Assembly: GCF_020733635.1 (NCBI RefSeq)
Contig: NZ_JAJFZL010000001.1
Span: 2,418,001-2,482,000 of the forward strand
Length of the DNA: 64,000 nucleotides
Reading direction: 5' to 3'
Origin: Nocardia spumae
GTDB lineage: Bacteria; Actinomycetota; Actinomycetes; Mycobacteriales; Mycobacteriaceae
Of this stretch, positions 1 through 64,000 are shown piece after piece. The translations under genes and the position numbers were made by a program. Under the pieces are notes generated by a model. It did no database searches and was not told where the DNA came from. It worked only from the letters and a program-made list of their open reading frames with translations. Position 1 is the first letter of the stretch; each line of letters starts with the position of its first letter.

Positions 1-1
1 G

Positions 2-400
2 ATCGATGCGATCGGTATCCACGTCGCCAATATCGAGGGAATGCGCCGGGCGGTCGCCGGCCTCGAGGTGCGGCCCGGATATGTCCTCACCGACGGCTTC
101 CGGGTGCCGGGGATCAGCGTTCCCTCACTGCCGGTGATCGGCGGTGACGCCACCGCGGCCTGTATCGCGGCGGCCAGCATCCTCGCCAAGGTGACCCGTG
201 ATCGAATGATGGTCGATATGGACCGTGAGCTGCCCGGATACGGCTTCGCCGCACACAAGGGCTACAACACCCCGGAGCATACGGCGGCGTTGGCGCGACT
301 GGGGCCCAGCGATGAACACCGCCGGTCGTGGCGCAATGTGCGCGGTGCGGACGCCCCGGCGACCGGGCAAGTGGCTGCCGATGCCGCCCATGCGAGATGA
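2..400 (+). CDS. rnhB: Ribonuclease HII, C-terminal part (5' end outside window)
   Basis: RNase HII cleaves the RNA strand of RNA-DNA hybrids and helps remove misincorporated ribonucleotides and Okazaki primers. The reading frame is already open at base 2, and the visible 132 residues are the C-terminal part of the family. They include the conserved block around [20 protein letters not shown], where the last Asp is a catalytic metal ligand, and the downstream [10 protein letters not shown] segment. The Pro/Ala-rich tail after about residue 115 is variable in actinobacteria. It is followed by DUF2469 and yraN as in mycobacteria, which supports the assignment. The start codon lies before the window. 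Confidence 0.95.
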
Positions 401-443
401 TGTGAGCACACGCATCGTGGCAATAAGGAGGACATTCCACCCG

Positions 444-518
444 ATGAGCGAGCGAACGATCGGCGCAGCCGCCCTGGCGGTCCGGCCGGAGTCGAGCATC
501 AGCGAGGTCCGGGCATGA
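444..518 (+). CDS. Possible 24-codon leader ORF coupled to the DUF2469 gene
   Basis: A short frame starting at ATG 444 follows a strong Shine-Dalgarno sequence (AAGGAGGA, about 425-432). It ends in a TGA that overlaps the ATG of the next gene (ATGA, 515-518). The encoded peptide begins MSERTIGAAALAVRP and resembles nothing I recognise. The DUF2469 gene itself has only a weak ribosome site (GAGGT), so the leader could couple its translation. It may also be chance, since only spacing and the ribosome site support it. Confidence 0.25.
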   Translation: MSERTIGAAALAVRPESSISEVRA

Positions 519-820
519 GCGCCGAGGACCTCGAGAAGTACGAAACCGAGATGGAGCTCTCGCTGTATCGCGAGTACAAGGACATCGTCGGTCAGTTTTC
601 GTATGTGGTCGAGACCGAACGCCGCTTCTATCTGGCCAATTCCGTCGAGCTGCGCCCCCAGAACGCCGACGGAGAGGTGTATTTCGAGGTGCGGATGTCG
701 GATGCGTGGGTGTGGGATATGTACCGGCCCGCCCGCTTCGTCAAACATGTCCGCGTGATCACGTTCAAGGATGTGAACATCGAGGAACTCGAGAAGCCGG
801 ATCTGCGTCTGCCCGAGTAA
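515..820 (+). CDS. DUF2469 family protein (Rv2901c-like)
   Basis: This is a 101-residue conserved actinobacterial protein of unknown function. It is acidic, with the characteristic start MSAEDLEKYETEMELSLYRE followed by an aromatic-rich core (FSYVVETERRFYLAN, WVWDMYRPARFVKHVRV). Full length and sequence match the DUF2469 family found next to rnhB in mycobacteria, nocardiae and streptomycetes. There are no membrane segments or signal peptide. A hairpin lies just downstream. No function can be assigned from the sequence, although the conserved position beside rnhB and yraN hints at a nucleic-acid-related role. Confidence 0.92.
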   Translation: MSAEDLEKYETEMELSLYREYKDIVGQFSYVVETERRFYLANSVELRPQNADGEVYFEVRMSDAWVWDMYRPARFVKHVRVITFKDVNIEELEKPDLRLPE

Positions 821-831
821 CGGCCGTGCGG

Positions 832-857
832 GCCCGATCCGACGGGGTGGATCGGGC
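832..857 (+). terminator. Hairpin after the DUF2469 gene
   Basis: A perfect 9-bp stem (GCCCGATCC / GGATCGGGC) with an 8-base loop lies 12 bases after the DUF2469 stop codon. There is no U-tract, as is common in high-GC actinobacteria. It could terminate or stabilise the rnhB-DUF2469 transcript. Confidence 0.4.
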
Positions 858-961
858 ACGTCGCACCGCTGTTGATCCACAGCTCGTCGGCTGTCCACAG
901 ACTTGCCGTTCGCCCAGGTGAGGCCCGCCGTCCGGCCCGGCGTCGGCGCCATGCTGAGCGG

Positions 962-1318
962 GTGGCACACAATCTGGCGCTCGGCGCACACGGGGAAGAT
1001 CTGGCCGCGCGGTTCCTGCGGGGGGCCGGAATACGGATCGTCGAACGAAACTGGCGCTGCCGTTACGGCGAATTGGACCTCATCGTCGAGGAATCCGGCA
1101 CCACCGCTTTCGTCGAGGTCAAAACACGATCCGGCGTAGGGTTCGGCACCCCGGCCGAATCGGTGACCTTCGCGAAGCAACAGCGCATCCGCCGGCTGGC
1201 CCTGCTGTGGCTGACCGAACAGAGCGGCCCGTGGCTGCGGATTCGGTTCGACGTGGTGTCGGTGTTGGTGCTGCCCGGTCGGCAACCGCGGATCGAGCAC
1301 ATCCGGGCGGCGTTCTGA
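962..1318 (+). CDS. YraN family (UPF0102) nuclease-like protein
   Basis: This small protein of 118 residues has a restriction-endonuclease-like fold. The family motif is intact: GAHGEDLAARFL, then the nuclease-like core RNWRCRYGELDLIVEE...FVEVKTRS, where E-x-D and E-x-K give the PD-(D/E)xK pattern. I chose GTG 962 because it gives the usual family length and N-terminus (a few residues before LGAHGE). An in-frame ATG at 872 would add 30 Arg-rich residues that the family lacks. Its stop overlaps the comM start (TGATG), so the two genes are translationally coupled. Members sit beside comM and dprA across bacteria. The exact substrate is not known. Confidence 0.9.
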   Translation: MAHNLALGAHGEDLAARFLRGAGIRIVERNWRCRYGELDLIVEESGTTAFVEVKTRSGVGFGTPAESVTFAKQQRIRRLALLWLTEQSGPWLRIRFDVVSVLVLPGRQPRIEHIRAAF

Positions 1319-2826
1319 TGGCCCTCGGCCGCGCCCATTCGGTGGCGGTCACGGGTGTCGACGGGCAACTGGTCGAGATCGAGGCCGATATCGGGCAGGG
1401 CCTGCCGTCGGTACACCTGGTCGGCCGTCCCGACACCACGCTGCAGGAATCGCGTGACCGGGTACGGGCGGCCGTGGCGAACTCGGGGGAGAAGTGGCCC
1501 GACGGTCGCGTCGTTCTCGCCCTGTCGCCGGCGACGCTACCGAAGGTGGGCAGTGTCTACGACCTGGCACTCGCCGCCGCCGTTCTGCACGCCGGGGATT
1601 CGGTTCCCGGCTCCCGGCTCGACGGGACGGTGCTGCTGGGCGAGCTCGCCCTCGACGGCCGCGTGCGCCGCGTGCGGGGCATCCTGCCCGCGGTGCTGGC
1701 CGCGCGCACCGCCGGCCGGACCACCGCGGTGGTGCCCGAGTCGGTTCTCGGTGAGGCCGGGTTGGTGAACGGCATCACCGTCCTGGGCGCACCCACTCTG
1801 CGCGCACTCATCGACTGGTTGCGCGGTGAGGGCACACTGCCGAGCCCGGACGGGAGATATACCGCCCCACAACGCGTTGTCGGCGATCTCAACGAGGTGG
1901 TGGGGCAGGACGAGGCACGCTGGGCGTTGGAGGTGGCCGCCGCCGGAGGTCATCACCTCCTTCTCACCGGTCCGCCGGGAATCGGCAAAACCATGTTGGC
2001 GCAACGCCTTCCGGGGCTGCTACCGCCGCTGACCGAGACGGAGTCCCTGGAGGTCACCGCCATCCATTCGGTGGCGGGAACCCTGTCGGACGACCATCCG
2101 CTCATCACCACCGCACCGTTCGTCGCACCCCATCATTCGACCTCGGTGTCGGCGATGGTCGGCGGCGGTTCGGGATCCGCGCGGCCGGGCGCGGTCAGCC
2201 GTGCCCACCGCGGCGTGCTGTTCCTCGACGAATGCGCCGAGATCGGAGCCAAGGTACTCGAGGCATTACGAACCCCGCTGGAGGAGGGCGAGGTTCGTAT
2301 CGCCCGCCGCGACGGTGTCGCGCGTTACCCGGCACGTTTCCAGCTGATTCTGGCCGCGAATCCATGCCCGTGTGCCCCGGCCCGCGATGTGGACTGCATC
2401 TGCGCGCCGCTGGCTCGCCGTAGGTATCTGGGCAAGCTGTCGGGCCCGCTCATGGATCGCATCGATATCTGGATGCAGATGCACGCGCACGCCGCCGGAG
2501 CGTTCACCCCGGCCGACGCCGAATCCAGTGTGGTCGTCCGGGACCGGGTCGACGCCGCACGACGGGCCGCCGCGCAACGCTGGTCCGAGTACGGCTGGAC
2601 CGTCAACGCGGAGGTGCCGGGACATGTGCTGCGGCAGCGGTTCCGGCTCCCGGCCGAGGCGCTGGCACCGGTGGAGACAGCGCTGCGGCAGGGCCGGATG
2701 TCGGCACGCGGGGCCGATCGGGCGATCCGAGTCGCCTGGACCATCGGCGATCTTCGGGGCGCGCAGGTGCCTTCGGCGCAGGATGTGCTGCAGGCATTGA
2801 ACTTTCGGCAGCGGGGAGTTTCCTGA
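1318..2826 (+). CDS. comM: YifB/ComM-type Mg-chelatase-like AAA+ ATPase
   Basis: This 502-residue AAA+ protein is related to ComM, a helicase that promotes branch migration during integration of transformed DNA. The N-terminal domain (about residues 1-190) has the Lon-protease-like fold signature SVDGx...GLPSVHLVGRPD. The ATPase core has Walker A GPPGIGKT (about residue 219), Walker B GVLFLDE (about 300), and a cysteine-rich loop NPCPCAPARDVDCICAP, typical of YifB proteins. The C-terminal Mg-chelatase domain ends with the RAxRVAWTIGDL helix. The start overlaps the yraN stop. With dprA just downstream it forms the classical yraN-comM-dprA cassette. Confidence 0.95.
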   Translation: MALGRAHSVAVTGVDGQLVEIEADIGQGLPSVHLVGRPDTTLQESRDRVRAAVANSGEKWPDGRVVLALSPATLPKVGSVYDLALAAAVLHAGDSVPGSRLDGTVLLGELALDGRVRRVRGILPAVLAARTAGRTTAVVPESVLGEAGLVNGITVLGAPTLRALIDWLRGEGTLPSPDGRYTAPQRVVGDLNEVVGQDEARWALEVAAAGGHHLLLTGPPGIGKTMLAQRLPGLLPPLTETESLEVTAIHSVAGTLSDDHPLITTAPFVAPHHSTSVSAMVGGGSGSARPGAVSRAHRGVLFLDECAEIGAKVLEALRTPLEEGEVRIARRDGVARYPARFQLILAANPCPCAPARDVDCICAPLARRRYLGKLSGPLMDRIDIWMQMHAHAAGAFTPADAESSVVVRDRVDAARRAAAQRWSEYGWTVNAEVPGHVLRQRFRLPAEALAPVETALRQGRMSARGADRAIRVAWTIGDLRGAQVPSAQDVLQALNFRQRGVS

Positions 2827-3005
2827 TCGGGGTGGGCGGGTCGGCTCACCGCACGGATGTATCGAGCCGTCGGTACGGATGTCGCAGGCGGCGGGGAGGG
2901 AGAGGCGGGAATGCACGGAGTGTGGATACGGCCCGGAATGCCGAGGGAGTCATCGGCTCGGGGGCGCCTGCGCGCGGGCGGTGGTCATCGAACGGAGGGC
3001 AGGCG

Positions 3006-4199
3006 GTGACTGGGCAGGATCTCGAAGTGAGGGGGGAGTTCGGCTCCGCGGCAGCCTCGTCGGTGACGGTGGATGCCGATGAGCGGCGCTTGGCATGGGT
3101 GTATCTGTCGCGGGTGGTGGAGGGCCCGTGCCCCGCGCTGTCGGCGTTGATCGCGCGGGTCGGGGTGGTGGAAGCGGCGCGGGCAGTGCGTGACTGCGAT
3201 CTGCCGGAGTCGCTGCGCGGACCCACCGAGCGCCGCCGTGGAATCGACCGCGCCGAACGGGATCTGGAGGTGATGGCGCGGATCGGGGGCCGCGTGATCA
3301 CCCCGGACGATCCGGAATGGCCGCAGTGGCGGCTGCTCGGGTTGACCCAGCTCGACCCCGCCCGCGACGCGGATGCCGCGATCCCGCTGGTGTTGTGGGC
3401 CCGTGGTCCGCTGTCGCTGCAGCAGTGCACCGAGCAGTCCCTGGCGGTGGTCGGCGCGCGGTGCAGTACCGGATACGGCGAACAGGCCACCGCGGAGTTG
3501 GCGGGTGAACTCGCCGCGCGCGGCTGGACGATCGTGTCCGGCGCGGCGTTCGGTATCGACGGCACCGCGCATCGCGCGGCACTGGCCGCCGGCGGGGCGA
3601 CGGTGGCGGTGCTCGCGTGCGGGGTCGATCGGGCCTATCCCGCACAGCACGAAAGGCTGCTCGCCGAGATCGCCGAGACGGGTGTGGTGGTGAGTGAGTA
3701 TCCGCCCGGCGCCACCGCGTACAAACATCGATTCCTGGCTCGTAACCGGCTGATCGCGGCATTGTCGGACGGGGTGCTGGTAGTGGAGGCGGGACTGCGC
3801 AGCGGCGCGCGCAATACGGCGAAATGGGCTCGGCGCCTGGGCCGTCCGGCGCTCGCGGTACCCGGCCCGATCACCGCCGCGGCATCGGTCGGCTGCCATC
3901 GCATGGTTCGTGACCGGGAGGCGATTCTCGTGACCCGGGTCGAGGAGATACACGACGAGGTGGGACCGCTGCGGCTCTCGCTGCCCCCCGATGGCGATCC
4001 GGACGCGAATCTGGCCGGTGACCAGGCAACGGTGTTCGCGGATTTACCCGTCGCCGGCTCCCGGGTGCCGAAACAGATCGCGGAGGCCAGCGGCCTGGCC
4101 GTCCCCGCGGTGCGTGCCGCGCTGGCCGCACTCGAGGTCGCGGGCCTGGTCGGTACCGACAGTTCGGGATGGTTCCGGATCGTCCGTACGGGAGCGTGA
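3006..4199 (+). CDS. dprA: DNA-processing protein DprA
   Basis: DprA binds incoming single-stranded DNA and loads RecA during natural transformation. It is also kept in non-competent bacteria. The 397-residue protein has the DprA Rossmann domain, with SLAVVGAR at about residue 145, SGAAFGIDGTAH at about 178, and RNRLIAALSDGVLVVEA followed by the conserved GSxxTA-like segment GARNTAKWA. A C-terminal winged-helix region covers about residues 335-397. I chose GTG 3006, which follows a GGAGGG ribosome site. The frame is open upstream to 2832, but that extension is Arg/Gly-rich and not family-like. It is probably cotranscribed with comM and xerC. Confidence 0.93.
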   Translation: MTGQDLEVRGEFGSAAASSVTVDADERRLAWVYLSRVVEGPCPALSALIARVGVVEAARAVRDCDLPESLRGPTERRRGIDRAERDLEVMARIGGRVITPDDPEWPQWRLLGLTQLDPARDADAAIPLVLWARGPLSLQQCTEQSLAVVGARCSTGYGEQATAELAGELAARGWTIVSGAAFGIDGTAHRAALAAGGATVAVLACGVDRAYPAQHERLLAEIAETGVVVSEYPPGATAYKHRFLARNRLIAALSDGVLVVEAGLRSGARNTAKWARRLGRPALAVPGPITAAASVGCHRMVRDREAILVTRVEEIHDEVGPLRLSLPPDGDPDANLAGDQATVFADLPVAGSRVPKQIAEASGLAVPAVRAALAALEVAGLVGTDSSGWFRIVRTGA

Positions 4200-4274
4200 G
4201 GCGATCGCGTGGCCCGCGGGCGATCGTCGGCGCGGTGGCTTGCGCCGGGCCCCGCCGTCGGTGACCGTGGAGAA

Positions 4275-5198
4275 ATGGAGGAACTACCGGGCGATCTGCG
4301 GGATCTGCTCGAGCAATACGAGCGACATCTCCTGCTGGGCCGCAACAGATCGGCGCATACCGTGCGGGCGTATCTGGGTGATGCGCGATCCCTGCTGGAC
4401 CACCTGTACGACCGGTCACCGGACGCGTCGGTCGGGGAGATCGATCTCGCGCTGCTGCGTTCGTGGCTGGCCGCCCAGTCCGCGGCGGGGGCCGCGCGCA
4501 CCACCATGGCTCGGCGAGCCTCGGCCGCACGGACCTTCACGGCTTGGCTGACCCATACCGGTCGGCTCACCGTCGATCCAGGTCCGCGCCTGGGCTCGGC
4601 CCGCGCTCATCGGGTGCTGCCCGCGGTGCTCGGCAGAGATCAGGCCGATGCCGCGATGGAAGCCGCGGAATCCGGTGCGGCTCAACGTGATCCCATGGCG
4701 CTGCGGGATCGGCTGATCGTGGAGATGCTGTACGCCACCGGGATCCGGGTCAGTGAGCTGTGCGGGCTCGATATCGACGACATCGATCGGGAGCGCCGGC
4801 TGGTCAGGGTACTGGGCAAGGGCAACAAGGAGCGTTCGGTGCCGTTCGGGCTCCCCGCCGATCGGGCGCTGGAGAACTGGCTGAGTTTCGGACGTTCGCA
4901 TCTGGCCACCGCCGAATCGGGCCGGGCTCTGCTGCTCGGTCGCCGTGGCCGGCGCCTCGGCCAGCGACAGGCCAGAACGGTTGTGCACGAGGTTGTCTCG
5001 GCGGTTCCGGGCGCCCCGGATCTGGGCCCGCACGGTTTGCGCCACACCGCCGCCACCCATCTGCTCGAGGGCGGCGCCGACCTGCGCATCGTCCAGGAGT
5101 TACTGGGCCACGCCAGTATGGCCACCACTCAGCTCTACACCCACGTCTCCATCGAGCGGCTCCGGCGGGTGCACGATCAGGCGCACCCGCGCGCGTGA
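4275..5198 (+). CDS. xerC: Tyrosine recombinase XerC
   Basis: XerC resolves chromosome dimers together with XerD at dif. The 307-residue protein has an N-terminal SAM-like DNA-binding domain (about 1-95) and a catalytic domain. The catalytic residues are present: Arg in [11 protein letters not shown] (about 157), Lys in [11 protein letters not shown] (about 182), HGLRH (about 254-258), His in LLGHASM (about 277) and the nucleophile in TQLYTHV (about 287). ATG 4275 matches the usual start. An in-frame GTG at 4209 would add 22 residues. Its position after dprA is as in mycobacteria. Confidence 0.93.
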
Positions 5199-5223
5199 GC
5201 ACGACCGCGCCGAGATGACCGGA

Positions 5224-5739
5224 TCACCTGGGGCGGATCGCCTCGATGTAGCGACCGGCCATGACACGCTGCAGTCCTCGGACCACCGGTCCGCCCAGGC
5301 GCACGTACCAGGTTCCGGGCTTGGAGAAGGCCTCGACGATGCCGTAGACGGCCTCGTCGGCGGGGTCGTACTCCACTGCGAACAGTTCCTCGCCGATCTC
5401 CGGATGCCCGGGCAGAGTGCCGTAGGCGAAGCCCCGGCGGTTCGGTTCGTCGATCACGTAGATCACCCGGCACGGTGCGGTGATCCCGAGACCGGCCACC
5501 CCCAGCCGCACTGTCAGTGCGGTACCCGGCTCGGCGACGGGAGTGTCGGCGTGGTGAAAGATGCCGCTGCCCCGTTGCATTCGATAGCCGAGGACCTGAT
5601 CACCCGCGGATTCGAACACCGCGCGCCCGGTGCCGATCCGGCGCCGCAGCCGGAATTGGTGGTAGCCGTCCGGGAATGCGCCCGCGGTCGCGCCGACTTC
5701 CGAATAGGTGAACGGCTCTGCGGCCGACGGATTCGCCAT
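5224..5739 (-). CDS. DUF1990 family protein
   Basis: This 171-residue protein has the DUF1990 pattern: FTYSEVGATAGAFPDGYHQF near the start, RIGTGRAVFESA, then CRVIYVIDEPNRRGFAYGTL, LPGHPEIGEELFAVEY and a C-terminal FSKPGTWYVRLGGPVVR segment. The fold is probably a lipocalin/START-like barrel, and the function is unknown. It is convergent with xerC and divergent from the siderophore-interacting gene, from which it is separated by a region containing an iron box. No signal peptide is visible. Confidence 0.85.
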   Translation of the reverse strand: MANPSAAEPFTYSEVGATAGAFPDGYHQFRLRRRIGTGRAVFESAGDQVLGYRMQRGSGIFHHADTPVAEPGTALTVRLGVAGLGITAPCRVIYVIDEPNRRGFAYGTLPGHPEIGEELFAVEYDPADEAVYGIVEAFSKPGTWYVRLGGPVVRGLQRVMAGRYIEAIRPR

Positions 5740-5855
5740 ACCGCCATCCTCGTCTGTGCGGGGCGCTCTCGCGATACCGCGCGGCGCCGGATGGCCGATG
5801 CCCTCGCGCTCAGTTCGGTCGCCGATATAATTCGAGCTATCGGAGATAAGTCGTG

Positions 5856-7208
5856 CTACCGTGGGTTAGGTAACCCTAATACTGGAGGTATCGCATCGTG
5901 GCTCGCACTCGACTGGCCTTCGAGGTCCGGCGCACGCAACGACTGACCGACCATCTGATCCGGGTGTATCTGGGAGGGCCCGGTTTCGAGGGCTTCCAGC
6001 CCAACGGATTCACCGACGCCTACGTCAAACTGCTGTTCCCTGGACCCGATGGGGACACCATGCGCACCTACACGGTGAGTTCCATCGACTCCGAGGCCCA
6101 GGAGATCTCGATCGATTTCGTCTACCACGGTGACGAGGGGGTCGCGGGGCCCTGGGCCGCCGCCGCCCGCGCGGGTGACACCATCGAACTGTTCGGTCCC
6201 GGTGGTGCGTACACGCCCGATCCCCGAGCCGATTGGCACTTGTTGGCGGGGGACGAGGCCGCACTGCCCGCGATCGCCGCGGCCTGTGCCGCGCTGCCGC
6301 CCGGGGCCGTCGGCCGCGTTCTCGTCGAAATCGCCGGGCCCGCGGACGAATTGGACTTCCCCCGCCCGGCCGGGGTCGAACTCGACTGGGTGTACCGCGG
6401 GGACCGGGGGCCCGGTGAGGCATTGGCCGCCGCTGTTCGCGCCGCGCCGTGGCGGGACGGCGGGGTGCAGGTGTTCATCCACGGCGAGGCCGACAAGGTG
6501 ATGCACGATCTGCGCCGGTACATCCGCACCGAACGCGGCGTGCCCGCGGCCTCGGCCTCGATCTCCGGGTATTGGCGTCGCGGCCGGACCGAGGAGGGCT
6601 TCCGGCAGTGGAAGCGGGATCTGTCCGAGCAGGAAGCCGCCATCTCCGGAGCGTCCTGAGGGCGACGCCGCCGGTGTCCCGGCCTGCGGCAGCACGGGTT
6701 TGAGCCGCACCGGGGCCCGTCGCAGCAGACCGAGGGGGTCCAGATAGTCCCGCCCCCGCCGCAGGCCCCAGTGCAGGCAGACTCCCGGGCAGCCCGGATG
6801 GCCCGGCTGCAATGTCCCCAGCGATGCCCCGCGCCCGAGCCGCTCGCCGACCGTCACGGCGGCCCGCACGGGTTCGTAGGTAGTTCGCAGGCCGCCCGGA
6901 TGATCGACCGAGACGACCGGTTTCCCGGCCACTGTCCCGGCGAAGACGACGATTCCCGCACCGGCGGCCAGCACGTCCTGACCGGCCGCGCCCGCCAGAT
7001 CGACACCGCGATGCCCCGGCAGCCAGGCCTGCTCGGGCTTGTCGAAGCCGCGCACGACCGAGGGCCGCGGACGCAGGGGCCAATCGAACTGGCCCGGTGG
7101 CGCGGCACGCCCCACCCCGGCGCCCCAGTTCGCGGCCGTAACCAGCACAGCCATCAGAAACGCCGGCCACCATCGCATGCGACCACCCTGGCCCGCGGCG
7201 GCGGACAT
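5856..7208 (-). CDS. M23 family metallopeptidase with an open antisense 3' extension
   Basis: The first 180 or so residues are a secreted M23 (LytM-like) peptidoglycan endopeptidase-type protein similar to mycobacterial Rv2891. A signal peptide lies near MRWWPAFLMAVLVTAANWG. Zn ligands occur in HRGVDLAG (His and Asp) and LHWGL (His). The glycine-rich barrel includes GAGIVVFAGTVAGKP. The start is ATG 7208; ATG 7178 is an alternative. The domain ends near 6700 at YLDPLGLLRR, but no in-frame stop occurs until 5856. The last 270 or so residues are therefore the antisense of the siderophore-interacting gene and are probably not functional. A frameshift or missing stop near 6660-6700 would explain this. 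Confidence 0.7.
   Translation of the reverse strand: MSAAAGQGGRMRWWPAFLMAVLVTAANWGAGVGRAAPPGQFDWPLRPRPSVVRGFDKPEQAWLPGHRGVDLAGAAGQDVLAAGAGIVVFAGTVAGKPVVSVDHPGGLRTTYEPVRAAVTVGERLGRGASLGTLQPGHPGCPGVCLHWGLRRGRDYLDPLGLLRRAPVRLKPVLPQAGTPAASPSGRSGDGGFLLGQIPLPLPEALLGPAATPIPGDRGRGRGHAAFGADVPAQIVHHLVGLAVDEHLHPAVPPRRGANSGGQCLTGPPVPAVHPVEFDPGRAGEVQFVRGPGDFDENAADGPGRQRGTGRGDRGQCGLVPRQQVPIGSGIGRVRTTGTEQFDGVTRAGGGGPGPRDPLVTVVDEIDRDLLGLGVDGTHRVGAHGVPIGSREQQFDVGVGESVGLEALETGPSQIHPDQMVGQSLRAPDLEGQSSASHDAIPPVLGLPNPR
5861..5884 (+). promoter_or_regulatory. IdeR/DtxR-like iron box upstream of the siderophore-interacting gene
   Basis: The segment GTGGGTTAGGTAACCCTAA (5861-5879) matches 14 of 19 positions of the DtxR/IdeR consensus TWAGGTWAGSCTWACCTWA. 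A second overlapping register at 5866-5884 also matches 14 of 19. The core GGGTTA-GG-TAACCC is a perfect inverted repeat. The site ends 14-19 bases before the SIP start codon, and a TATAAT hexamer lies at 5826-5831. This is the expected place for iron repression of a siderophore-reduction gene. Confidence 0.65.
5898..6659 (+). CDS. Siderophore-interacting protein (FAD-linked ferric-siderophore reductase family)
   Basis: This 253-residue cytoplasmic flavoprotein of the SIP/ViuB family reduces imported ferric siderophores to release iron. The FAD-binding barrel has the motif MRTYTVSSID (about residue 55) and DFVYHGDEGVAGPWAAAARAG. The C-terminal SIP domain has WHLLAGDEAALPAI, VFIHGEADKVMHDLRRYI and the terminal GYWRRGRTEEGFRQWK. 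The start has a GGAGG ribosome site and an IdeR-like box just upstream, so iron repression is likely. The whole gene lies antisense to the open 3' extension of the neighbouring M23 peptidase frame. Confidence 0.92.
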   Translation: MARTRLAFEVRRTQRLTDHLIRVYLGGPGFEGFQPNGFTDAYVKLLFPGPDGDTMRTYTVSSIDSEAQEISIDFVYHGDEGVAGPWAAAARAGDTIELFGPGGAYTPDPRADWHLLAGDEAALPAIAAACAALPPGAVGRVLVEIAGPADELDFPRPAGVELDWVYRGDRGPGEALAAAVRAAPWRDGGVQVFIHGEADKVMHDLRRYIRTERGVPAASASISGYWRRGRTEEGFRQWKRDLSEQEAAISGAS

Positions 7209-7361
7209 GGAAAGATCGGTGTCGGCGTGTGTGGACAACTCGCAAGCATGTGAACAGGGCGTGTCCCGCCGAGTGCCGTGCTGGCCGGCGCCGACCGGAG
7301 ATCGCCGCGAAGGAGGGTGACCGTCGATGGCCGTGCGACGTTGCCGGCAGCGGTCGGGTTC

Positions 7362-7841
7362 ATGACCACCGATTCGCCCGGCTCCGACCGGGAAGCATCG
7401 CGCGGTCCCCGCGACCACGCGGCGGACGCCGGCTCGGCCGGGAATGTCCCACCGGGACCCGATCCGGCGGAACCCGATCGGGAAACGGCAGGCCCGGCCT
7501 CGGCTCCGGTGGAGGATGTGGAACTCGATTATCGGTTCACCCTGGCCGGTGAGCGCACCTTCCTGGCGTGGATCCGCACCTCGCTCGGGCTGCTCGCCGG
7601 CGGCGTGGCGGTTCACGAGCTGGTGCAGCCGTTCGGGCATCACGACATCCGTTCGACTCTCGCCATGTGCTGCATCGTGTTGTCGGCGGTCGTCGCGGTC
7701 GGCGCCTTCGGGCGCTGGCGGTCGGTCGAGGCGGCCATGCGGGCGGGCCGTCCGCTGCCGCATACGGTCATGGTGCCGATCCTCGCGGTCGGTATCGCGG
7801 TGATCGCGATATTGGCCGGACTCGGATTGTTGCTGTCGTGA
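7362..7841 (+). CDS. DUF202 (YidH-like) membrane protein, first of a pair
   Basis: This 159-residue protein has a Pro/Asp/Ala-rich cytoplasmic N-terminus (about 1-55). The DUF202 signature LAGERTFLAWIRTSLGLLAGGVAV follows, and about three membrane helices span residues 70-157. ATG 7362 is preferred; an in-frame upstream start at 7278 would add 28 residues. Its stop overlaps the GTG of the next DUF202 gene (GTGA). YidH-like proteins are inner-membrane proteins of unknown function, usually found in pairs as here. Confidence 0.85.
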   Translation: MTTDSPGSDREASRGPRDHAADAGSAGNVPPGPDPAEPDRETAGPASAPVEDVELDYRFTLAGERTFLAWIRTSLGLLAGGVAVHELVQPFGHHDIRSTLAMCCIVLSAVVAVGAFGRWRSVEAAMRAGRPLPHTVMVPILAVGIAVIAILAGLGLLLS

Positions 7842-8206
7842 ACGCGGCACCGGATCGTTCACCGGGCGAGGCCGCCGACCGCGATCCCGGTCTGCAGGCC
7901 GAGCGCACGGCGCTGTCGTGGTGGCGCACCGCGGTCGGAGCGATGGCGACCGGGGTGCTGTTCCTGCACGTCGCGACCAATCGCGAGCAACTCGGCGCGC
8001 TGATCCTGGCGCTCGCGGCGACGGCTGTGCTCGCGGTGGTGGTCGCCGTCTGCGTCTGGCGCGGCATGGCGTTGCGTATTCCGGGGCGCCCCGGCTGGAC
8101 CGACGGGCGCAGGGCCGTCGTGACGGTGAGCGCGGCCATCACGGTGGTCACGGTCATCGCCGCCGCGGTGGGATTGCTGCAGCCCGGGCAAGGGTGGCAT
8201 CTGTGA
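7838..8206 (+). CDS. DUF202 membrane protein, second of a pair
   Basis: This 122-residue protein has the DUF202 motif LQAERTALSWWRTAVGAMATGVLF followed by two further hydrophobic helices (LILALAATAVLAVVVAVCVW and VVTVSAAITVVTVIAAAVGL). It starts at GTG 7838, which overlaps the stop of the first DUF202 gene by four bases, so the two are translated together and probably form a heteromeric membrane complex. The function is unknown. Confidence 0.85.
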   Translation: MNAAPDRSPGEAADRDPGLQAERTALSWWRTAVGAMATGVLFLHVATNREQLGALILALAATAVLAVVVAVCVWRGMALRIPGRPGWTDGRRAVVTVSAAITVVTVIAAAVGLLQPGQGWHL

Positions 8207-8477
8207 AGCCGCGGTGGGCCGGGCCGGTGTGCCCGGCGTGGGCCGATGAACGGTCGGTAACCAGCCGCTGACCACCCCGTTTAGGTTCCGTCACGTGCGA
8301 GTCGTAGACTGACCGAGCGGTTCGCTGTACGCGGATCGACTTCGCGCGTCCGATCACGGTGCCGTCGGCTGGTCCTCCCGAAAATCTTTCCGGTGGGTCC
8401 GGCGGCCACGGACGCCAGGGCAGAGATCGACCCTCGATTTCTGCGTCAACCGGCATATGAAAGGCGGATACGCGGCT

Positions 8478-9344
8478 ATGGCTGTCGTAACCATGAAGCA
8501 GCTGCTCGACAGCGGCGCACACTTCGGTCACCAGACCCGGCGGTGGAACCCGAAGATGAAGCGGTTCATCTTCACCGACCGCAACGGCATCTACATCATC
8601 GACCTGCAGCAGACGCTGACCTACATCGACAAGGCCTACGAGTTCGTCAAGGAGACCGTCGCCCACGGTGGCACCGTCCTCTTCGTCGGCACCAAGAAGC
8701 AGGCCCAGGAGTCGATCGCGGCCGAGGCGACTCGCGTCGGGATGCCCTACGTCAACCAGCGCTGGCTGGGTGGCATGCTCACCAACTTCTCCACCGTGCA
8801 CAAGCGGCTGCAGCGCCTGAAGGAACTCGAGGCGATGGAGCAGACCGGTGGCTTCGAGGGCCGCACCAAGAAGGAAATCTTGATGCTGACCCGCGAGAAG
8901 AACAAGCTCGAGCGCACGCTCGGCGGTATCCGGGACATGGCCAAGGTTCCCTCGGCCATCTGGGTCGTCGACACCAACAAGGAGCACATCGCTGTCGGCG
9001 AGGCTCGCAAGCTGAACATCCCGGTCATCGCGATCCTGGACACCAACTGCGACCCCGACCTGGTCGACTACCCGATCCCGGGTAACGACGACGCGATCCG
9101 CTCGGCTGCCCTGCTCACCAAGGTCGTCGCCTCCGCGGTCGCCGAGGGTGTGCAGGCGCGTGCCGCCCGCGCCACCGGCGATGTGAAGCCGGAAGCCGGC
9201 GCCGGTGAGCCGCTCGCGGAGTGGGAGCAGGAGCTGCTGGCTCAGGCGACCCCGGCCGCCGAGAGCGGCGAGGCCGCTCCGGAGACCGCGGCCGAGGCGG
9301 AGCTGAAGGAAGAGCCGGCCACCAAGACCCCGGCCGACTTCTGA
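8478..9344 (+). CDS. rpsB: 30S ribosomal protein S2
   Basis: S2 is a late-assembling 30S protein. The 288-residue sequence begins [20 protein letters not shown] and has the hallmark blocks [52 protein letters not shown] and [19 protein letters not shown]. The Ala/Glu-rich C-terminal tail (about 225-288) is longer than in E. coli, as is usual in actinobacteria. ATG 8478 is the family start; an in-frame ATG at 8457 adds seven residues. It is followed by tsf, the universal partner. The 270 bases upstream should hold the operon promoter; TAGACT at 8305-8310 is a possible -10 element. Confidence 0.98.
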
Positions 9345-9468
9345 TCCACGGCGGTCTCCGACCGCGATTTCCTGTTCACCTTGCCGGCCCTTCCTGTTCG
9401 GAAGCGGTCGGCAAGGTGGTGCTAGAGACCTGACACACTTTCGCAAATTTTCGAGGAGGCTCGCCACG

Positions 9469-10293
9469 ATGGCGAACTACACCGCCCAGGATGTGAAGCG
9501 GCTCCGCGAGCTCACCGGCTCCGGAATGATGGACTGCAAGAAGGCTTTGGAAGAGACTTCGGGCGATTTCGATAAAGCCGTCGAGGTCCTGCGGATCAAG
9601 GGCGCCAAGGATGTCGGCAAGCGTGCCGAGCGCGCCACCGCCGAGGGCCTGGTCGCCGCGCAGAGCGGCGTGATGATCGAGCTCAACTCCGAGACCGACT
9701 TCGTCGCCAAGAACGACGAGTTCCAGAACACCGCCGGTGACATCGTCGATGCCGCCGCCAAGGTGCGCCCGGCCGATCTCGAGGCGCTCAAGGCCGTCGA
9801 CGTCAACGGCAAGACCGCCGACCAGGTGGTACAGGAGCTGGCCGCCAAGATCGGTGAGAAGCTCGAGCTGCGCCGCGTCGTGTCCTTCGAGGGCCCGGTC
9901 GCGACCTACCTGCACAAGCGGTCCTCGGACCTGCCGCCGGCCGTCGGCGTCCTGGTCGAGTACCAGGGCGAAGGCGATGCCGCCGCCGAGGTCGCGCGTG
10001 CCGCCGCCATGCAGATCGCCGCGCTGAAGGCCAAGTACGTCACCCGCGACGAGGTCCCGGCCGATCTGGTCGAGAAGGAGCGCGGCATCGCCGAGGCCAC
10101 CGCCCGCGAGGAGGGCAAGCCGGAGGCCGCGCTGCCGAAGATCGTCGAGGGCCGGGTCAACGGCTTCTACAAGGATGTCGTCCTGCTGGAGCAGTCGTCG
10201 GTCACCGACAGCAAGAAGACCGTCAAGCAGCTGCTGGACGAGGCCGGTGTCACCATCACCCGCTTCGCCCGCTTCGAGGTCGGTCAGGCCTGA
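9469..10293 (+). CDS. tsf: Elongation factor Ts
   Basis: EF-Ts exchanges GDP for GTP on EF-Tu. The 274-residue protein has the UBA-like N-terminal domain ([27 protein letters not shown]), the signature [15 protein letters not shown] (about 67-81) and the C-terminal coiled region ending [11 protein letters not shown]. The ribosome site GAGGAGG lies 10-15 bases before ATG 9469. It is cotranscribed with rpsB, and a strong intrinsic terminator follows. Confidence 0.98.
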
Positions 10294-10307
10294 TTCGCCC
10301 GACAAGG

Positions 10308-10346
10308 CCCCCGGTGCGACGAATCTCGTTGCGCCGGGGGTCTTTT
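10308..10346 (+). terminator. Intrinsic terminator of the rpsB-tsf operon
   Basis: A 13-bp stem pairs CCCCCGGTGCGAC (10308-10320) with GTTGCGCCGGGGG (10328-10340), allowing G-U pairs, across a 7-base loop. It is followed by TCTTTT. It starts 15 bases after the tsf stop codon and is the clearest rho-independent terminator in the window. Confidence 0.88.
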
Positions 10347-10715
10347 GGTGTGGTTGCGCCGGGTCCGCGCGTGCTGTGTACGGGGCCCGGGGCAGTCGCC
10401 GCTCGCGTGACGTCCCCGCTCGCCAGGACGGGAATCGCGGGTAACCGGCCGACGAGCGGCGTACTGCCGCCGAACGCGGCCTCGGTACCGCCGGTGGGGA
10501 TCGGCTCGTGACACCCGCCGCTTATGCGTTCCGGCCGAGGAAACGCCTGGCTGTGCGCCGCGGGTGACGGGGTGAATTCGAGGGTCGGCTCACCACCGAG
10601 TCCGCCGGTGGTGCAGGATGGACTGAGCGTGTTACCGTCCCGCGCGAACAATGCCGCCCCGGGATGGTGTTTTCCCGTGCGTACGCTCGCTCGACAGCCG
10701 ACGACTAGGAGACCG
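10347..10715. other. Intergenic region between tsf terminator and pyrH
   Basis: About 370 bases separate the tsf terminator from pyrH. The frames here are Arg/Pro/Ser-rich and unlike genes. A promoter for pyrH-frr is expected because transcription from tsf should stop, but I could not identify convincing -35 and -10 elements. An AGGAG ribosome site at 10707-10711 serves pyrH. Confidence 0.5.
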
Positions 10716-11450
10716 ATGACGGACCCGGATACGGCGCCCGACCGCAAGGGCTTTCGCCGAGTACTCCTCAAATTGGGTGGGGAGATGTTCGGTGGTGGCG
10801 AGGTCGGGCTCGACCCGGATGTGGTCCAGACCGTCGCCGAGCAGATCGCCGAGGTCGTCGCGACCGGCGTGCAGGTGGCCGTGGTCATCGGTGGTGGCAA
10901 TTTCTTCCGCGGCGCCGAACTCGAGGAACGCGGTATGGAGCGGGCCCGCTCCGATTACATGGGTATGCTCGGCACCGTGATGAACAGCCTTGCGCTGCAA
11001 GACTTTCTGCAGAAGCAGGGTGTCGACACCCGGGTGCAGACCGCCATCACGATGGGGCAGGTCGCCGAGCCGTATCTGCCGTTGCGCGCGAAGCGGCATC
11101 TCGAGAAGGGCCGGGTGGTGATCTTCGGCGCCGGGATGGGCATGCCGTACTTCTCCACGGATACGACCGCGGCGCAGCGCGCCCTCGAGATCGGTGCCGA
11201 GGTGGTGCTGATGGCCAAGGCCGTCGACGGTGTCTTCACCGCCGACCCCAAGGTCGACGCGGACGCGGTGATGTTCACCGAGATCACCCACAAGGAAGTG
11301 CTCGAACAAGGACTCAAGGTCGCCGACGCCACCGCGTTCAGTCTGTGCATGGACAACCAGATGCCGATGTTGGTGTTCAATTTGTTGACCAAGGGAAATA
11401 TCGCCCGCGCGGTGGCCGGTGAGAAGATCGGCACACTGGTTCGGTCCTGA
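10716..11450 (+). CDS. pyrH: UMP kinase
   Basis: UMP kinase makes UDP from UMP in pyrimidine synthesis. The 244-residue amino-acid-kinase-fold protein has [18 protein letters not shown] (phosphate binding), [50 protein letters not shown] and [14 protein letters not shown] 10716 follows an AGGAG site. It lies just before frr, the usual arrangement. Confidence 0.97.
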
Positions 11451-11515
11451 ATCCGGCGGGGGATCGGTCCTCGCGATTCCGGGCCCCCCGAAACGATGCT
11501 GTGGAGGAAACGGTC

Positions 11516-12073
11516 GTGATTGATGAAGCGCTCTTCGACGCCGAGGAGAAGATGGAGAAGGCTGTCTCGGTGGCGAAGGACGACCTCGGATCCGTCCGGA
11601 CCGGCCGTGCCAATCCGGGCATGTTCAACCGGGTCGTCGCGGAATACTACGGTTCGCCGACGCCGATCACGCAGATGGCCAGCATCACCGTGCCGGAGCC
11701 GCGCATGGTCGTCATCAAGCCCTACGAGCAGGCGCAGTTGAAGACCATCGAGACCGCGATCCGCAACTCCGACCTGGGTGTCAACCCGACCGACGACGGC
11801 AACGTCATCCGGGTGATGGTGCCGCAGCTGACCGAGGAGCGTCGCCGCGAGCTGGTCAAGCAGGCCAAGTCGAAGGGCGAGGACGCCAAGATCGCGATCC
11901 GCAATGTGCGGCGCAAGACGATGGACGAGCTGAACCGGATCCAGAAGGACGGGGAGGCCGGTGAGGACGAGGTCGGTCGCGCCGAGAAGGAATTGGACAA
12001 GACCACTCAGAAGTACGTTGCCCAGATCGATGAACTGGTCAAGCACAAGGAATCCGAACTGCTCGAGGTGTGA
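11516..12073 (+). CDS. frr: Ribosome recycling factor
   Basis: RRF dissociates post-termination ribosomes together with EF-G. The 185-residue protein matches the mycobacterial family along its whole length: [16 protein letters not shown], the [10 protein letters not shown] motif, [23 protein letters not shown] and the C-terminal [19 protein letters not shown] 11516 follows a GGAGGA site (11503-11508) and gives exactly the expected N-terminus. It is in an operon with pyrH and followed by cdsA. Confidence 0.97.
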
Positions 12074-12128
12074 GACTCGAACCCGGCGCGACGAGGCGGC
12101 ACGGGTACGGGACGGAGTGGACGAATAA

Positions 12129-13064
12129 GTGAGCGACGGGACAATCGTGGCCGAAGAAGCCGCAGCCGACGAGTCGATGCCGGTGAGCGACCCGGCCGGT
12201 GCAACACCGGCTTCCGACCCGCCCTCGGTGCCGCCGAGCGGTAAGTCCTCCCGCGCGGGCCGCAATTTACCGGCGGCGCTGGCAGTCGGTGTCGGCCTCG
12301 GAGCGTCGCTGATCGCGATCCTGCTGTTCGTCCCGAAGGTCCTCATCGGGGTCATCGCGGTCGCCATGGCCATCGCCACCTGGGAGGTCGCCAAGCGCCT
12401 GCGCGAAGCCGATGTCCTGGTGCCCCGGATTCCGCTGCTCGTCGGCGGGCAGGCGATGATCTGGCTGGCCTGGCCGTGCGGCCCCCAGGGCGCGGTCGGC
12501 GCATTCGCGGCGACCGCGCTGGGGTGTATGGCGTGGCGGCTGTTCGATCACGGCTTGTCGGCCACCCCGCGGAACTTCCTGCGCGACACCGCGATCACCA
12601 TATTCGTGGTGTCGTGGATTCCGCTGCTGGCGTCGTTCGCGGTGTTGATGCTGCAGCAGGACAACGGCAATTTGCGCGTGCTGACCTTCATGATTCTGGT
12701 GGTCTGCTCCGACGTCGGCGGATATGTCGCGGGCGTGCTGTTCGGCCGTCATCCGATGGTGCCCGCGATCAGTCCGAAGAAGTCCTGGGAGGGCTTCGCC
12801 GGTTCGCTGGTGTTCTGCATCATCGGCGGTCTGCTGACGGTGACACTGCTGCTGCAGGCCAATTCGATGATCGGCGTTCTGCTCGGTATCGCGGTGGTGC
12901 TGGTCGCGACCGGCGGCGACCTGATCGAATCCCAGATCAAGCGGGAACTGGGCATCAAGGATATGGGGACCCTGCTGCCCGGCCACGGCGGCATCATGGA
13001 CCGGCTCGATTCGATGCTGCCCTCGGCGTTCGTGTCCTGGCTGATCCTGACCGCGCTGCTCTAG
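12129..13064 (+). CDS. cdsA: Phosphatidate cytidylyltransferase
   Basis: CdsA makes CDP-diacylglycerol from phosphatidic acid and CTP at the membrane, the entry point to phosphatidylinositol, cardiolipin and PE. The 311-residue protein has a Pro/Ser/Ala-rich cytoplasmic N-terminus (about 1-50), about eight membrane helices, and an intact C-terminal signature: SQIKRELGIKDMGTLLPGHG followed by GIMDRLD. It starts at GTG 12129, 55 bases after frr. Its stop overlaps the stop of the convergent LapA-like gene. Confidence 0.95.
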   Translation: MSDGTIVAEEAAADESMPVSDPAGATPASDPPSVPPSGKSSRAGRNLPAALAVGVGLGASLIAILLFVPKVLIGVIAVAMAIATWEVAKRLREADVLVPRIPLLVGGQAMIWLAWPCGPQGAVGAFAATALGCMAWRLFDHGLSATPRNFLRDTAITIFVVSWIPLLASFAVLMLQQDNGNLRVLTFMILVVCSDVGGYVAGVLFGRHPMVPAISPKKSWEGFAGSLVFCIIGGLLTVTLLLQANSMIGVLLGIAVVLVATGGDLIESQIKRELGIKDMGTLLPGHGGIMDRLDSMLPSAFVSWLILTALL

Positions 13065-13408
13065 CGACGCTTGGCGACCCGGCGCAGTTGCAGGATGCGC
13101 CAGCCCCCGGCCAGCGCCATCACCAGTGCCCCGGCGATCACCGACAGCAGCAGGGTGACGCCCAGCGGCATGTTGAATTCCCAGAAGAACACGTGGATGC
13201 GCACCTGATCCAGATTCTGCAGGATGAAGATCAACAGCAGAATTCCGATCACCGCCGCGGCGACCAGTGCCACCCAGGTGTAGCCGGCGCGGGTCTTGAG
13301 CGCGCGATTGCGGCGTGCGGGCGCGGTCGAGGGCGGGGCATCGACACGGGGGGGATCGGTATGCGGTACCGGGTCCGGTCCGTGGCTGGGTACTGCGTCG
13401 CTGGTCAT
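13061..13408 (-). CDS. LapA-domain (DUF1049) membrane protein
   Basis: This 115-residue protein has a Pro/Thr-rich N-terminal region, then two membrane helices (WVALVAAAVIGILLLIFILQ and GVTLLLSVIAGALVMALAGG) around the LapA signature QNLDQVRIHVFFWEFNMPLG. It ends in a basic tail LRRVAKRR. ATG 13408 gives the usual length. LapA-type proteins in other bacteria take part in envelope or lipopolysaccharide assembly; in actinobacteria the role is unknown. The 3' end overlaps cdsA by four bases, tail to tail, and it is divergent from rlmN. Confidence 0.82.
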   Translation of the reverse strand: MTSDAVPSHGPDPVPHTDPPRVDAPPSTAPARRNRALKTRAGYTWVALVAAAVIGILLLIFILQNLDQVRIHVFFWEFNMPLGVTLLLSVIAGALVMALAGGWRILQLRRVAKRR

Positions 13409-13553
13409 AATTCGATCATTCCTGATCGCTATGACGGATGCACGCAATTCGATGTCCGGGATGTACCGTGCCCCGGTTCGCGCGGTCCGCGCTCGATGAC
13501 CTTCGCCACCCCGTGGCCGTTTCGACGTGCGCGGATGCGACACTGGAAGGGTT

Positions 13554-14666
13554 ATGACCACCACCTCCCTGCCGCTCGTATTCGATGCCCCGCGCCGTGG
13601 TATGCCGCCGCGGCACCTCGCCGACCTCGACGCCGCGCAGCGCCGGCAGGCGGTGGAGGAGCTGGGGCTGCCCAAGTTCCGGGCCGACCAGATCGCGCGC
13701 CAGTACTACGGGCGCCTGCAAGCCGACCCGCGGCAGATGACCGATCTCCCCGAACCGATGCGGGACAAGGTCGCCGAGGCATTGTTTCCGCCGCTGCTGA
13801 GCGAGGTGCGGCAGGTGGTCTGCGATGAGGGCACAACCCGCAAGACGCTGTGGCGCGCGGGCGACGGCACACTGCTCGAAAGCGTGCTCATGCGCTATTC
13901 GGACCGCAATACGCTGTGCATCTCCAGCCAGGCCGGATGCGGTATGGCGTGCCCGTTCTGCGCGACCGGGCAGGGCGGACTGAACCGCAACCTCTCCACC
14001 GCCGAGATCGTCGACCAGGTGCGCGCGGCCGCCGCGGCGCTGCGCGACGGCGAGGTCGCGGGAGGCGTGGGACGACTGTCGAACATCGTGTTCATGGGCA
14101 TGGGCGAGCCGCTGGCGAACTACAAGCGCGTCGTGAACGCGGTGCGGCGGATCACCGCACCGGCACCCGACGGTCTGGGCATCTCGCAGCGCAATGTGGT
14201 GGTGTCGACCGTCGGCCTGGCCCCGGCGATCCGGAAGCTGGCTGATGAGGGCCTGTCGGTGACATTGGCTGTCTCACTGCACACTCCGGACGACGAGCTG
14301 CGGGATACGCTGGTGCCGGTCAACAATCGCTGGCCCGTATCCGAAGTCCTCGATGCCGCACGGTATTACGCCGATAAGACCGGCCGGCGCGTCTCCGTGG
14401 AGTACGCGCTGATCCGAGATATCAACGATCAGCCGTGGCGAGCCGACCTGCTGGGCTCGAAACTGCACAAGGCCCTCGGCTCGCGGGTGCACGTGAATCT
14501 GATCCCCCTGAATCCGACTCCTGGCTCGAAGTGGGATGCCTCGCCGAAACCTGTCGAGCGGGAATTCGTCCGGCGGGTGGAGGCGCAGGGTGTGCCGTGC
14601 ACGGTGCGCGATACCCGGGGGCAGGAGATCGCCGCGGCGTGCGGCCAGTTGGCGGCCGAAGGCTGA
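13554..14666 (+). CDS. rlmN: 23S rRNA (adenine2503-C2)-methyltransferase RlmN
   Basis: RlmN is a radical-SAM enzyme that methylates A2503 of 23S rRNA and A37 of some tRNAs. The 370-residue protein has the Fe-S motif [11 protein letters not shown] (C-x3-C-x2-C, about 128-135), SAM-binding [10 protein letters not shown], and [11 protein letters not shown]. The methyl-carrying Cys occurs near the C-terminus in [10 protein letters not shown] 13554 is preceded by GGAAGG. It ends the conserved mycobacterial-type block; an accessory region begins directly after it. Confidence 0.96.
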
Positions 14667-14695
14667 TCGCGGACGTCCGGTCGTCGACCGGGCGG

Positions 14696-16033
14696 TCAAT
14701 TCCGTTCGGGTAGGCGATGTGTCGGTACATCGGTGCGTGACGGCGCGGCGCGCAGCGCGAGGGCGCCCACACCGGCGAGGACCATGTAGACGCCCACCAC
14801 CCAGAGCCCGGCGCGCTGGGTTCCGGTGAGGTCCGCGAGCCACCCGGTGATGTACGGGCCCGCGAAACCGCTGATATTGCCGAGCGAATTGATCAGGGCG
14901 ATCCCGCCCGCCGCGGCCGCTCCGGACAGGAAGGTGCTCGGCAGGGCCCAGAAGGTGGGCAGGGCGGCGAGCACGCCCACGGCGCATACGGTGACCGCGG
15001 ACATGGCCGCGAACGGATTGCCCAGGTACAGCGCGATCGGAATGGCGAGGCCGCCGAGTACGGCGGGCAGGGCGACATGCCGGCGGCGTTCGCCGGTACG
15101 GTCGCCGTGGCGGCCCCACCACACCATGACGATCGCGCCGATCACGTAGGGAACAGCGGTGATCAGTCCGCGCTGTATCACCGAATAGTGGGCGCCGTAC
15201 TGCTGCTGGAATCCGGCCACGATGGTGGGCAGGAAGAAGCCGAGCGCGTAGAGACCGTAGACGATGCCGGCGTAGATGGCGGCGAGTCCGAGAATGCGGG
15301 GGTGAGTGAGGGATCGGCGGACCGACCAGTGCTCGGTTCGCTCCACCGACTGCCGCTCCTCGGCGAGTTCGGTTGCCAGCCAAGCCCTTTCCTCGGTCGA
15401 CAACCAGCGGGCCCGTTCCGGCCGGTCGGTGAGGTAGAACCAGGTCGCGACCGCGAGCAGCAGGGCCGGCAGGCCCTGGACGAGGAACATGAACCGCCAG
15501 CCGCTGAGGCCGAGAACACTGTCCCCGTATCGGATGAGCAGGCTCGACAGCGTGGATCCGAGCGCGGTGGACAGCGGCACCGCGGTCATGAACAACGCGA
15601 CGATGCGAGCACGGTACCGCTGGGGGAACCAGTAGGTCAGATACAGCAGGATACCCGGGAAGAATCCGGCTTCGGCCACACCGAGCAGGAAGCGCAGCAC
15701 GATCAGCGACGTGCCGTCGGGCACGAAGGCCATGGCGGTGGCGATGACGCCCCAGGTGAGCATGATGCGCGCGATCCAGCGCCGGGCGCCGAACCGGTGC
15801 AGTGCCAGATTGCTCGGCACCTCCAGCACCAGATAGCCGAAGAAGAAGATGCCCGAGGCGAATCCGAACATCGTCTCCGACATGCCGAGATCGGACTTCA
15901 TTCCGCTGGGGCCTGCGAACCCCACGTTCACCCGGTCCAGATAATTGACGAAATACAGCAGGCACAGGAACGGCACCAGCCGAATCGTCACCTTGCGGAC
16001 TGTCGTGGTGGCGATGTCGGGCGAGTTGAGCAC
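14696..16033 (-). CDS. MFS transporter, anion:cation symporter (ACS) type
   Basis: This 445-residue protein has 12 predicted membrane helices. ACS-family features are visible: LLYFVNYLDRVNVGFAGPSG in TM1, VLEVPSNLALHRFGARRWIA (the loop 2-3 motif), and FLLGVAEAGFFPGILLYLT. Relatives transport organic anions such as phthalate, glucarate, tartrate or nicotinate derivatives; the substrate here is unclear. The start codon is GTG 16033. It is in the same orientation as efeB, 108 bases downstream of it, so it may be cotranscribed with the Efe system, but nothing else ties it to iron. Confidence 0.88.
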   Translation of the reverse strand: MLNSPDIATTTVRKVTIRLVPFLCLLYFVNYLDRVNVGFAGPSGMKSDLGMSETMFGFASGIFFFGYLVLEVPSNLALHRFGARRWIARIMLTWGVIATAMAFVPDGTSLIVLRFLLGVAEAGFFPGILLYLTYWFPQRYRARIVALFMTAVPLSTALGSTLSSLLIRYGDSVLGLSGWRFMFLVQGLPALLLAVATWFYLTDRPERARWLSTEERAWLATELAEERQSVERTEHWSVRRSLTHPRILGLAAIYAGIVYGLYALGFFLPTIVAGFQQQYGAHYSVIQRGLITAVPYVIGAIVMVWWGRHGDRTGERRRHVALPAVLGGLAIPIALYLGNPFAAMSAVTVCAVGVLAALPTFWALPSTFLSGAAAAGGIALINSLGNISGFAGPYITGWLADLTGTQRAGLWVVGVYMVLAGVGALALRAAPSRTDVPTHRLPERN

Positions 16034-16141
16034 TCGCGTACTCTCCGTATTCCGGCGCGGGGAGTCAAGTTCGCCTCTCGCACGGCCTCGGCCGCTGGGG
16101 TACGGCCGCGGACTGCCGCGCGCCTGCCGCCCCGGCGCGGG

Positions 16142-17377
16142 TCAGCCGAGGATTTGTCGCAGGTACCAGTCCTTGTCGTCGCGGACGCCCGGCAGCGCGA
16201 AGAAGTAGCCGCCGCCGAAGGGCTGGACGTAGTCGGTGAGGGGTTCGTTGATCAGCCGGGTCTGGATGGCCTCGAACTGGCGGGCGACGTCCTGCTGGAA
16301 GCAGGTGAAGATGTGGCCCGAGGCCATGTTGCCGTTGCGCTCCACGCCGAGGTCGTAGTTGTAGGAGCGGCGGACCAGCTGCTGGCGCGCGGTGTCGGGG
16401 GTGCGCGGATTGGCCAGCCGGATATGGGAATCCAGCGGAATGACCGAGCCCTCCGGGTCGGCGGCGTAGTCGGGGGTGTCGAATTCCTGATTGCCGTCGA
16501 GCGGGGCGCCGGAGTCGCGGCGGCGCCCGAACATGTTCTCCTGCTCGTTGATCGAGACCCGATCCCAGAATTCGACGAGCATGCGGATCAGCCGGACCAC
16601 CTGGTAGGTGCCGCCGCGGGTCCATTCCGGTTCGCCGCCGCCGTCGCTCCAGATGAGCGATTCGGCGTCGGCGCCGGTCGGATTCGCCGTTCCGTCCTTG
16701 AAGCCCAACAGGTTCCGGCCGGTGCCGGAGGGGCGCGGCGGAGAGTTGTAGCCGTCGATCTTCCAGCGCAGCTGCAATGCGCCGCGGGTCTGGCGGGTGA
16801 TGTCGCGCAGCGCGTGATGGACCGTGTCGGGATGGTGGGCGCACAGCTGGATCAGCAGATCGCCGTGCATCCAGGCCGGATCCGGGGTGTCGTTGGGGAA
16901 GGTCCGCATCGGCGTGAGTTTGGCGGGTTTGGCCGCGGCCAGGCCGAAGCGGCCGTCGAACAGGCTCGCGCCCACTCCGGTGGTGACGGTGAGCCCGTCG
17001 GCGATCACCTCCGGCCCGAGCACCGCACTGTCGGACGGCGGCTGACCGAGGCCGAGGTCGGTCGGGGCGCCGCCGGCGGTGAGGAAGCGGGCGCGCGCGG
17101 TGAGGGTCTTCATCGCCTCCACCAGTTCCGCGCGGTGGGTGGTGGTGACGTCGAAGGCGGCGAAGCAGGCGGCGTTCTGTTTCGCCGACGGGCCCGGCGT
17201 GAGGATGCCGGCCTGATGTTCGCCGTGGAAGGGGTAGCTCGCTTCGGCCTTCGGGGTGCCCACCGTGGCGGCGTCGGCGTCCTGGCGGGCACCCTCGGCG
17301 AGAATGCCCGCGGTCAGCGCGGTTCCGGCGGCACCGGCGGCGGCGCCGGAGAGGAAGCGGCGGCGGCTGACGTTCAT
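16142..17377 (-). CDS. efeB: Tat-exported Dyp-type heme peroxidase EfeB
   Basis: EfeB is the heme peroxidase of the EfeUOB ferrous/heme-iron uptake system. The 411-residue protein starts with a twin-arginine signal (SRRRFLSGAAAGAAGTALTA). It has the Dyp motif GFKDGTANP (GxxDG), and the proximal heme His region DSHIRLANPR. The C-terminus has FGGGYFFALPG. It lies 37 bases after the EfeU-EfeO fusion in the same orientation, so both probably share the iron-controlled promoter. Confidence 0.94.
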   Translation of the reverse strand: MNVSRRRFLSGAAAGAAGTALTAGILAEGARQDADAATVGTPKAEASYPFHGEHQAGILTPGPSAKQNAACFAAFDVTTTHRAELVEAMKTLTARARFLTAGGAPTDLGLGQPPSDSAVLGPEVIADGLTVTTGVGASLFDGRFGLAAAKPAKLTPMRTFPNDTPDPAWMHGDLLIQLCAHHPDTVHHALRDITRQTRGALQLRWKIDGYNSPPRPSGTGRNLLGFKDGTANPTGADAESLIWSDGGGEPEWTRGGTYQVVRLIRMLVEFWDRVSINEQENMFGRRRDSGAPLDGNQEFDTPDYAADPEGSVIPLDSHIRLANPRTPDTARQQLVRRSYNYDLGVERNGNMASGHIFTCFQQDVARQFEAIQTRLINEPLTDYVQPFGGGYFFALPGVRDDKDWYLRQILG

Positions 17378-17414
17378 CGTGAAGCCTTACTGGTCGGTCG
17401 GTGATTCGGCATGG

Positions 17415-19559
17415 TCAGTGGGAGATCGGCACTTCGAGCAACCGTGGCACCGTGGCGAGTTCCTCGAGGGCGGCGCCGAGGCGCGCGTTGACGGCTTGCC
17501 GCGCGGCCGGCGGGGTCCGATCCGGCGACTGCCACTGTCCGTGGTTCTGGGTGGCGAGCAGAGCTGCCTGCAACTCGTCGAGGCGGGTGCGCAGGGTGGC
17601 GCGCAGTTGCGGCGCCCGCGGATCGATCAGCGGGCCGAGCTGATCGAGGACCGCGCGAGTCACGTCGATGTCGGCGAGCGTCATCGGATACGCCGCGCCC
17701 GCGCCCTGGTCGTCGATGCCCGAAATATGGTCGCGCAGAGCGTCTTCCAGGATCTCGTGGGCGCGCAGCGGCAGATTCTTCGGATCGCCGGCGAGGTCGT
17801 CGCTGCCGAGATTCTTCCGGATGTCGGCGATATCGCCGCCGAGCCGATCGACCGCAGGCAGCAGTTGATCGGGCCGCTGTCCGTGCCACAGGCCGTATTC
17901 CAGCCGGTGCAGACCCGTGAATCCGGGATCGCTGACACCACCGGGCAGGCCGTCGGGCAGACCCGAGACCGCGGTGCCGGCGTCGCCGAAACTGTTGTAG
18001 GAGGCGCCGACCCGCTCCCATTCCAGCTGGGCGCTGAGCCAATCCGCTTGTGCGGCAGCGATATTGCCGCCACGCAGATCGTTGCCGATCGCGGTGACGG
18101 CGCCGGAGAGCCGGGTCAGCACACCGGCGGCGTAGGCCTGATAGGCGTCGTTGGGGCCGCGCAGATCGTCCTCGGTGACGCGTTTGACGGCCGGCGGGGT
18201 GTCGCCCGCCTCGCCACTGACCTGCACCGCCGCCGAAGACGTCACCGGCTTACCGGACATCAGGCATTGCATGGTGTAGGTGCCGCTGCCCAAGGTCGCG
18301 GTCAGGTTGGCGGTGGTGGCCGGGCCGATCGTCTCGATCTCGCCGACGACCGCACCGCCGGAGTTCACCAGGTTGATCTCCCCGGCTTTGGACGTCTTGT
18401 TCTGGACCTCGAACGTCTGCATCCCGGCCCGCCCGGACTTCCATTCCGAGGCACACGAACTGTCGGTGACCGACACCGCCTGCGCCTTACCGGAGCCGCT
18501 CGACGGCAGCAGCGCGATCGCCGCCCCGGCGGCCACGGCGGGAACGACCACCAGCACCGCACCGACCAGCAACGGCCGCGGCCCGGCGATTCGCTCCCAC
18601 CAGTCGGGCGTCTGCTCGGAGTCGTCGTGCGCCGCGGTCGACGCCGCCAGGGGGGCCGCCGCGGCCGCGGTGCCTGCAGTCGTGGCCGGTGCCGCCTTTG
18701 CCGGGGCCTTCGCGGGCGCCTGGCTTCCCGCGCGGATGAACAGCGGGATCACCACGGCCAGGTAGACCACCCAGGCGACAACCTGCAGCACCGTCATGCG
18801 CGGCGTGAGCTCGGTGATGCCGGTGATGATCGAGACCCACCACGAATTCGGGTCGATATGGGCCGACAGATCGAAGGCGACCCAGTGTCGTCCGGGCAGG
18901 ATGTTCGCGTCCTGCAGATCACCGAGACCGTAGGACAGCACACCGGCGGCGATCACGATCAGCGCGAGCGCGGTGCGGTTGAAGAACACGCCGAGGTTGA
19001 GTTTCACCGACTGCCGGTACAGCAACCAGCACAGCACCACCGCGGCGGCGAAACCGAGCGCGGCGCCGACCAGCGGTGCGACGGTGGTGCCGGATGCCTT
19101 GACCGCGGTCCAGACGAACAGCGTCGATTCCAGGCCCTCGCGTCCGACGGCCATGAAGGCCGTGATGGCCAGCGCGCCCGCCCCGATGGCGGTGGCGCGG
19201 GCGACCTCACCGCGAAGCTGACCGGACAGCGACGCGGCGGTGCGCCGCATCCAGAACACCATCGCCGTCACCAGTCCGACCGCGATCACGCTCAGGGTGC
19301 CGCCGACGATTTCCTGGCCGGAGTTCGAGAGCACGCTCGTGGAGTAGGTGAGCACGGCCGCGAAGCCGGCCGCCACCGATACCGCGCCGAGCAGGCCGAG
19401 CCAGACGGGAGTCGCGGAGACCGGGCGCTGCGGGGTCGACGTCTTGCGCACGGCGGCCAGCAGGATCGTCACCACGAGTCCCGCCTCGAGGCCCTCCCGC
19501 AGGCAGATCAGTAGATTCGGTACAGCCTCGGCCCAGCTCACCGTCCAAAGGTAAGGCAT
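17415..19559 (-). CDS. efeU/efeO: EfeU-EfeO fusion: FTR1-type iron permease joined to cupredoxin/M75 domain
   Basis: One 714-residue frame joins two proteins that are separate in E. coli. Residues 1-285 form the FTR1/EfeU permease with seven hydrophobic helices and the iron-binding REGLEAG (21-27) and REGLEST (about 169) motifs. An Ala/Pro/Lys linker (about 287-330) follows, then one membrane helix (about 345-370), an EfeO cupredoxin-like domain (about 372-470) with Cys in SCASEW and MQCLM, and an M75/imelysin-type domain (about 480-714) with the HxxE motif LHRLEYGLWHG. The EfeO part would sit outside the membrane beside the permease. An IdeR-like box overlaps the start codon ATG 19559. Confidence 0.93.
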   Translation of the reverse strand: MPYLWTVSWAEAVPNLLICLREGLEAGLVVTILLAAVRKTSTPQRPVSATPVWLGLLGAVSVAAGFAAVLTYSTSVLSNSGQEIVGGTLSVIAVGLVTAMVFWMRRTAASLSGQLRGEVARATAIGAGALAITAFMAVGREGLESTLFVWTAVKASGTTVAPLVGAALGFAAAVVLCWLLYRQSVKLNLGVFFNRTALALIVIAAGVLSYGLGDLQDANILPGRHWVAFDLSAHIDPNSWWVSIITGITELTPRMTVLQVVAWVVYLAVVIPLFIRAGSQAPAKAPAKAAPATTAGTAAAAAPLAASTAAHDDSEQTPDWWERIAGPRPLLVGAVLVVVPAVAAGAAIALLPSSGSGKAQAVSVTDSSCASEWKSGRAGMQTFEVQNKTSKAGEINLVNSGGAVVGEIETIGPATTANLTATLGSGTYTMQCLMSGKPVTSSAAVQVSGEAGDTPPAVKRVTEDDLRGPNDAYQAYAAGVLTRLSGAVTAIGNDLRGGNIAAAQADWLSAQLEWERVGASYNSFGDAGTAVSGLPDGLPGGVSDPGFTGLHRLEYGLWHGQRPDQLLPAVDRLGGDIADIRKNLGSDDLAGDPKNLPLRAHEILEDALRDHISGIDDQGAGAAYPMTLADIDVTRAVLDQLGPLIDPRAPQLRATLRTRLDELQAALLATQNHGQWQSPDRTPPAARQAVNARLGAALEELATVPRLLEVPISH

Positions 19560-19565
19560 ACCTAT
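19547..19565 (-). promoter_or_regulatory. IdeR/DtxR-like iron box overlapping the efeUO start codon
   Basis: On the + strand the site reads AAAGGTAAGGCATACCTAT. It matches 16 of 19 positions of the DtxR/IdeR consensus TWAGGTWAGSCTWACCTWA and contains the inverted repeat AGGTA-N5-TACCT. The fusion start codon (19557-19559) lies inside it. Repression by IdeR under iron sufficiency would fit an iron-uptake operon. Overlap with the start codon suggests a leaderless or very short 5' UTR. Confidence 0.72.
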
Positions 19566-19641
19566 ACCACAGGTCCAATCCTGCGTACCTGTAGCGAGTA
19601 CTCCTTGCCGCAGGTGGGGTGGTATGCGAGGTATGTCGGTA

Positions 19642-20769
19642 TTAGCTCGACTGGCTCTCCGGCGCGTCGTCGATCAGCGTCAGCGCCTCTTCGAGCAACG
19701 CCTCCACGATCATCGATTCCGAGACCGTGCGCACCACCTCGCCGCGGACGAAGATCTGGCCCTTGTGATTGCCGGCCGACACCCCGATATCGGCCTCGCG
19801 CGATTCCCCGGGGCCGTTGACGATGCAGCCCATCACCGCGACCCGCAGCGGCGCCGGGAAATCGCGGAACGCCTCCTCGACCTTCCTGGTGAGTGCGAAG
19901 ACGTCGACCTGACAGCGGCCGCAGGTCGGGCAGGACACGATGTCGAGAGTGCGGGGACGCAGCCCGAGACCGGCCAGGATGTGGTGGCCGACCTTCACCT
20001 CCTCCACCGGCGGTGCCGACAGCGACACTCGGATGGTGTCACCGATGCCCTCGGCCAGCAGAATGCCGAACGCGCTCGCCGACTTCGCCGTCCCCTGCAG
20101 CGACGGTCCCGCCTCGGTCACGCCCAGATGCAGGGGATAGTCACAGCGCTGCGCGAGCAGCCGGTAGGCCTGGATCATCACCAGCGGATCGTTGTGTTTG
20201 ACCGAGATCTTCAGATCGGTGAAGCCGTGCTCCTCGAACAGTCCCGCCTCCCACAGCGCGGATTCGACCAGTGCGGGCGCGGTGGCGCGGCCACCGTGCC
20301 GGTCCAGCACCCGATGGTCGAGGGAGCCGGCATTGACGCCGATGCGGATCGGCACGCCCGCCGCGCCGGCCGCCATGGCGATCTCGCGGACCTTGTCGTC
20401 GAATGCGCGGATATTTCCCGGATTGACCCGCACCCCGGCGCATCCGGCGTCGATGGCGGCGAAGACGTAGCGCGGGTTGAAGTGGATATCGGCGATCACC
20501 GGAATGGCGGAGCGGGCGGCGATCGTGGGCAGTGCCAGGCAGTCGTCCTGGGTCGGCACCGCGACGCGCACGATATCGCAACCGGCGGAGGTCAATTCGG
20601 CGATCTGGCGCAGGGTCGCCTCGACATCGGCGGTGACCGTGGTGGTCATCGACTGCACCGAGATGGGCGCGCCGCCACCGACCGGCACGGAGCCGACATC
20701 GATGCGCCGGCTGGGCCGGCGCGATCGCAGGGCCGGGGTCGAGGGCTCGGACAGGAATACGGCGGTCAT
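19642..20769 (-). CDS. ispG: 4-hydroxy-3-methylbut-2-en-1-yl diphosphate synthase, hopanoid-operon copy
   Basis: This is a second copy of IspG (the housekeeping copy is at 52.2-53.4 kb). It catalyses the penultimate MEP-pathway step with a 4Fe-4S cluster. The 375-residue protein has [40 protein letters not shown] and [10 protein letters not shown]. The cluster ligands CPTCGRC and [10 protein letters not shown] are present, so it looks active. It is last in the hopanoid operon; its ATG overlaps the dxs stop by four bases. It probably boosts isoprenoid supply for squalene. Confidence 0.94.
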
Positions 20770-22571
20770 CGGATCCTCTCGGTCGCGGGGAGCCGATCCA
20801 TGCAGGCCGCCGCGATACCGGCGCCGGTGAGGCCGTAGTCGGCCAGGATGCGGTCTCGGGAGGCGTGGGGGATGAAGCTGGTGGGCAGACCCAGTGCGTG
20901 GACGGTGGAGGGGTTCCCTTTCCGGGCGATCGCTTGGAGCAGATGCGCGCCGATACCGTTGTCGGCGATCCCGTCCTCCACACAGACGGTCAGCCGATGC
21001 CGCGCCGCGATCGCGGGCAGTCCCGGATTGATCGGCCACACCCAGCGGGGATCGACGACCGTCGCGCCGAAACCGTTGTCGCTCAACAATTCCGCGGCCC
21101 GCAAGCAGGCCGGGGCCATGGCGCCCACGGCCACGAGCAGCACATCGAGCGGACGGTGCGGCCCGCGGTGCAGGATATCCATCCCGTCCATCCGCGCCAG
21201 GTGCGCGATATCCGCTCCGGCGGTGGCTTTCGGATAGCGGACGGTGGTCGGCCCGGCCGCCGACACGGCTTCGCGGAGCAGATCGCGCAGCCGTCGCGGA
21301 TCGCGCGGACAGGCGATGCGCATGCCGGGCACACAGGTCAGCAGGGCCAGATCCCACATCCCGTGATGGCTGGGTCCGTCCGGGCCGGTCACCCCGGCGC
21401 GGTCCAGGGCAAGCGTGACCGGCAGTTCGTGCAGTGCGATATCGAGCAGTACCTGGTCGATCGCGCGGTTGAGGAAGGTCGAGTAGACCGCGACCACCGG
21501 ATGCATACCGGCCGCCGCCAGACCGGCGGCCGACGCGAGTAGATGCTGCTCGGCGATCCCGGAGTCGAAGACGCGTTCCGGAGACCGTCGTGACAGCTCG
21601 CCCAGACCGGTGGGCAGCCGCATCGCCGCGGTCAGCGCCACCACCTTCGGGTGCTCGCGGGCGATATCGGCGAGTTCGGACTCCACGATATCGGTCCAGG
21701 TGGTCGCCGGTGGCTGACGTGGCGCACCGGTGACGGGATCGATCACACCGCAGGCGTGCATCCGGTCGTCCTCGTCGGTCTCCGCCGGGCCGAAACCACA
21801 TCCCTTCGTCGTGATCGCGTGCACCACAACCGGTTCGGCCAGCTCCGCGGCCGCGCGCAGGGCCGTGCTGAGCGCGCCGATATCGTGCCCGTCGACCGGC
21901 CCGAGATAGCGGAAACCCAAGGTGGCGAACAGGTTACCGGTCTCGGGCGCACCCCGCCGAAGCGCGCTCAAGTGACCGGCCAACGCGCCGACCGTCGGAT
22001 CGTAGGAGCGCCCGTTGTCGTTGAGCACCACCACGACCGGCCGCCCGGCCGCGCCGAGATTGTTCAGACCTTCCCAGGCGACCCCGCCGGTGAGGGCGCC
22101 GTCCCCGATCACCGCGACGACCCGGCGGTCGTGCTCACCGCGCAGCGCGAACGCCTTGGCGATGCCGTCGGCCCAGGCCAGACTGACCGAGGCGTGCGAA
22201 TTCTCCACCCAGTCGTGCGCGGATTCGCCGCGATTCGGATATCCAGCGATGCCACCGGCCTGGCGCAGGGTGTCGAAGGTGTGCGAGCGCCCGGTGAGCA
22301 GTTTGTGGGTGTAGCTCTGATGACCGGTGTCGAAGACGAGAACATCGGCGGGCGAACGGAATACCCGATGCAGCGCGATGGTCAGTTCCACCGTCCCCAG
22401 ACCGGCGCCCAGATGGCCGCCGGTAGCGGTGACCGTCTCGACCAGGCGATCACGCACTACCCGGGCCAGCGCGGGCAGTTCGGCCTCGGGCCACGCCGCC
22501 AGCGCGTCGGGGCCGGTCAGGGCGGCGAGCGGGTCGGGCCCGCGCGGCGAGTGTTTCATGGGGGTGCTCAC
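20766..22571 (-). CDS. dxs: 1-deoxy-D-xylulose-5-phosphate synthase, hopanoid-operon copy
   Basis: DXS condenses pyruvate and glyceraldehyde 3-phosphate with thiamine diphosphate, the first MEP step. The 601-residue protein has [35 protein letters not shown], the ThDP motif [18 protein letters not shown]...NDNGRSY, and the transketolase-C region [19 protein letters not shown]. All landmarks of an active enzyme are present. An alternative start is ATG 22559. It follows hpnH by 31 bases in the hopanoid operon and is coupled to ispG by an ATGA overlap. Confidence 0.95.
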
Positions 22572-22602
22572 CTTCCGGGGACAGTGGAACGTCGGATTCG
22601 GC

Positions 22603-23604
22603 TCAGCTGACCGCGGCGCGGATCGTCTCCTTCAACGAGCCCAGAGTCGCGACCACCGCGGTCGGTTCGTATCCGCAGTGCGCCATGCAATTCGAGCAGC
22701 GCGGATCGTTGTCGCGGCCGAAGGCCTTCCAATCGGTGTCGTCGATCAGTTCCCGGTAGGTCGCCGCGTACCCGTCGTCGAGCAGATAGCAGGGCCGCTG
22801 CCAGCCCTTGAGCGAATACGACGGGATGGCCCACGCGGTGCACTGGAAGTCGACCTTGCCCTCGAGGAAATCCAGATACAGCGGAGAGTGGTTGAGCCGC
22901 CACTTCTTCCGGCGTCCGTCGGCGAACGCCTTGGAGAACAGCTCGTGGGTCTGTGCGACGCCGAGCCAGTGCTCCTGATCGGGCGCCTTCTCGTAGGCGT
23001 AGCCGGGCGCGATCTGCATATGGTCGATCTCGAGTTCGTCGTTGAGATAGTCCAGTACGTCGATCACGTCGTGCGGCGAATCCACATCGAAGAACGTGGT
23101 ATTCGTCATCACCCGGAATCCGGCGGCCTTGGCCTGCCGGATCGCGGCGACGGCCTGATCGAACACGCCGTCCTTGCAGACCGACGCGTCGTGACGTTCG
23201 CGCAGTCCGTCCAGATGCACCATCCACGCGAAATTGCGGTGCGGAGTGAACTTGTGCAGGTGTTTGGGCAGCAATACCGCGTTGGTGCACAGGAATACGA
23301 TCTTGTTGCGGTCCAGCAGCTGCTGCACGATCTCGTCGATCTGCGGATGCATCAGCGGCTCACCACCGGCGATGGAGACCATCGGCGCACCGCACTCCTC
23401 GATCGCGCCGACTGCCTGCTCCACCGGCATTCGCTGCTTGAGCAGCGTGTGCGGGTGCTGGATCTTGCCGCAGCCCGCGCACTTGAGATTGCACGCGAAC
23501 AGTGGCTCCAATTCCACCAGGATGGGGAACTTCTCTCGGCGAAGCAGTTTCTGCTTCGCCAGATACGCTCCCAGACGCACGGATTGACGGAATGGCATGG
23601 CCAT
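22603..23604 (-). CDS. hpnH: Adenosyl-hopene transferase HpnH (radical SAM)
   Basis: HpnH adds the 5'-deoxyadenosyl group of SAM to diploptene, giving adenosylhopane, the first C35 side-chain step. The 333-residue protein has the radical-SAM cluster motif CNLKCAGCGK (C-x3-C-x2-C, near residue 38), VSIAGGEPLMHP, and a C-terminal cysteine set (RCSNCMAHCGYE) typical of the DUF3463 extension of HpnH. The start MAMPFRQSVRLGAYL is the family start. Its stop codon ends next to the start of the preceding operon gene's stop region (23604/23605), so spacing is minimal. Confidence 0.95.
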   Translation of the reverse strand: MAMPFRQSVRLGAYLAKQKLLRREKFPILVELEPLFACNLKCAGCGKIQHPHTLLKQRMPVEQAVGAIEECGAPMVSIAGGEPLMHPQIDEIVQQLLDRNKIVFLCTNAVLLPKHLHKFTPHRNFAWMVHLDGLRERHDASVCKDGVFDQAVAAIRQAKAAGFRVMTNTTFFDVDSPHDVIDVLDYLNDELEIDHMQIAPGYAYEKAPDQEHWLGVAQTHELFSKAFADGRRKKWRLNHSPLYLDFLEGKVDFQCTAWAIPSYSLKGWQRPCYLLDDGYAATYRELIDDTDWKAFGRDNDPRCSNCMAHCGYEPTAVVATLGSLKETIRAAVS

Positions 23605-25080
23605 TCAGCTCACCTCCCGAGGCAGGTTGAAACGAACACTTTCTTCGGTCACGGTGTGGTGGCGGACCCGGACGGCGCCGAGCCCGGACAAGGCATCGAC
23701 CAGGTCGTCCACCAGATAGGGCGGTGCCGAGGCGCCGGCGGTGACACCGATGCGGTGGGCGCGCGCCAGCCAGCCCAACTCGACCTCGCCGGCGTCCTCC
23801 ACCAGCTGCGCCGCCACGCCCTCGGCCGCGGCGACCTCGGCCAGCCGCAGCGAATTGGAGGAGTTGCGCGAACCCAGCACCAACACCAGGTCCGACTGCC
23901 GGGCCACCGCCCGCACCGCGTGCTGGCGATTGGTGGTGGCGTAGCAGATGTCGTCCTTGCGCGGGGTGCTGACGGCCGGAAACCGTTGCCGCAGTACGGC
24001 AGCCGTGGCCTCGGCCTCCGCGATCGCCAGGGTGGTCTGCGTGACGTAGGCGACCCGTTCGGGATCCGGCACCGACACCCGCGCCGCGGCCTCCGGATCC
24101 GCTACCACCACGACCCGATCCGGCGCCTCGCCGCGGGTGCCCACGACCTCCTCGTGGTCGGCGTGCCCGATCAGGAAGACCGTCTTCCCCGCCGCCGCGA
24201 AGTTGCGGACCTCGGTGTGCACCTTCGACACCAGCGGACAGGTGCCGTCGACGACCCGCAGCGAGCGCTGCTCGGCCCGGCGGCGGACCTCCGGTGCGAC
24301 GCCGTGGGCGGCGAGCACCAGCACGCCATGTTCGGGCACGTCGTCGACCTCGTTCACGAAAACCGCACCGCGCTCGGTCAATTCGCGCACCACGTGGGTG
24401 TTGTGCACGATCTGGCGGCGCACGTACACCGGTGCGCCGAAGCGGCGCAGGGTCTGCTCGACGATCTCGATCGCGCGCTCGACACCGGCGCAGAACGAGC
24501 GTGGACCGGCGAGCAGGACCTCGCGGTCACCGGTCGCGGCGGACCAGCGGTCGAAGACGGGTGCGGCCGCGCGCAGTGCGCGCAATGCCCGCACCCCGCG
24601 CCACGCCGTGCCCGGCCGCAGCAGGGGTGCGCCGGGAGTGTCGACGACGGCCCGGATCACGACGGCCCGGCCGTGCGGGGCATCGGCGGCCAGGAAGGCC
24701 GATTCGGTATCGACCGCGACCGCGCCGGTGCGGGCCAGCTCGGCCCGGGCGCGCCCGTCCACGACACGCTCGGTGGACAGCACCGGGCCCAGCCGGGCGG
24801 GCAGGCCCAGCCGTCGAAGTTCGCCGTACAGCAACGGTGCTGCCGCGCTGGACAATTCGGTATCCGGGCCGCGGATCACATCGGCCACCACCAGATCGCC
24901 GGGGCGCAGGCCGCCGTCCAGTGCGCCCGCCACACCGGCCACCGCGATCGGCCCGGCCGCGGCGTCGTCGTAGCGTCGCCGCGGCCCCCGGCCGGTGCGT
25001 ACCACCGGTGCGGTCACGGCACCGCGTAGTGCCGCCCATTCCGAACGCAATGGGGTACAGACGATTCCGGGCCGGCTCAT
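23605..25080 (-). CDS. hpnG/ispH: HpnG-IspH fusion: hopanoid nucleosidase-like domain joined to HMBPP reductase
   Basis: One 491-residue frame joins two hopanoid-related activities. Residues 1-195 or so resemble HpnG, a nucleoside-phosphorylase-fold enzyme that removes adenine from adenosylhopane; DLVVADVIRG and GAVAVDTESAFLA fit this fold. Residues 200-491 are a complete IspH, the last MEP enzyme. Its three cluster cysteines (PRSFCAGVERAI, DGTCPLVSKVH, DICYATTNRQ) are present, as are the active-site blocks VHNTHVV, AAHGVAPEV, GHADHEEVVGT and GSRNSSNSLRL. ATG 25080 overlaps the cyclase stop by four bases. No internal start codon with a good ribosome site was seen, so it is read as a true fusion. 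Confidence 0.9.
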   Translation of the reverse strand: MSRPGIVCTPLRSEWAALRGAVTAPVVRTGRGPRRRYDDAAAGPIAVAGVAGALDGGLRPGDLVVADVIRGPDTELSSAAAPLLYGELRRLGLPARLGPVLSTERVVDGRARAELARTGAVAVDTESAFLAADAPHGRAVVIRAVVDTPGAPLLRPGTAWRGVRALRALRAAAPVFDRWSAATGDREVLLAGPRSFCAGVERAIEIVEQTLRRFGAPVYVRRQIVHNTHVVRELTERGAVFVNEVDDVPEHGVLVLAAHGVAPEVRRRAEQRSLRVVDGTCPLVSKVHTEVRNFAAAGKTVFLIGHADHEEVVGTRGEAPDRVVVVADPEAAARVSVPDPERVAYVTQTTLAIAEAEATAAVLRQRFPAVSTPRKDDICYATTNRQHAVRAVARQSDLVLVLGSRNSSNSLRLAEVAAAEGVAAQLVEDAGEVELGWLARAHRIGVTAGASAPPYLVDDLVDALSGLGAVRVRHHTVTEESVRFNLPREVS

Positions 25081-27059
25081 CCGTCGGCTCCCGCCGCCTC
25101 GACGGCGACGTCGTTCGGGCAGCCCTGCAGACGCAGATAGCGCCCCAGGGCCCACACCGGGAACACCAGCCGGTACAGGTGGTAGTTGATGTAGAAGTCG
25201 CCGGGGAATCCGGTACCGGTGAACAGGTCCTCGTCCCAGCCGCCGTCGGACCGCTGGGTCCGCACCAGCCAGGCGACGGCGCGCCGCACGGCGGGGGAGT
25301 CCTGCTCCTGCGCCGCCAGCAGGGCCAGCAGTGCCCACGCCGTCTGCGAGGCGGTCGATTCACCACGGCCGATCCACTCCGGCTCGCGGTAGGACCGCAG
25401 ATCCTCACCCCAGCCGCCGTCGGCGTTCTGATGGTCCTCCAGCCAGCGCACCGCCGCGCGAATCGGCTGCGAGCGCGGATTCGTGCCGGCCGCGACCAGT
25501 GCCGGAACCGCCGCGCCGGTGCCGTAGATGTGGTTGGCGCCCCAGCGCCCGAACCAGGACCCGTCGGCTTCCTGATGGTCGAGCAGCCAGCGCACGCCGC
25601 GGCGGCAGGCGCGGTCACCGCCGCGACCCAGGGCCGCCAGCATCTCCACCACATGTGCGGTGACATCCGCGGACGGCGGATCGGTGACGGCGCCGAAATC
25701 GCAGAACGGCAACTTCGTCGGCAGTACCGAGGTGTTGTCGGCATCGAAGGCGCCCCAGCCGCCGTCGGCGGATTGCATCCCGACCGTCCAGCGCGCCGCG
25801 CGTTCGATCGCCGCGTCGAGACGGGCCTGATCCGGATGCGAAACCTGGTGCAGCGCGATGACGATCTCGGCGGTGTCGTCGGTATCGGGATAGACGTCGT
25901 TGGCGAATTCGAAGGCCCAGCCGCCGGGCTCGAGCTGCGGGCGCCGTACCTGCCAGTCGCCGCCGGCGGTGATCTGCTCGCCGAGCAGCCAATCGGTAGC
26001 CCGCAGCACGGCCGGATCATCGCGTGCCACACCGGCATCCAGCAGTGCCGCCGTGGCCAGCGCGGTATCCCAGACCGGGGACTGGCAGGCCTCGAGCCGC
26101 CGCACCGCACCCTCCGGTGTCTGCTCCCACACCACGAATCCGTCCAGACCCTCGATCCCGGCGCGCATCGCCGGATGATCGAGCGGATAGCCCAGCAGAT
26201 GCAGTGCCAACAGCGAATACACCCACGGCGGCTGGATTCCGCCCCATCCGCCGTCGGCCTCCTGCCGCGCCAGAATCCATTCCGCGGCCCGGCGCATCGC
26301 GAGCTCGCGCACGAAGTTCAGCGGAAGTCTGGCGTAGGCGTGCAGGACGGTGTCGACGCGCTGGAAGACTCCGGCGAGTGTGGTGATCGGCGCCTGCCGG
26401 GGACGGCCGGAGCCCGCGCGCAACTCGTCGATTCCGAACGGCAGCGGGCGGCACGGCCGCAGGGTGGCGACAACGGTCAGCGGCACCACGGTCTGGCGGG
26501 CCCAGCAGCCCCAGTCGTAGATGTTGAGCGGAAACCAGGACGGGAACAGCACCAGCTCCGGTGGCAGATTCGGCAGATCGTCCCAGGACCACAGTCCGAA
26601 CAGCGCCAGCCAGATTCGAGTGAAGACCCGGCTCGCCTCGATACCGCCACCGTCCCGGACGAACTGCGCCGCCGCCCGCATATGCGGTTCGGCGGGATCG
26701 TCACCGGCCCAGCGCAGTGCCACCCAGGCCTCGGCGGTGGTGGACAGGTCGCCGGGGCCGCCGTGGAAGGTCGCCCAGGTGCCGTCCGCGCGTTGCTGTG
26801 AGCGGATCCAGCGTGCCGCCGCGGCGGTCACCTCCGGATCGGAGATGCCCAGGAATGCCCGCAGCAGCAGATCTTCGGCGTCCATCGTCACATTGGTGGC
26901 CAATTCGCCCTTCCACCAGCCCTGTTCGTGCTGGGACGAACGCAGCAGCCGGACCGCCGCCTCGGTGGCGGCGCGGACCGCGGCCGGATCGTGCGCCGCG
27001 CGCGCCGATTCGGCCGCCCGCGGATTCGCCGCCGCGTTACCGGTGTGGGTGACAGTCAT
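25077..27059 (-). CDS. shc: Squalene-hopene cyclase
   Basis: SHC cyclises squalene to hopene and hopanol at the membrane surface. The 660-residue protein has the catalytic acid motif DTDDTAE (about residue 394), multiple QW repeats such as QEADGGWGG, QNADGGWGED and QRSDGGWDED, and the N-terminal EQGWWKGELATNVTMDAEDL block. The length and domain layout are normal for the family. It sits between the polyprenyl synthase and hpnG-ispH genes with overlapping or nearly touching ends. Confidence 0.97.
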   Translation of the reverse strand: MTVTHTGNAAANPRAAESARAAHDPAAVRAATEAAVRLLRSSQHEQGWWKGELATNVTMDAEDLLLRAFLGISDPEVTAAAARWIRSQQRADGTWATFHGGPGDLSTTAEAWVALRWAGDDPAEPHMRAAAQFVRDGGGIEASRVFTRIWLALFGLWSWDDLPNLPPELVLFPSWFPLNIYDWGCWARQTVVPLTVVATLRPCRPLPFGIDELRAGSGRPRQAPITTLAGVFQRVDTVLHAYARLPLNFVRELAMRRAAEWILARQEADGGWGGIQPPWVYSLLALHLLGYPLDHPAMRAGIEGLDGFVVWEQTPEGAVRRLEACQSPVWDTALATAALLDAGVARDDPAVLRATDWLLGEQITAGGDWQVRRPQLEPGGWAFEFANDVYPDTDDTAEIVIALHQVSHPDQARLDAAIERAARWTVGMQSADGGWGAFDADNTSVLPTKLPFCDFGAVTDPPSADVTAHVVEMLAALGRGGDRACRRGVRWLLDHQEADGSWFGRWGANHIYGTGAAVPALVAAGTNPRSQPIRAAVRWLEDHQNADGGWGEDLRSYREPEWIGRGESTASQTAWALLALLAAQEQDSPAVRRAVAWLVRTQRSDGGWDEDLFTGTGFPGDFYINYHLYRLVFPVWALGRYLRLQGCPNDVAVEAAGADG

Positions 27060-27061
27060 TG

Positions 27062-28078
27062 CTACGCACTCCGTTCCACGATGTACTCCGCCAGGTGAGT
27101 CAGTTCCCGGCGATAGACGGGGTCGATGGCGGCCGCGTCGAGCGCCCGCTGGGCCGCGCGCAGGCGACGCCGGGCCTCGGCGCGCGCCCACCGGCGCCCA
27201 CCGGCGGCCTCGACCATCTCGGCGGCGGCCCGCAGATCGGATTCGGTGGGGTCACCGGTGCGGTCGAGCCACCGGGCGAGTTCCAGCCCCGCCGGCCGGC
27301 CGGATTCCAGGCTCCAGGTCACCGGTAGCGATTTCTTCCGTGAGCGCAGATCGGAGAACACCGGCTTACCGGTGACCTCGGGATCGCCCCAGATACCGAG
27401 CAGATCGTCGACCAGCTGAAAGGCCAGTCCGATGTTGTCGCCGTAGGTGCGCAGCGCCGCCACCGTGGCCGGTGGCGCATCGGCCAGGATCGCGCCGACG
27501 CCCGCACTCGCCGACAACAGCGCCGCCGTCTTCCCCATCGCCATGCGGATACATTCGGCCAGGCCGACGTCGTTGCGGCGCTCGAAGTCCACATCCGCGG
27601 CCTGCCCGCGGATCAGATCCTGGGTGGCCCGGCCGACCAGCAGGGCCGCGGACACCGCGTGCGGCGATCCCGAATCCAGCAGCACCTCGTGGGCCAGCGA
27701 CAGCATCGCGTCACCGGCCAGCACCGCCACCGCGTCACCCCACACCGCCCAGACGGTCGGCCGATGGCGGCGGGTGGCGTCGCGGTCCATCAGATCGTCG
27801 TGGACGAGCGAGAAATTGTGCACCAGTTCGACGGCCACCGCGCCGGGGACGGCGCAGTGCTCGTCGCCACCGGCGGCCTGGGCGGCCAGCATGGCCAACC
27901 GCGAGCGCACCGATTTGCCGCTGTCGGCGGTGACCGCACGGCCTTGCTCATCGCACCAGCCGAGGTGATAGGCCACGACCGGGCGGATGGCGTTGTCGAG
28001 TCGTCCGACGGCGTCGAACAGTGCCGACCGGACGGCCGCGCCACCGGCATCGACCGTGGACAGGGTGGTTACCGTCAT
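27062..28078 (-). CDS. Polyprenyl diphosphate synthase of the hopanoid operon
   Basis: This 338-residue trans-prenyltransferase has both Asp-rich motifs, VHDDLMDRD (DDxxD) and QLVDDLLGIWGDP, and the GKPVFSDLRSRKKSLPV segment. It probably makes farnesyl diphosphate (the substrate of HpnC/HpnD), but chain length cannot be fixed from sequence. A similar gene lies in streptomycete hopanoid clusters. ATG 28078 overlaps the hpnE stop by four bases. Confidence 0.9.
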   Translation of the reverse strand: MTVTTLSTVDAGGAAVRSALFDAVGRLDNAIRPVVAYHLGWCDEQGRAVTADSGKSVRSRLAMLAAQAAGGDEHCAVPGAVAVELVHNFSLVHDDLMDRDATRRHRPTVWAVWGDAVAVLAGDAMLSLAHEVLLDSGSPHAVSAALLVGRATQDLIRGQAADVDFERRNDVGLAECIRMAMGKTAALLSASAGVGAILADAPPATVAALRTYGDNIGLAFQLVDDLLGIWGDPEVTGKPVFSDLRSRKKSLPVTWSLESGRPAGLELARWLDRTGDPTESDLRAAAEMVEAAGGRRWARAEARRRLRAAQRALDAAAIDPVYRRELTHLAEYIVERSA

Positions 28079-29478
28079 CTGATCACCTCCGATATCCGCG
28101 TACGGGGTTGGGGCGTCGCGGCGCGCTCGCGTGCGCCGGTGCGGGACGGGATCCCCGCCAGATACGAAATGACCTCTGTCGCAGCCGATTCCCCGCTGCG
28201 CACGGCACCTTCCATGGTTGCCGGCCAGCCGGTATCGGTCCACGCCCCCGCCAGCACCAGTCCGGGCAGCGCGGTGGCCGCCGGCGGACGCAACCGGGCG
28301 GTGCCCGGGGCGGGCCGGAAAGTCGCGTGGCGTTCGCGGGTGACGAAGAAATCCAGGACGCGCGCGTCGCGGGCCGCGGGCAGCAGCTCGGCGAGGGCGG
28401 GCAGGAATCGCCGCCGTAGCTCGGCGGTCGGCCGGTCGACGATATCGTCTGCCGCCGAGACGGAGACCGCCAGATACTGCGCCCCCGCCTCGGGTACTCC
28501 CGCGGCCGCCGTGCGATCGAACACCCACTGCACCGCCGTACCGATCCCGGCGCGCAGCGGCCCGGTCATGACCTGCCGGTCGTAGATCACATGAATGTTG
28601 ACGATGGGCGAACTGCCCAGTGCCGCGGCCCAATCCGCCGGTAGATCGATAGCGCCCGCCGGGAGCAGGGCCGCGGCCGCGGGGTGCGGGATCGCCGACA
28701 CGACCGCGTCGGCACGGGTGTCGCTGCCGGTGGTGGAGATCGCCCATCCGTCGGAGAGCCTGCGGATCCCGGTGACCCTGGCCGGCGCGACCGTATCCAC
28801 TCCCGCGTCCGACAGGGCGGCCCGTGCGGCATCACCGTGCAACTGCCGCAACGGGATTCGTGCCCAGCCGATATCGGCCGCGGCGGAATCGGTGAGGAGC
28901 CCGATCCGGAAGACAGTGGCGGCCAGAGTGAGTGACACCTCGTCGGCGCGGGCGTTGAGAGTGGCGATGCCGACCAGATCCCAGAGGCTGTCGACGGCAT
29001 CGCGATCCTGCCCGTGCGCGCGCAGCCAGTCGCCGAAACTCGTATCGTCGGTGCGCGGATCGGAGGTGTCGACGGCGCGCAGGGCCAGCGCGGCGCGTGC
29101 GAAACGCAGTCGAGCGCCGGTCGACAGCCACGGGTAGCGCAGCAACGACCAGCTCAGATGAAGCGGCGCGGGCACCGGCAGGCGGCTCAGTCGCCCCCTG
29201 CGCCCGGTGCCCGAGACCGGGATATCCAGTCGCGGTTGCAGATACACCGCGTCCCGGACGCCCATCCGGTCGAGCAGCGCGAGATAGCGTTCGCAACAGC
29301 GCAGGAAGACATGCTGGCCGTTGTCCACCCACAGCTCGCCGCGGGTGAACGAATGTGTCAGACCGCCCAGCCAGGGCCGGGATTCGAAGAGCCGGACCGC
29401 ATAGCCGGCATCCGCGCAGCACAGGGCCGCGGTGATGCCCGCGAGCCCACCGCCCACCACGGCCACGCGCGCGGTCAT
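28075..29478 (-). CDS. hpnE: Hydroxysqualene dehydroxylase HpnE
   Basis: HpnE is the FAD-dependent amine-oxidase/phytoene-desaturase-like enzyme that turns hydroxysqualene into squalene. The 467-residue protein starts with the dinucleotide-binding motif [21 protein letters not shown] followed by [10 protein letters not shown]. It has [22 protein letters not shown], and ends with the FAD-closing block [24 protein letters not shown]. It is coupled to hpnD and the prenyl synthase by four-base overlaps. Confidence 0.93.
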
Positions 29479-30377
29479 CGCGCGCTCCGCCCGAAGGTCG
29501 CCATCGAATACTGCAGCAGCGCACCGGATGCCACCCGGGTCTTCTCCCGCCCGCTCAGCGACAGCCGACGGTCGTAGACGGCCACCGGATTCGCGTGGAT
29601 CCGGGCGTTGAGCCGGCGATAGATCCCGGCCATGGCCGCACAGCAGGCGGCGCTGCGCCCGTCGAGATGCGGTATCAGGCGCAGCCCCAGGCAATACCAG
29701 TTCTCGGCCCGTTCGGTGGCGGTGCGGATCAGTGCCGCCAGCCCGCCGTCGGGATCGTCGAGCGAACCGCCCGCGTCGAGTTCCAGCCGGACCCCGAAGC
29801 GCCGCAGGTCCGCCCCGGGCAGGTACACCCGGCCGTTGATCAGGTCCTCGCGGATATCGCGCAGGATGTTGGTCTGCTGCAGGGCGATTCCGAGCTGGTC
29901 GGCGTACAGCGGTGCGGAGCGGTCGTCGCCGGAGCCGAAGATCGACAGGCACAACCGGCCGACCGCACCGGCCACACAGCGGCAGTAGTGGGTGAGCTCG
30001 TCGAAATCGGCGTACGTGACGCCGTCGACATCGGCTTGTACCCCGTCGATCAATTCGCCGAAGGCGCCCATCGGCACCGGATAGCGGCGGGCGGCGTCGG
30101 CGACCGCGAACAGTACCGGATCGTCGGTGCCGGCACCGCCGGCGACCTTGTCCAATTCCTTGCGCAGCAGGGTCAGCCCCTCGGTCTTGGCGGCCGGGTC
30201 GCCCTGCTCGTCGCCGATGTCGTCGATGCGGCGGGCCAGGGCGTACAGCGCGCACAGCGCCGAGCGCTTCGGCGGTGGCAGCAACCGGATGCCGTAGTAG
30301 AAGTTCTTGGCCTCGGTGCGCGTGATCCGCGCACAGGCCGTATAGGCCTGTTCGGTGGTGGTGCCCGCGATGGTCAC
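29475..30377 (-). CDS. hpnD: Presqualene diphosphate synthase HpnD
   Basis: HpnD joins two farnesyl diphosphates to presqualene diphosphate. The 300-residue protein has squalene/phytoene-synthase signatures: [27 protein letters not shown] (first Asp motif), and [20 protein letters not shown] (second Asp motif). It starts at GTG 30377, overlapping the end of hpnC by four bases. The frame continues open upstream through hpnC, but that stretch is not family-like. Confidence 0.94.
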
Positions 30378-31231
30378 TGCGACACCACCGTCGCCTTGCC
30401 GAGCAGCGTGACCATCGAGGCCACCGTGTCGACGTGCCGGGGCCGCACCGGATTCGACCACACATCGCCGTCGCACGCCCGCAGTGCGCGCACGGTCGCG
30501 CAGCCGCCCGCTATATAGCCCGCGACCGCGATCCGCGCCCAGCCGGTCAAGCGCGCTACCAGCGGCGCTCCCGCTTCCAGCAGTGATTCGCAGCGGTCGA
30601 CCTGGAGCCGGATCACCGCGCGGCATGCCGGGGCGCCCGGTCCGCCGGTGGCCAGACTCGCTTCGCTCACCCCGGCCTCGGCGAGATCTCGCAGCGGCAG
30701 GTAGATCCGGCCCGCGGCATGGTCCTCGGCCACGTCCTGGCAGTGCTCGAGTATCTGCAGCGCCGAGCACACCTGATCCGACAGCGCCACCGTCTCGGCT
30801 GTGGACTGGTCGAAGACGGCGAGGACCAAGCGGCCCACCGGATTCGCCGACAGCCGGCAGTAGCCGAGCAGATCGTCGAAGGTGGCGTAGTGGTTCACGC
30901 GCTGATCGATGAGGTTGGCCTCGATCAGCTCCTGGAACGCGTCCTGGGGCAGAGCGCAGGCGGTCACCGCCGGGGCCAGCATGCGCAGCACGGGGTCGTC
31001 GGGGGCGTGGCCCTGCCACATCGCGGCCAGTTCCGCCCGCAGCGCCAGCAGTTGCGACACACGATCGCCGGGAGCGGCATCGCCGATCTCGTCGATTAGT
31101 CTGGTCGCTGCGTAGACCGCGTGGAGATGGCGACGTGGTTCGCGCGGCAACCACCGCAGCGCGACCGGAAAGTTCTCTTCCTTTTCACGGGCCCGCAGCC
31201 AGCGGGCCGGGGCTGTCGCTGCGTCCATCAT
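30374..31231 (-). CDS. hpnC: Hydroxysqualene synthase HpnC
   Basis: HpnC converts presqualene diphosphate to hydroxysqualene. The 285-residue protein belongs to the squalene-synthase superfamily, with [37 protein letters not shown] sequence around residues 19-51, [11 protein letters not shown] and [17 protein letters not shown]. It is the first gene of the leftward hopanoid operon (31.2 to 19.6 kb). The start is ATG 31231, with a second ATG immediately after it. It is divergent from a PucR-type regulator. Confidence 0.94.
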
Positions 31232-31285
31232 TCGATGGTGAACGCACCACAGGGCTCAAATCTTCAACCGTCGAAGTGATTCCGG

Positions 31286-31313
31286 TTGGTGTTTTTTGTA
31301 TCGGGACGATAAT
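31286..31313 (+). promoter_or_regulatory. Possible promoter of the PucR-type regulator
   Basis: A -35-like TTGGTG (31286-31291) and a -10-like GATAAT (31308-31313) are spaced by 16 bases. They lie about 20 bases before ATG 31333, which has a GGAGAGGA ribosome site. The same 100-bp divergent region must also contain the promoter of the hopanoid operon on the other strand, which I could not pick out. Confidence 0.4.
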
Positions 31314-31332
31314 CGAGCCGGAGAGGACTCGA

Positions 31333-32529
31333 ATGAGCGATTCCCAGAATGAAATTCCGATAACACCGGAAGCGTTGGACCAGCTCTCCGAAGAACTCGA
31401 CGCTAGGATGCCCGATCTGCTGGACGAGGTCCGGGATCTGCTCGCCGCCGAGTGGCCGGACTACGCGCGCTACCTCGACGAGCATCGCGCCGAGGTCGCG
31501 GAGGTCGGGGTGTTGTTCGTGCATCGGTTGCTCGACCTGGCCGAACACGGCCCGCACGGTGTCGGTGGCCCCGGGGAAACGGTATTCCAGCCGACCCAGC
31601 TGGTCTTCGAACAGGTGGGCCGCCAGCAGCTGCAGGAGGGACTGGAGCTATCGGATTTGCTGGGCGCCTACCAGGTGGGTGCCAGGGTCGCCTGGCATCA
31701 TGTTGCCGAAACCGCGCTGAAACTCGACCTCGGTTCGGAGGTCCTGGCGATTCTCGCCGAGGCGGTTTTCGCATTCGTCGACGAATTCTCCACCGCTTCC
31801 GCACACGGTTACGTCTCCGAACAGTCGGCGTCGAGTGCGGCCCGGGAACGCCACCGTGAGGAATTGGCGGAATTGTTGCTGTCGGGCCGTTCGGACACGA
31901 TTGCCGTGCGTTTGGCGGCCGAACGAGCCGGGTGGCAGATGCCCGGTGATGTCGCGGTCGTGCTGGCCGATCCGGAGGATGCGCGCGCCTGCAGCGTGGT
32001 CGAGCATCTGGGACATCACTGCCTGCCGATCCGCCGCGACGACACGACCGGCGCGATCGTGCCGTTGCCCGGCGGGCGGGCCGATCGGCTGATCACCGCC
32101 CTGCGTGGCTGCCGGGTGGTGGTCGGGCATCCGCTGACCGTGGACCGGCTACCGACCGGGATGCGCATCGCCCGCACCGCGCTGCGGTTGCGCCGCACCG
32201 GAGTGCTCAGTGGCAGTCCGGTGATCGTCGCCGACGAACTCGACACCATCATCGCCAATCGAGACGAGTGGCTGCTGGACACGCTGCGCAAGCAGGTACT
32301 GCGACCACTGCTGGAACTGCCCGACGGTAAACGGGATCGGCTGGTGGAGACCCTGCGCAGCTGGCTGTGGCATATGGGTGACCGTCATGCCATGGCGGAG
32401 GAACTGCATATCCATCTGCAGACCGTGCGCTACCGCATGGATCGGCTGCACGAGATCTTCGGCGACACACTCGACTCGCCGCGCGAGCGGGCGCGGATGT
32501 ATCTGGCACTCACCTGGGACGATCGGTAG
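31333..32529 (+). CDS. PucR/CdaR-type transcriptional regulator
   Basis: This 398-residue protein has an N-terminal all-helical RsbRD-like sensory region (about 10-165), a middle GGDEF-related CdaR domain (about 170-320) and a C-terminal PucR helix-turn-helix with the typical block MAEELHIHLQTVRYRMDRLH. The start is ATG 31333, after a GGAGAGGA site. It is divergent from hpnC with about 100 bases between, so it may regulate the hopanoid operon; that is inference from position only. Confidence 0.88.
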   Translation: MSDSQNEIPITPEALDQLSEELDARMPDLLDEVRDLLAAEWPDYARYLDEHRAEVAEVGVLFVHRLLDLAEHGPHGVGGPGETVFQPTQLVFEQVGRQQLQEGLELSDLLGAYQVGARVAWHHVAETALKLDLGSEVLAILAEAVFAFVDEFSTASAHGYVSEQSASSAARERHREELAELLLSGRSDTIAVRLAAERAGWQMPGDVAVVLADPEDARACSVVEHLGHHCLPIRRDDTTGAIVPLPGGRADRLITALRGCRVVVGHPLTVDRLPTGMRIARTALRLRRTGVLSGSPVIVADELDTIIANRDEWLLDTLRKQVLRPLLELPDGKRDRLVETLRSWLWHMGDRHAMAEELHIHLQTVRYRMDRLHEIFGDTLDSPRERARMYLALTWDDR

Positions 32530-32542
32530 CGGTCGGCGCCGG

Positions 32543-34144
32543 TCAGCGCGACGGGTCCGTCGCGGGCAGGGTGACGGTGAACCGGGCGCCGCCGTCGTCG
32601 GCGTCACCCACCTCGATGCGTCCGCCGTGGCCGGCGACGACATCGGCGACGATCGCCAATCCCAGTCCGGCGCCGCCGTCGTCACGACTGCGCGCGTCGT
32701 CGAGGCGGACGAAACGCCGGAAGATGCGATCGCGATCGGCGGGTGCCACACCGCCGCCGTCGTCGCACACCTCCAGCACCGCGTCGCCGTCCCGGCGTGC
32801 CACCCGGACCCGCACCTGACCGGCCGCGTGGCGCTGTGCGTTGTCGAGCAGATTGTTCAGCACCCGGCCGAGTTGAATGCGGCTGCCCGGCACCGTGATC
32901 GCGATGTCGGGGAGTTCGAAGGTGGTGGGATGCCGATCGCCGGTGCGCCGGGCGAACTCGTCACGCACCAGCTGCGCCAGCTCGACCGCGTCGCGCCGCG
33001 GTTGTTCGCCCGAGTCCAGCCGGGCCAGCAACAGCAGATCCGCCGCCAGATGTTCGAGCCGGATCGTGTCGTCGAGGATGCCGTCGATATCGAGCAGCTC
33101 GGGGTGGGCCTGGGCCACTTCCAGTTGGGTGCGCAGACTCGCGATCGGACTGCGCAGTTCGTGCGCGGCGTCGGCGATGAAACGGCGCTGCCGGTGTGCG
33201 GCGGATTCCAGTGCCGACAGGGTCACATTGGTGGTGGCCGCCAGCCGGGCGATCTCATCACGTGCCGCGGGTTCGGGGACCCGGCGGGACAGATCGCCGT
33301 CGACGATCTCGGCCAGTTCGGCACGGATCGCCTCCACCGGGCGCAGCGCGCGGCGCGTCACCAGCCAGGTCACCGCCGCCACCAGCGCCAGCAGCGGCGC
33401 CAGCCCCGCGAGCATGGCGCCGCGCACGCCCGATACCGCCTTGTCCGCTGTCGCCAGTGACGTTCCCGCGTAGACGGTGACCGGTTGCCCGCCCGGTGTG
33501 GTCACCGACAGGGCCGCTACCCGGAAATCGTGACCGCCGGTGTCGGAATCGGCCACCGGCAGGCGCATATCGCGCAGTGTCACCCGGTCGCCGACGGTGC
33601 CGGGTGTGGTCGCGGCGGCGTGCTCGCCGCCGCGACGGCCCGATGCGGACACGCGATCGTCGTCTTCTCCGTCGTCGACGTCGCCATCGTCGCCGGCATT
33701 GCCGTTGTCGTCGTCATCGCCGCCGTCGTCATCGTCGTCGTCATCGCCGTGGTCGTCACTGTCGAGTTTCGGAGCGACACCGTGGGTTTCGCCCGCGGTG
33801 CCGGGCCGCCCGGTCCCCATGATCGGGTGGCGCGGCAGATCGTCGTCGGCCGCCAGCACCACGCCCTGTTCCGAAACCACCTGTACCGGTTGATGATCGG
33901 CGTCGGGCAGGTTCAGACGCGCGAAGTCCACGCCGACCGCGATCCGGGTCGCGATGGTTCGCGCGCTCGTCTCGGCCTGCAGTCCCGCGCTGTCGATCAG
34001 GTTGTGCCGCAACACCATCAGCACGGCAAGCCCGGCCGCGATCAAGGCGGCCGCCACCACGACGGTGGCGGCGGCGGTGGTGCGGGCGCGCACCGAATTC
34101 CACCATCGCAGCCGGCCGAGCCATCGGGCGGGCACCTCAGCCAC
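32543..34144 (-). CDS. Sensor histidine kinase with Asp-rich extracytoplasmic segment
   Basis: This 533-residue membrane kinase has TM1 (about 23-46), an extracytoplasmic region to about residue 215, a second membrane helix, a HAMP domain (ALRPVEAIRAELAEIVDGDLSRRV), HisKA with the phospho-His in DAAHELRSPIASL, and an HATPase_c domain (NNLLDNAQRHA, GGAGLGLAIV). The extracytoplasmic part contains a stretch at about residues 128-163 with 22 Asp among 36 residues, mixed with Gly, Asn and His, which suggests metal or cation sensing. GTG 34144 overlaps the end of the response regulator gene, so they are coupled. GTG 34135 is an alternative. Confidence 0.9.
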   Translation of the reverse strand: MAEVPARWLGRLRWWNSVRARTTAAATVVVAAALIAAGLAVLMVLRHNLIDSAGLQAETSARTIATRIAVGVDFARLNLPDADHQPVQVVSEQGVVLAADDDLPRHPIMGTGRPGTAGETHGVAPKLDSDDHGDDDDDDDGGDDDDNGNAGDDGDVDDGEDDDRVSASGRRGGEHAAATTPGTVGDRVTLRDMRLPVADSDTGGHDFRVAALSVTTPGGQPVTVYAGTSLATADKAVSGVRGAMLAGLAPLLALVAAVTWLVTRRALRPVEAIRAELAEIVDGDLSRRVPEPAARDEIARLAATTNVTLSALESAAHRQRRFIADAAHELRSPIASLRTQLEVAQAHPELLDIDGILDDTIRLEHLAADLLLLARLDSGEQPRRDAVELAQLVRDEFARRTGDRHPTTFELPDIAITVPGSRIQLGRVLNNLLDNAQRHAAGQVRVRVARRDGDAVLEVCDDGGGVAPADRDRIFRRFVRLDDARSRDDGGAGLGLAIVADVVAGHGGRIEVGDADDGGARFTVTLPATDPSR

Positions 34145-34814
34145 GCCCGGCCACCAGGCGGTATCCGGCGCCGCGCACGGTGATGATCGTGCGGCAGCCG
34201 AACGGTGTGTCGATCTTTCGGCGCAGTGCGCTGATGTACACCTCGACGATATTCGGATCACCGGTGTAGGCGAAATCCCAGACATGATCGAGGATCTCGG
34301 ATTTCGGCACGATCTGCTCGGCGCGCAGGGCGAGATGTTCGAGCACCGCGAACTCCTTCGCGGTCAGCGAGACGGGCTGATCGCCGCGCCGGCAGGTGTG
34401 CGTCGCCGGATCCACCAGCAGATCGCCCACCCGGACCACGGGCGCGCCGCCACGGGTGCGCCGTCGCAGCAGCGCCCGAATGCGGGCCAGCAGAACGACA
34501 TAGGAGAACGGCTTGCACAGGTAGTCGTCGGCGCCGGTGTCGAGGCCCTCGGCCTCGTCGTACTCGCCGTCCTTGGCGGTCAGCATCAGGACCGGGGTGT
34601 CGTCGCCCTCGGCTCGCAGGGTGGCGCAGATCCGATAGCCGTTGATCCCGGGCAACATGATGTCGAGCAGGATCAGGTCGTAGGCCGCGGTGCGCGCCAG
34701 ATGCAGACCCTCGGTTCCGTCGTGGGCGACATCGGTCGCGAAGCCTTCTGCCGCCAGGCCTTTCGCGAGCGTATCGGCCAGCCGTTTCTCGTCCTCCACG
34801 ATGAGCAGGCGCAT
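34137..34814 (-). CDS. OmpR-family response regulator
   Basis: This 225-residue regulator has a receiver domain with the acidic pocket (LLIVEDE), phospho-acceptor Asp in LILLDIMLPG, Thr in VLMLTAKDG and Lys in YLCKPF. The C-terminal winged helix has LTAKEFAVLEHLALRAEQIV and VEVYISALRRKID...VRGAGYRL. It is cotranscribed with the sensor kinase and divergent from a PepSY gene. TTCAG repeats in the shared upstream region are its likely binding sites. Confidence 0.95.
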   Translation of the reverse strand: MRLLIVEDEKRLADTLAKGLAAEGFATDVAHDGTEGLHLARTAAYDLILLDIMLPGINGYRICATLRAEGDDTPVLMLTAKDGEYDEAEGLDTGADDYLCKPFSYVVLLARIRALLRRRTRGGAPVVRVGDLLVDPATHTCRRGDQPVSLTAKEFAVLEHLALRAEQIVPKSEILDHVWDFAYTGDPNIVEVYISALRRKIDTPFGCRTIITVRGAGYRLVAGRG

Positions 34815-34836
34815 GTGCTCAGCTTCGCAGATTCCT

Positions 34837-34875
34837 CCTGAAGGGAATTTCAGGAAGCTTCAGCGGCCCTTCAGG
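34837..34875. promoter_or_regulatory. TTCAG direct repeats between response regulator and PepSY gene
   Basis: TTCAGG at 34849-34854, TTCAGC at 34859-34864 and TTCAGG at 34870-34875 recur every 10-11 bases. An inverted copy, CCTGAA, lies at 34837-34842. OmpR-family regulators such as PhoP and MprA bind direct repeats spaced by one helical turn. The placement between the divergent regulator and the PepSY gene fits autoregulation and control of the PepSY protein. Confidence 0.6.
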
Positions 34876-34933
34876 TCCGTGCTGCCAGAGTGGCTTCGCC
34901 GTCGAAACACCCACTCGCACAGGAGGAAACATC

Positions 34934-35317
34934 ATGACATCGATACTGCGCCGGGTCGGCAACGGACTGCGCTGGCTGCTCGTCGGCGCGGCGGCCTTCG
35001 CCGTGGTCGCGGCCACCGGCCTGGCGCTCGGCGCCGGGACCGGGGTTCTCGACGACTCCCGGCATCACCTGGAGTTCTCGCCGGTGGGCTACGCCGCGGC
35101 GGCCGAACCCGCCGCCGCGACGATCGACCGCGAGCGAGCCGTCGAGGTCGCCCGCGGCGCGGTACCCGATGCGCGGGTCATCTCCGCCGAACTCGACACC
35201 GGCCGGGCGAATCCGGTCTGGGAGGTCGAGTTGCGCGATGCCCGGGGCGAGGACGTGGACGTGACCGTCGACGCGGTGAACGCCACCGTGCTCGCGGTCG
35301 ATCACGACGACGACTGA
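34934..35317 (+). CDS. Membrane-anchored PepSY-domain protein
   Basis: This 127-residue protein has an N-terminal membrane segment or uncleaved signal (WLLVGAAAFAVVAATGLALG) and one PepSY domain (about 62-124: IDRERAVEVARGAVPDARVI, NPVWEVELRDARGEDVDVTV). PepSY domains commonly act as inhibitors or chaperones in the envelope. An AGGAGG ribosome site precedes ATG 34934. It is divergent from a two-component system, a frequent pairing, and is probably one of its targets. Confidence 0.88.
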   Translation: MTSILRRVGNGLRWLLVGAAAFAVVAATGLALGAGTGVLDDSRHHLEFSPVGYAAAAEPAAATIDRERAVEVARGAVPDARVISAELDTGRANPVWEVELRDARGEDVDVTVDAVNATVLAVDHDDD

Positions 35318-35348
35318 CATCGCTACCGGGTGCGATGCGGCGGCCCGC

Positions 35349-35711
35349 TCAGCCGGCGAACGCGTGCGCCACCGCGTAGCCGAGCAGGGCGGCGCCGAGT
35401 CCGGCCACCACGCTGATCACCACATTCATCGCCGCGTAGAACGTCACGCGCTGCTCGAGCAGCCGCATCGTCTCGTACCCGAACGTACTGTAGGTGGTCA
35501 GCGCCCCGCAGAACCCGGTGCCGAGCAAGGCCAGGACCGGCGTGCCGGCCGCGGCGCCGGTGAGCGCCCCCAGGATGAGGCAGCCGGCGATATTGACCGT
35601 CAGCGTCCCCCACGGGAACAGGCTGTCGTGCCGCGCCTGAACGAAGCGATCGGTCAGGTAGCGGGCCGGGGCGCCGATCATCGCGCCGAGGAGAACCAAC
35701 GCGATGATCAT
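35349..35711 (-). CDS. crcB: CrcB/Fluc fluoride exporter subunit 1
   Basis: Fluc channels export fluoride as dual-topology dimers or as paired heterodimers. The 120-residue, four-helix protein has GAPARYLTDR, PWGTLTVNIAGCLILGAL (with the conserved Asn) and GTGFCGALTTYSTFGYE (with the Phe-box). It is the downstream gene of a crcB pair. ATG 35711 overlaps the stop of the preceding mini-ORF (ATGA) and has a GGAGG ribosome site within the 71-bp repeat. Confidence 0.95.
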   Translation of the reverse strand: MIIALVLLGAMIGAPARYLTDRFVQARHDSLFPWGTLTVNIAGCLILGALTGAAAGTPVLALLGTGFCGALTTYSTFGYETMRLLEQRVTFYAAMNVVISVVAGLGAALLGYAVAHAFAG

Positions 35712-35782
35712 CGTGCCTCCTGCGATATGCGGGGCACCTGCGCCCGGTCGGCCCGGTGAGTGGGCTGCGCAGTGTGACTCAT
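35708..35782 (-). CDS. 24-residue mini-ORF, repeat copy 2
   Basis: This short frame is encoded within the second 71-bp repeat unit. It starts at ATG 35782, with an AGGAGG ribosome site a few bases upstream. It overlaps the stop of the first mini-ORF by four bases, and its own stop overlaps the crcB start by four bases. The peptide is Arg/His/Gln-rich and ends RISQEAR. It differs from the first copy at one residue (Ile for Lys). Whether it is made is unknown; it could simply keep ribosomes moving into crcB. Confidence 0.4.
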   Translation of the reverse strand: MSHTAQPTHRADRAQVPRISQEAR

Positions 35783-35865
35783 CGTGCCTCCTGCGATTTG
35801 CGGGGCACCTGCGCCCGGTCGGCCCGGTGAGTGGGCTGCGCAGTGTGACTCATCGTGCCTCCTGC
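35709..35865. repeat. 71-bp tandem repeat between the two crcB genes
   Basis: Two full 71-bp units (35709-35779 and 35780-35850) differ at a single base (GATATGC against GATTTGC). They are followed by a 15-base partial third unit, CATCGTGCCTCCTGC (35851-35865). Each unit carries, on the minus strand, a ribosome site, an ATGA stop/start overlap and the body of a 24-codon frame. The near identity implies a recent duplication. Confidence 0.92.
35779..35853 (-). CDS. 24-residue mini-ORF, repeat copy 1
   Basis: This short frame begins at ATG 35853, overlapping the stop of the upstream crcB gene (ATGA), with an AGGAGG ribosome site. It ends in a TGA overlapping the next mini-ORF. It starts MSHTAQPTHR and ends RKSQEAR, like the C-terminus of the upstream CrcB (RIRQEAR). 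No known domain can be recognised at this length. Confidence 0.4.
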   Translation of the reverse strand: MSHTAQPTHRADRAQVPRKSQEAR

Positions 35866-36368
35866 CGAATCCGCTTGCCGAGAAATACCATTCGCGCCAG
35901 GGTGACCCCGGCGAGCACCGCGAGCAGCGCGCACACCAGGGTGGCACCCAGATAGGCGAACGCGAGCCAGGCCGAACCCGGTTGCAGCAGATTGCGGATC
36001 TCGACGGCGTAGGTGGAGAAGGTGGTGAATCCGCCGAGAAAGCCCACCCCCACGAACGGCCGCACCAGCCGATGGGCGGGCCACACCTCGGTGATCAGCA
36101 CCATCAGCACGCCGATCGCCAGGCAGCCGGCGACGTTCTCGGTGAAGGTGCCCCACGGGAACTGGCCGGGATGGGTCGGCAGCAGCCGCGACAGACCGTA
36201 GCGGGACAGACCGCCGAGTCCGCCGCCGATCGCGATCACCGCCAGCACCGCGCCGTGTTCGCGCATCAGCTCCCGCCGTTGAGTGGGGACGCGCAGGTCG
36301 ACATCGGGATCGATCGACTCGGCGGCGGAGTCGCCGGGCCGGTCCGGGAAACGACGCACTTCGGTCAA
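35850..36368 (-). CDS. crcB: CrcB/Fluc fluoride exporter subunit 2
   Basis: This 172-residue Fluc-family protein has a hydrophilic N-terminal extension of about 45 residues before four membrane helices. The core has GGLGGLSRYGLSRLL, PWGTFTENVAGCLAIGVL (conserved Asn) and GVGFLGGFTTFSTYAVE. I chose TTG 36368 because an AGGAG site (36376-36380) lies seven bases upstream and the leader RNA elements end before it. An in-frame GTG at 36401 lies inside the leader hairpin, and ATG 36266 would remove the extension. It probably pairs with the downstream CrcB as a heterodimer. Confidence 0.88.
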   Translation of the reverse strand: MTEVRRFPDRPGDSAAESIDPDVDLRVPTQRRELMREHGAVLAVIAIGGGLGGLSRYGLSRLLPTHPGQFPWGTFTENVAGCLAIGVLMVLITEVWPAHRLVRPFVGVGFLGGFTTFSTYAVEIRNLLQPGSAWLAFAYLGATLVCALLAVLAGVTLARMVFLGKRIRQEAR

Positions 36369-36378
36369 CGACAGACTC

Positions 36379-36496
36379 CTACTCGAACGACGGGACAGCA
36401 CAGACCTCGAGTAGGGACTGTTGGCGATCGTCCGATCGCGGTTGTTCCGGCGCCTGCACCGGAGTGGCGAGCCCCACCGCCACGTCGGTCAGAATA
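36379..36496 (-). promoter_or_regulatory. Candidate fluoride riboswitch and expression platform upstream of the crcB pair
   Basis: Reading the minus strand, a -10-like TATTCT (36496-36491) is followed at once by a P1-like stem GTGGCG / CGCCAC (36483-36478 and 36469-36464) with the loop GTGGGGCT. That loop can form a 6-bp pseudoknot with AGTCCC (36419-36414), followed by TAC, as in crcB-motif RNAs. Two more hairpins lie between them (TCCGG/CCGGA; GCGATC/GATCGC). The segment CTACTCGA (36414-36407) pairs perfectly with TCGAGTAG (36386-36379), which abuts the AGGAG ribosome site. The conserved GAUG of typical fluoride riboswitches is not matched exactly. Confidence 0.5.
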
Positions 36497-36552
36497 GCGG
36501 GTCGCGGCACCCGCGTATCCGGACTGTGCCCGGCTTCACCGATCGGCCCGCC

Positions 36553-37200
36553 TCACGCCCGCGGCACGGGCTCCCGCGCGGTGTCGGCGACCAGCGGCGC
36601 GAGCGCCGACGAGCGCAGCCGTGCCACCAGGTTGGTGACCGGGCGCGCCAGCAGCAGGCTGACCGCGGCGGCGACCGGGACGGCGAGGATCGCCGAGGCC
36701 ACCACATCGTGCGGATAGTGGCCGCCGACGTAGACCCGGCTGAACGCCAGGACGACCGCGAAGACCGCCGTGACCCAGCCCAGGCGCCGATTCAGCAGAT
36801 AGAGCGCGGCGACGGTGGCCGCCGCCGTCGTGGTGTGACCGCTGGGGAACGAATAGTCGCTCGGCACCGGACAGGTCTCGAGGATGTAGGCGGACGGGAC
36901 GCCCCGGCACGGCCGCGGCTCGGCGACCAGTACTTTCACCACCTCAGCGACCAGATACGCGACCACTACGCTCACCGGAGCCAGCAACGCCAGTGCCATC
37001 GACCGGTCGTCGCGGCGGCGTGCCAGCCACCAGCCGATCACCATCAGCACGGCGAAGATTCCCAGTCCCGCATCGGTCCACCACAGCATCGCGTCGTTGA
37101 GCCAGCGGGTGTGGTCGGCGAAATCGGTGATGGTGGTGAACAACGGGCGATCGAATCCGGGGCCGCCGGATGCCATCGGGGCCGGGGAGGGGGTCGTCAA
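36553..37200 (-). CDS. PAP2-family phosphatase
   Basis: This 215-residue membrane protein with about five or six helices has the three PAP2 motifs: KVLVAEPRP (KxxxxxxRP), SFPSGHTTT (PSGH) and SRVYVGGHYPHDV (SRxxxxxHxxxD). Family members dephosphorylate lipid phosphates such as undecaprenyl/decaprenyl diphosphate or phosphatidic acid; the substrate is not determinable here. The start is TTG 37200, with ATG 37176 as an alternative. It lies upstream of the crcB leader in the same orientation and is divergent from the LysR-like gene. Confidence 0.87.
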   Translation of the reverse strand: MTTPSPAPMASGGPGFDRPLFTTITDFADHTRWLNDAMLWWTDAGLGIFAVLMVIGWWLARRRDDRSMALALLAPVSVVVAYLVAEVVKVLVAEPRPCRGVPSAYILETCPVPSDYSFPSGHTTTAAATVAALYLLNRRLGWVTAVFAVVLAFSRVYVGGHYPHDVVASAILAVPVAAAVSLLLARPVTNLVARLRSSALAPLVADTAREPVPRA

Positions 37201-37435
37201 CGCGAATCCGTTCTGGTCGGCCCGGCGTACCGGGTGAGTCTGGGGAGTGCTGTGATCATTTCTACCGTGTTCGCCGGGGGCACACGGTGCCGACCACTGC
37301 TGTCGTACCGCTCGTCATCTCGATGATGTAGCGACCCGGATCGTGGCGCCGACCGGCCGGATGGCACCGGCCGCGGTGGGCCGGCCGGGGACCGCGGGTG
37401 CCGGAGGCGTCCGGCCGGTGCCATACGCTTGCCCG

Positions 37436-38185
37436 ATGACCCAGCCCACTCCCGTCTCGCCGCGTATCGGCTATGTCCCGGGCGTCACCGTCGCCAAATG
37501 GGCGCGGGTATGGGCGCAACGTTTTCCCGACGCGCCGCTGGAACTCGTCGCGGTACCGCAGGCGCAGCAGCGCGGCGCCCTGACCGAGGGCCGGGTCGAC
37601 ATGTGCTTCGTGCGGTTGCCGATCGACCGCGAGGGCCTGCACGCGATTCCGCTGTACCGCGAACTGGCGGTGGCGGTGGTGCCCAAGGACCATCCGATCG
37701 CACTGTTCGAGGAGGTGAGCTCGGCCGATCTGGACGATGAGCGGATGCAGGACACGGGCGATATCGATGCGGTCGGCGACGCCCTGGAACTGGTGGCGGC
37801 GGTCGGCGGCGCGGCCGTGGTCCCGCAGTCGCTGGCGCGCCTGCATCACCGCCGCGACCTGATCTACCGGCCGCTCACCGACGTGGATCCGACGCAGATC
37901 GCCCTGGCCTGGCCGATCGACCACCCGGGGGAGTTCGTCGAGGAGTTCATCGGCATCGTGCGCGGCCGCACCGCGAACAGTTCACGGACCAGTGGTGAAC
38001 GTGATCGTCGCGAGGGTGAGGGCACCCGCGCCCGCACCGGAGGTGGTGCGGCACAGGGCGGTAAGGGACGCGCGCAGGGTGGGGCGAAGCAGTCCGCGCC
38101 GCGCCGGGGCGGGGCGGGGCAGGGGCGCTCGGGTGGCACTCGATCGGGTGGCACTCGCGGCCGGCAGAAACGACGCGGCCGCTGA
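37436..38185 (+). CDS. Stand-alone LysR substrate-binding-domain protein with Arg/Gly-rich tail
   Basis: This 249-residue protein has the LysR-type effector-binding fold (about 10-180) with no DNA-binding domain in front of it: PRIGYVPGVTVAKWARVWAQ, DMCFVRLPID, and VAAVGGAAVVPQSLARLH. From about residue 185 the chain becomes a basic low-complexity tail of Gly, Arg, Gln and Ser (GGTRSGGTRGRQKRRGR at the end). The tail could bind nucleic acid, but this is inference. ATG 37436 is chosen because upstream sequence is not family-like. Confidence 0.82.
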   Translation: MTQPTPVSPRIGYVPGVTVAKWARVWAQRFPDAPLELVAVPQAQQRGALTEGRVDMCFVRLPIDREGLHAIPLYRELAVAVVPKDHPIALFEEVSSADLDDERMQDTGDIDAVGDALELVAAVGGAAVVPQSLARLHHRRDLIYRPLTDVDPTQIALAWPIDHPGEFVEEFIGIVRGRTANSSRTSGERDRREGEGTRARTGGGAAQGGKGRAQGGAKQSAPRRGGAGQGRSGGTRSGGTRGRQKRRGR

Positions 38186-38231
38186 GGTAGGAAACCTCAG
38201 CGGCCGGTGGATCAGCGGCGCGGTGGCCGAC

Positions 38232-38531
38232 TCAGCGCGGCTTGCGCTGCAGGATCGAGTCGCGAATCAGGATGCCGGCGAGGGCGACGGCGAATCCGAT
38301 CAGGAAGATGTAGCCGGTCCAGCCGGTGCCCGAGGAGGCGCCCTGCTGGTTCTCGAACAGCATGGCGAGCAGGATCACGACGACGACCCATCCGGCGATA
38401 CGGAAGGAGCGCCGCGATTCACCGCTCCAGCCCCAGGCGGCGGAGGGAACCTCGGCGGGATCGACCTTGGTGACGACGCCGGCGCTCTTGGCGGGTTCCA
38501 GTTCCGTGGCGGCCACGTTCGCTCCCATCAT
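38232..38531 (-). CDS. DUF2631 membrane protein
   Basis: This protein of about 99 residues has an Ala/Glu-rich N-terminus, the family block VPSAAWGWSGESRRSFRIAG, and two membrane helices (IAGWVVVVILLAMLFENQ and TGWTGYIFLIGFAVALAGIL) before a basic C-terminus LQRKPR. It is the Rv2876-type protein found near dxr in mycobacteria. ATG 38531 is chosen; 38558 and 38528 are possible. It is divergent from dxr. The function is unknown. Confidence 0.85.
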   Translation of the reverse strand: MMGANVAATELEPAKSAGVVTKVDPAEVPSAAWGWSGESRRSFRIAGWVVVVILLAMLFENQQGASSGTGWTGYIFLIGFAVALAGILIRDSILQRKPR

Positions 38532-38689
38532 TTCCGTGATCACTGCGTCCGGATGCATCACACACCGTGAGGTCCGCAGGTCGTGAAGGTGACTGTCGTG
38601 AATATGTTTGCATACGACCGGCCGTCGTAGCCAGCGGGGTGTCGGCCACGGCGATTCACCGCCCACGGTTCACCGTGGACAATGGGTGC

Positions 38690-39829
38690 GTGTCCGACAT
38701 CGTGAAAGTTCTGCTGCTGGGCAGCACCGGCTCCATCGGCACCCAGGCGTTGGAGGTCGTCGCCGCCGCCCCGGACCGATTCCAGGTGGTCGGGCTGGCC
38801 GCGCGTGGTGGCAACGCCGACCTGTTGGCCGAGCAGATCCGGGCCACCGGAACCGACAACGTGGCCGTGACCGATCCGGCCGCGGCGGCGAAACTCGGTG
38901 TCGCCCTGAGCGGTCCGGACGCGGTCACCGAACTCGTGCGGCGCACCGACGCCGACGTGGTGCTCAACGCCCTGGTCGGCGCGCTCGGCTTGAAACCGAC
39001 CCTGGCCACGCTGGAATCGGGACGGCGGCTGGCGCTGGCCAATAAGGAGTCGCTGGTCGCGGGCGGCAGTCTGGTGACTCGCGCGGCGGCGCCCGGTCAG
39101 ATCGTCCCGGTCGACTCCGAGCATTCCGCGATGGCGCAGTGCCTGCGCGGTGGCCGCGCCGACGAGGTCGCGCGGCTGGTGCTGACCGCGTCGGGCGGGC
39201 CGTTCCGGGGCTGGACCGCCGAGATGCTCGAATCGGTGAGCCCGGAGGAGGCCAAGGCTCATCCCACCTGGTCGATGGGCCTGATGAACACGCTCAACTC
39301 GGCGACCCTGATGAACAAGGGCCTGGAGCTGATCGAGGCGCACATGCTGTTCGGCATCGACTACGACAAGATCGACGTCACCGTGCATCCGCAGTCGATC
39401 GTGCACTCGATGGCGACCTTCACCGACGGATCCACTCTGGCCCAGGCCAGTCCACCGGATATGAGGTTGCCGATCGCCCTGGCACTGGGCTGGCCCGACC
39501 GGGTGCCCGGCGCCCTCGCACCGCTGGACTTCGGCACCGCGATGCGCTGGGATTTCGAACCCGTCGACAACGAGGTGTTCCCCGCGGTCGAGCTGGCGCG
39601 TACGGCCGGGAAGGCCGGAGGCAGCGTGACCGCGGTCTACAACGCCGCCAACGAGATCGCGGTGCAGGCCTTCCTCGACGGGGCGCTGCGGTTCCCCGAT
39701 ATCGTGCGCACGGTCGCGCGGGTCGTCGAGTCGGCCGACCGTTGGGCCGCCGAACCCAGTACCTTGGACGAGGTGCTCGCGGCCGATGCGTGGGCGCGAC
39801 AGCGTGCGCGCACGCTCGTGAGCAACTGA
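38690..39829 (+). CDS. dxr: 1-deoxy-D-xylulose-5-phosphate reductoisomerase
   Basis: DXR (IspC) makes MEP from DXP with NADPH, the second step of the pathway. The 379-residue protein has the NADPH-binding motif [16 protein letters not shown], the substrate and metal sites [23 protein letters not shown] and [13 protein letters not shown] TASGGPFRG, then [20 protein letters not shown] and [12 protein letters not shown] 38690 is the likely start; GTG 38675 is an alternative. It is 21 bases upstream of rip1, as in mycobacteria. Confidence 0.96.
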
Positions 39830-39850
39830 TTCAGGAGGGTTCCATACCGC

Positions 39851-41080
39851 ATGGGCTTCGCGATCGGATTCGTGCTGTTCGCCCTCGGCATCACGGTATC
39901 GGTGGCGCTACACGAATGTGGCCATATGTGGGCGGCGCAGGCCACCGGCATGCAGGTGCGCCGCTACTTCGTCGGCTTCGGGCCGAAGGTGTTCTCCTTC
40001 CGCCGTGGTGAGACCGAATACGGCCTCAAGGCGCTACCGCTGGGCGGTTTCTGCGATATCGCGGGTATGACCGCGCTGGACGAGGTCCCGCCCGAGGATC
40101 TGCACCGCGCGATGTACCGCCAGACCACCTGGAAACGGCTGGTCGTGATGTTCGGCGGCATCGCCATGAACTTCGTCCTGGGTTTCCTGCTGATCATGCT
40201 GCTGGCGGTGGCCTGGGGCCTGCCTCGGCTGGATTCGCCGCCCGCCACCCAGATCTATCCGGCCGGCTGCGTGGCCGCGCAGAACCCGGACGGATCGATG
40301 CAGCAGTGCACCGGGCCCGGCCCGGCCGAACGTGCCGGTCTCGAGCGCGGTGATCTGGTCACCGCGATCGACGGCAAGCCCGTGAGCAGCTGGAACGATT
40401 TCCGGTCGATCACCGAGAAGGCCACCGGTCCGATCGTCTACACGGTGAAGCGAGACGGGCAGACGTTGCAGATCCCGGTCACCCCGCAGCGGGTGGCGAC
40501 CTATCCGGCGCGGTCGGGTGCCACCGACGGTTCCGATCGCGTCACCACACCGGTGTACGCGAGCAAAGTCGGTGTCGCGCAGGACTTCTACGGGCCGGTC
40601 AAATACAACGTGATCTCGGCGATCCCCGCCTCGGTGTCGTTCACCGGCGATATGTTCGGCCGCACCTTCGCCTCGCTGGCCCAGATGCCGAGCAAGGTGG
40701 TGAGCCTGTGGCACGCCGTCACCGGCGGCCAGCGCGACGCCGATACCCCGGTCAGCGTCTACGGCGCCAGCAAGATCGGTGGCGAAACCGCCGAGCACGG
40801 GCTCTGGGGCGCGTTCGTCCTGGTGCTGGCCAGCCTGAACTTCTTCCTCGGCGCGTTCAATCTGCTGCCGCTGCTGCCGTTGGACGGCGGCCACATCGCG
40901 GTGGTGATCTTCGAGAAGCTGCGCAATATGTGGCGTAACCGCAAGGGGCTGCCCAACGGTGGTCCGGTCGACTACATGAAGCTACTGCCCGCGACGTATG
41001 TGGTGGTGGTCATCGGTGGCGCGTACATGATCCTGACGCTGGTCGCCGATATCGTGAACCCGATCAAACTGTTCCCGTAG
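39851..41080 (+). CDS. rip1: Site-2 membrane metalloprotease Rip1
   Basis: This 409-residue intramembrane protease of the RseP/S2P family cleaves anti-sigma factors and other membrane proteins. The zinc motif HECGH lies in TM1 (about 21-25) and the second active-site motif LPLDGGH in the C-terminal membrane part (about 343). One PDZ domain (about 150-225) has AGLERGDLVTAIDGKPVSSW. An AGGAGG site precedes ATG 39851. In mycobacteria ispG follows directly; here about 11 kb of other genes intervene. Confidence 0.95.
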   Translation: MGFAIGFVLFALGITVSVALHECGHMWAAQATGMQVRRYFVGFGPKVFSFRRGETEYGLKALPLGGFCDIAGMTALDEVPPEDLHRAMYRQTTWKRLVVMFGGIAMNFVLGFLLIMLLAVAWGLPRLDSPPATQIYPAGCVAAQNPDGSMQQCTGPGPAERAGLERGDLVTAIDGKPVSSWNDFRSITEKATGPIVYTVKRDGQTLQIPVTPQRVATYPARSGATDGSDRVTTPVYASKVGVAQDFYGPVKYNVISAIPASVSFTGDMFGRTFASLAQMPSKVVSLWHAVTGGQRDADTPVSVYGASKIGGETAEHGLWGAFVLVLASLNFFLGAFNLLPLLPLDGGHIAVVIFEKLRNMWRNRKGLPNGGPVDYMKLLPATYVVVVIGGAYMILTLVADIVNPIKLFP

Positions 41081-41094
41081 CCGTTCGGTGGCGT

Positions 41095-41130
41095 TCCGGT
41101 GCCCGGGTACTTCTGTTCCGGGGCACCGGA
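41095..41130 (+). terminator. Hairpin terminator after rip1
   Basis: A perfect 10-bp stem TCCGGTGCCC / GGGCACCGGA with a 16-base loop lies 14 bases after the rip1 stop codon. There is no U-run, as is usual in this GC range. It would end the dxr-rip1 transcript before the P450 gene. Confidence 0.5.
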
Positions 41131-41254
41131 CTTCGGGTGCGGGGCAGAGGATGGGTCGCGCGGTGGTGCGGTCGAGAGCGGCCACCGAGACTGATCGGGT
41201 CCGGGTTCATCGCGGCCCGTGACGCCTGTCGTCGATCACATCTCGGGAGCCGTA

Positions 41255-42457
41255 ATGACCGAATCCGTCATCGAACTGCCCACCCTGGGCGAATCGGTAT
41301 TCGACACCTACGATCGCATCCGCGGTCGCGGGCCGGTGGTGCCGATCACGTTGCCCGGCAACGTCTCCGCGTGGGCGGCGGTCAGTCATCGGGCGGTCGG
41401 CGAGTTGCTGGCGGCCGACGGCACGTCGTTCAGCAAGAATTCGCGCAACTGCCCGGCCCTGCACGACGGCACCATCCCGGCGGATTGGCCGATGCGCGCG
41501 CTCACCGACATGGACCACATGCTCAATCTCGACGGCGCCGAACACCGCCGGTTGCGCAAGACGATCGGGCAGGCGTTCACCCCCGCGCGGGTGGCGGCGA
41601 TGGAGCCCCGCATCCGGCGTATCGCCGGTGAACTGATCGACGAATTCGCCTCTCGGACAGAGGAAGTCGACCTCATCTCGGCCTACACCACCCCGCTTCC
41701 GGTGCGGGTGATCTGTGAACTGTTCGGGGTGGAGAAGGCCGATGAGCCGCTGATCCGGGACTGGGTGGTCACCATCACCTCGCCCGTCGCCACCGGGGCC
41801 GAGACCGCCGCGGCGATGGGCGCCATGACCGTGCACCTGGCCGGTCTGCTGGAGGCGAAACGCCGTGCGCCGGGCGATGATCTGACCTCGGCGCTGCTGG
41901 CTGCCAACGCCGATAACGAGCTGACCGACGAAGAACTCGTCACCGTGCTGTGGGTGGTGATCACCGCCGGTCACGAGACGACGGTGTATCTGCTCGGCAA
42001 TGCGGTGGTGGCCCTGTGCGAGCATCCGCAGCAGCTCGCGAAAGCGGTTACCGGTGATCGGTGGCGAGATGTGGTCGAGGAGGCCCTGCGCTATCGGTCG
42101 CCGCTGTGCACCGCGTTCATCCGCTACGCGCTCGAGGATGTCACCATCGCCGGAGTCGATCTGCCCGCCGGCGCGATGGTGGTGTGGTACGGCGGAATCG
42201 GCCGCGATCCCGAGTACTACCCGGACGCCGATGTCTTCGATATCGACCGCGATCCACGGGATCAGCTGGCCTTCGGGCGCGGCCCGCATTTCTGCCTCGG
42301 CGCGCCGCTGGCCCGGCTGGAATCCGCGATCGCGCTGTCGACGCTGTTCGGTCGCTTCCCTCAACTCGAACTGGCCTGCCCGGCAGCGGAATTGCCGTAC
42401 GGGCCGCAGATCATCACCGCCGGACCGCAGCGACTGCCGGTGCGGCTGCGGCCGTGA
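41255..42457 (+). CDS. Cytochrome P450
   Basis: This 400-residue soluble bacterial P450 has the I-helix oxygen-activation motif ITAGHETT (about 238-245), the ExxR motif in VVEEALRYRSP, and the heme-binding loop AFGRGPHFCLGAPLAR with the Cys ligand (about 348). No ferredoxin or reductase gene is adjacent, so it must use partners encoded elsewhere. ATG 41255 has a GGGAG site; an in-frame GTG at 41219 is possible. The substrate is unknown. It is convergent with the lipid kinase gene. Confidence 0.93.
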   Translation: MTESVIELPTLGESVFDTYDRIRGRGPVVPITLPGNVSAWAAVSHRAVGELLAADGTSFSKNSRNCPALHDGTIPADWPMRALTDMDHMLNLDGAEHRRLRKTIGQAFTPARVAAMEPRIRRIAGELIDEFASRTEEVDLISAYTTPLPVRVICELFGVEKADEPLIRDWVVTITSPVATGAETAAAMGAMTVHLAGLLEAKRRAPGDDLTSALLAANADNELTDEELVTVLWVVITAGHETTVYLLGNAVVALCEHPQQLAKAVTGDRWRDVVEEALRYRSPLCTAFIRYALEDVTIAGVDLPAGAMVVWYGGIGRDPEYYPDADVFDIDRDPRDQLAFGRGPHFCLGAPLARLESAIALSTLFGRFPQLELACPAAELPYGPQIITAGPQRLPVRLRP

Positions 42458-42505
42458 CATGACAGCGGGCAGCCGCGGGGACGGGTTGCCCGCCACCGTC
42501 TTTCG

Positions 42506-43861
42506 TCATTCGCTCGCGCGACCGGTCGCCAGATCCCGCAGCCGTATCCAGTCGAGCGCGGGTGCGGCCGGACGGGTTCCGGGCCGGTCGCGAGGAACCC
42601 GGACCCGCAGCGCGCCGGGTTCGACGACGCAGCGCACCGGGGTGTCCAGCAGCAGCGACTCCCCGTCGACGCCGACCGGGATCCGCGGACTTCCCGCGTC
42701 GACGACGACCTCGGCCGCGGTGCGCTGGGTCAGCCCGTGACTGTGGGTGCGTCGAATCAGGCCCACGGCGTCGCGAGTGTTGGAGACCGAGACGGTCACC
42801 GCGCCCAGTACACCGCGGTCGAGCCGGTCCCGACGGCTCAGACCGGCCAGATCGCCGGTGCCGTACGGATTGTTGCTCACCAGCACCGCCTGCGGCCCCT
42901 CGACGGTCGCCGGGCCGATACGGGCGACGAGCCGGGCGCCGGTCTGCCCGGTGAGCAGGTCGGGCAGCAGCCGCAGCACGGTCGCGGCCTTGTCGTTCCG
43001 GTAGGCCGGGCTGCGCACGACTTCCGCGTACACGCCGAAGGACGCGTTGTTGACGAAGGGCAGGTCGTTGATCCGGCCGAGGTCGACCCGCATCTCCCTG
43101 CCGTCGCGCAGTGCCGCCAAGCCGGCGGCCGGATCGGCGCGATCCAGCCCGAGGTCCATCGCGAAGTGATTGCGGGTGCCGGCGCTGATCACGAGAAACG
43201 GCACATCGTGGGCGGCCGCGACGCCCGCCACGAGCGCCTGGGTGCCGTCACCGCCGGCCACGCCGAGCAGGTCCGCGCCGTGTTCGACCGCCTCACGGGC
43301 CAGCGCGACGACATCGACGGCGCCCTCCAGCACGACGACCCGCGCACCGAGTTCCTCGGCGCGGCGGCGCAGATCGAATTTCGCGACCTTCCCGCCACCC
43401 GAGCGCGGGTTCATGATCAGAAACGGCCGTAACGGTGGTGGCACAGGGTACTCGGTGGTGGGCGGGGTGTGGGCGCGCAGTGCCAGGCGGGCGCAGACGA
43501 CGGCGGCCACGACGGTGGCGCACACCAGCAGCACCACCCACAGCAGGCCGGCGCGCACGAACATCACCAGGACCACGATCGGCGTCAGGACGGCGATCGC
43601 CGCCGACGCCCACCGCAGGACGCCGCGACCGCTGACGAACCAGTACAGCGCGGCCACCGTGACCACGACGCCGCCGACGCCCACGGCCAGCAGGGCCAGG
43701 GTGCCCAGCACTCCGGCGAACACCACCGGCCCCGTGACCGCCGCGGCGGCGAACACGAATGCCGCACGCGCCCACCGGCGCCGGCCGCGGAGCTCACGGT
43801 CCGCGGTCGCCACCGCGTCCGCCGATCGGCGGTGCGGGTGAGGGTCGCCGGAGGGATTCAT
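42506..43861 (-). CDS. Diacylglycerol-kinase-domain lipid kinase with membrane N-terminus
   Basis: This 451-residue protein has about four membrane helices in its first 130 residues and then a diacylglycerol/sphingosine-kinase catalytic domain: FLIMNPRSGGGKVAKFDL (about 150), GVAGGDGTQALVAG (nucleotide loop GGDGT) and ISAGTRNHFAMDLGLD. The C-terminal part has PVGVDGESLLLDTPV, typical of YegS/DgkB-like kinases. The lipid substrate is not determinable. It lies 23 bases downstream of the SulP gene, in the same orientation. Confidence 0.88.
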   Translation of the reverse strand: MNPSGDPHPHRRSADAVATADRELRGRRRWARAAFVFAAAAVTGPVVFAGVLGTLALLAVGVGGVVVTVAALYWFVSGRGVLRWASAAIAVLTPIVVLVMFVRAGLLWVVLLVCATVVAAVVCARLALRAHTPPTTEYPVPPPLRPFLIMNPRSGGGKVAKFDLRRRAEELGARVVVLEGAVDVVALAREAVEHGADLLGVAGGDGTQALVAGVAAAHDVPFLVISAGTRNHFAMDLGLDRADPAAGLAALRDGREMRVDLGRINDLPFVNNASFGVYAEVVRSPAYRNDKAATVLRLLPDLLTGQTGARLVARIGPATVEGPQAVLVSNNPYGTGDLAGLSRRDRLDRGVLGAVTVSVSNTRDAVGLIRRTHSHGLTQRTAAEVVVDAGSPRIPVGVDGESLLLDTPVRCVVEPGALRVRVPRDRPGTRPAAPALDWIRLRDLATGRASE

Positions 43862-43884
43862 GATCAGCCTCGTCTCGTGCGCGA

Positions 43885-45591
43885 TCAGGTGTCGGTGGTG
43901 TGGTCGGATCGATGGCCGAAGGCGTCGACCGCGGCCTCGACGGTGGGGAAGAAGTGGGTGTCGTCGAACCGGTCGCCGACGCCGAAGCGGATGAGTTTGT
44001 CCTTGATCGGGCCCTTCATCTCCGCGAAGGCCAGTCGAATGCCGTGGCCCTCGAGATACTCGTCGAGGTCGACGATTTCGTCGACGGCCGTGGTGTCCAG
44101 GCCGGTGATCGGCTCGGCGGCCACGACCACCCAGTCGACCGGGGCCGGGGCCCGTGCGACGACCGAGCGCACGTACTCGTCGAAGATCTGCCCGTTGGCG
44201 AAGAACAGCGGCGCGTCGAAACGCACCAGCACCAGTCCGGGTATGCGGTGCCCCTCGGGATGGCGTTCGATGTCGTGGAAGCCGGGGCGGTCCGCGGTCG
44301 CCACGAGTTCGGTGCGGTAGGGCTGCCAGGCCTGCGCGACCACCGCGAGGAACGACAGTCCGATGGCGACGAGGATGCCCTGCAGCACGCCCACCAGTGC
44401 GACGCCGAGGAACGCCGCCACCGCGAGGGTGAATTCCAGCCTGCTCATCCGCCACATCCGGACCATGCCGCGCACATCGATGAGCGCGGTGGCCGCCACG
44501 ATCACCACCGCACCGAGGGTCGCGTCGGGGAGGTAGGCGGTGAGCCCGGGCGCGACCAGCACGAACAGCAACACGGCGAGTGCGCCGACGACACCGGCCA
44601 ATTGGGTACGCGCGCCGTTCTGTTCGGCGACCGGTGTGCGAGAACCGCTGGCGGAGACGGGAAATCCGCCGAACAGCCCGCCCGCCAGATTGGCGACGCC
44701 GATCGCCTTCATCTCGGTGCTGCCGTCGACGTCCTCGCCGTGGCGGGACGCGAAGGTCCGCGACAGGACACCGCTGTCGGCGAACGCGATCAGCGCGATA
44801 CCCGCCGCGGGACCGATCAGCCGTCCGACATCGTGCCAATCGACTCCGCCGACCGACGGCAACGGCAGGCCCTCGGGCAGGGCGCCGACCATGCCGATCC
44901 GATCGGTGAGCCCGGCCGCCGCGGAGATCGCGATGGCACCGGCGACCGCGACCAGCACCCCGGGCACCACGGGCAACCACCTCCGGAAGGCCACGATGAC
45001 GGCGAGCGAGCCGATACCGACGGCCGCCGCGATCGGGTCGATATCGCCGTGGAACACCGACCGGACGATCGCGGCGACCTCGGCGAGCAGACCGGACACG
45101 TCGACGGAGAAGCCGAGCAGCTTCGGTATCTGTCCGACCACCACGACCAGCGCGATAGCGTTCAGATACCCGATCCGGATGGGTTTGGACAGCAGTTCGG
45201 TGACGAATCCGAGGTGCAGGAATCCGCCGGCGAGCAGGATGACCCCGACGAGCACGGCCAGCACACCCGCGAGGGCGAGCGCGCTGTCGGGATCACCGGC
45301 CGCCGCCAGCGGCAGCACCGCCGCCGCGATCAGGGGCGCCAGTGACGAGTCCGGCCCGAGCACCAGAATCCGGGACGGACCCACCGCCGCGTACGCGAGC
45401 AGCGGGACGATGGTGGCGTAGAGCCCGGCATAGGCGGGCAGCCCGGCGGCCTCGGCGTATCCCATACCCGCGGGAATCAGCAGTGCGGTCAGGACCAGAC
45501 CGGCGGTGATGTCCGGCCGCAGCCACTCCCGGTGATACGCACGGGCCGTCGCGATCGCGGGCAATCGGCCGACACTCTCCCGCCAGCGCAC
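43885..45591 (-). CDS. SulP-family anion permease with STAS domain
   Basis: This 568-residue transporter has the SulP signature near its start (DITAGLVLTALLIPAGMGYAEAAGLPAYAGLYA), about 12 hydrophobic helices, and a C-terminal STAS domain (about 445-550: VLVRFDAPLFFANGQIFDEY, DWVVVAAEPITGLDTTAVDE). Relatives carry sulfate, bicarbonate or dicarboxylates. GTG 45591 is the first sensible start, nine bases past the stop codon of the P-type ATPase gene, so the two are cotranscribed. Confidence 0.92.
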   Translation of the reverse strand: MRWRESVGRLPAIATARAYHREWLRPDITAGLVLTALLIPAGMGYAEAAGLPAYAGLYATIVPLLAYAAVGPSRILVLGPDSSLAPLIAAAVLPLAAAGDPDSALALAGVLAVLVGVILLAGGFLHLGFVTELLSKPIRIGYLNAIALVVVVGQIPKLLGFSVDVSGLLAEVAAIVRSVFHGDIDPIAAAVGIGSLAVIVAFRRWLPVVPGVLVAVAGAIAISAAAGLTDRIGMVGALPEGLPLPSVGGVDWHDVGRLIGPAAGIALIAFADSGVLSRTFASRHGEDVDGSTEMKAIGVANLAGGLFGGFPVSASGSRTPVAEQNGARTQLAGVVGALAVLLFVLVAPGLTAYLPDATLGAVVIVAATALIDVRGMVRMWRMSRLEFTLAVAAFLGVALVGVLQGILVAIGLSFLAVVAQAWQPYRTELVATADRPGFHDIERHPEGHRIPGLVLVRFDAPLFFANGQIFDEYVRSVVARAPAPVDWVVVAAEPITGLDTTAVDEIVDLDEYLEGHGIRLAFAEMKGPIKDKLIRFGVGDRFDDTHFFPTVEAAVDAFGHRSDHTTDT

Positions 45592-45599
45592 GGCCGTGC

Positions 45600-48395
45600 C
45601 TAATGCGCTCGTGCGCGCCGCGGGGCCACCGCGACCGCGGCCGTCAGCGGTACGCGAGGTTCGGTGCGGCGCGCGCGGCGGCGCCGCAGCGCCTTCTCCG
45701 CTTCGATGGCGAGCGGGACCAGCAGCGACCAGCCGAGACAGGCCAGCCACTGGGGACCCGTCAGTGACCTGGTCATCAGCAGGTCTTGCAGGAAGCCCAG
45801 TTCCACGGCGAGCACGGTCACCGCGACCGGCACGGACAGGATCTTCAGCGCGCCGAGAATCGGTGCGCCGAAACCGGATTCGGGGTCGCGGCGCATGGCC
45901 AGGCCGCTCAGGATCGAGCTGAACGACAGCACCACGAAGGTCGTCGTCATCGGCACCGAGGCCGTATCGGTGCTCATCTCGCCGGGGGCGAGCAGCATCG
46001 CCGCGAGCGCGACGGCGAATTGCAGCACGCCGTAGGCCAGCCACTGAGCGAAGGCGCTCCGGTTGGCGATCGGCATCGCCGGGTCGCGCGGTGGCTGGTT
46101 CATCAGATTCGGCGGCGGCGGGTCGGTCATGATCACCGCCACCGGGAACAGCGTGATGAAGAAGTGCTGGAACAGCACCATCAGCGGAGTGAGCGCGACG
46201 CCGTCGTTGATATCGACGATGCTGGCCACCAGAAAGAGCAGCACCAGCGAGAACAGTTTCGACATCTGGTAGCGGATGTAGGACACGATCTTGTCGTAGA
46301 TGCTGCGGCCCAGGCGAATCGCGGTGATCAGCGTCCCGAAGTTGTCGTCGGTGAGCACCATCTTGCCCGCCTGTTTGGTGACCTCGCTGCCCGAGCCCAT
46401 CGCGACACCGATATCGGCCTTCTTCAGCGCGGCCGCGTCGTTGACGGCGTCACCGGTCATCGCGACGACCGCGCCGCCACGCTGCATCACCTCTGCCAGG
46501 CGCAGTTTGTCCTGAGGGGTGACCCGGCCGAACACATGAAGGTCCGGTAGTGCTCGGGCGAGTTGCTCATCGGTCATCGCCTGCAACTCGGCGCCGCCGA
46601 CCGCACCCGGACCCAGCCCGAGTTCGGCGCCGATCGCCGCCGCGGTGATCGCGTGGTCGCCGGTGATCATGCGCACGTCGATACCGGCCTCGTGGGCGAT
46701 GCGCACCGCCTCGACAGCTTCGGGGCGCAACGGGTCGATGATGCCCGCCATCCCGACGAAGGTGAGGTCCTCGACCATCGACATCGGATCGTCCCGCGCG
46801 GCAGCCTCCTGATCGTCGAGCAGGCGCGCCGCGAAGGCCAGCACCCGCAGTCCCTGTTCCGACATCGTGCGCATCGCGTCGGTGATCTGCTCGTGCACCT
46901 GGTCGATCGGCGTCTCCGCGCGGCCGGGCAGGTACGCGGTCGCGCAGCGGGCCAGGACCATATCCGGTGCGCCCTTGACCAGTTCGACGAACCGGGTCCG
47001 CCCGTCCACCCGCAGATGGTGGAACGTCGCCATGAACTTGTAGGCCGAGTCGAACGGCACCGCGGCGACCCGAGGGTAACTCCGGCGGGTCAGGGGAGCG
47101 TCGATGCCCAGCTTGGCCGCGAGGACCACCAGGGCCGCCTCGGTCGGATCGCCGATGATCTCGCCGGTATCGGACACGGTGGCGTCGCTGTCGAGGCACA
47201 GCCCGTAGGCCAGGAGCGTGAAATCCGGGGTTCCCGCACCGGCGGCCTCGGTGACGGTCCCGGTCGTGCTGTATCCCTCACCGGTCACGCGGTACCAGCG
47301 GCAGTGGAAGAACAGGGAGCGCACCGTCATCTGATTCATGGTCAGGGTGCCGGTCTTGTCCGAGTTGATCGCACTGGTCGCGCCGAGTGTCTCGACATCG
47401 GTGAGGTTTTTGACCACCGCCTTGGCATCGGCGAGCTGACGGGCGCCGTAGGCGAGCATCGCCTGGACGAAGGTCGGCAGCCCGGTGGGAATCGCGGACA
47501 CGCCCATCGAGATGCCCAGCAGCAGCACCGCTGTGACGTCCTGGCCGCGCAGCGCGCCGATCACCACGATGAGCGCGACCGCCGTCCACGCGATCACACC
47601 GAGCACCTTGGTCAGCGAATCCAGTTCCCGCTGCAGCGGCGATTTCGACGGGGCGACCGCCGACAGCATCGACGCGATCCGGCCCATCTCGGTATTCATG
47701 CCCGTCTCGGTGACCACCATCGTGGCGGTGCCGCGGGTGACCGAGGTGTTCTGATACACCATGTCGGCGCGATCTCCGAGCGCGACGTCGGTGGTGTCGA
47801 GGGTGCCGGGATCCTTGGCGACCGGGGCGCTTTCACCGGTCAGCGCCGCCTCCTGGGTTTCCAAGGTGGCGGAGGCGAGCAGACGTCCGTCGGCGGGAAC
47901 GATATCGCCCGCTTCGAGCTGGACGATATCGCCGGGCACCAGTTCCAGTGCGTCGACCTGGGTGAGGACGTCGTCCCGCAGCACGCGTGCCCGCGGGGTC
48001 TGCATCCTCGCCAGTGCGTCCACGCTCGCGCGCGCCTTGACCTCCTGCCGGGTGCCCAGCACGACGTTGAGCACGACCAGTGCCGCGACCACGACGGCCG
48101 TGGGGATCTCGTCGATGACCACGCTGACCACCGCGACCGCGATCAGCATCAGATTCATCGGATCCCTGACCTGCCGTAGCGCGATCGACCACAGCGCCGG
48201 CGCCGGCTCGGAGGCGATCTCGTTCGGGCCGTAGCGCCGCCGGCGCTCGTCGGCCGACGCGGTGGTGAGTCCGGCCTGCCGGTCCGAGGACAGCTCCGAC
48301 ACAACGGATTCGGGATCGCGCGCATGCCAGTTCGCCGGTTCGCCGGCGGAGGTGTCCGCCGCCGGGTTCGGGCTTACCGCTCGTGTGGCCGCCAT
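45600..48395 (-). CDS. P-type cation-transporting ATPase (P2A-like)
   Basis: This 931-residue ATPase has the N-terminal cation-ATPase domain, actuator motif EAALTGESAPVAKD (TGES), phosphorylation site INSDKTGTLTMNQM, nucleotide-binding KGAPDMVLARC and hinge MTGDAVNDAAALKKADIGVAM. TM4 carries IPTGLP rather than the usual IPEGLP, so a metal-binding Glu of Ca-ATPases is missing and ion specificity is uncertain. ATG 48395 has a GAAAGGA site; ATG 48416 would add seven residues. It heads a leftward ATPase-SulP-lipid kinase run. Confidence 0.93.
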   Translation of the reverse strand: MAATRAVSPNPAADTSAGEPANWHARDPESVVSELSSDRQAGLTTASADERRRRYGPNEIASEPAPALWSIALRQVRDPMNLMLIAVAVVSVVIDEIPTAVVVAALVVLNVVLGTRQEVKARASVDALARMQTPRARVLRDDVLTQVDALELVPGDIVQLEAGDIVPADGRLLASATLETQEAALTGESAPVAKDPGTLDTTDVALGDRADMVYQNTSVTRGTATMVVTETGMNTEMGRIASMLSAVAPSKSPLQRELDSLTKVLGVIAWTAVALIVVIGALRGQDVTAVLLLGISMGVSAIPTGLPTFVQAMLAYGARQLADAKAVVKNLTDVETLGATSAINSDKTGTLTMNQMTVRSLFFHCRWYRVTGEGYSTTGTVTEAAGAGTPDFTLLAYGLCLDSDATVSDTGEIIGDPTEAALVVLAAKLGIDAPLTRRSYPRVAAVPFDSAYKFMATFHHLRVDGRTRFVELVKGAPDMVLARCATAYLPGRAETPIDQVHEQITDAMRTMSEQGLRVLAFAARLLDDQEAAARDDPMSMVEDLTFVGMAGIIDPLRPEAVEAVRIAHEAGIDVRMITGDHAITAAAIGAELGLGPGAVGGAELQAMTDEQLARALPDLHVFGRVTPQDKLRLAEVMQRGGAVVAMTGDAVNDAAALKKADIGVAMGSGSEVTKQAGKMVLTDDNFGTLITAIRLGRSIYDKIVSYIRYQMSKLFSLVLLFLVASIVDINDGVALTPLMVLFQHFFITLFPVAVIMTDPPPPNLMNQPPRDPAMPIANRSAFAQWLAYGVLQFAVALAAMLLAPGEMSTDTASVPMTTTFVVLSFSSILSGLAMRRDPESGFGAPILGALKILSVPVAVTVLAVELGFLQDLLMTRSLTGPQWLACLGWSLLVPLAIEAEKALRRRRARRTEPRVPLTAAVAVAPRRARAH

Positions 48396-48423
48396 GGCAC
48401 CCGTCCTTTCCCGCACCGCACGC

Positions 48424-49323
48424 TCAGTACGGCGTCGGAATCCAGTGCAGTGGTTGCCCCGGGGCCCGGTAACCCTTCGCCTTCTGCTGATCCGGCAGCA
48501 CCACCTCGGGCCGATCCAGTGGTTCGTAGGGGATGCGGCTCAGAAGATGGCTGATGACGTTGAGCCGGCCGCGCTTCTTGTCATCGGTGACCGCGACATA
48601 CCAGGGCGCCCAGCCGGTATCGGTGAAGTGGAACATCTCGTCGCGGGCCCGGGAGTAGTCGTACCAGTGGCGATAGGAGCGCAGGTCCAGATCCGACAGT
48701 TTCCAGATCTTGCGAGGATCGTCGATGCGGCTCTGCAGGCGCAGGGTCTGCTGTTCCCGGCTGACCTCGAGCCAGTACTTGAGCATGATGACGCCCGAGT
48801 CGACGATTTCCCGCTCCACGGTCGGGATCAGCTCGAGGAAGTGCCGCGCCTGTTCGTCGGTGCAGAAACCCATCACCCGCTCGACTCCGGCCCGGTTGTA
48901 CCAGCTGCGGTCGAAGATCACGACCTCGCCGGCGGCCGGCAGATGTGGCAGATAGCGCTGCACGTACATCTGTGACTTCTCCCGTTCGGTGGGGGCGGGC
49001 AGGGCCACCACCCGGAACACCCGCGGACTCACCCGCGCGGTGATCGCCTTGATGACCCCGCCCTTTCCGGCGGTGTCACGACCTTCGAAGACGATGCAAA
49101 CCCTTGCGCCGGAGGCCTTCACCCATTCCTGCAGCGCGACCAGTTCGGCGTGCAGCGGTCGTAGCGCACGGCGATAGTGCTTGTTCGTCATGGGAGCGCG
49201 CGCGACCGCGGGGCCGGGCGCGGACAACTCCGCCGGGGCGCCCGGCTCGTGACGGTTCCGCTCGGCGACGGCCGGTCCCGATCGGTCGCTGCGATGCTTG
49301 TGCTGCCGGGTCTTCTTGCCCAC
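48424..49323 (-). CDS. ppk2: Polyphosphate kinase 2
   Basis: PPK2 uses polyphosphate to phosphorylate nucleotides. The 299-residue single-domain protein has a basic N-terminal stretch, the Walker A-like motif FEGRDTAGKGG (about 80), the Walker B-like DRSWYNRAGVERVMGFC and the lid-region sequence WKLSDLDLRSYRHWYDYSRA. The length is normal for one-domain PPK2 enzymes. Whether it prefers NMP or NDP substrates cannot be read here. It lies just upstream of the P-type ATPase gene on the same strand, with a 28-base gap. Confidence 0.93.
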   Translation of the reverse strand: MGKKTRQHKHRSDRSGPAVAERNRHEPGAPAELSAPGPAVARAPMTNKHYRRALRPLHAELVALQEWVKASGARVCIVFEGRDTAGKGGVIKAITARVSPRVFRVVALPAPTEREKSQMYVQRYLPHLPAAGEVVIFDRSWYNRAGVERVMGFCTDEQARHFLELIPTVEREIVDSGVIMLKYWLEVSREQQTLRLQSRIDDPRKIWKLSDLDLRSYRHWYDYSRARDEMFHFTDTGWAPWYVAVTDDKKRGRLNVISHLLSRIPYEPLDRPEVVLPDQQKAKGYRAPGQPLHWIPTPY

Positions 49324-49334
49324 AGCCGGTCTCC

Positions 49335-49601
49335 TCAGAGCACGGTCACCGGGTAGGTGCCGCCGCGTGATCGACTACGGATCGCCGAGTGCGCCGATCC
49401 TCCGGCTAGGTGGATGCTGATCGCTTGCCGTGCCGCCTTTTCGACGAGAAGGGGAACGAAATCGTGGATTCGGACATCGGCGAATCGCTTGTGAATGGTG
49501 CGCACGATGAGTTCGATGTCCGCGGGTGGTGCGGATGGGTACCGAGTGATCAGGCGTTCGATGACTTGTTCGACCTGAATCAACTCCTCATCGACGGTCA
49601 T
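49335..49601 (-). CDS. Small three-helix-bundle protein
   Basis: This 88-residue protein is predicted to be mostly helical: VDEELIQVEQVIERLITRYP, DIELIVRTIHKRFADVRIHD and FVPLLVEKAARQAISIHL, then a basic Ser/Arg tail. It resembles the small three-helix-bundle dimerisation proteins common near stress genes in mycobacteria and nocardiae. ATG 49601 is chosen because upstream sequence is Arg/Pro-rich. It lies 11 bases before ppk2 on the same strand, so it is probably first in this operon. Confidence 0.72.
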   Translation of the reverse strand: MTVDEELIQVEQVIERLITRYPSAPPADIELIVRTIHKRFADVRIHDFVPLLVEKAARQAISIHLAGGSAHSAIRSRSRGGTYPVTVL

Positions 49602-50155
49602 CGAATAATCGTCTGCCCGGTCGGGAATGTTCGTCAAGACACGAAATGGGCACTTGTTTCGGTGTCCTTCGACTCTCGCTCGTCGCCCGCGCGTGCGCTC
49701 TCGTCTCGGGTGTGGTGCCGGAGAAGTCGGCATTCATCAGGTGATACCGGACAGGTTCGGGTAGTCGGCGATCGGGTAAACAGCATGGACGCACCCGGTG
49801 GACAGTTCGCCGCGGATCGCGTGCCGAGGCGGGCCGCGCGGCTCCGTGGGGCATTCGAATCGGGCCGGATGCGAGCCCGTCGAAGTGCTGCTGAAACCGT
49901 TCTCGGAATGTGGATGACGTGACGAGATGGCGAACTTTTCCGTCCCTGCTCGGTGTGGCGATCCAGGTGTTTTCGATACTCGCAGCTGTTCCTTGGTCGA
50001 GGTTGTCCAGTGCTATTTGCCATCAAATTGCCGAACACAACGTTTTATCGTCGACGGCGCCGGCGAACCAGGCGGTGTCGCACCTCGAAATCCGCTCGGT
50101 GACATCCGCTTTCACCACGCGGGCCGACCGGCGTCAACGGGTGTGACGACGGTGC
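49602..50155. other. Intergenic region with no recognisable gene
   Basis: This 554-base region separates the small helical-bundle gene from the end of the AraC-type gene. Part of it (about 49,900-50,100) is clearly lower in GC than its surroundings. Open frames here are Ser/Arg-rich or lack ribosome sites and resemble nothing known. It should contain the promoter of the leftward helical-bundle/ppk2/ATPase operon, but I see no convincing elements. Confidence 0.5.
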
Positions 50156-51139
50156 CTACCGGTCGGCGAGCTCGGCCAGCCGGCGCTTGCGGAACTCCCG
50201 CGGCGTCTCGCCGAAACGCTGTTTGAACGCGGCCGAGAACCAGGTGACGGTGAAACCGCAGCGGGCGGCCACCTCGGCGATCGCCGGGTCGGGCCGCTCG
50301 AGCATGGTCCGTGCCGCGCGCAACGACTCCTCGCGCCGCAGGTCGCGATAGGTGGTACCGCACTGCTGCAGGATGAGGCGCAGTTGCCGGGGTGACCAGC
50401 CGAGTGCGTGTGCGACCGCGGGCAGTCGCACATCGCCGGTTCCGACCGTCTCGCGGACATACCGGCGCACCGCGGCCGCGGTCTCGGTGAGGTGGTCGTG
50501 GTGTGGGCGCATATCACCGGTCAGCAGCAGGCACACGAGTTCGCCGAGGCGTTCGCAGATCGCGTTGAACTCGAGTTCGCCGAGCCGGTCCTGTTCGGCG
50601 TGCGCACTGCGCATCATCGAGTCGACCACCCGGCCGAGACCGGAATCGAGATCGAGGACGCGCCGCATGGGGCCGGTCGCGGGCAGGGCGTGTTCGATTT
50701 CGGCGCGGGGGAGCTGCATCGCGTAGGCGGCCGCACCGGGGCGCAGCCGGCATTCCTGATCCAGGCCCATCAGCATGCCCCGTCCGTCCGCGACCCGGAT
50801 GGCGCCGTCGCGGGCGGTGCCGATCCGGCCGTCGTGGCGGCCTGCCACGGTGGTGGGCGCGGTCGGATCGGCCCAGCGCACACCGAAAACGCTACGGTCC
50901 GGCACCACCAGCCAGTAGAAGTCGTCCGCGGGGACCCGGGCGACGTTGCCGCGGGTGCGGTCGGCGATCCGCCCGTCGGGTTCGTCCCATCGCAGCAGGC
51001 TGTAGCGACTGTTCTGCTGGACCGTCAGCTCCGATCGCCAGCGTGCCGGCCGCAGGTAGCGGTGCTCCATCGGCACGAAAGTGTTGGTGAGTTCGCTCCA
51101 CTCCTCGGTCTGGCCGACGTTCAGAGCCGTGTAACGCAT
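50156..51139 (-). CDS. AraC-family transcriptional regulator
   Basis: This 327-residue regulator has an N-terminal AraC-binding-like domain (about 1-200) and a C-terminal pair of helix-turn-helix motifs (about 235-325). The second half has the AraC signature IAEVAARCGFTVTWFSAAFKQRFGETPREFRKRRLAEL (about residues 283-320). The N-terminal domain resembles the effector domain of RipA-like/nitrogen-metabolism regulators of the family, but no ligand can be assigned. No divergent metabolic gene lies beside it; the nearest is endonuclease V upstream. Confidence 0.9.
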   Translation of the reverse strand: MRYTALNVGQTEEWSELTNTFVPMEHRYLRPARWRSELTVQQNSRYSLLRWDEPDGRIADRTRGNVARVPADDFYWLVVPDRSVFGVRWADPTAPTTVAGRHDGRIGTARDGAIRVADGRGMLMGLDQECRLRPGAAAYAMQLPRAEIEHALPATGPMRRVLDLDSGLGRVVDSMMRSAHAEQDRLGELEFNAICERLGELVCLLLTGDMRPHHDHLTETAAAVRRYVRETVGTGDVRLPAVAHALGWSPRQLRLILQQCGTTYRDLRREESLRAARTMLERPDPAIAEVAARCGFTVTWFSAAFKQRFGETPREFRKRRLAELADR

Positions 51140-51295
51140 GCGATATCCCCATCCGTGGACATCCGGTGCCGCCGACTTTCATCGAGGGGCGTGCGGAGGT
51201 GAACAGTGATGTGCGCCCGCCGATTTCGAGTCCATGTGACAACCGTACGAGATCGCGACCACGACGCAACCCCGAACCGGGAGCCCGGTCACCGG

Positions 51296-51964
51296 CTAGC
51301 TCGTGCCGGCCGCGCGCAGCAGATCCCGGCACAGCCGGTCGGCCCGCCGCGTGGTCTCCGGCTGTCGATAGCGCGGCGCCAGCGCCAGCACCGTCGCGCA
51401 CGCGGTGTCCAGGCCGATCCGGTGGCCGACCGAGACGTAGAGCGGTTTGACCCCGGGCTGGGTCCGCACCGCGCGTCCGACGAGCTCCCCGTCGAGGGTG
51501 ATGTCGGAGACCGAACCTCGCTCGAACCCGGGCTCGTCGTAGTGTCCCCACACCGTTTTGGCGACGCCGATCGACGGCAGCCCGGTCAGCAGGCCGAGAT
51601 GGCACGCCAATCCGAACCGGCGCGGATGCGCGATCCCTTGCCCATCGCATACCAGCAGGTCGGGGGTGGTGGTCAGGGTGTCGAGCGCGGCCAGTGTGGT
51701 CGGCAGCTCACGAAAGGCCAGCAGTCCGGGCATATACGGGAAGGCCGCGGTACCGGCCGCGGTGGCGGTGTCGACGACCTCGAGCGTGGCCGCGTGGAGG
51801 ACCACGACGGCGGCCACGACCCGGCCCTCGTCGTCGTACGCCGAATCCAGTCCGGCGACGGTCGTGAACCGCGGTGGCGCCGGATCCGTGGTGACGACCC
51901 GCTCCCGCAGCCGATTCTGCAGCGCCGCAGCGGCTTCCGGATCGGCCGGCAGTTCGGCGGGCAT
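51296..51964 (-). CDS. nfi: Endonuclease V
   Basis: Endonuclease V nicks DNA or RNA near deoxyinosine/inosine. The 222-residue protein has the catalytic Asp in TVAGLDSAYDD (about 37), the conserved YMPGLLAFRE motif, the second Asp in LLVCDGQGIAHPRRFGLA, and RTQPGVKPLYVSVGHRIGL. ATG 51964 is chosen; GTG 51976 would add four residues. It is a stand-alone gene between the AraC-type regulator and ispG. Confidence 0.93.
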   Translation of the reverse strand: MPAELPADPEAAAALQNRLRERVVTTDPAPPRFTTVAGLDSAYDDEGRVVAAVVVLHAATLEVVDTATAAGTAAFPYMPGLLAFRELPTTLAALDTLTTTPDLLVCDGQGIAHPRRFGLACHLGLLTGLPSIGVAKTVWGHYDEPGFERGSVSDITLDGELVGRAVRTQPGVKPLYVSVGHRIGLDTACATVLALAPRYRQPETTRRADRLCRDLLRAAGTS

Positions 51965-52237
51965 GGCCAGGCGCACCCCTCAGCACCGTCCTCGACGTGA
52001 TCCCGGCATGTACATCCGGTGAAGCCTCCTGAACGCGGGGATGGCGGGCGTGGATCGACCGTCGCGGTCCGGCAACCGTAACCACCCGGTTCCGGGCCCG
52101 CGCGCGGTCGGGTGCGGTACCGCGACAGCGGTGCTCACGGCGGTGTCGGTGCTCTCACAGCCGGCCGTCCGGTGGTCCGCACTAGACTCGTGTCGAACGG
52201 GTGCACCCAGTACGCAGACGAAAGTAGGCAGCCGAAC

Positions 52238-53395
52238 GTGAGCACAGCCATCACCCTGGGGATGCCGGCCGCACCGGCGGCGGTCCTCGCACCGCGGCGT
52301 AGGACTCGCCAGCTGATGGTGGGCACGGTGGGGGTGGGCAGCGATAACCCCATCTCGGTCCAGTCGATGACCACGACCAAGACCCATGACGTGAACGCGA
52401 CGTTGCAGCAGATCGCGGAACTGACGGCCGCGGGCTGTGACATCGTCCGCGTGGCCTGCCCGCGCCAGGAGGACGCCGACGCGCTGCCGACGATCGCGAA
52501 GAAATCGCAGATTCCGGTCATCGCCGATATCCACTTCCAGCCGCGCTACATCTTCGCCGCCATCGATGCCGGATGTGCGGCGGTCCGGGTCAACCCCGGC
52601 AACATCAAGGAGTTCGACGGCCGGGTCAAGGAGGTCGCCCAGGCCGCGGGTGCGGCCGGTATCCCGATCCGGATCGGCGTGAACGCGGGATCGCTGGACA
52701 AGCGGATGCTCGAGAAGTACGGCAAGGCCACCCCCGAGGCGCTGGTCGAGTCGGCGCTGTGGGAGGCGGGCCTGTTCGAGGAACACGGCTTCGGCGATAT
52801 CAAGATCTCGGTCAAGCACAACGACCCGGTGGTGATGGTCGAGGCCTATCGGCAGCTGGCCGCGCAGTGCGATTATCCGCTGCATCTGGGCGTGACCGAG
52901 GCCGGGCCCGCGTTCCAGGGCACGATCAAGTCGGCGGTGGCCTTCGGTGCGCTGCTGAGCGAGGGCATCGGCGACACCATCCGGGTCTCGCTGTCCGCGC
53001 CGCCCGCCGAGGAGGTCAAGGTCGGCGCGCAGATCCTGCAGTCGCTGAATCTGCGCCCGCGCAAACTCGAGATCGTCTCGTGCCCGTCGTGCGGGCGCGC
53101 GCAGGTCGACGTCTACACCCTCGCGAACGAGGTCACCGCCGGGCTGGAAGGGCTCGAGGTGCCGTTGCGGGTGGCCGTGATGGGCTGTGTGGTCAACGGT
53201 CCCGGTGAGGCTCGCGAGGCGGATCTGGGCGTCGCCTCGGGTAACGGGAAGGGCCAGATCTTCGTCAAGGGTGAGGTCGTCAAGACCGTGCCGGAACATC
53301 AGATCGTGGAGACTCTGATCGAAGAGGCGATGCGGATCGCCGACGAGATGGGCACCGATGCCGAGTCCGGCGAGCCCGTCGTCACCGTCGGCTGA
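52238..53395 (+). CDS. ispG: 4-hydroxy-3-methylbut-2-en-1-yl diphosphate synthase, housekeeping copy
   Basis: This is the conserved IspG next to the dxr region. The 385-residue protein is very close to mycobacterial IspG throughout: [59 protein letters not shown], and cluster ligands CPSCGRAQ and [18 protein letters not shown] 52238 ([10 protein letters not shown]) matches the mycobacterial N-terminus; further upstream the frame is open to 52112 but not family-like. A paralogue is in the hopanoid operon. The following GNAT gene starts about 100 bases downstream. Confidence 0.96.
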
Positions 53396-53498
53396 GCGCA
53401 GTGCGCGGACAGCGGAGGCGGGCGTGTCCCGGGTCGGGCGCATTCTCCCGCTCGAGCTGAGCAAAGCCCCCGCACGCCGCCGGGGTTCATGGCAGGCT

Positions 53499-54365
53499 GT
53501 GAGCGTGCGGAGTGTGCTGGAACCGTCGCGACGGTCACGGATTTCCGGTGCGCGTCAGCTCGGAGATCGAGATCTGGCGCGGGTGCTGCAAGTACTGGAC
53601 ACCGACCCGGTGGCCTGCTGCATGGTCGCCGCGCGATTGCAGGAATGCGGTCTGGACAATCGCGGCGGTGGCGAGCTGTGGACACGGGGAAGCCCGGAGG
53701 AGTCGCTGTGCTTCTCCGGTGCCAATCTGGTTCCGCTGCGTGGCACCGGTGACGATATGCAGGCCTTCGCCGATCGCGCGGCGCGCTGGCCGCGGGTGTG
53801 CTCCTCGGTCGTGGGGCGTCAGGAGTTGGCGTTGCCGCTGTGGGAGGTGCTGGAGCAGCGCTGGGGCGCGCCCCGTGAGGTGCGCTCGGATCAGCCGCTG
53901 CTGGCACTGGACGGCCGCCCGCACGCACTGCCGGATCCCAAGGTGCGCCGGGTTCGCACCGACGAGCTGGATCGCTATCTGGTCGCGGCGGTGGCGATGT
54001 TCACCGAGGAGATCGGGGTCGATCCGCGGGCGGGCGACGGTGGTCGCGGCTACCGGCGCCGGGTGGCGAGCTTGATCGAATCCGGCCGGGCCTGGGCGCG
54101 TTTCGAGGACGGTGAGGTCGTCTACAAGGCCGAGGTCGGTGCGATGTCCCGGCGGACCGGGCAGATCCAGGGCGTCTGGGTGCATCCGCAGTGGCGGGGC
54201 CGCGGCCTGGGCACGGCCGGAACCGCCGCGGTCGCGGATGCGGTGGTGGCCGCGGGGCGAACCGCCAGCCTGTATGTGAACTCCTACAACGAGGTCGCGC
54301 GCCGCGCCTATGCCCGGGTGGGGTTCCACCAGGTGGCGACCTTCGCGACCATCCTGGTGGACTGA
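53499..54365 (+). CDS. GNAT-family acetyltransferase with DUF4081 domain (Rv2867c-like)
   Basis: This 288-residue protein has an N-terminal DUF4081 domain (about 15-125: LGDRDLARVLQVLDTDPVAC) and a C-terminal GNAT fold with the acetyl-CoA loop VWVHPQWRGRGLGTAGTAAV and the terminal YVNSYNEVARRAYARVGFHQ. It is conserved directly after ispG in mycobacteria and relatives; the acceptor substrate is unknown. GTG 53499 is chosen; GTG 53505 is equally possible. Confidence 0.9.
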   Translation: MSVRSVLEPSRRSRISGARQLGDRDLARVLQVLDTDPVACCMVAARLQECGLDNRGGGELWTRGSPEESLCFSGANLVPLRGTGDDMQAFADRAARWPRVCSSVVGRQELALPLWEVLEQRWGAPREVRSDQPLLALDGRPHALPDPKVRRVRTDELDRYLVAAVAMFTEEIGVDPRAGDGGRGYRRRVASLIESGRAWARFEDGEVVYKAEVGAMSRRTGQIQGVWVHPQWRGRGLGTAGTAAVADAVVAAGRTASLYVNSYNEVARRAYARVGFHQVATFATILVD

Positions 54366-54444
54366 CCGGTCGGATTGTTGCGCGCACGGCAAATTCAGTG
54401 TGTCGCAACGGTTACCAGCGATCGGCTGGCTACCATCGGTGGTG

Positions 54445-56265
54445 ATGTCGATTTCGAGATGCGCACCGCGGTGGTGGGGGCCCCGGGCGCTGGTACTGGG
54501 CACGGCGACCGCCGTGGTCGTCACCGTGGGCGCGTGTTCGGCCGGATCGCAGGGGCCCGTCGCCGCGGCCGACACGTTCCTGTCCGCCGTCGCCCGCCAT
54601 GATCTCGAACGCGCCGCCGGTGTCACCACCCAGCCCGAGAAGGCCACGGCGGCATTGGATTCGGCGTGGAAGAACCTGCAGGCACAGCGTCTGAGCGCGC
54701 ATACCGGTTCGGCGCGGGTCACCGGGGACACCGCCACCGTGGACTACACCTACGAGTGGACCCTGCCCAGGAACCGGATCTGGAGTTACACCGGCCAGTT
54801 GCAGATGGGCCGCAGCGGCGGCGAGTGGAAGGTGCGCTGGACCGCCTCCGACATCCACCCGAAACTGGGCGACACCCAGAGCCTGCAGTTGCGCACCACC
54901 CCCGCGCCGCGGGCCCGGGTCAACGAGCGATCGGGCGGTGACGTGCTCGTTCCGGGTGCCGTGCACCGGATTTCGTTCACCGCCGCCGCGGCCCCGGATC
55001 CCGGATATGTCGCCGGCGCCCTGTCCGCCGCGGTGAAGCGGTTCGACGACACCGCGACCGCGACGGCGATCCTGTCCGCGGCCCGCAAGACGACCGGTCG
55101 CTATCTCGTTGCCTCGCTGAGCGACTGGGAGTTCGACCAGGTCAGCGGGCAGCTGCTCGGTCTGCCCGGAGTCGCCACCGACCGCCAGGGTGATCTGATC
55201 CCCACCGATCGGCACTTCGCCCCCGACCTGATGACCCAGATCCGCAAGACCGTGATCGACGAGGTCGACGGCAAGGCGGGCTGGAGTGTCGTCACCGTCA
55301 ACGCCAACGGGGTCGATACCGATGTGCTGAAAGAGGTTGCGCCCCAACCGGCGCCGTCGTTCTCGCTGAGTATCGACCGGAATGTGCAGAATGCCGCGCA
55401 ACGCGCGGTCGATCCGCGCCGCGAGCAGACGATGATGGTGGTGGTGCAGCCGTCGACCGGCGCCATCCTCGCGGTGGCCCAGAACGAGGCCGCCGATGCC
55501 GACGGTCCGGTCGCGACCACCGGACTGTATCCGCCCGGCTCGACGTTCAAGACCGTCACCGCGGCCGCCGCGATGTCCGCGGGTCTGGCCCAGCCCGACA
55601 CCGTGGTCCCGTGCCCCAGCCGAATCGTGGTGGGCGAACGCACGATTCCCAACTACGACCTGTTCTCTCTCGGCGATGTGCCCCTGTCGACGGCCTACGA
55701 ACGGTCATGCAATACCGCCTTCGCTCAGCTGTCGAGCGAATTGTCCGGTAATGCCCTGACCGATGCCGCGGCCCGGATGGGGGTGGGGCCGGACTACACC
55801 GTGGCCGGGCTGCCGACGGTATCGGGTTCGGTTCCGCCCGCCGATGACCTGGTACTTCGCACCGAGGACGGCATCGGGCAGGGCAAGGTGGTGGTCAGTC
55901 CGTTCGGGATGGCGCTGGTGGCCGCCACCGTGGCGCGCGGTTCGGCGCCGACTCCGTATCTGATCGCGGGGCACGAGACCGCCGTGCACGGGGATCGGCC
56001 CGCGTTGTCACCGCAGGTGGTGCGGGGACTGCAGGAGATGATGCGCAAGGTGGTCACGGGCGGAACCGCCGCGCGGATCGCCGATCAGGGCGAGGTGTTC
56101 GGCAAGACCGGTGAGGCGGAGGTGGACGGCGGATCGCACTCGTGGTTCATCGGCTACCGCGGCGATCTCGCCTGGGCGACGCTGCTGGCGCGGGGCGGCA
56201 GTTCGGACAATGCCGTAGCGGTTACCAGGGATATGCTTGCCGCTCTGCCGGCGGGCGGCACCTGA
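54445..56265 (+). CDS. Penicillin-binding lipoprotein (class B-like transpeptidase)
   Basis: This 606-residue protein is like mycobacterial Rv2864c. A signal with lipobox VTVGAC places Cys 31 at the lipid attachment site. An NTF2-like MecA-N domain (about 42-150) precedes the PBP dimerisation region and transpeptidase domain. The active-site motifs are present: GSTFK (Ser about 365), SCN (about 421) and KTG (about 554). It would cross-link peptidoglycan at the cell surface. ATG 54445 is chosen; GTG 54442 is next to it. Its position after ispG and GNAT is the mycobacterial order. Confidence 0.94.
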   Translation: MSISRCAPRWWGPRALVLGTATAVVVTVGACSAGSQGPVAAADTFLSAVARHDLERAAGVTTQPEKATAALDSAWKNLQAQRLSAHTGSARVTGDTATVDYTYEWTLPRNRIWSYTGQLQMGRSGGEWKVRWTASDIHPKLGDTQSLQLRTTPAPRARVNERSGGDVLVPGAVHRISFTAAAAPDPGYVAGALSAAVKRFDDTATATAILSAARKTTGRYLVASLSDWEFDQVSGQLLGLPGVATDRQGDLIPTDRHFAPDLMTQIRKTVIDEVDGKAGWSVVTVNANGVDTDVLKEVAPQPAPSFSLSIDRNVQNAAQRAVDPRREQTMMVVVQPSTGAILAVAQNEAADADGPVATTGLYPPGSTFKTVTAAAAMSAGLAQPDTVVPCPSRIVVGERTIPNYDLFSLGDVPLSTAYERSCNTAFAQLSSELSGNALTDAAARMGVGPDYTVAGLPTVSGSVPPADDLVLRTEDGIGQGKVVVSPFGMALVAATVARGSAPTPYLIAGHETAVHGDRPALSPQVVRGLQEMMRKVVTGGTAARIADQGEVFGKTGEAEVDGGSHSWFIGYRGDLAWATLLARGGSSDNAVAVTRDMLAALPAGGT

Positions 56266-56293
56266 CGGGAAACGTGACGGCCCCCTGAACGCT

Positions 56294-56327
56294 CGTGACC
56301 GGCCGCCGACAGGGGCGTCCGGTCACG
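56294..56327 (+). terminator. Hairpin after the penicillin-binding lipoprotein gene
   Basis: A perfect 9-bp stem CGTGACCGG / CCGGTCACG with a 16-base loop lies about 29 bases after the stop codon. There is no U-tract. It also lies close to the 3' end of the convergent small-peptide gene (ends 56358), so it could serve both. Confidence 0.5.
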
Positions 56328-56357
56328 GGGATGTGAGTGTGGAAGTTCCGGTGCCGA

Positions 56358-56513
56358 TTATGGTGCCTGCACCTCCGATCCACTGATGCCGGCCGCGGGG
56401 GCCTGCTCGGTGGGGGGTGACGCCCCCGCCGAACCATCTCCCAAGATCTCCACGGCCCCGGTCCCGGCGAGGATCATTCCCGCCGTGATCAGCGTGAGCG
56501 TCGAACGCTTCAT
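56358..56513 (-). CDS. Small exported 51-residue peptide
   Basis: A short frame on the minus strand starts at ATG 56513, behind a strong purine-rich ribosome site (AAGGGGGAAG, 7-16 bases upstream), and ends at TAA 56358. The peptide begins MKRSTLTLITAGMILAGTGA, a typical short signal sequence with a positive N-terminus and hydrophobic core. An acidic, Pro/Gly/Ser/Ala-rich mature part of about 25 residues follows (ASPPTEQAPAAGISG). No homologue can be recognised at this length. It is convergent with the PBP gene. Confidence 0.6.
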   Translation of the reverse strand: MKRSTLTLITAGMILAGTGAVEILGDGSAGASPPTEQAPAAGISGSEVQAP

Positions 56514-56645
56514 GGTCTTCCCCCTTGCGGGTGAGTGAGAGCCATTGGCATCGAACTGATGGTTCGCCGACTGTTAGCCGACCCGAAAACGGTAAACCGG
56601 CGAACCACGCGCCGACAACCCCCTGTGCGGCTCCACACAGTGGTT

Positions 56646-56663
56646 CAGGCTGGATACAGCCTG
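56646..56663. terminator. Hairpin near the 3' end of the nitrobindin gene
   Basis: A 7-bp perfect stem CAGGCTG / CAGCCTG with a GATA loop lies 16 bases past the nitrobindin stop codon. It is between that gene and the small-peptide gene start. A T-run (56676-56680) lies on the gene side only, so terminator function is uncertain. Confidence 0.3.
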
Positions 56664-56678
56664 TTCACGCCCGTATTT

Positions 56679-57197
56679 TTACTTCTGTTCAGCTCGATGC
56701 AAACTGGCGGACAGGTGATGCCGGATTGGTTGCCCGACCGCTGCCATGCGCAAGCTGTAGTCGATGGTGTCGCCCGCCAGGTGGATCGAGCGCCCGAGCG
56801 CGGTCACCGGTTTGGCCGTACTCGAGGTGCCGATCCGGGTGGAATCGAGCTCGAGCCGCAGCCCGTCGCCGGCGACGGCGATCCTGCCCTCGCAGATCTC
56901 GGTGATACCGGTCGGATGGGCCAGGATCAATTCCACCCGATCCGCGCCGGTGGAGCGCAGGTAGCCGGTTTCGGCATGCAGGGAGCGGCCGTCGCCGGCA
57001 TGGCGGGTGCGCTGCCGGTAGGTGAGGAACGGGCGGCCGACGTGGCCGAAGTGGATTTCCTCGTGGTAGTCGAACGGCTCGATGGTCGGATACTCCCCGT
57101 GCCCGGATCCGCGCCAGGTGCCCAGCAATGGAGCCAGATGGGCGATATCCGGATGAGGTGCGACATCGGGTTGGGGATCGAACACGGCGCACAGCAT
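56679..57197 (-). CDS. Nitrobindin-family heme-binding protein
   Basis: This 172-residue beta-barrel protein of the nitrobindin (FABP-like, DUF1794) family binds ferric heme and isomerises peroxynitrite in its characterised members. The signature LLGTWRGSGHGEYPTIEPF (GxWxGxGxGxYP) is intact. The family's C-terminal His region appears as PIRHHLSASLHR. ATG 57197 gives the normal length (a Rv2717c-type protein). It has no signal peptide. It stands alone between the small peptide and the divergent ABC permease genes. Confidence 0.92.
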   Translation of the reverse strand: MLCAVFDPQPDVAPHPDIAHLAPLLGTWRGSGHGEYPTIEPFDYHEEIHFGHVGRPFLTYRQRTRHAGDGRSLHAETGYLRSTGADRVELILAHPTGITEICEGRIAVAGDGLRLELDSTRIGTSSTAKPVTALGRSIHLAGDTIDYSLRMAAVGQPIRHHLSASLHRAEQK

Positions 57198-57384
57198 AGT
57201 TGCCCGCCGCGGCGATGGTGGGAGGACCACCCGGCGCCGTCCGATTCGGCATGCGATAGCGGACTTGACAGTGCGCGACATATCTCGCGAACCCGACGAC
57301 CGGCGCGGCGGAAGCTACCGCCTGCGAGCCCGGTATCTGGTGTGATGAAGATCGGAAGCCGACTGCGTGTGAACGGAGCGGGCG

Positions 57385-58233
57385 ATGACTGTGCGAATTC
57401 AGCAGATGCCCCAGCGGCAGATGTCCCAGCGGCGGATGCCCGCGGTGCTGCGGCGCTGGTGGCTGCCCTGCTGGGTGCTCACCCGGCGGCAGATCAGCTC
57501 GTCGGTGCGCAACGGCGAGGCGCTGACCGCGGTGCTCGCTCCGACCATTTTCACCGTCGGGTTCTACGTGCCACTGGACCGGGTGATGACCTTCGCCGGG
57601 CACGGGGCCAGCAGCTATTCGCAGTTCCTGATGCCGATGATCGTCATGCAGGCGGTGTCGTTCTGCGCCACCGCGGCGGCCTTCCGGGCGGCGGTCGACG
57701 CGCGCGACGGACTCGATGCCCGCCTGGCCACCATGCCGATCCCACATATCGCGCCGCTGGGCGCGCGCACGGCCTCCACCGGCTACCGCATCGTGATCGC
57801 ACTGGTGGCGGCGCTGATGTGTGGATATGTGATCGGATTCAGGTTCTACGGGGGACTGTGGAACACGGTCGGATTCCTGCTCTTCTCGGTGGCCGTGGGG
57901 ATGATGCTGGGAGTGTTCGGCGATCTGCTCGGCACGCTGTCGAAATCGCCCGAGGCCACCACCCAGATGTTGATGCTGCCGCAGCTGATCCTCGGCATGG
58001 TGTCCACCGGATTCGCACCGGCCGAGCAGTTCCCGGAGTGGATCCGGGGATTCGCGCGTAACCAGCCGATTTCGCAGTTCGTCGACGCGATGCGGGCGCT
58101 GGCCGGTGACCAGCCGGGTTTCACGGCGGCGGTGAGCCGGTCGACGGTGGGCCCGGGTGTGCTGTGGACGATCGCCGGTGTCGCCCTCTTCGGCGTGGCG
58201 TCGGTGCTGGTGGCGGTCAGGCGGCAGCGATGA
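57385..58233 (+). CDS. ABC-2 type transporter permease, first of a pair
   Basis: This 282-residue membrane protein has six helices and the ABC-2 fold. The N-terminal cytoplasmic part is Arg/Gln-rich (MTVRIQQMPQRQMSQRRM), and the amphipathic segment LGVFGDLLGTLSKSPEATTQ and PLILGMVSTGFAPAEQFPEWIRG-like region (MLPQLILGMVSTGFAPAEQF) match DrrB-type permeases. Its stop overlaps the ATG of the second permease (ATGA). No ATP-binding subunit lies beside it. Confidence 0.87.
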   Translation: MTVRIQQMPQRQMSQRRMPAVLRRWWLPCWVLTRRQISSSVRNGEALTAVLAPTIFTVGFYVPLDRVMTFAGHGASSYSQFLMPMIVMQAVSFCATAAAFRAAVDARDGLDARLATMPIPHIAPLGARTASTGYRIVIALVAALMCGYVIGFRFYGGLWNTVGFLLFSVAVGMMLGVFGDLLGTLSKSPEATTQMLMLPQLILGMVSTGFAPAEQFPEWIRGFARNQPISQFVDAMRALAGDQPGFTAAVSRSTVGPGVLWTIAGVALFGVASVLVAVRRQR

Positions 58234-59051
58234 CCGGGATAGGCACCGCGGCGAGCGGATTCGGGGCCGTGCGAGTCGACACCGAGCGGTGGCGGTATCT
58301 GCTCCCGCAGACGCTGGTGCAGACCGGTCGCCTGCTGCGGCGGTGGCGCCGCGATCCGGTCACCGCCGCGCAGACGCTGCTGTTCCCGGCGTTGTTGCTG
58401 GTGATGCTGAATACGGTGCTGGGACATCAGATCTCCGCGTTCTCCGGCGTCGATGCCCTCTACGGCTCGGTGCCGATGGTGACCGTGGTGTCGGTGATGT
58501 CCGGCTCACTGGCCGGGGCGGTGACGCTCGGCCGCGAACGCGACGCCGGGCTGCTGGGGCGGCTGTGGGCGCTGCCGATCCATCGCGCCTCTGGCCTGGC
58601 CTCGCGCATTCTCGCCGAGGTGGTGCGGATCGTGGTGTGCACCGTGGTCCTGTTCGCGGTGGGGGTGGCGCTCGGGTTCCGATTCCATCGACCGATCGCC
58701 GTGCTCGCGGTGCTGGGTGTGCCGGTGCTGTACGGGCTGGGTTTCGCCACCATGGTGACATCGGTGGCGGTGTATTCGGCGAAAACCTTCGCCGTGGAGG
58801 CTATTTCGCTGGGATCGTCGCTGCTGATGTTCTTCAGCACCGGATTCGTGCCGTTGAACGCCTACCCCGGGTGGGCGCAGCCGATCGTTTCGCATCAGCC
58901 GATGTCGGCGGCGATCGACACGATGCGCGCGGCGACCCTCGGCGGTGCGATACGTGGTCCGCTGCTGTTGACGGTGGCCTGGTCGGTCGGGGCGATCGTC
59001 GTCTTCGCGGTGCCGGCGGCGGTCGGTTTCCGGCGCGCCAGCCAGGCGTGA
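58230..59051 (+). CDS. ABC-2 type transporter permease, second of a pair
   Basis: This 273-residue six-helix ABC-2 permease resembles the first (DrrB/DrrC type): PVTAAQTLLFPALLLVMLNT, MSGSLAGAVTLGRERDAGLL, and LLMFFSTGFVPLNAYPGWAQ. It is translationally coupled to the first by a four-base overlap, so both likely form a heterodimer. The ATPase must be encoded elsewhere. The exported substrate is unknown; related actinobacterial pairs export lipids or peptides. Confidence 0.87.
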   Translation: MTGIGTAASGFGAVRVDTERWRYLLPQTLVQTGRLLRRWRRDPVTAAQTLLFPALLLVMLNTVLGHQISAFSGVDALYGSVPMVTVVSVMSGSLAGAVTLGRERDAGLLGRLWALPIHRASGLASRILAEVVRIVVCTVVLFAVGVALGFRFHRPIAVLAVLGVPVLYGLGFATMVTSVAVYSAKTFAVEAISLGSSLLMFFSTGFVPLNAYPGWAQPIVSHQPMSAAIDTMRAATLGGAIRGPLLLTVAWSVGAIVVFAVPAAVGFRRASQA

Positions 59052-59058
59052 ACCTCGT

Positions 59059-59922
59059 TCAGCGCAGGCCCTCGGCCACCTCGGTGATCATCTCGGCCGA
59101 GTCGCGCGGACTCAACGCCATCGCGCGCAGTTGGTCGAACATCACCCCGAAACGGCGAATCTCGTTGTGGCCCTCGACGATATCGTCACCGGCGATCCCT
59201 TCGACGTAGACCAGTTCCGGATCTGCCGGATCCGGGAAGTCGAGCACGACGAACGAGCCCACCATCGCCGGATGCGCGCCGGCGCCGAACGGCAACACCT
59301 GCAGGATCACGTTGCGCTTGTCGGTGTCCTCGGTGAGCCGCAGCAACTGCTCGCGCATCACCTCGGGCCCGCCGACGACGCGGCGGATCGCCGCCTCGTC
59401 GAGCACCACCCACAGCTCCAGCGGATTTCCGTCGCGGGTCAGTACTTTGCCGCGTTCCACCCGGGCTCGCAGGCGCTGTTCGATCACCGATGTCTCGACC
59501 TTCGGCATCGCGGTGTCGAGCACCGCCCACGCGTAGCGCTCGCTCTGCAGCAGTCCGGGAATGAACGAGGTCTGGAACAGTCGTGCCGACAGTGCCTCGG
59601 TCTCGAAGTTGATGTAGGCGGCGTAGACCTCCGAGACCGCCGCCTCGAACGGCCGTGACATACCGGGTTTCAGCGCCTCGGTCAGCAGTTGGACCGCATC
59701 CGAGCGCTGTGGTTCGCCGATCCCGTACAGATCGAGCATCGCGGTCAGGGTGCGGCGCTGCGGACGCGCCTGCGCGGTCTCGATCCGGTACAGCGTGGTG
59801 ACGTTGATGCCGGTGCGGGCACTGACGACTTCCTTGCTGACCCCCGCTTGCTCCCGCATCTCCGACAGCAGTGCGGCCAATCGCCGCAGCTGAACCGTCA
59901 GCACAGTGCGTTTACCTGCCAT
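59059..59922 (-). CDS. XRE-family regulator with DUF5753 domain
   Basis: This 287-residue protein has an N-terminal helix-turn-helix (about 12-70: QAGVSKEVVSARTGINVTTLYRIETAQARP) and a C-terminal DUF5753 domain (about 100-280: FIPGLLQSERYAWAVLDTAM, NVILQVLPFGAGAHPAMVGS, LVYVEG). This is the very common actinobacterial regulator type usually paired with a small DUF397 protein. No DUF397 gene is adjacent here. ATG 59922 starts MAGKRTVLTVQLRRLA. It is convergent with the ABC permease genes and divergent from pirin. Confidence 0.9.
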   Translation of the reverse strand: MAGKRTVLTVQLRRLAALLSEMREQAGVSKEVVSARTGINVTTLYRIETAQARPQRRTLTAMLDLYGIGEPQRSDAVQLLTEALKPGMSRPFEAAVSEVYAAYINFETEALSARLFQTSFIPGLLQSERYAWAVLDTAMPKVETSVIEQRLRARVERGKVLTRDGNPLELWVVLDEAAIRRVVGGPEVMREQLLRLTEDTDKRNVILQVLPFGAGAHPAMVGSFVVLDFPDPADPELVYVEGIAGDDIVEGHNEIRRFGVMFDQLRAMALSPRDSAEMITEVAEGLR

Positions 59923-60082
59923 CGCGCGCGTTCTCCTCATGAGATTCGTGACGCTCGAGCGCGTTCCGCGGTGATGCGGGAACGGTTGGGCGAGCATACC
60001 GCCCTGCTCCGGCCCCGAATCCGGTCGTGCCGGGCATGGGAATATCGGCGGTTGCCGGGCAATTGCAGGAGGGGACAGCGCG

Positions 60083-60868
60083 GTGGAACGGAGGTCGATC
60101 GATATGGCGCCCACAACGGCGGAAGCCGTGCGGATCGTGCGGTCCGAACAGCGGTATCGCTGGCGCAACGAGTGGCTGGACTCGCGGCAGTCGTTTCCCG
60201 CGACCGGCAATTTCGACCTCGCCGCCAACGCGCACGGGCTGTTGATGGTGCACAACGAGGACATCGTCGAGGCCGGTGCCGGCTTCGACACCCATCAGCA
60301 CCGCAATACCGAGATCATCACCTGGGTCCTGGAAGGCACTGTGGTGCACCAGGATTCGCAAGGCCACTCCGGGCTGATCCATCCGGGCCTGGCGCAACGG
60401 ATGAGCGCCGGCGCCGGAATCCTGCACTCCGAACGCAACGGCGCGCTCCGCCACGAACGCCAGGACCTGCACGTGGTCCAGATGTGGATTCCGCCCGACG
60501 AGGACGGCCGCCGGCCGAGCTATCAGGAAGCCGACATTCGCGCCGAACTCGCGCGCAACGAACTCGTCACCGTCGCCTCCGGGCTGGCGCGCCACCGCGC
60601 GGAGACCGCGATCACGCTCGGAAACCGTTATGCGGCATTCCATGCGGCGCGGCTGGACCCCGGCCACTCGGTCCGGCTGCCGGAGGCGCCCTCCGGCCAC
60701 GTGTTCCTCGCGCGTGGCGCGGTGATCGTCGAAGGCGGCGGGTCCGACGGGGAGCTCACCCTCGCCGCGGGTGACGCCTTGCGCACCACCGATGCCGGCG
60801 CCCGGCGGATCACGGCAGTCTCGCCCAGCGAGGTCCTGATCTGGGAGATGCACGCCACGTTCGCCTGA
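60083..60868 (+). CDS. Pirin-family bicupin protein
   Basis: This 261-residue protein has two cupin domains. The N-terminal one has the metal-site pattern FDTHQHRNTEIITWVLEG and HSGLIHPGLAQRMSAGAGIL followed by HSERN. The C-terminal one is shorter on motifs, as usual in YhhW-like pirins. Some relatives are quercetinases; the activity here is not known. GTG 60083 follows AGGAGGGG at eight bases; ATG 60104, with GGAGG nine bases before it, is an alternative. It is convergent with the peroxiredoxin-like gene. Confidence 0.9.
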   Translation: MERRSIDMAPTTAEAVRIVRSEQRYRWRNEWLDSRQSFPATGNFDLAANAHGLLMVHNEDIVEAGAGFDTHQHRNTEIITWVLEGTVVHQDSQGHSGLIHPGLAQRMSAGAGILHSERNGALRHERQDLHVVQMWIPPDEDGRRPSYQEADIRAELARNELVTVASGLARHRAETAITLGNRYAAFHAARLDPGHSVRLPEAPSGHVFLARGAVIVEGGGSDGELTLAAGDALRTTDAGARRITAVSPSEVLIWEMHATFA

Positions 60869-60880
60869 TCCCGGCGCTGG

Positions 60881-61435
60881 TCACCGGCGGTGGGCCCGGC
60901 CCTGGGACAGCAGTTCGTCCACCGACCACTGATCGTCGGCGTGCGCTCCGTATCGGGCGGCGACCACCGTGCCGTCGGAGGCGATGAGAAAGTCGGCGGG
61001 CAGGCCGAGTCGTCCGCCCTCCGGTGTGCCGCGGGGGGCGGGCTGTTCGCCGCGGGCCATCGGGCCGACGGCGGTCGCTATCGACCGGGCGATGCCCGGC
61101 CATGCGCGGGGGCTCAGTAGTGCGCGGGGCGCCGACTCCACCCCGAATTCCCGGTACAGCGCCCTGTCCGGGTCCGCGATCAGCTCCAGCGGGATCTCCT
61201 CGGCGTACTCGGTCAATTCGCGCGCGCTGGAGTGGAATACCGCGATCGGGCGAATCCCGGCCGCGGTGATCTCGGTATGCCGGGTGATGAAGGTGCGCAG
61301 GTGCCGATGGCAGATCGGGCAACCGGCGAAGCGGCGGAATTGCAGATGGGTCAGGCGATGCGGATCCGGTACCGCGACCTCGGCGCCGGTGACGGCGATC
61401 AGTGTCCGGTTCGCGACCGTGGTGGGTGCTGTCAT
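60881..61435 (-). CDS. Peroxiredoxin-like (AhpC/TSA fold) protein
   Basis: This 184-residue thioredoxin-fold protein has the active-site motif RFAGCPICHRHLRTF (C-x-x-C, about 38-41), LEFRRFAG-type beta strand sequence, then PRALLSPRAWPG and LGLPADFLIASDGTVVAARY. It belongs to the peroxiredoxin-like group of uncharacterised AhpC/TSA proteins that appear next to TetR regulators. ATG 61435 has a GAGGAG site five bases away. It is divergent from the TetR gene; the shared region has twin operator-like palindromes. Confidence 0.87.
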   Translation of the reverse strand: MTAPTTVANRTLIAVTGAEVAVPDPHRLTHLQFRRFAGCPICHRHLRTFITRHTEITAAGIRPIAVFHSSARELTEYAEEIPLELIADPDRALYREFGVESAPRALLSPRAWPGIARSIATAVGPMARGEQPAPRGTPEGGRLGLPADFLIASDGTVVAARYGAHADDQWSVDELLSQGRAHRR

Positions 61436-61455
61436 GATGACTCCTCGGCGTTTAG

Positions 61456-61500
61456 GCGTATCTCGTACGCTTACGACAAGTATGCGCGTATCTTGTACGC
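61456..61500. promoter_or_regulatory. Twin TetR-type operators between the peroxiredoxin-like and TetR genes
   Basis: GCGTATCTCGTACGC (61456-61470) and GCGTATCTTGTACGC (61486-61500) are near-identical 15-bp copies. Each has the arms GCGTA/TACGC in inverted orientation. Their starts are 30 bp apart, about three helical turns. The second ends nine bases before the tetR start at 61510. Such a pair in a divergent region strongly suggests autorepression by the TetR protein and control of the peroxiredoxin-like gene. Confidence 0.75.
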
Positions 61501-61509
61501 TGTCAATCC

Positions 61510-62130
61510 GTGCCCCGTCCTCGTTCGCTGACCACCGCGGATCTGGCGTCGGCCGCGCTGGCCGTGATCGACCGGGCGGGCCTGTCCGCCCTGACCATGC
61601 GCGCGGTCGCCACCGAACTCGGGATGGCGACCATGGCGCTGTATCGCTATGTCGCCGACCGCGACACCCTGGAAGCGCTGATCGTCGACCACGTACTGGG
61701 TGAAATCGAGGTGACGACCCCGGCCGACGCCGATTGGCGCACGCGCCTGGCCCTGCTGCTCGAGCGGATGCGCGCGGCGGTCTCGGCTCATCCGGCGATG
61801 GCGCCGCTGGTGCCGCGGCATCGGCATGCCAGCGCGGCCGCGCTGCGGTGGATGGAGGCGACTCTGGCCGCACTCGCCGAGGGCGGGTTCCGGGGGCGTG
61901 ACCGCGTGATAGCTCAGCGGACGCTGGTGGCTTTCCTGCTCGGCTTTCTGGAGAACGAGCACTACGGCGCGATCGCGGGCTCCGGAACCGCGGCGATCGC
62001 GGCGCTGCCGGCGGCGGACTATCCGCATCTCACCGAGACCGCGGCGCGGGCTCGGGAGATCACGGCCGCGGCGGAATTCGGCGGCGGTCTGGAGATCCTG
62101 CTGCGTGGCCTGGAGTCCTCGCGAGGGTGA
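61510..62130 (+). CDS. TetR-family regulator
   Basis: This 206-residue repressor has the N-terminal helix-turn-helix with LTMRAVATELGMATMALYRYVADRD (about residues 28-52) and the TetR_C-type all-helical ligand domain (about 70-200). Start GTG 61510 begins PRPRSLTTADLA. Its immediate upstream region has twin palindromes, so it probably represses itself and the divergent peroxiredoxin-like gene. The ligand is unknown. Confidence 0.92.
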   Translation: MPRPRSLTTADLASAALAVIDRAGLSALTMRAVATELGMATMALYRYVADRDTLEALIVDHVLGEIEVTTPADADWRTRLALLLERMRAAVSAHPAMAPLVPRHRHASAAALRWMEATLAALAEGGFRGRDRVIAQRTLVAFLLGFLENEHYGAIAGSGTAAIAALPAADYPHLTETAARAREITAAAEFGGGLEILLRGLESSRG

Positions 62131-62290
62131 GCGCAGCGCCGCCGGCCGACGCGCCGACACGGGTTGTGGCTACCGTGACCGAATCGTGAAATGATCACCA
62201 GCGCAGTCCTTCTCAGGGCATAGATGCACGTCAGGGCGAATATTCACCGATTCGCCCGGCACTGATCACCGCAGGGTGCCGGCAATGCGG

Positions 62291-62320
62291 ACGCAATGTT
62301 GCGTTCTTGCATATGCAAGA
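62291..62320. promoter_or_regulatory. Two adjacent perfect palindromes upstream of the DUF4254 gene
   Basis: ACGCAATGTTGCGT (62291-62304; arms ACGCAA/TTGCGT) is directly followed by TCTTGCATATGCAAGA (62305-62320; a 16-bp perfect palindrome). They lie 110-140 bases before ATG 62432 in an otherwise gene-free 300-base region (62131-62431). Both share TTGC/GCAA arms, which suggests dimer binding by one regulator at two sites. No regulator gene for them can be assigned. Confidence 0.55.
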
Positions 62321-62431
62321 GCAGAATCCCATCTACTCTTAGGTCGGACCACCGATCCGACGAGCGAAGTTCGGAGATCAGATGATGGCGGTGCAACCGA
62401 TGCGGAATCCGGATATCTTCGGAGCGCGGCG

Positions 62432-62881
62432 ATGACCACTTCGATAGCCAGTGCGTTACCCGCGGCCCCGCAATTGCTGTGCGCGTTCCAGGGACGGCGT
62501 TTCCAGGACCGGGAGCTGCTGCGGTCCGCGCGAGCGCTGGCCGATCTGCACGCGCGTCGCGCGCAGGTCGCGGATCCGATTCTGCTGGCGGAAATCGACT
62601 GCCGTCGTAGCGAACTCATCGACGACATCAACGAGTGGGTCGAAAGCGAACTACCCGGTTATCGCGCGGGTGTCGCGCTGCGGACCGATATCCTCGGCCC
62701 GATGGTCGACCGCATGGCCGGTAGCTGGGTCGCCGCCAATCGCGCCATCGACCGCGACGGCGCTCGCAGCGACACCACCCACAAGCACTGGTACCACCTC
62801 GCCGAACTGGTCGACGGCTACACCGATCTGGTCAGTGGCGTCGCGAAGTGCGAGGCGCCGGTCGCGCGCAGCGGGCGGTGA
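62432..62881 (+). CDS. DUF4254 domain protein
   Basis: This 149-residue protein has the DUF4254 pattern: LPAAPQLLCAFQGRRF, a helical middle with LADLHARRAQVADPILLAEI and the Cys/Arg motif DCRRSELIDDINEWVESELP, then GPMVDRMAGSWVAANRAI and the C-terminal YHLAELVDGYTDLVSGV. The fold should be helical; the function is unknown. ATG 62432 is preferred over an upstream in-frame ATG at 62276, which would run through the palindromes. It is followed by map 59 bases later. Confidence 0.87.
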   Translation: MTTSIASALPAAPQLLCAFQGRRFQDRELLRSARALADLHARRAQVADPILLAEIDCRRSELIDDINEWVESELPGYRAGVALRTDILGPMVDRMAGSWVAANRAIDRDGARSDTTHKHWYHLAELVDGYTDLVSGVAKCEAPVARSGR

Positions 62882-62940
62882 GCGCCCCGCACTCCGGCGT
62901 CGGGACCGTGGCCGTCCTATGGTGCGGATAGTCTGAATAC

Positions 62941-63804
62941 ATGTCTGTGCGCACCCGCAAGCCACTCGTCCCCGGAACGCTCTCGCCCGTCCGCGAGGTG
63001 CCGCGCTCGATCGAGCGGCCGGAGTACGCGTGGAAGAAGACCGTCAACGAGGGTCGCGAGCCGTGGGTGCAGACGCCGGAGACCATCGAGAAGATGCGGT
63101 TGGCCAGCAAGCTGGCCGCGCAGGCGCTGCAGGAAGCCGGTCGGGCGGTCGAGCCCGGCGTCACCACCGATCATCTCGACGCCATCGTGCACGAGTACCT
63201 GTGCGATCACGGCGCCTACCCCTCGACCCTGGGATACAAGGGTTTCCCCAAGTCCTGCTGCACCTCGCTGAACGAGGTGATCTGCCACGGCATTCCGGAC
63301 TCGACCGTGATCGAGGACGGTGACATCGTCAATATCGACGTCACCGCCTATATCGACGGGGTCCACGGCGACACCAACGCCACCTTCCTGTCCGGAGACG
63401 TCGACGAGGAAGCGCGCCTGCTGGTCGAGCGGACCCACGAGGCGACCATGCGGGCCATCAAGGCGGTCCGCCCGGGCCGGGCGCTCAACGTCATCGGCCG
63501 CGTGATCGAGTCCTACGCCAACCGCTTCGGCTACGGCGTGGTCCGCGATTTCACCGGCCACGGCGTGGGCCCCACCTTCCACAGCGGCCTGGTCATCCTG
63601 CACTACGACCAGCCGGCCATCGAATCGGTGATCGAAACCGGTATGACCTTCACGATCGAGCCGATGATCAACCTCGGCGGCATCGATTACGAGATCTGGG
63701 ACGACGGCTGGACCGTGGTCACCAAGGACCGCGAATGGACCGCCCAGTTCGAGCACACCCTGGTCGTCACCGAGGAAGGCGCCGAAATCCTCACGCTTCC
63801 ATGA
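62941..63804 (+). CDS. map: Type I methionine aminopeptidase
   Basis: MetAP removes the initiator methionine from nascent proteins. The 287-residue protein has the pita-bread fold with the metal ligands in [19 protein letters not shown] (two Asp), [14 protein letters not shown] (His), FTIEPMINL (Glu) and [10 protein letters not shown] (Glu). The N-terminal extension of about 40 residues with a PxxP-like segment ([16 protein letters not shown]) is typical of the actinobacterial MapB form. The position before cobQ is close to mycobacterial order. Confidence 0.96.
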
Positions 63805-63835
63805 CAACCGTGGCGGCGGCGACGGGAACGCCGAG

Positions 63836-64000
63836 GTGAAGGGCGCGCTACTGATCGCGGGCACCACCTCCGACGCCGGCAAGAGCGTCGTCGTGGCCGG
63901 GATCTGCCGGATGCTGGCCCGGCGCGGGGTACGGGTCGCGCCGTTCAAGGCGCAGAACATGTCCAACAACTCCGTCGTCACCCTCGACGGCGGCGAGATC
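63836..64000 (+). CDS. cobQ: Cobyric acid synthase CobQ, N-terminal part (3' end outside window)
   Basis: CobQ amidates adenosylcobyrinic diamide during cobalamin synthesis. The visible 55 residues carry the Mrp/DRP-like nucleotide-binding P-loop [20 protein letters not shown] and the start of the CobQ core [20 protein letters not shown]. The start is GTG 63836, 31 bases after map; an earlier ATG at 63801 is not in frame. The rest lies beyond the window. Confidence 0.92.

Follow-up and report, generated by a model that had tools for sequence, protein, structure and literature searches.

The leader RNA of the crcB gene pair in Nocardia spumae is very probably a variant fluoride riboswitch, likely to bind fluoride and predicted to turn on translation of the exporters. 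Sequence comparison places the variant best as a subtype, seen in Actinomycetota, of the fluoride riboswitch class. What sets it apart from canonical fluoride aptamers is a compensated predicted tertiary pair, G6-C38 for A6-U38, accompanied by C41 for U41. Leaders of this type occur in many actinobacteria, with scores under the threshold that the standard RNA-family library applies. Among the titles and abstract openings listed from the literature on fluoride riboswitches, on actinobacteria and on variants, none describes a G6-C38 subtype, though an earlier report may exist.

Anatomy of the crcB leader

The leader occupies minus-strand positions 36483-36366, ahead of the crcB pair, in the analysed window (the whole stretch of 64,000 nucleotides). 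Read along the minus strand from 36496 to 36366, the order is TATTCT, GUGGCG-GUGGGGCU-CGCCAC, a UCCGG...CCGGA hairpin, ACAACC, GCGAUC...GAUCGC, CAAC, AGUCCC, UAC, UCGAGG..., UCGAGUAG, GAG, 7 bases and UUG. The features are:

36491..36496, minus strand: -10-like TATTCT, with transcription predicted to begin near 36484, at the base of P1
36483-36478/36469-36464, minus strand: stem P1, GUGGCG/CGCCAC, closing the 8-nt loop
36477-36470, minus strand: P1 loop GUGGGGCU, 8 nt, containing GGGGCU
36477, minus strand: G at aptamer position 6, where canonical fluoride aptamers have A; C38 is its predicted partner
36470..36475, minus strand: pseudoknot 5' strand GGGGCU, pairing with 36414-36419 over 6 bp
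36446..36463, minus strand: extra hairpin P1a, UCCGG/CCGGA, between P1 and junction, in Nocardia-type members
36440..36445, minus strand: junction ACAACC, conserved in alignment A2
36444-36441, minus strand: CAAC within the junction, pairing, in the minimum-energy fold, with a GUUG that spans the start codon
36424..36439, minus strand: stem P2, GCGAUC/GAUCGC, from sequence and covariation
36420..36423, minus strand: CAAC, positions 38-41 (C38, A40, C41); canonical counterpart UGAU
36414..36419, minus strand: pseudoknot 3' strand AGUCCC, followed by UAC
36411..36413, minus strand: UAC, positions U48, A49 and C50; U48 is the linchpin partner of A40, and UAC is also part of the platform stem
36407..36414, minus strand: platform stem 5' strand CUACUCGA, overlapping aptamer C47 and U48-C50
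36379..36386, minus strand: platform stem 3' strand UCGAGUAG, which leads into AGGAG
36376..36380, minus strand: ribosome-binding site AGGAG, from sequence
35850..36368, minus strand: crcB1, TTG start at 36368-36366, 172 aa, PF02537 at 97.6 bits
35349..35711, minus strand: crcB2, 120 aa, PF02537 at 95.9 bits

The P1 stem, the pseudoknot GGGGCU/AGUCCC followed by UAC, the TATTCT and the perfect 8-bp stem beside the AGGAG of a TTG start, all named in the original prediction, are present on the minus strand. Its placement of the leader before a crcB pair holds as well: the TTG opens a CrcB frame (PF02537) and a second one lies behind. The crcB1 product matches the solved fluoride channel 5a40 (E 1.2e-11) and that of crcB2 the channels 6b24 (E 1.9e-9) and 5a43 (E 2.8e-9), so that both are predicted by homology to be fluoride-channel subunits. 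A PAP2 phosphatase gene on the minus strand ends upstream of the leader at 36553. A tandem repeat (35708-35865; 71-bp unit, 2.2 copies, 98% matches) lies between the two crcB genes and covers the end of crcB1 and the ribosome-site and start region of crcB2.

Transcription likely starts near 36484, at the base of P1, as judged from the placement of the -10 hexamer TANNNT across variants. The hexamer stands 11-22 nt before the 4-bp P1 core in 79 of the 176 variants with enough upstream sequence, against 9.4 expected from shuffling, and in 23/26 of the Nocardia set. A sigma-70-type scan at the leader found no -35/-10 pair and no -35 element.

The leader has the general design of the RF01734 fluoride aptamer: P1 with an 8-nt loop, P2, a conserved junction, an H-type pseudoknot of 6 bp from the P1 loop to the 3' segment, and the A40 and U48 linchpin (A in 107 and U in 107 of the 109 rows of alignment A4). 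It differs from that family in G6-C38 instead of A6-U38, where complementarity is retained with changed identities, in C41 instead of U41, in a mostly A39 and in a near-constant G-U pair of the pseudoknot. It is not filed in the curated family because it fails both the score and A6/U38, while the other tested marks of the family are present.

At the gathering threshold no Rfam family matched anywhere in the 64-kb window. RF01734 aligns with the entire element (36405-36490), scoring 16.1 bits (E 0.16 for a search of 1201 bases), below its cut-off of 34 bits. Scoring with this model had been proposed as a check, and the score lies within the chance range of the genome. Another site of the source genome (L001), the best elsewhere and treated as chance, reaches 17.5 bits, and the Rfam score alone is thus no evidence. 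None of 20 variant elements scored with RF01734 reached 34 bits (8/20 were listed, at 18.5-23.5 bits), and G6-C38 elements, where listed by RF01734, range from 16.1 to 32.5 bits, all below it. The best of them (L133) and a neighbour in score (L134), at 32.5 and 32.2 bits, stand just under the cut-off, so that canonical and variant types grade into each other. A descriptor for P1, the 6-bp pseudoknot, P2 and A40/U48, written with knowledge of the N. spumae element, has the leader as its one match in the window and 4 matches in 3.84 Mb of Markov-2 random DNA. The single-sequence fold energy of the leader is ordinary (z -1.32) and gives no support.

Compensatory change was to be looked for in the leaders of relatives, and P1, P2, the pseudoknot and the platform stem all covary, an outcome that favours the original prediction. 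Alignment A2 holds 28 Nocardia-type sequences with 34 invariant columns; its covariation score is 0.242 against 0.147 when shuffled (0/500 as high) and at most 0.093 in slid versions. Alignment A4 has 109 rows, 108 of them distinct, including two plain chance rows (L136:2229, L095:1515) and two canonical ones (L152:16925, L156:6334); it scores 0.248 against 0.123 shuffled (0/500 as high) and at most 0.040 slid. The rows are related, so these figures count related sequences and not independent events. Pair 2 of P1 is UA in 16 and CG in 12 of the A2 sequences, and 4/6 P1 pairs change on both sides among the 108 distinct rows of A4. P2 shows the exchanges GC/AU, UA/CG and CG/UG/UA in A2, and all 6/6 of its pairs change on both sides somewhere in A4. 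Hairpin P1a is paired in 92.8% of cells in A2, 3/5 of its pairs changing on both sides. The pseudoknot is invariant in the 28 sequences of A2, which are therefore uninformative on its covariation. In A4 it is paired in 99.7% of cells; its last pair is UA in 56, CG in 28 and UG in 22 of 108 rows, and its near-constant G-U pair is GU in 100 and AU in 3.

The tertiary pair 6-38

In the solved fluoride aptamer A6-U38 is a reversed Watson-Crick pair and A40-U48 a reversed Hoogsteen pair (passages of PMC11586693 and PMC10687018), and the three Mg2+ ions that surround fluoride are coordinated by phosphates of the backbone and by water (a passage of PMC8752731). G6-C38 would be a reversed Watson-Crick pair replacing A6-U38, and the pocket would be preserved, as it is backbone phosphates that hold the Mg2+ ions. 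That G-C may replace A-U in this geometry is suggested by tRNA, whose Levitt pair 15-48 is a reversed Watson-Crick tertiary pair exchanging G-C for A-U; the likeness is an analogy between non-homologous RNAs.

The pair was read with a descriptor that demands P1, U7, G8, the pseudoknot, P2, A40 and U48 and leaves positions 6, 38, 39 and 41 free; since A40 and U48 are demanded, it is no test of those two positions. Among 117 distinct elements (loci L001-L218) the 6-38 pair is G-C in 105, A-U in 10, G-U in 1 and U-U in 1, a ratio of 105:10 that is biased because R1, the aptamer model made from 28 relatives, was trained on G6-C38 only. G6-C38 goes with C41 in 104/105 elements and A6-U38 with U41 in 9/10. 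RF01734, which was not trained on the variant, fetched 30 loci, of which 15 pass the descriptor: 6 A-U, 8 G-C, 1 G-U and no A-C. Of the other 15, which fail the descriptor, all five that exceed the cut-off read A6-U38, as do L137 and L138; one (L149) has G6-C38 with A7, and the rest are partial or unclear. All 11/11 fetched loci over the RF01734 cut-off are A6-U38. In A4 (108 rows) the pair is GC in 101, AU in 3, GU in 1, other in 1 and a gap in 2; its columns 117-120, corresponding to positions 38-41, hold C in 103, A/G in 96/12, A in 107 and C in 103 of 109 rows. An intermediate with A6-U38, C41 and the variant pseudoknot occurs at L156:3238.

The original prediction had taken the leader for a possible variant class on two grounds, a missing GAUG and an extra hairpin. 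The class stands, and the missing GAUG turns out to be one half of the compensated change from A6-U38 to G6-C38. The hairpin is not the mark, because accepted Rfam members also have inserts between P1 and the junction, and the class-wide variants inspected are mostly shorter and lack it.

Position 7 is U in 103 and A in 5 of the 109 rows of A4. An A7 sub-group, with GGAGGG for GGUGGG, is seen at L153:558-612, L159:1104-1157, L158:4274-4328, L160:4222-4277 and L321:1-50.

Distribution and gene context

The leader DNA matches 51/148 genomes of the genus, the source genome counted in; all 30/30 loci fetched from these matches carry the aptamer core and yield 28 distinct aptamers after identical ones are dropped. 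A search of plasmids with the leader DNA gave no match. R1 finds matches in 67/148 genomes of the genus at E <= 1e-3, or 63/148 once four chance-only genomes are rejected; in 24/251 genomes of the family at E <= 0.01, of which 5 are chance on inspection; in 60/394 of the class at E <= 0.01, or 58/394 without the chance matches in G622 and G731; and in 7/246 of the phylum, five of them (all but G859 and G898) inspected. RF01734 exceeds its own cut-off in 11/394 class genomes. No accepted match is present in 85/148 genomes of the genus, yet 147/148 have a CrcB gene. When the class was sampled through CrcB alone, 3 of the 30 best-scoring loci carried the motif, all with G6-C38.

A pattern scan gave at least 120 stretches; of the 80 listed, 47 held a new element passing the descriptor, all with titles that read as Actinomycetota. 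These counts were left out of the 6-38 argument because the pattern itself demands G6 and C38.

Weak R1 matches with neither an aptamer core nor a sought gene downstream were rejected in the genus (G145 at two sites, G031, G130, G030, G141:1758678), in the family (G031, G144, G196, G318, G374, the second G364 site) and in the class (G622 at two sites, G731). Pattern matches in Pseudomonas, Ktedonobacteraceae, Faecalibacterium, Acidobacteria, Gammaproteobacteria, Sphingobacteriales and Polyangiaceae, and in 4/4 matching viral contigs, fail the descriptor, have no P1 in place and were taken as chance.

The variant shares with RF01734 its position before crcB, enolase and MutS-like genes. The first recognised gene after 176 distinct G6-C38 elements, a set that includes pattern-scan records, is crcB in 157, enolase in 6, a MutS-like gene in 1, a metallophosphoesterase gene in 1 and none of nine queries in 11; most of the elements thus stand before fluoride exporters or fluoride-sensitive enzymes. 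Pfam confirms as targets enolase (three loci), MutS domain V, glutamine synthetase, Nudix and a calcineurin-like phosphoesterase (L158); a protein at L160 related to this phosphoesterase has no Pfam match. Of the 58 class genomes, 51 have crcB downstream (49 by tblastn; G387 and G399 by open frame) and one enolase (G155); G264, G294, G388 and G527 lack the sought genes within 1.5 kb, and G569 and G659 reach the contig end. In G264 and G294 the core is present with no clear P2. The intermediate L156:3238 stands before an inorganic pyrophosphatase gene. Enolase and pyrophosphatase are among the genes given for fluoride riboswitches in a passage of PMC11139923, and mutS among the crcB-motif genes in one of PMC2864571.

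Canonical elements, counted as such when over the RF01734 cut-off or A6-U38 by the descriptor, occur together with the G6-C38 variant in five loci (L152, L153, L154, L276 and L325).

Three variants lie within 4 kb at L160:3483-7259 (genome G132, same genus), before Nudix, metallophosphoesterase-like and glutamine synthetase genes; this is likely a fluoride-response island, set apart from the crcB locus that the genome also has (L010). Core-like elements with an unclear P2 precede an MFS transporter and a PPE-like protein in L086 and L087 (one genus of the family), with no crcB in the 1.5 kb downstream. Canonical RF01734 elements over the cut-off lie at L155:3381-3441 and 6744-6805, before genes for a CrcB-like and a PPE-like protein.

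The same fold might serve a ligand other than free fluoride. The G6-C38/C41 aptamer would then sense a different anion, Mg2+ itself or a metal-fluoride complex, and crcB would be one of its outputs. Pocket-adjacent changes in other riboswitch families accompany an altered ligand, and here positions 6, 38 and 41, at or beside the pocket, differ together from the canonical state; two types in one island need not be redundant either. Against this, the genes are those that go with canonical fluoride aptamers (crcB, enolase and a MutS-like gene, besides the pyrophosphatase gene behind one A6-U38-C41 intermediate), the Mg2+ ions are held by phosphates and the changed pair is still complementary. This alternative is improbable, and fluoride is the preferred ligand.

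The ribosome-site stem and its meaning

The 5' strand CUACUCGA of the platform stem starts at the last pseudoknot base, includes U48 and is perfectly complementary to UCGAGUAG by the AGGAG. The partner strands change together across variants, as in CUACUUGC/GCGAGUAG, CUACUUGUG/CGCAGGUAG, CUGCCAG/CUGGUAG and CUGUCU/AGAUAG. A recognisable ribosome site and start codon follow 165/177 variant elements, collapsed to 129, in which the contiguous stem averages 6.39 bp against 4.93 bp with swapped partners (0/200 as high, top swap 5.26). Among the 165, the stem measures 3 bp in 9, 4 in 26, 5 in 14, 6 in 17, 7 in 15, 8 in 55, 9 in 23 and 10 in 6; in the 49/165 with an unbroken stem of at most 5 bp, several of the fours are a longer stem with one C-A mismatch. 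Pairing of the aptamer 3' segment with the ribosome site, the mark of a translational platform, is thus conserved by covariation. In the minimum-energy fold, computed for the source leader only, the platform stem is present, 4/5 AGGAG bases pair with U48, C47, C46 and C45, the predicted helix continues through the pseudoknot strand as far as positions 40-43, and the junction is paired to the start codon.

Segment C45-C50 would be wanted by two competing structures, the aptamer and the ribosome-site stem. Fluoride and Mg2+ would keep it within the aptamer. When fluoride is absent, its pairing with UCGAGUAGGAG would block the ribosome site, CUACUCGA then pairing with UCGAGUAG and hiding the AGGAG. 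The whole would act as a translational on-switch, in which a rise in fluoride frees the ribosome site and the exporters are made. The two structures, their overlap and their conservation are established on paper; fluoride as the ligand, the direction of switching and the geometry of G6-C38 are inferred.

A fluoride riboswitch in this position may instead act mainly on transcription, by way of an early terminator or of Rho, whose sites may be exposed in leaders that are not translated. A passage of PMC8752731 terms fluoride riboswitches transcriptional. The Bacillus cereus crcB switch, as described in parts of PMC8752731 and PMC10687018, resembles the N. spumae leader in the A40-U48 linchpin and in a pseudoknot bordering the expression platform, but controls an intrinsic terminator, whereas the N. 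spumae alternative stem enters the ribosome site. Against action on transcription stand the terminator scan, which found no terminator-like site in 36300-36600, the covarying stem that adjoins the ribosome site and is shorter with swapped partners, and the predicted pairing of the AGGAG; this course is unlikely, somewhat more so than another ligand.

Temperature control might need no more than a hairpin of 8 bp at the ribosome site, and a plain hairpin of this kind, be it a thermometer, a small-RNA target or a protein site, with a chance likeness to the crcB motif, would agree with an RF01734 score inside the genome's chance range. It would leave aside an aptamer half that is highly conserved and covaries by itself, and canonical aptamers that precede the same kinds of genes and adjoin the variant, and it is very unlikely. 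A decayed canonical aptamer without function, which the departures from the Rfam consensus at strongly conserved positions might suggest, is hardly credible given the 34 invariant columns among the 28 Nocardia-type sequences and the compensatory change in helices and tertiary pair.

The variant fluoride riboswitch preferred here may, as a tentative proposal that is rather less than even, be a second Actinomycetota fluoride aptamer (G6-C38, C41) with its own affinity or switching rate, working alongside the canonical one in shared islands. Exporters and fluoride-sensitive Mg2+ enzymes would then be switched at different fluoride levels, mostly at the ribosome. Streptomyces cattleya uses fluoride riboswitches, as stated in a passage of PMC11139923 that cites another paper; part of the same 2024 review puts only ~15% of Fluc (CrcB) exporters under riboswitch control. 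This figure may be low for lack of the present subtype. Class-wide RNA fluoride sensing looks sparse by Rfam, with 11/394 genomes against 58/394 with the variant model. The paired exchange of two nucleotides beside the fluoride pocket would amount to a natural experiment on a structure in which three Mg2+ ions surround a single anion. Being compact and translational, the switch could also find use in actinomycetes as a part for sensing fluoride.
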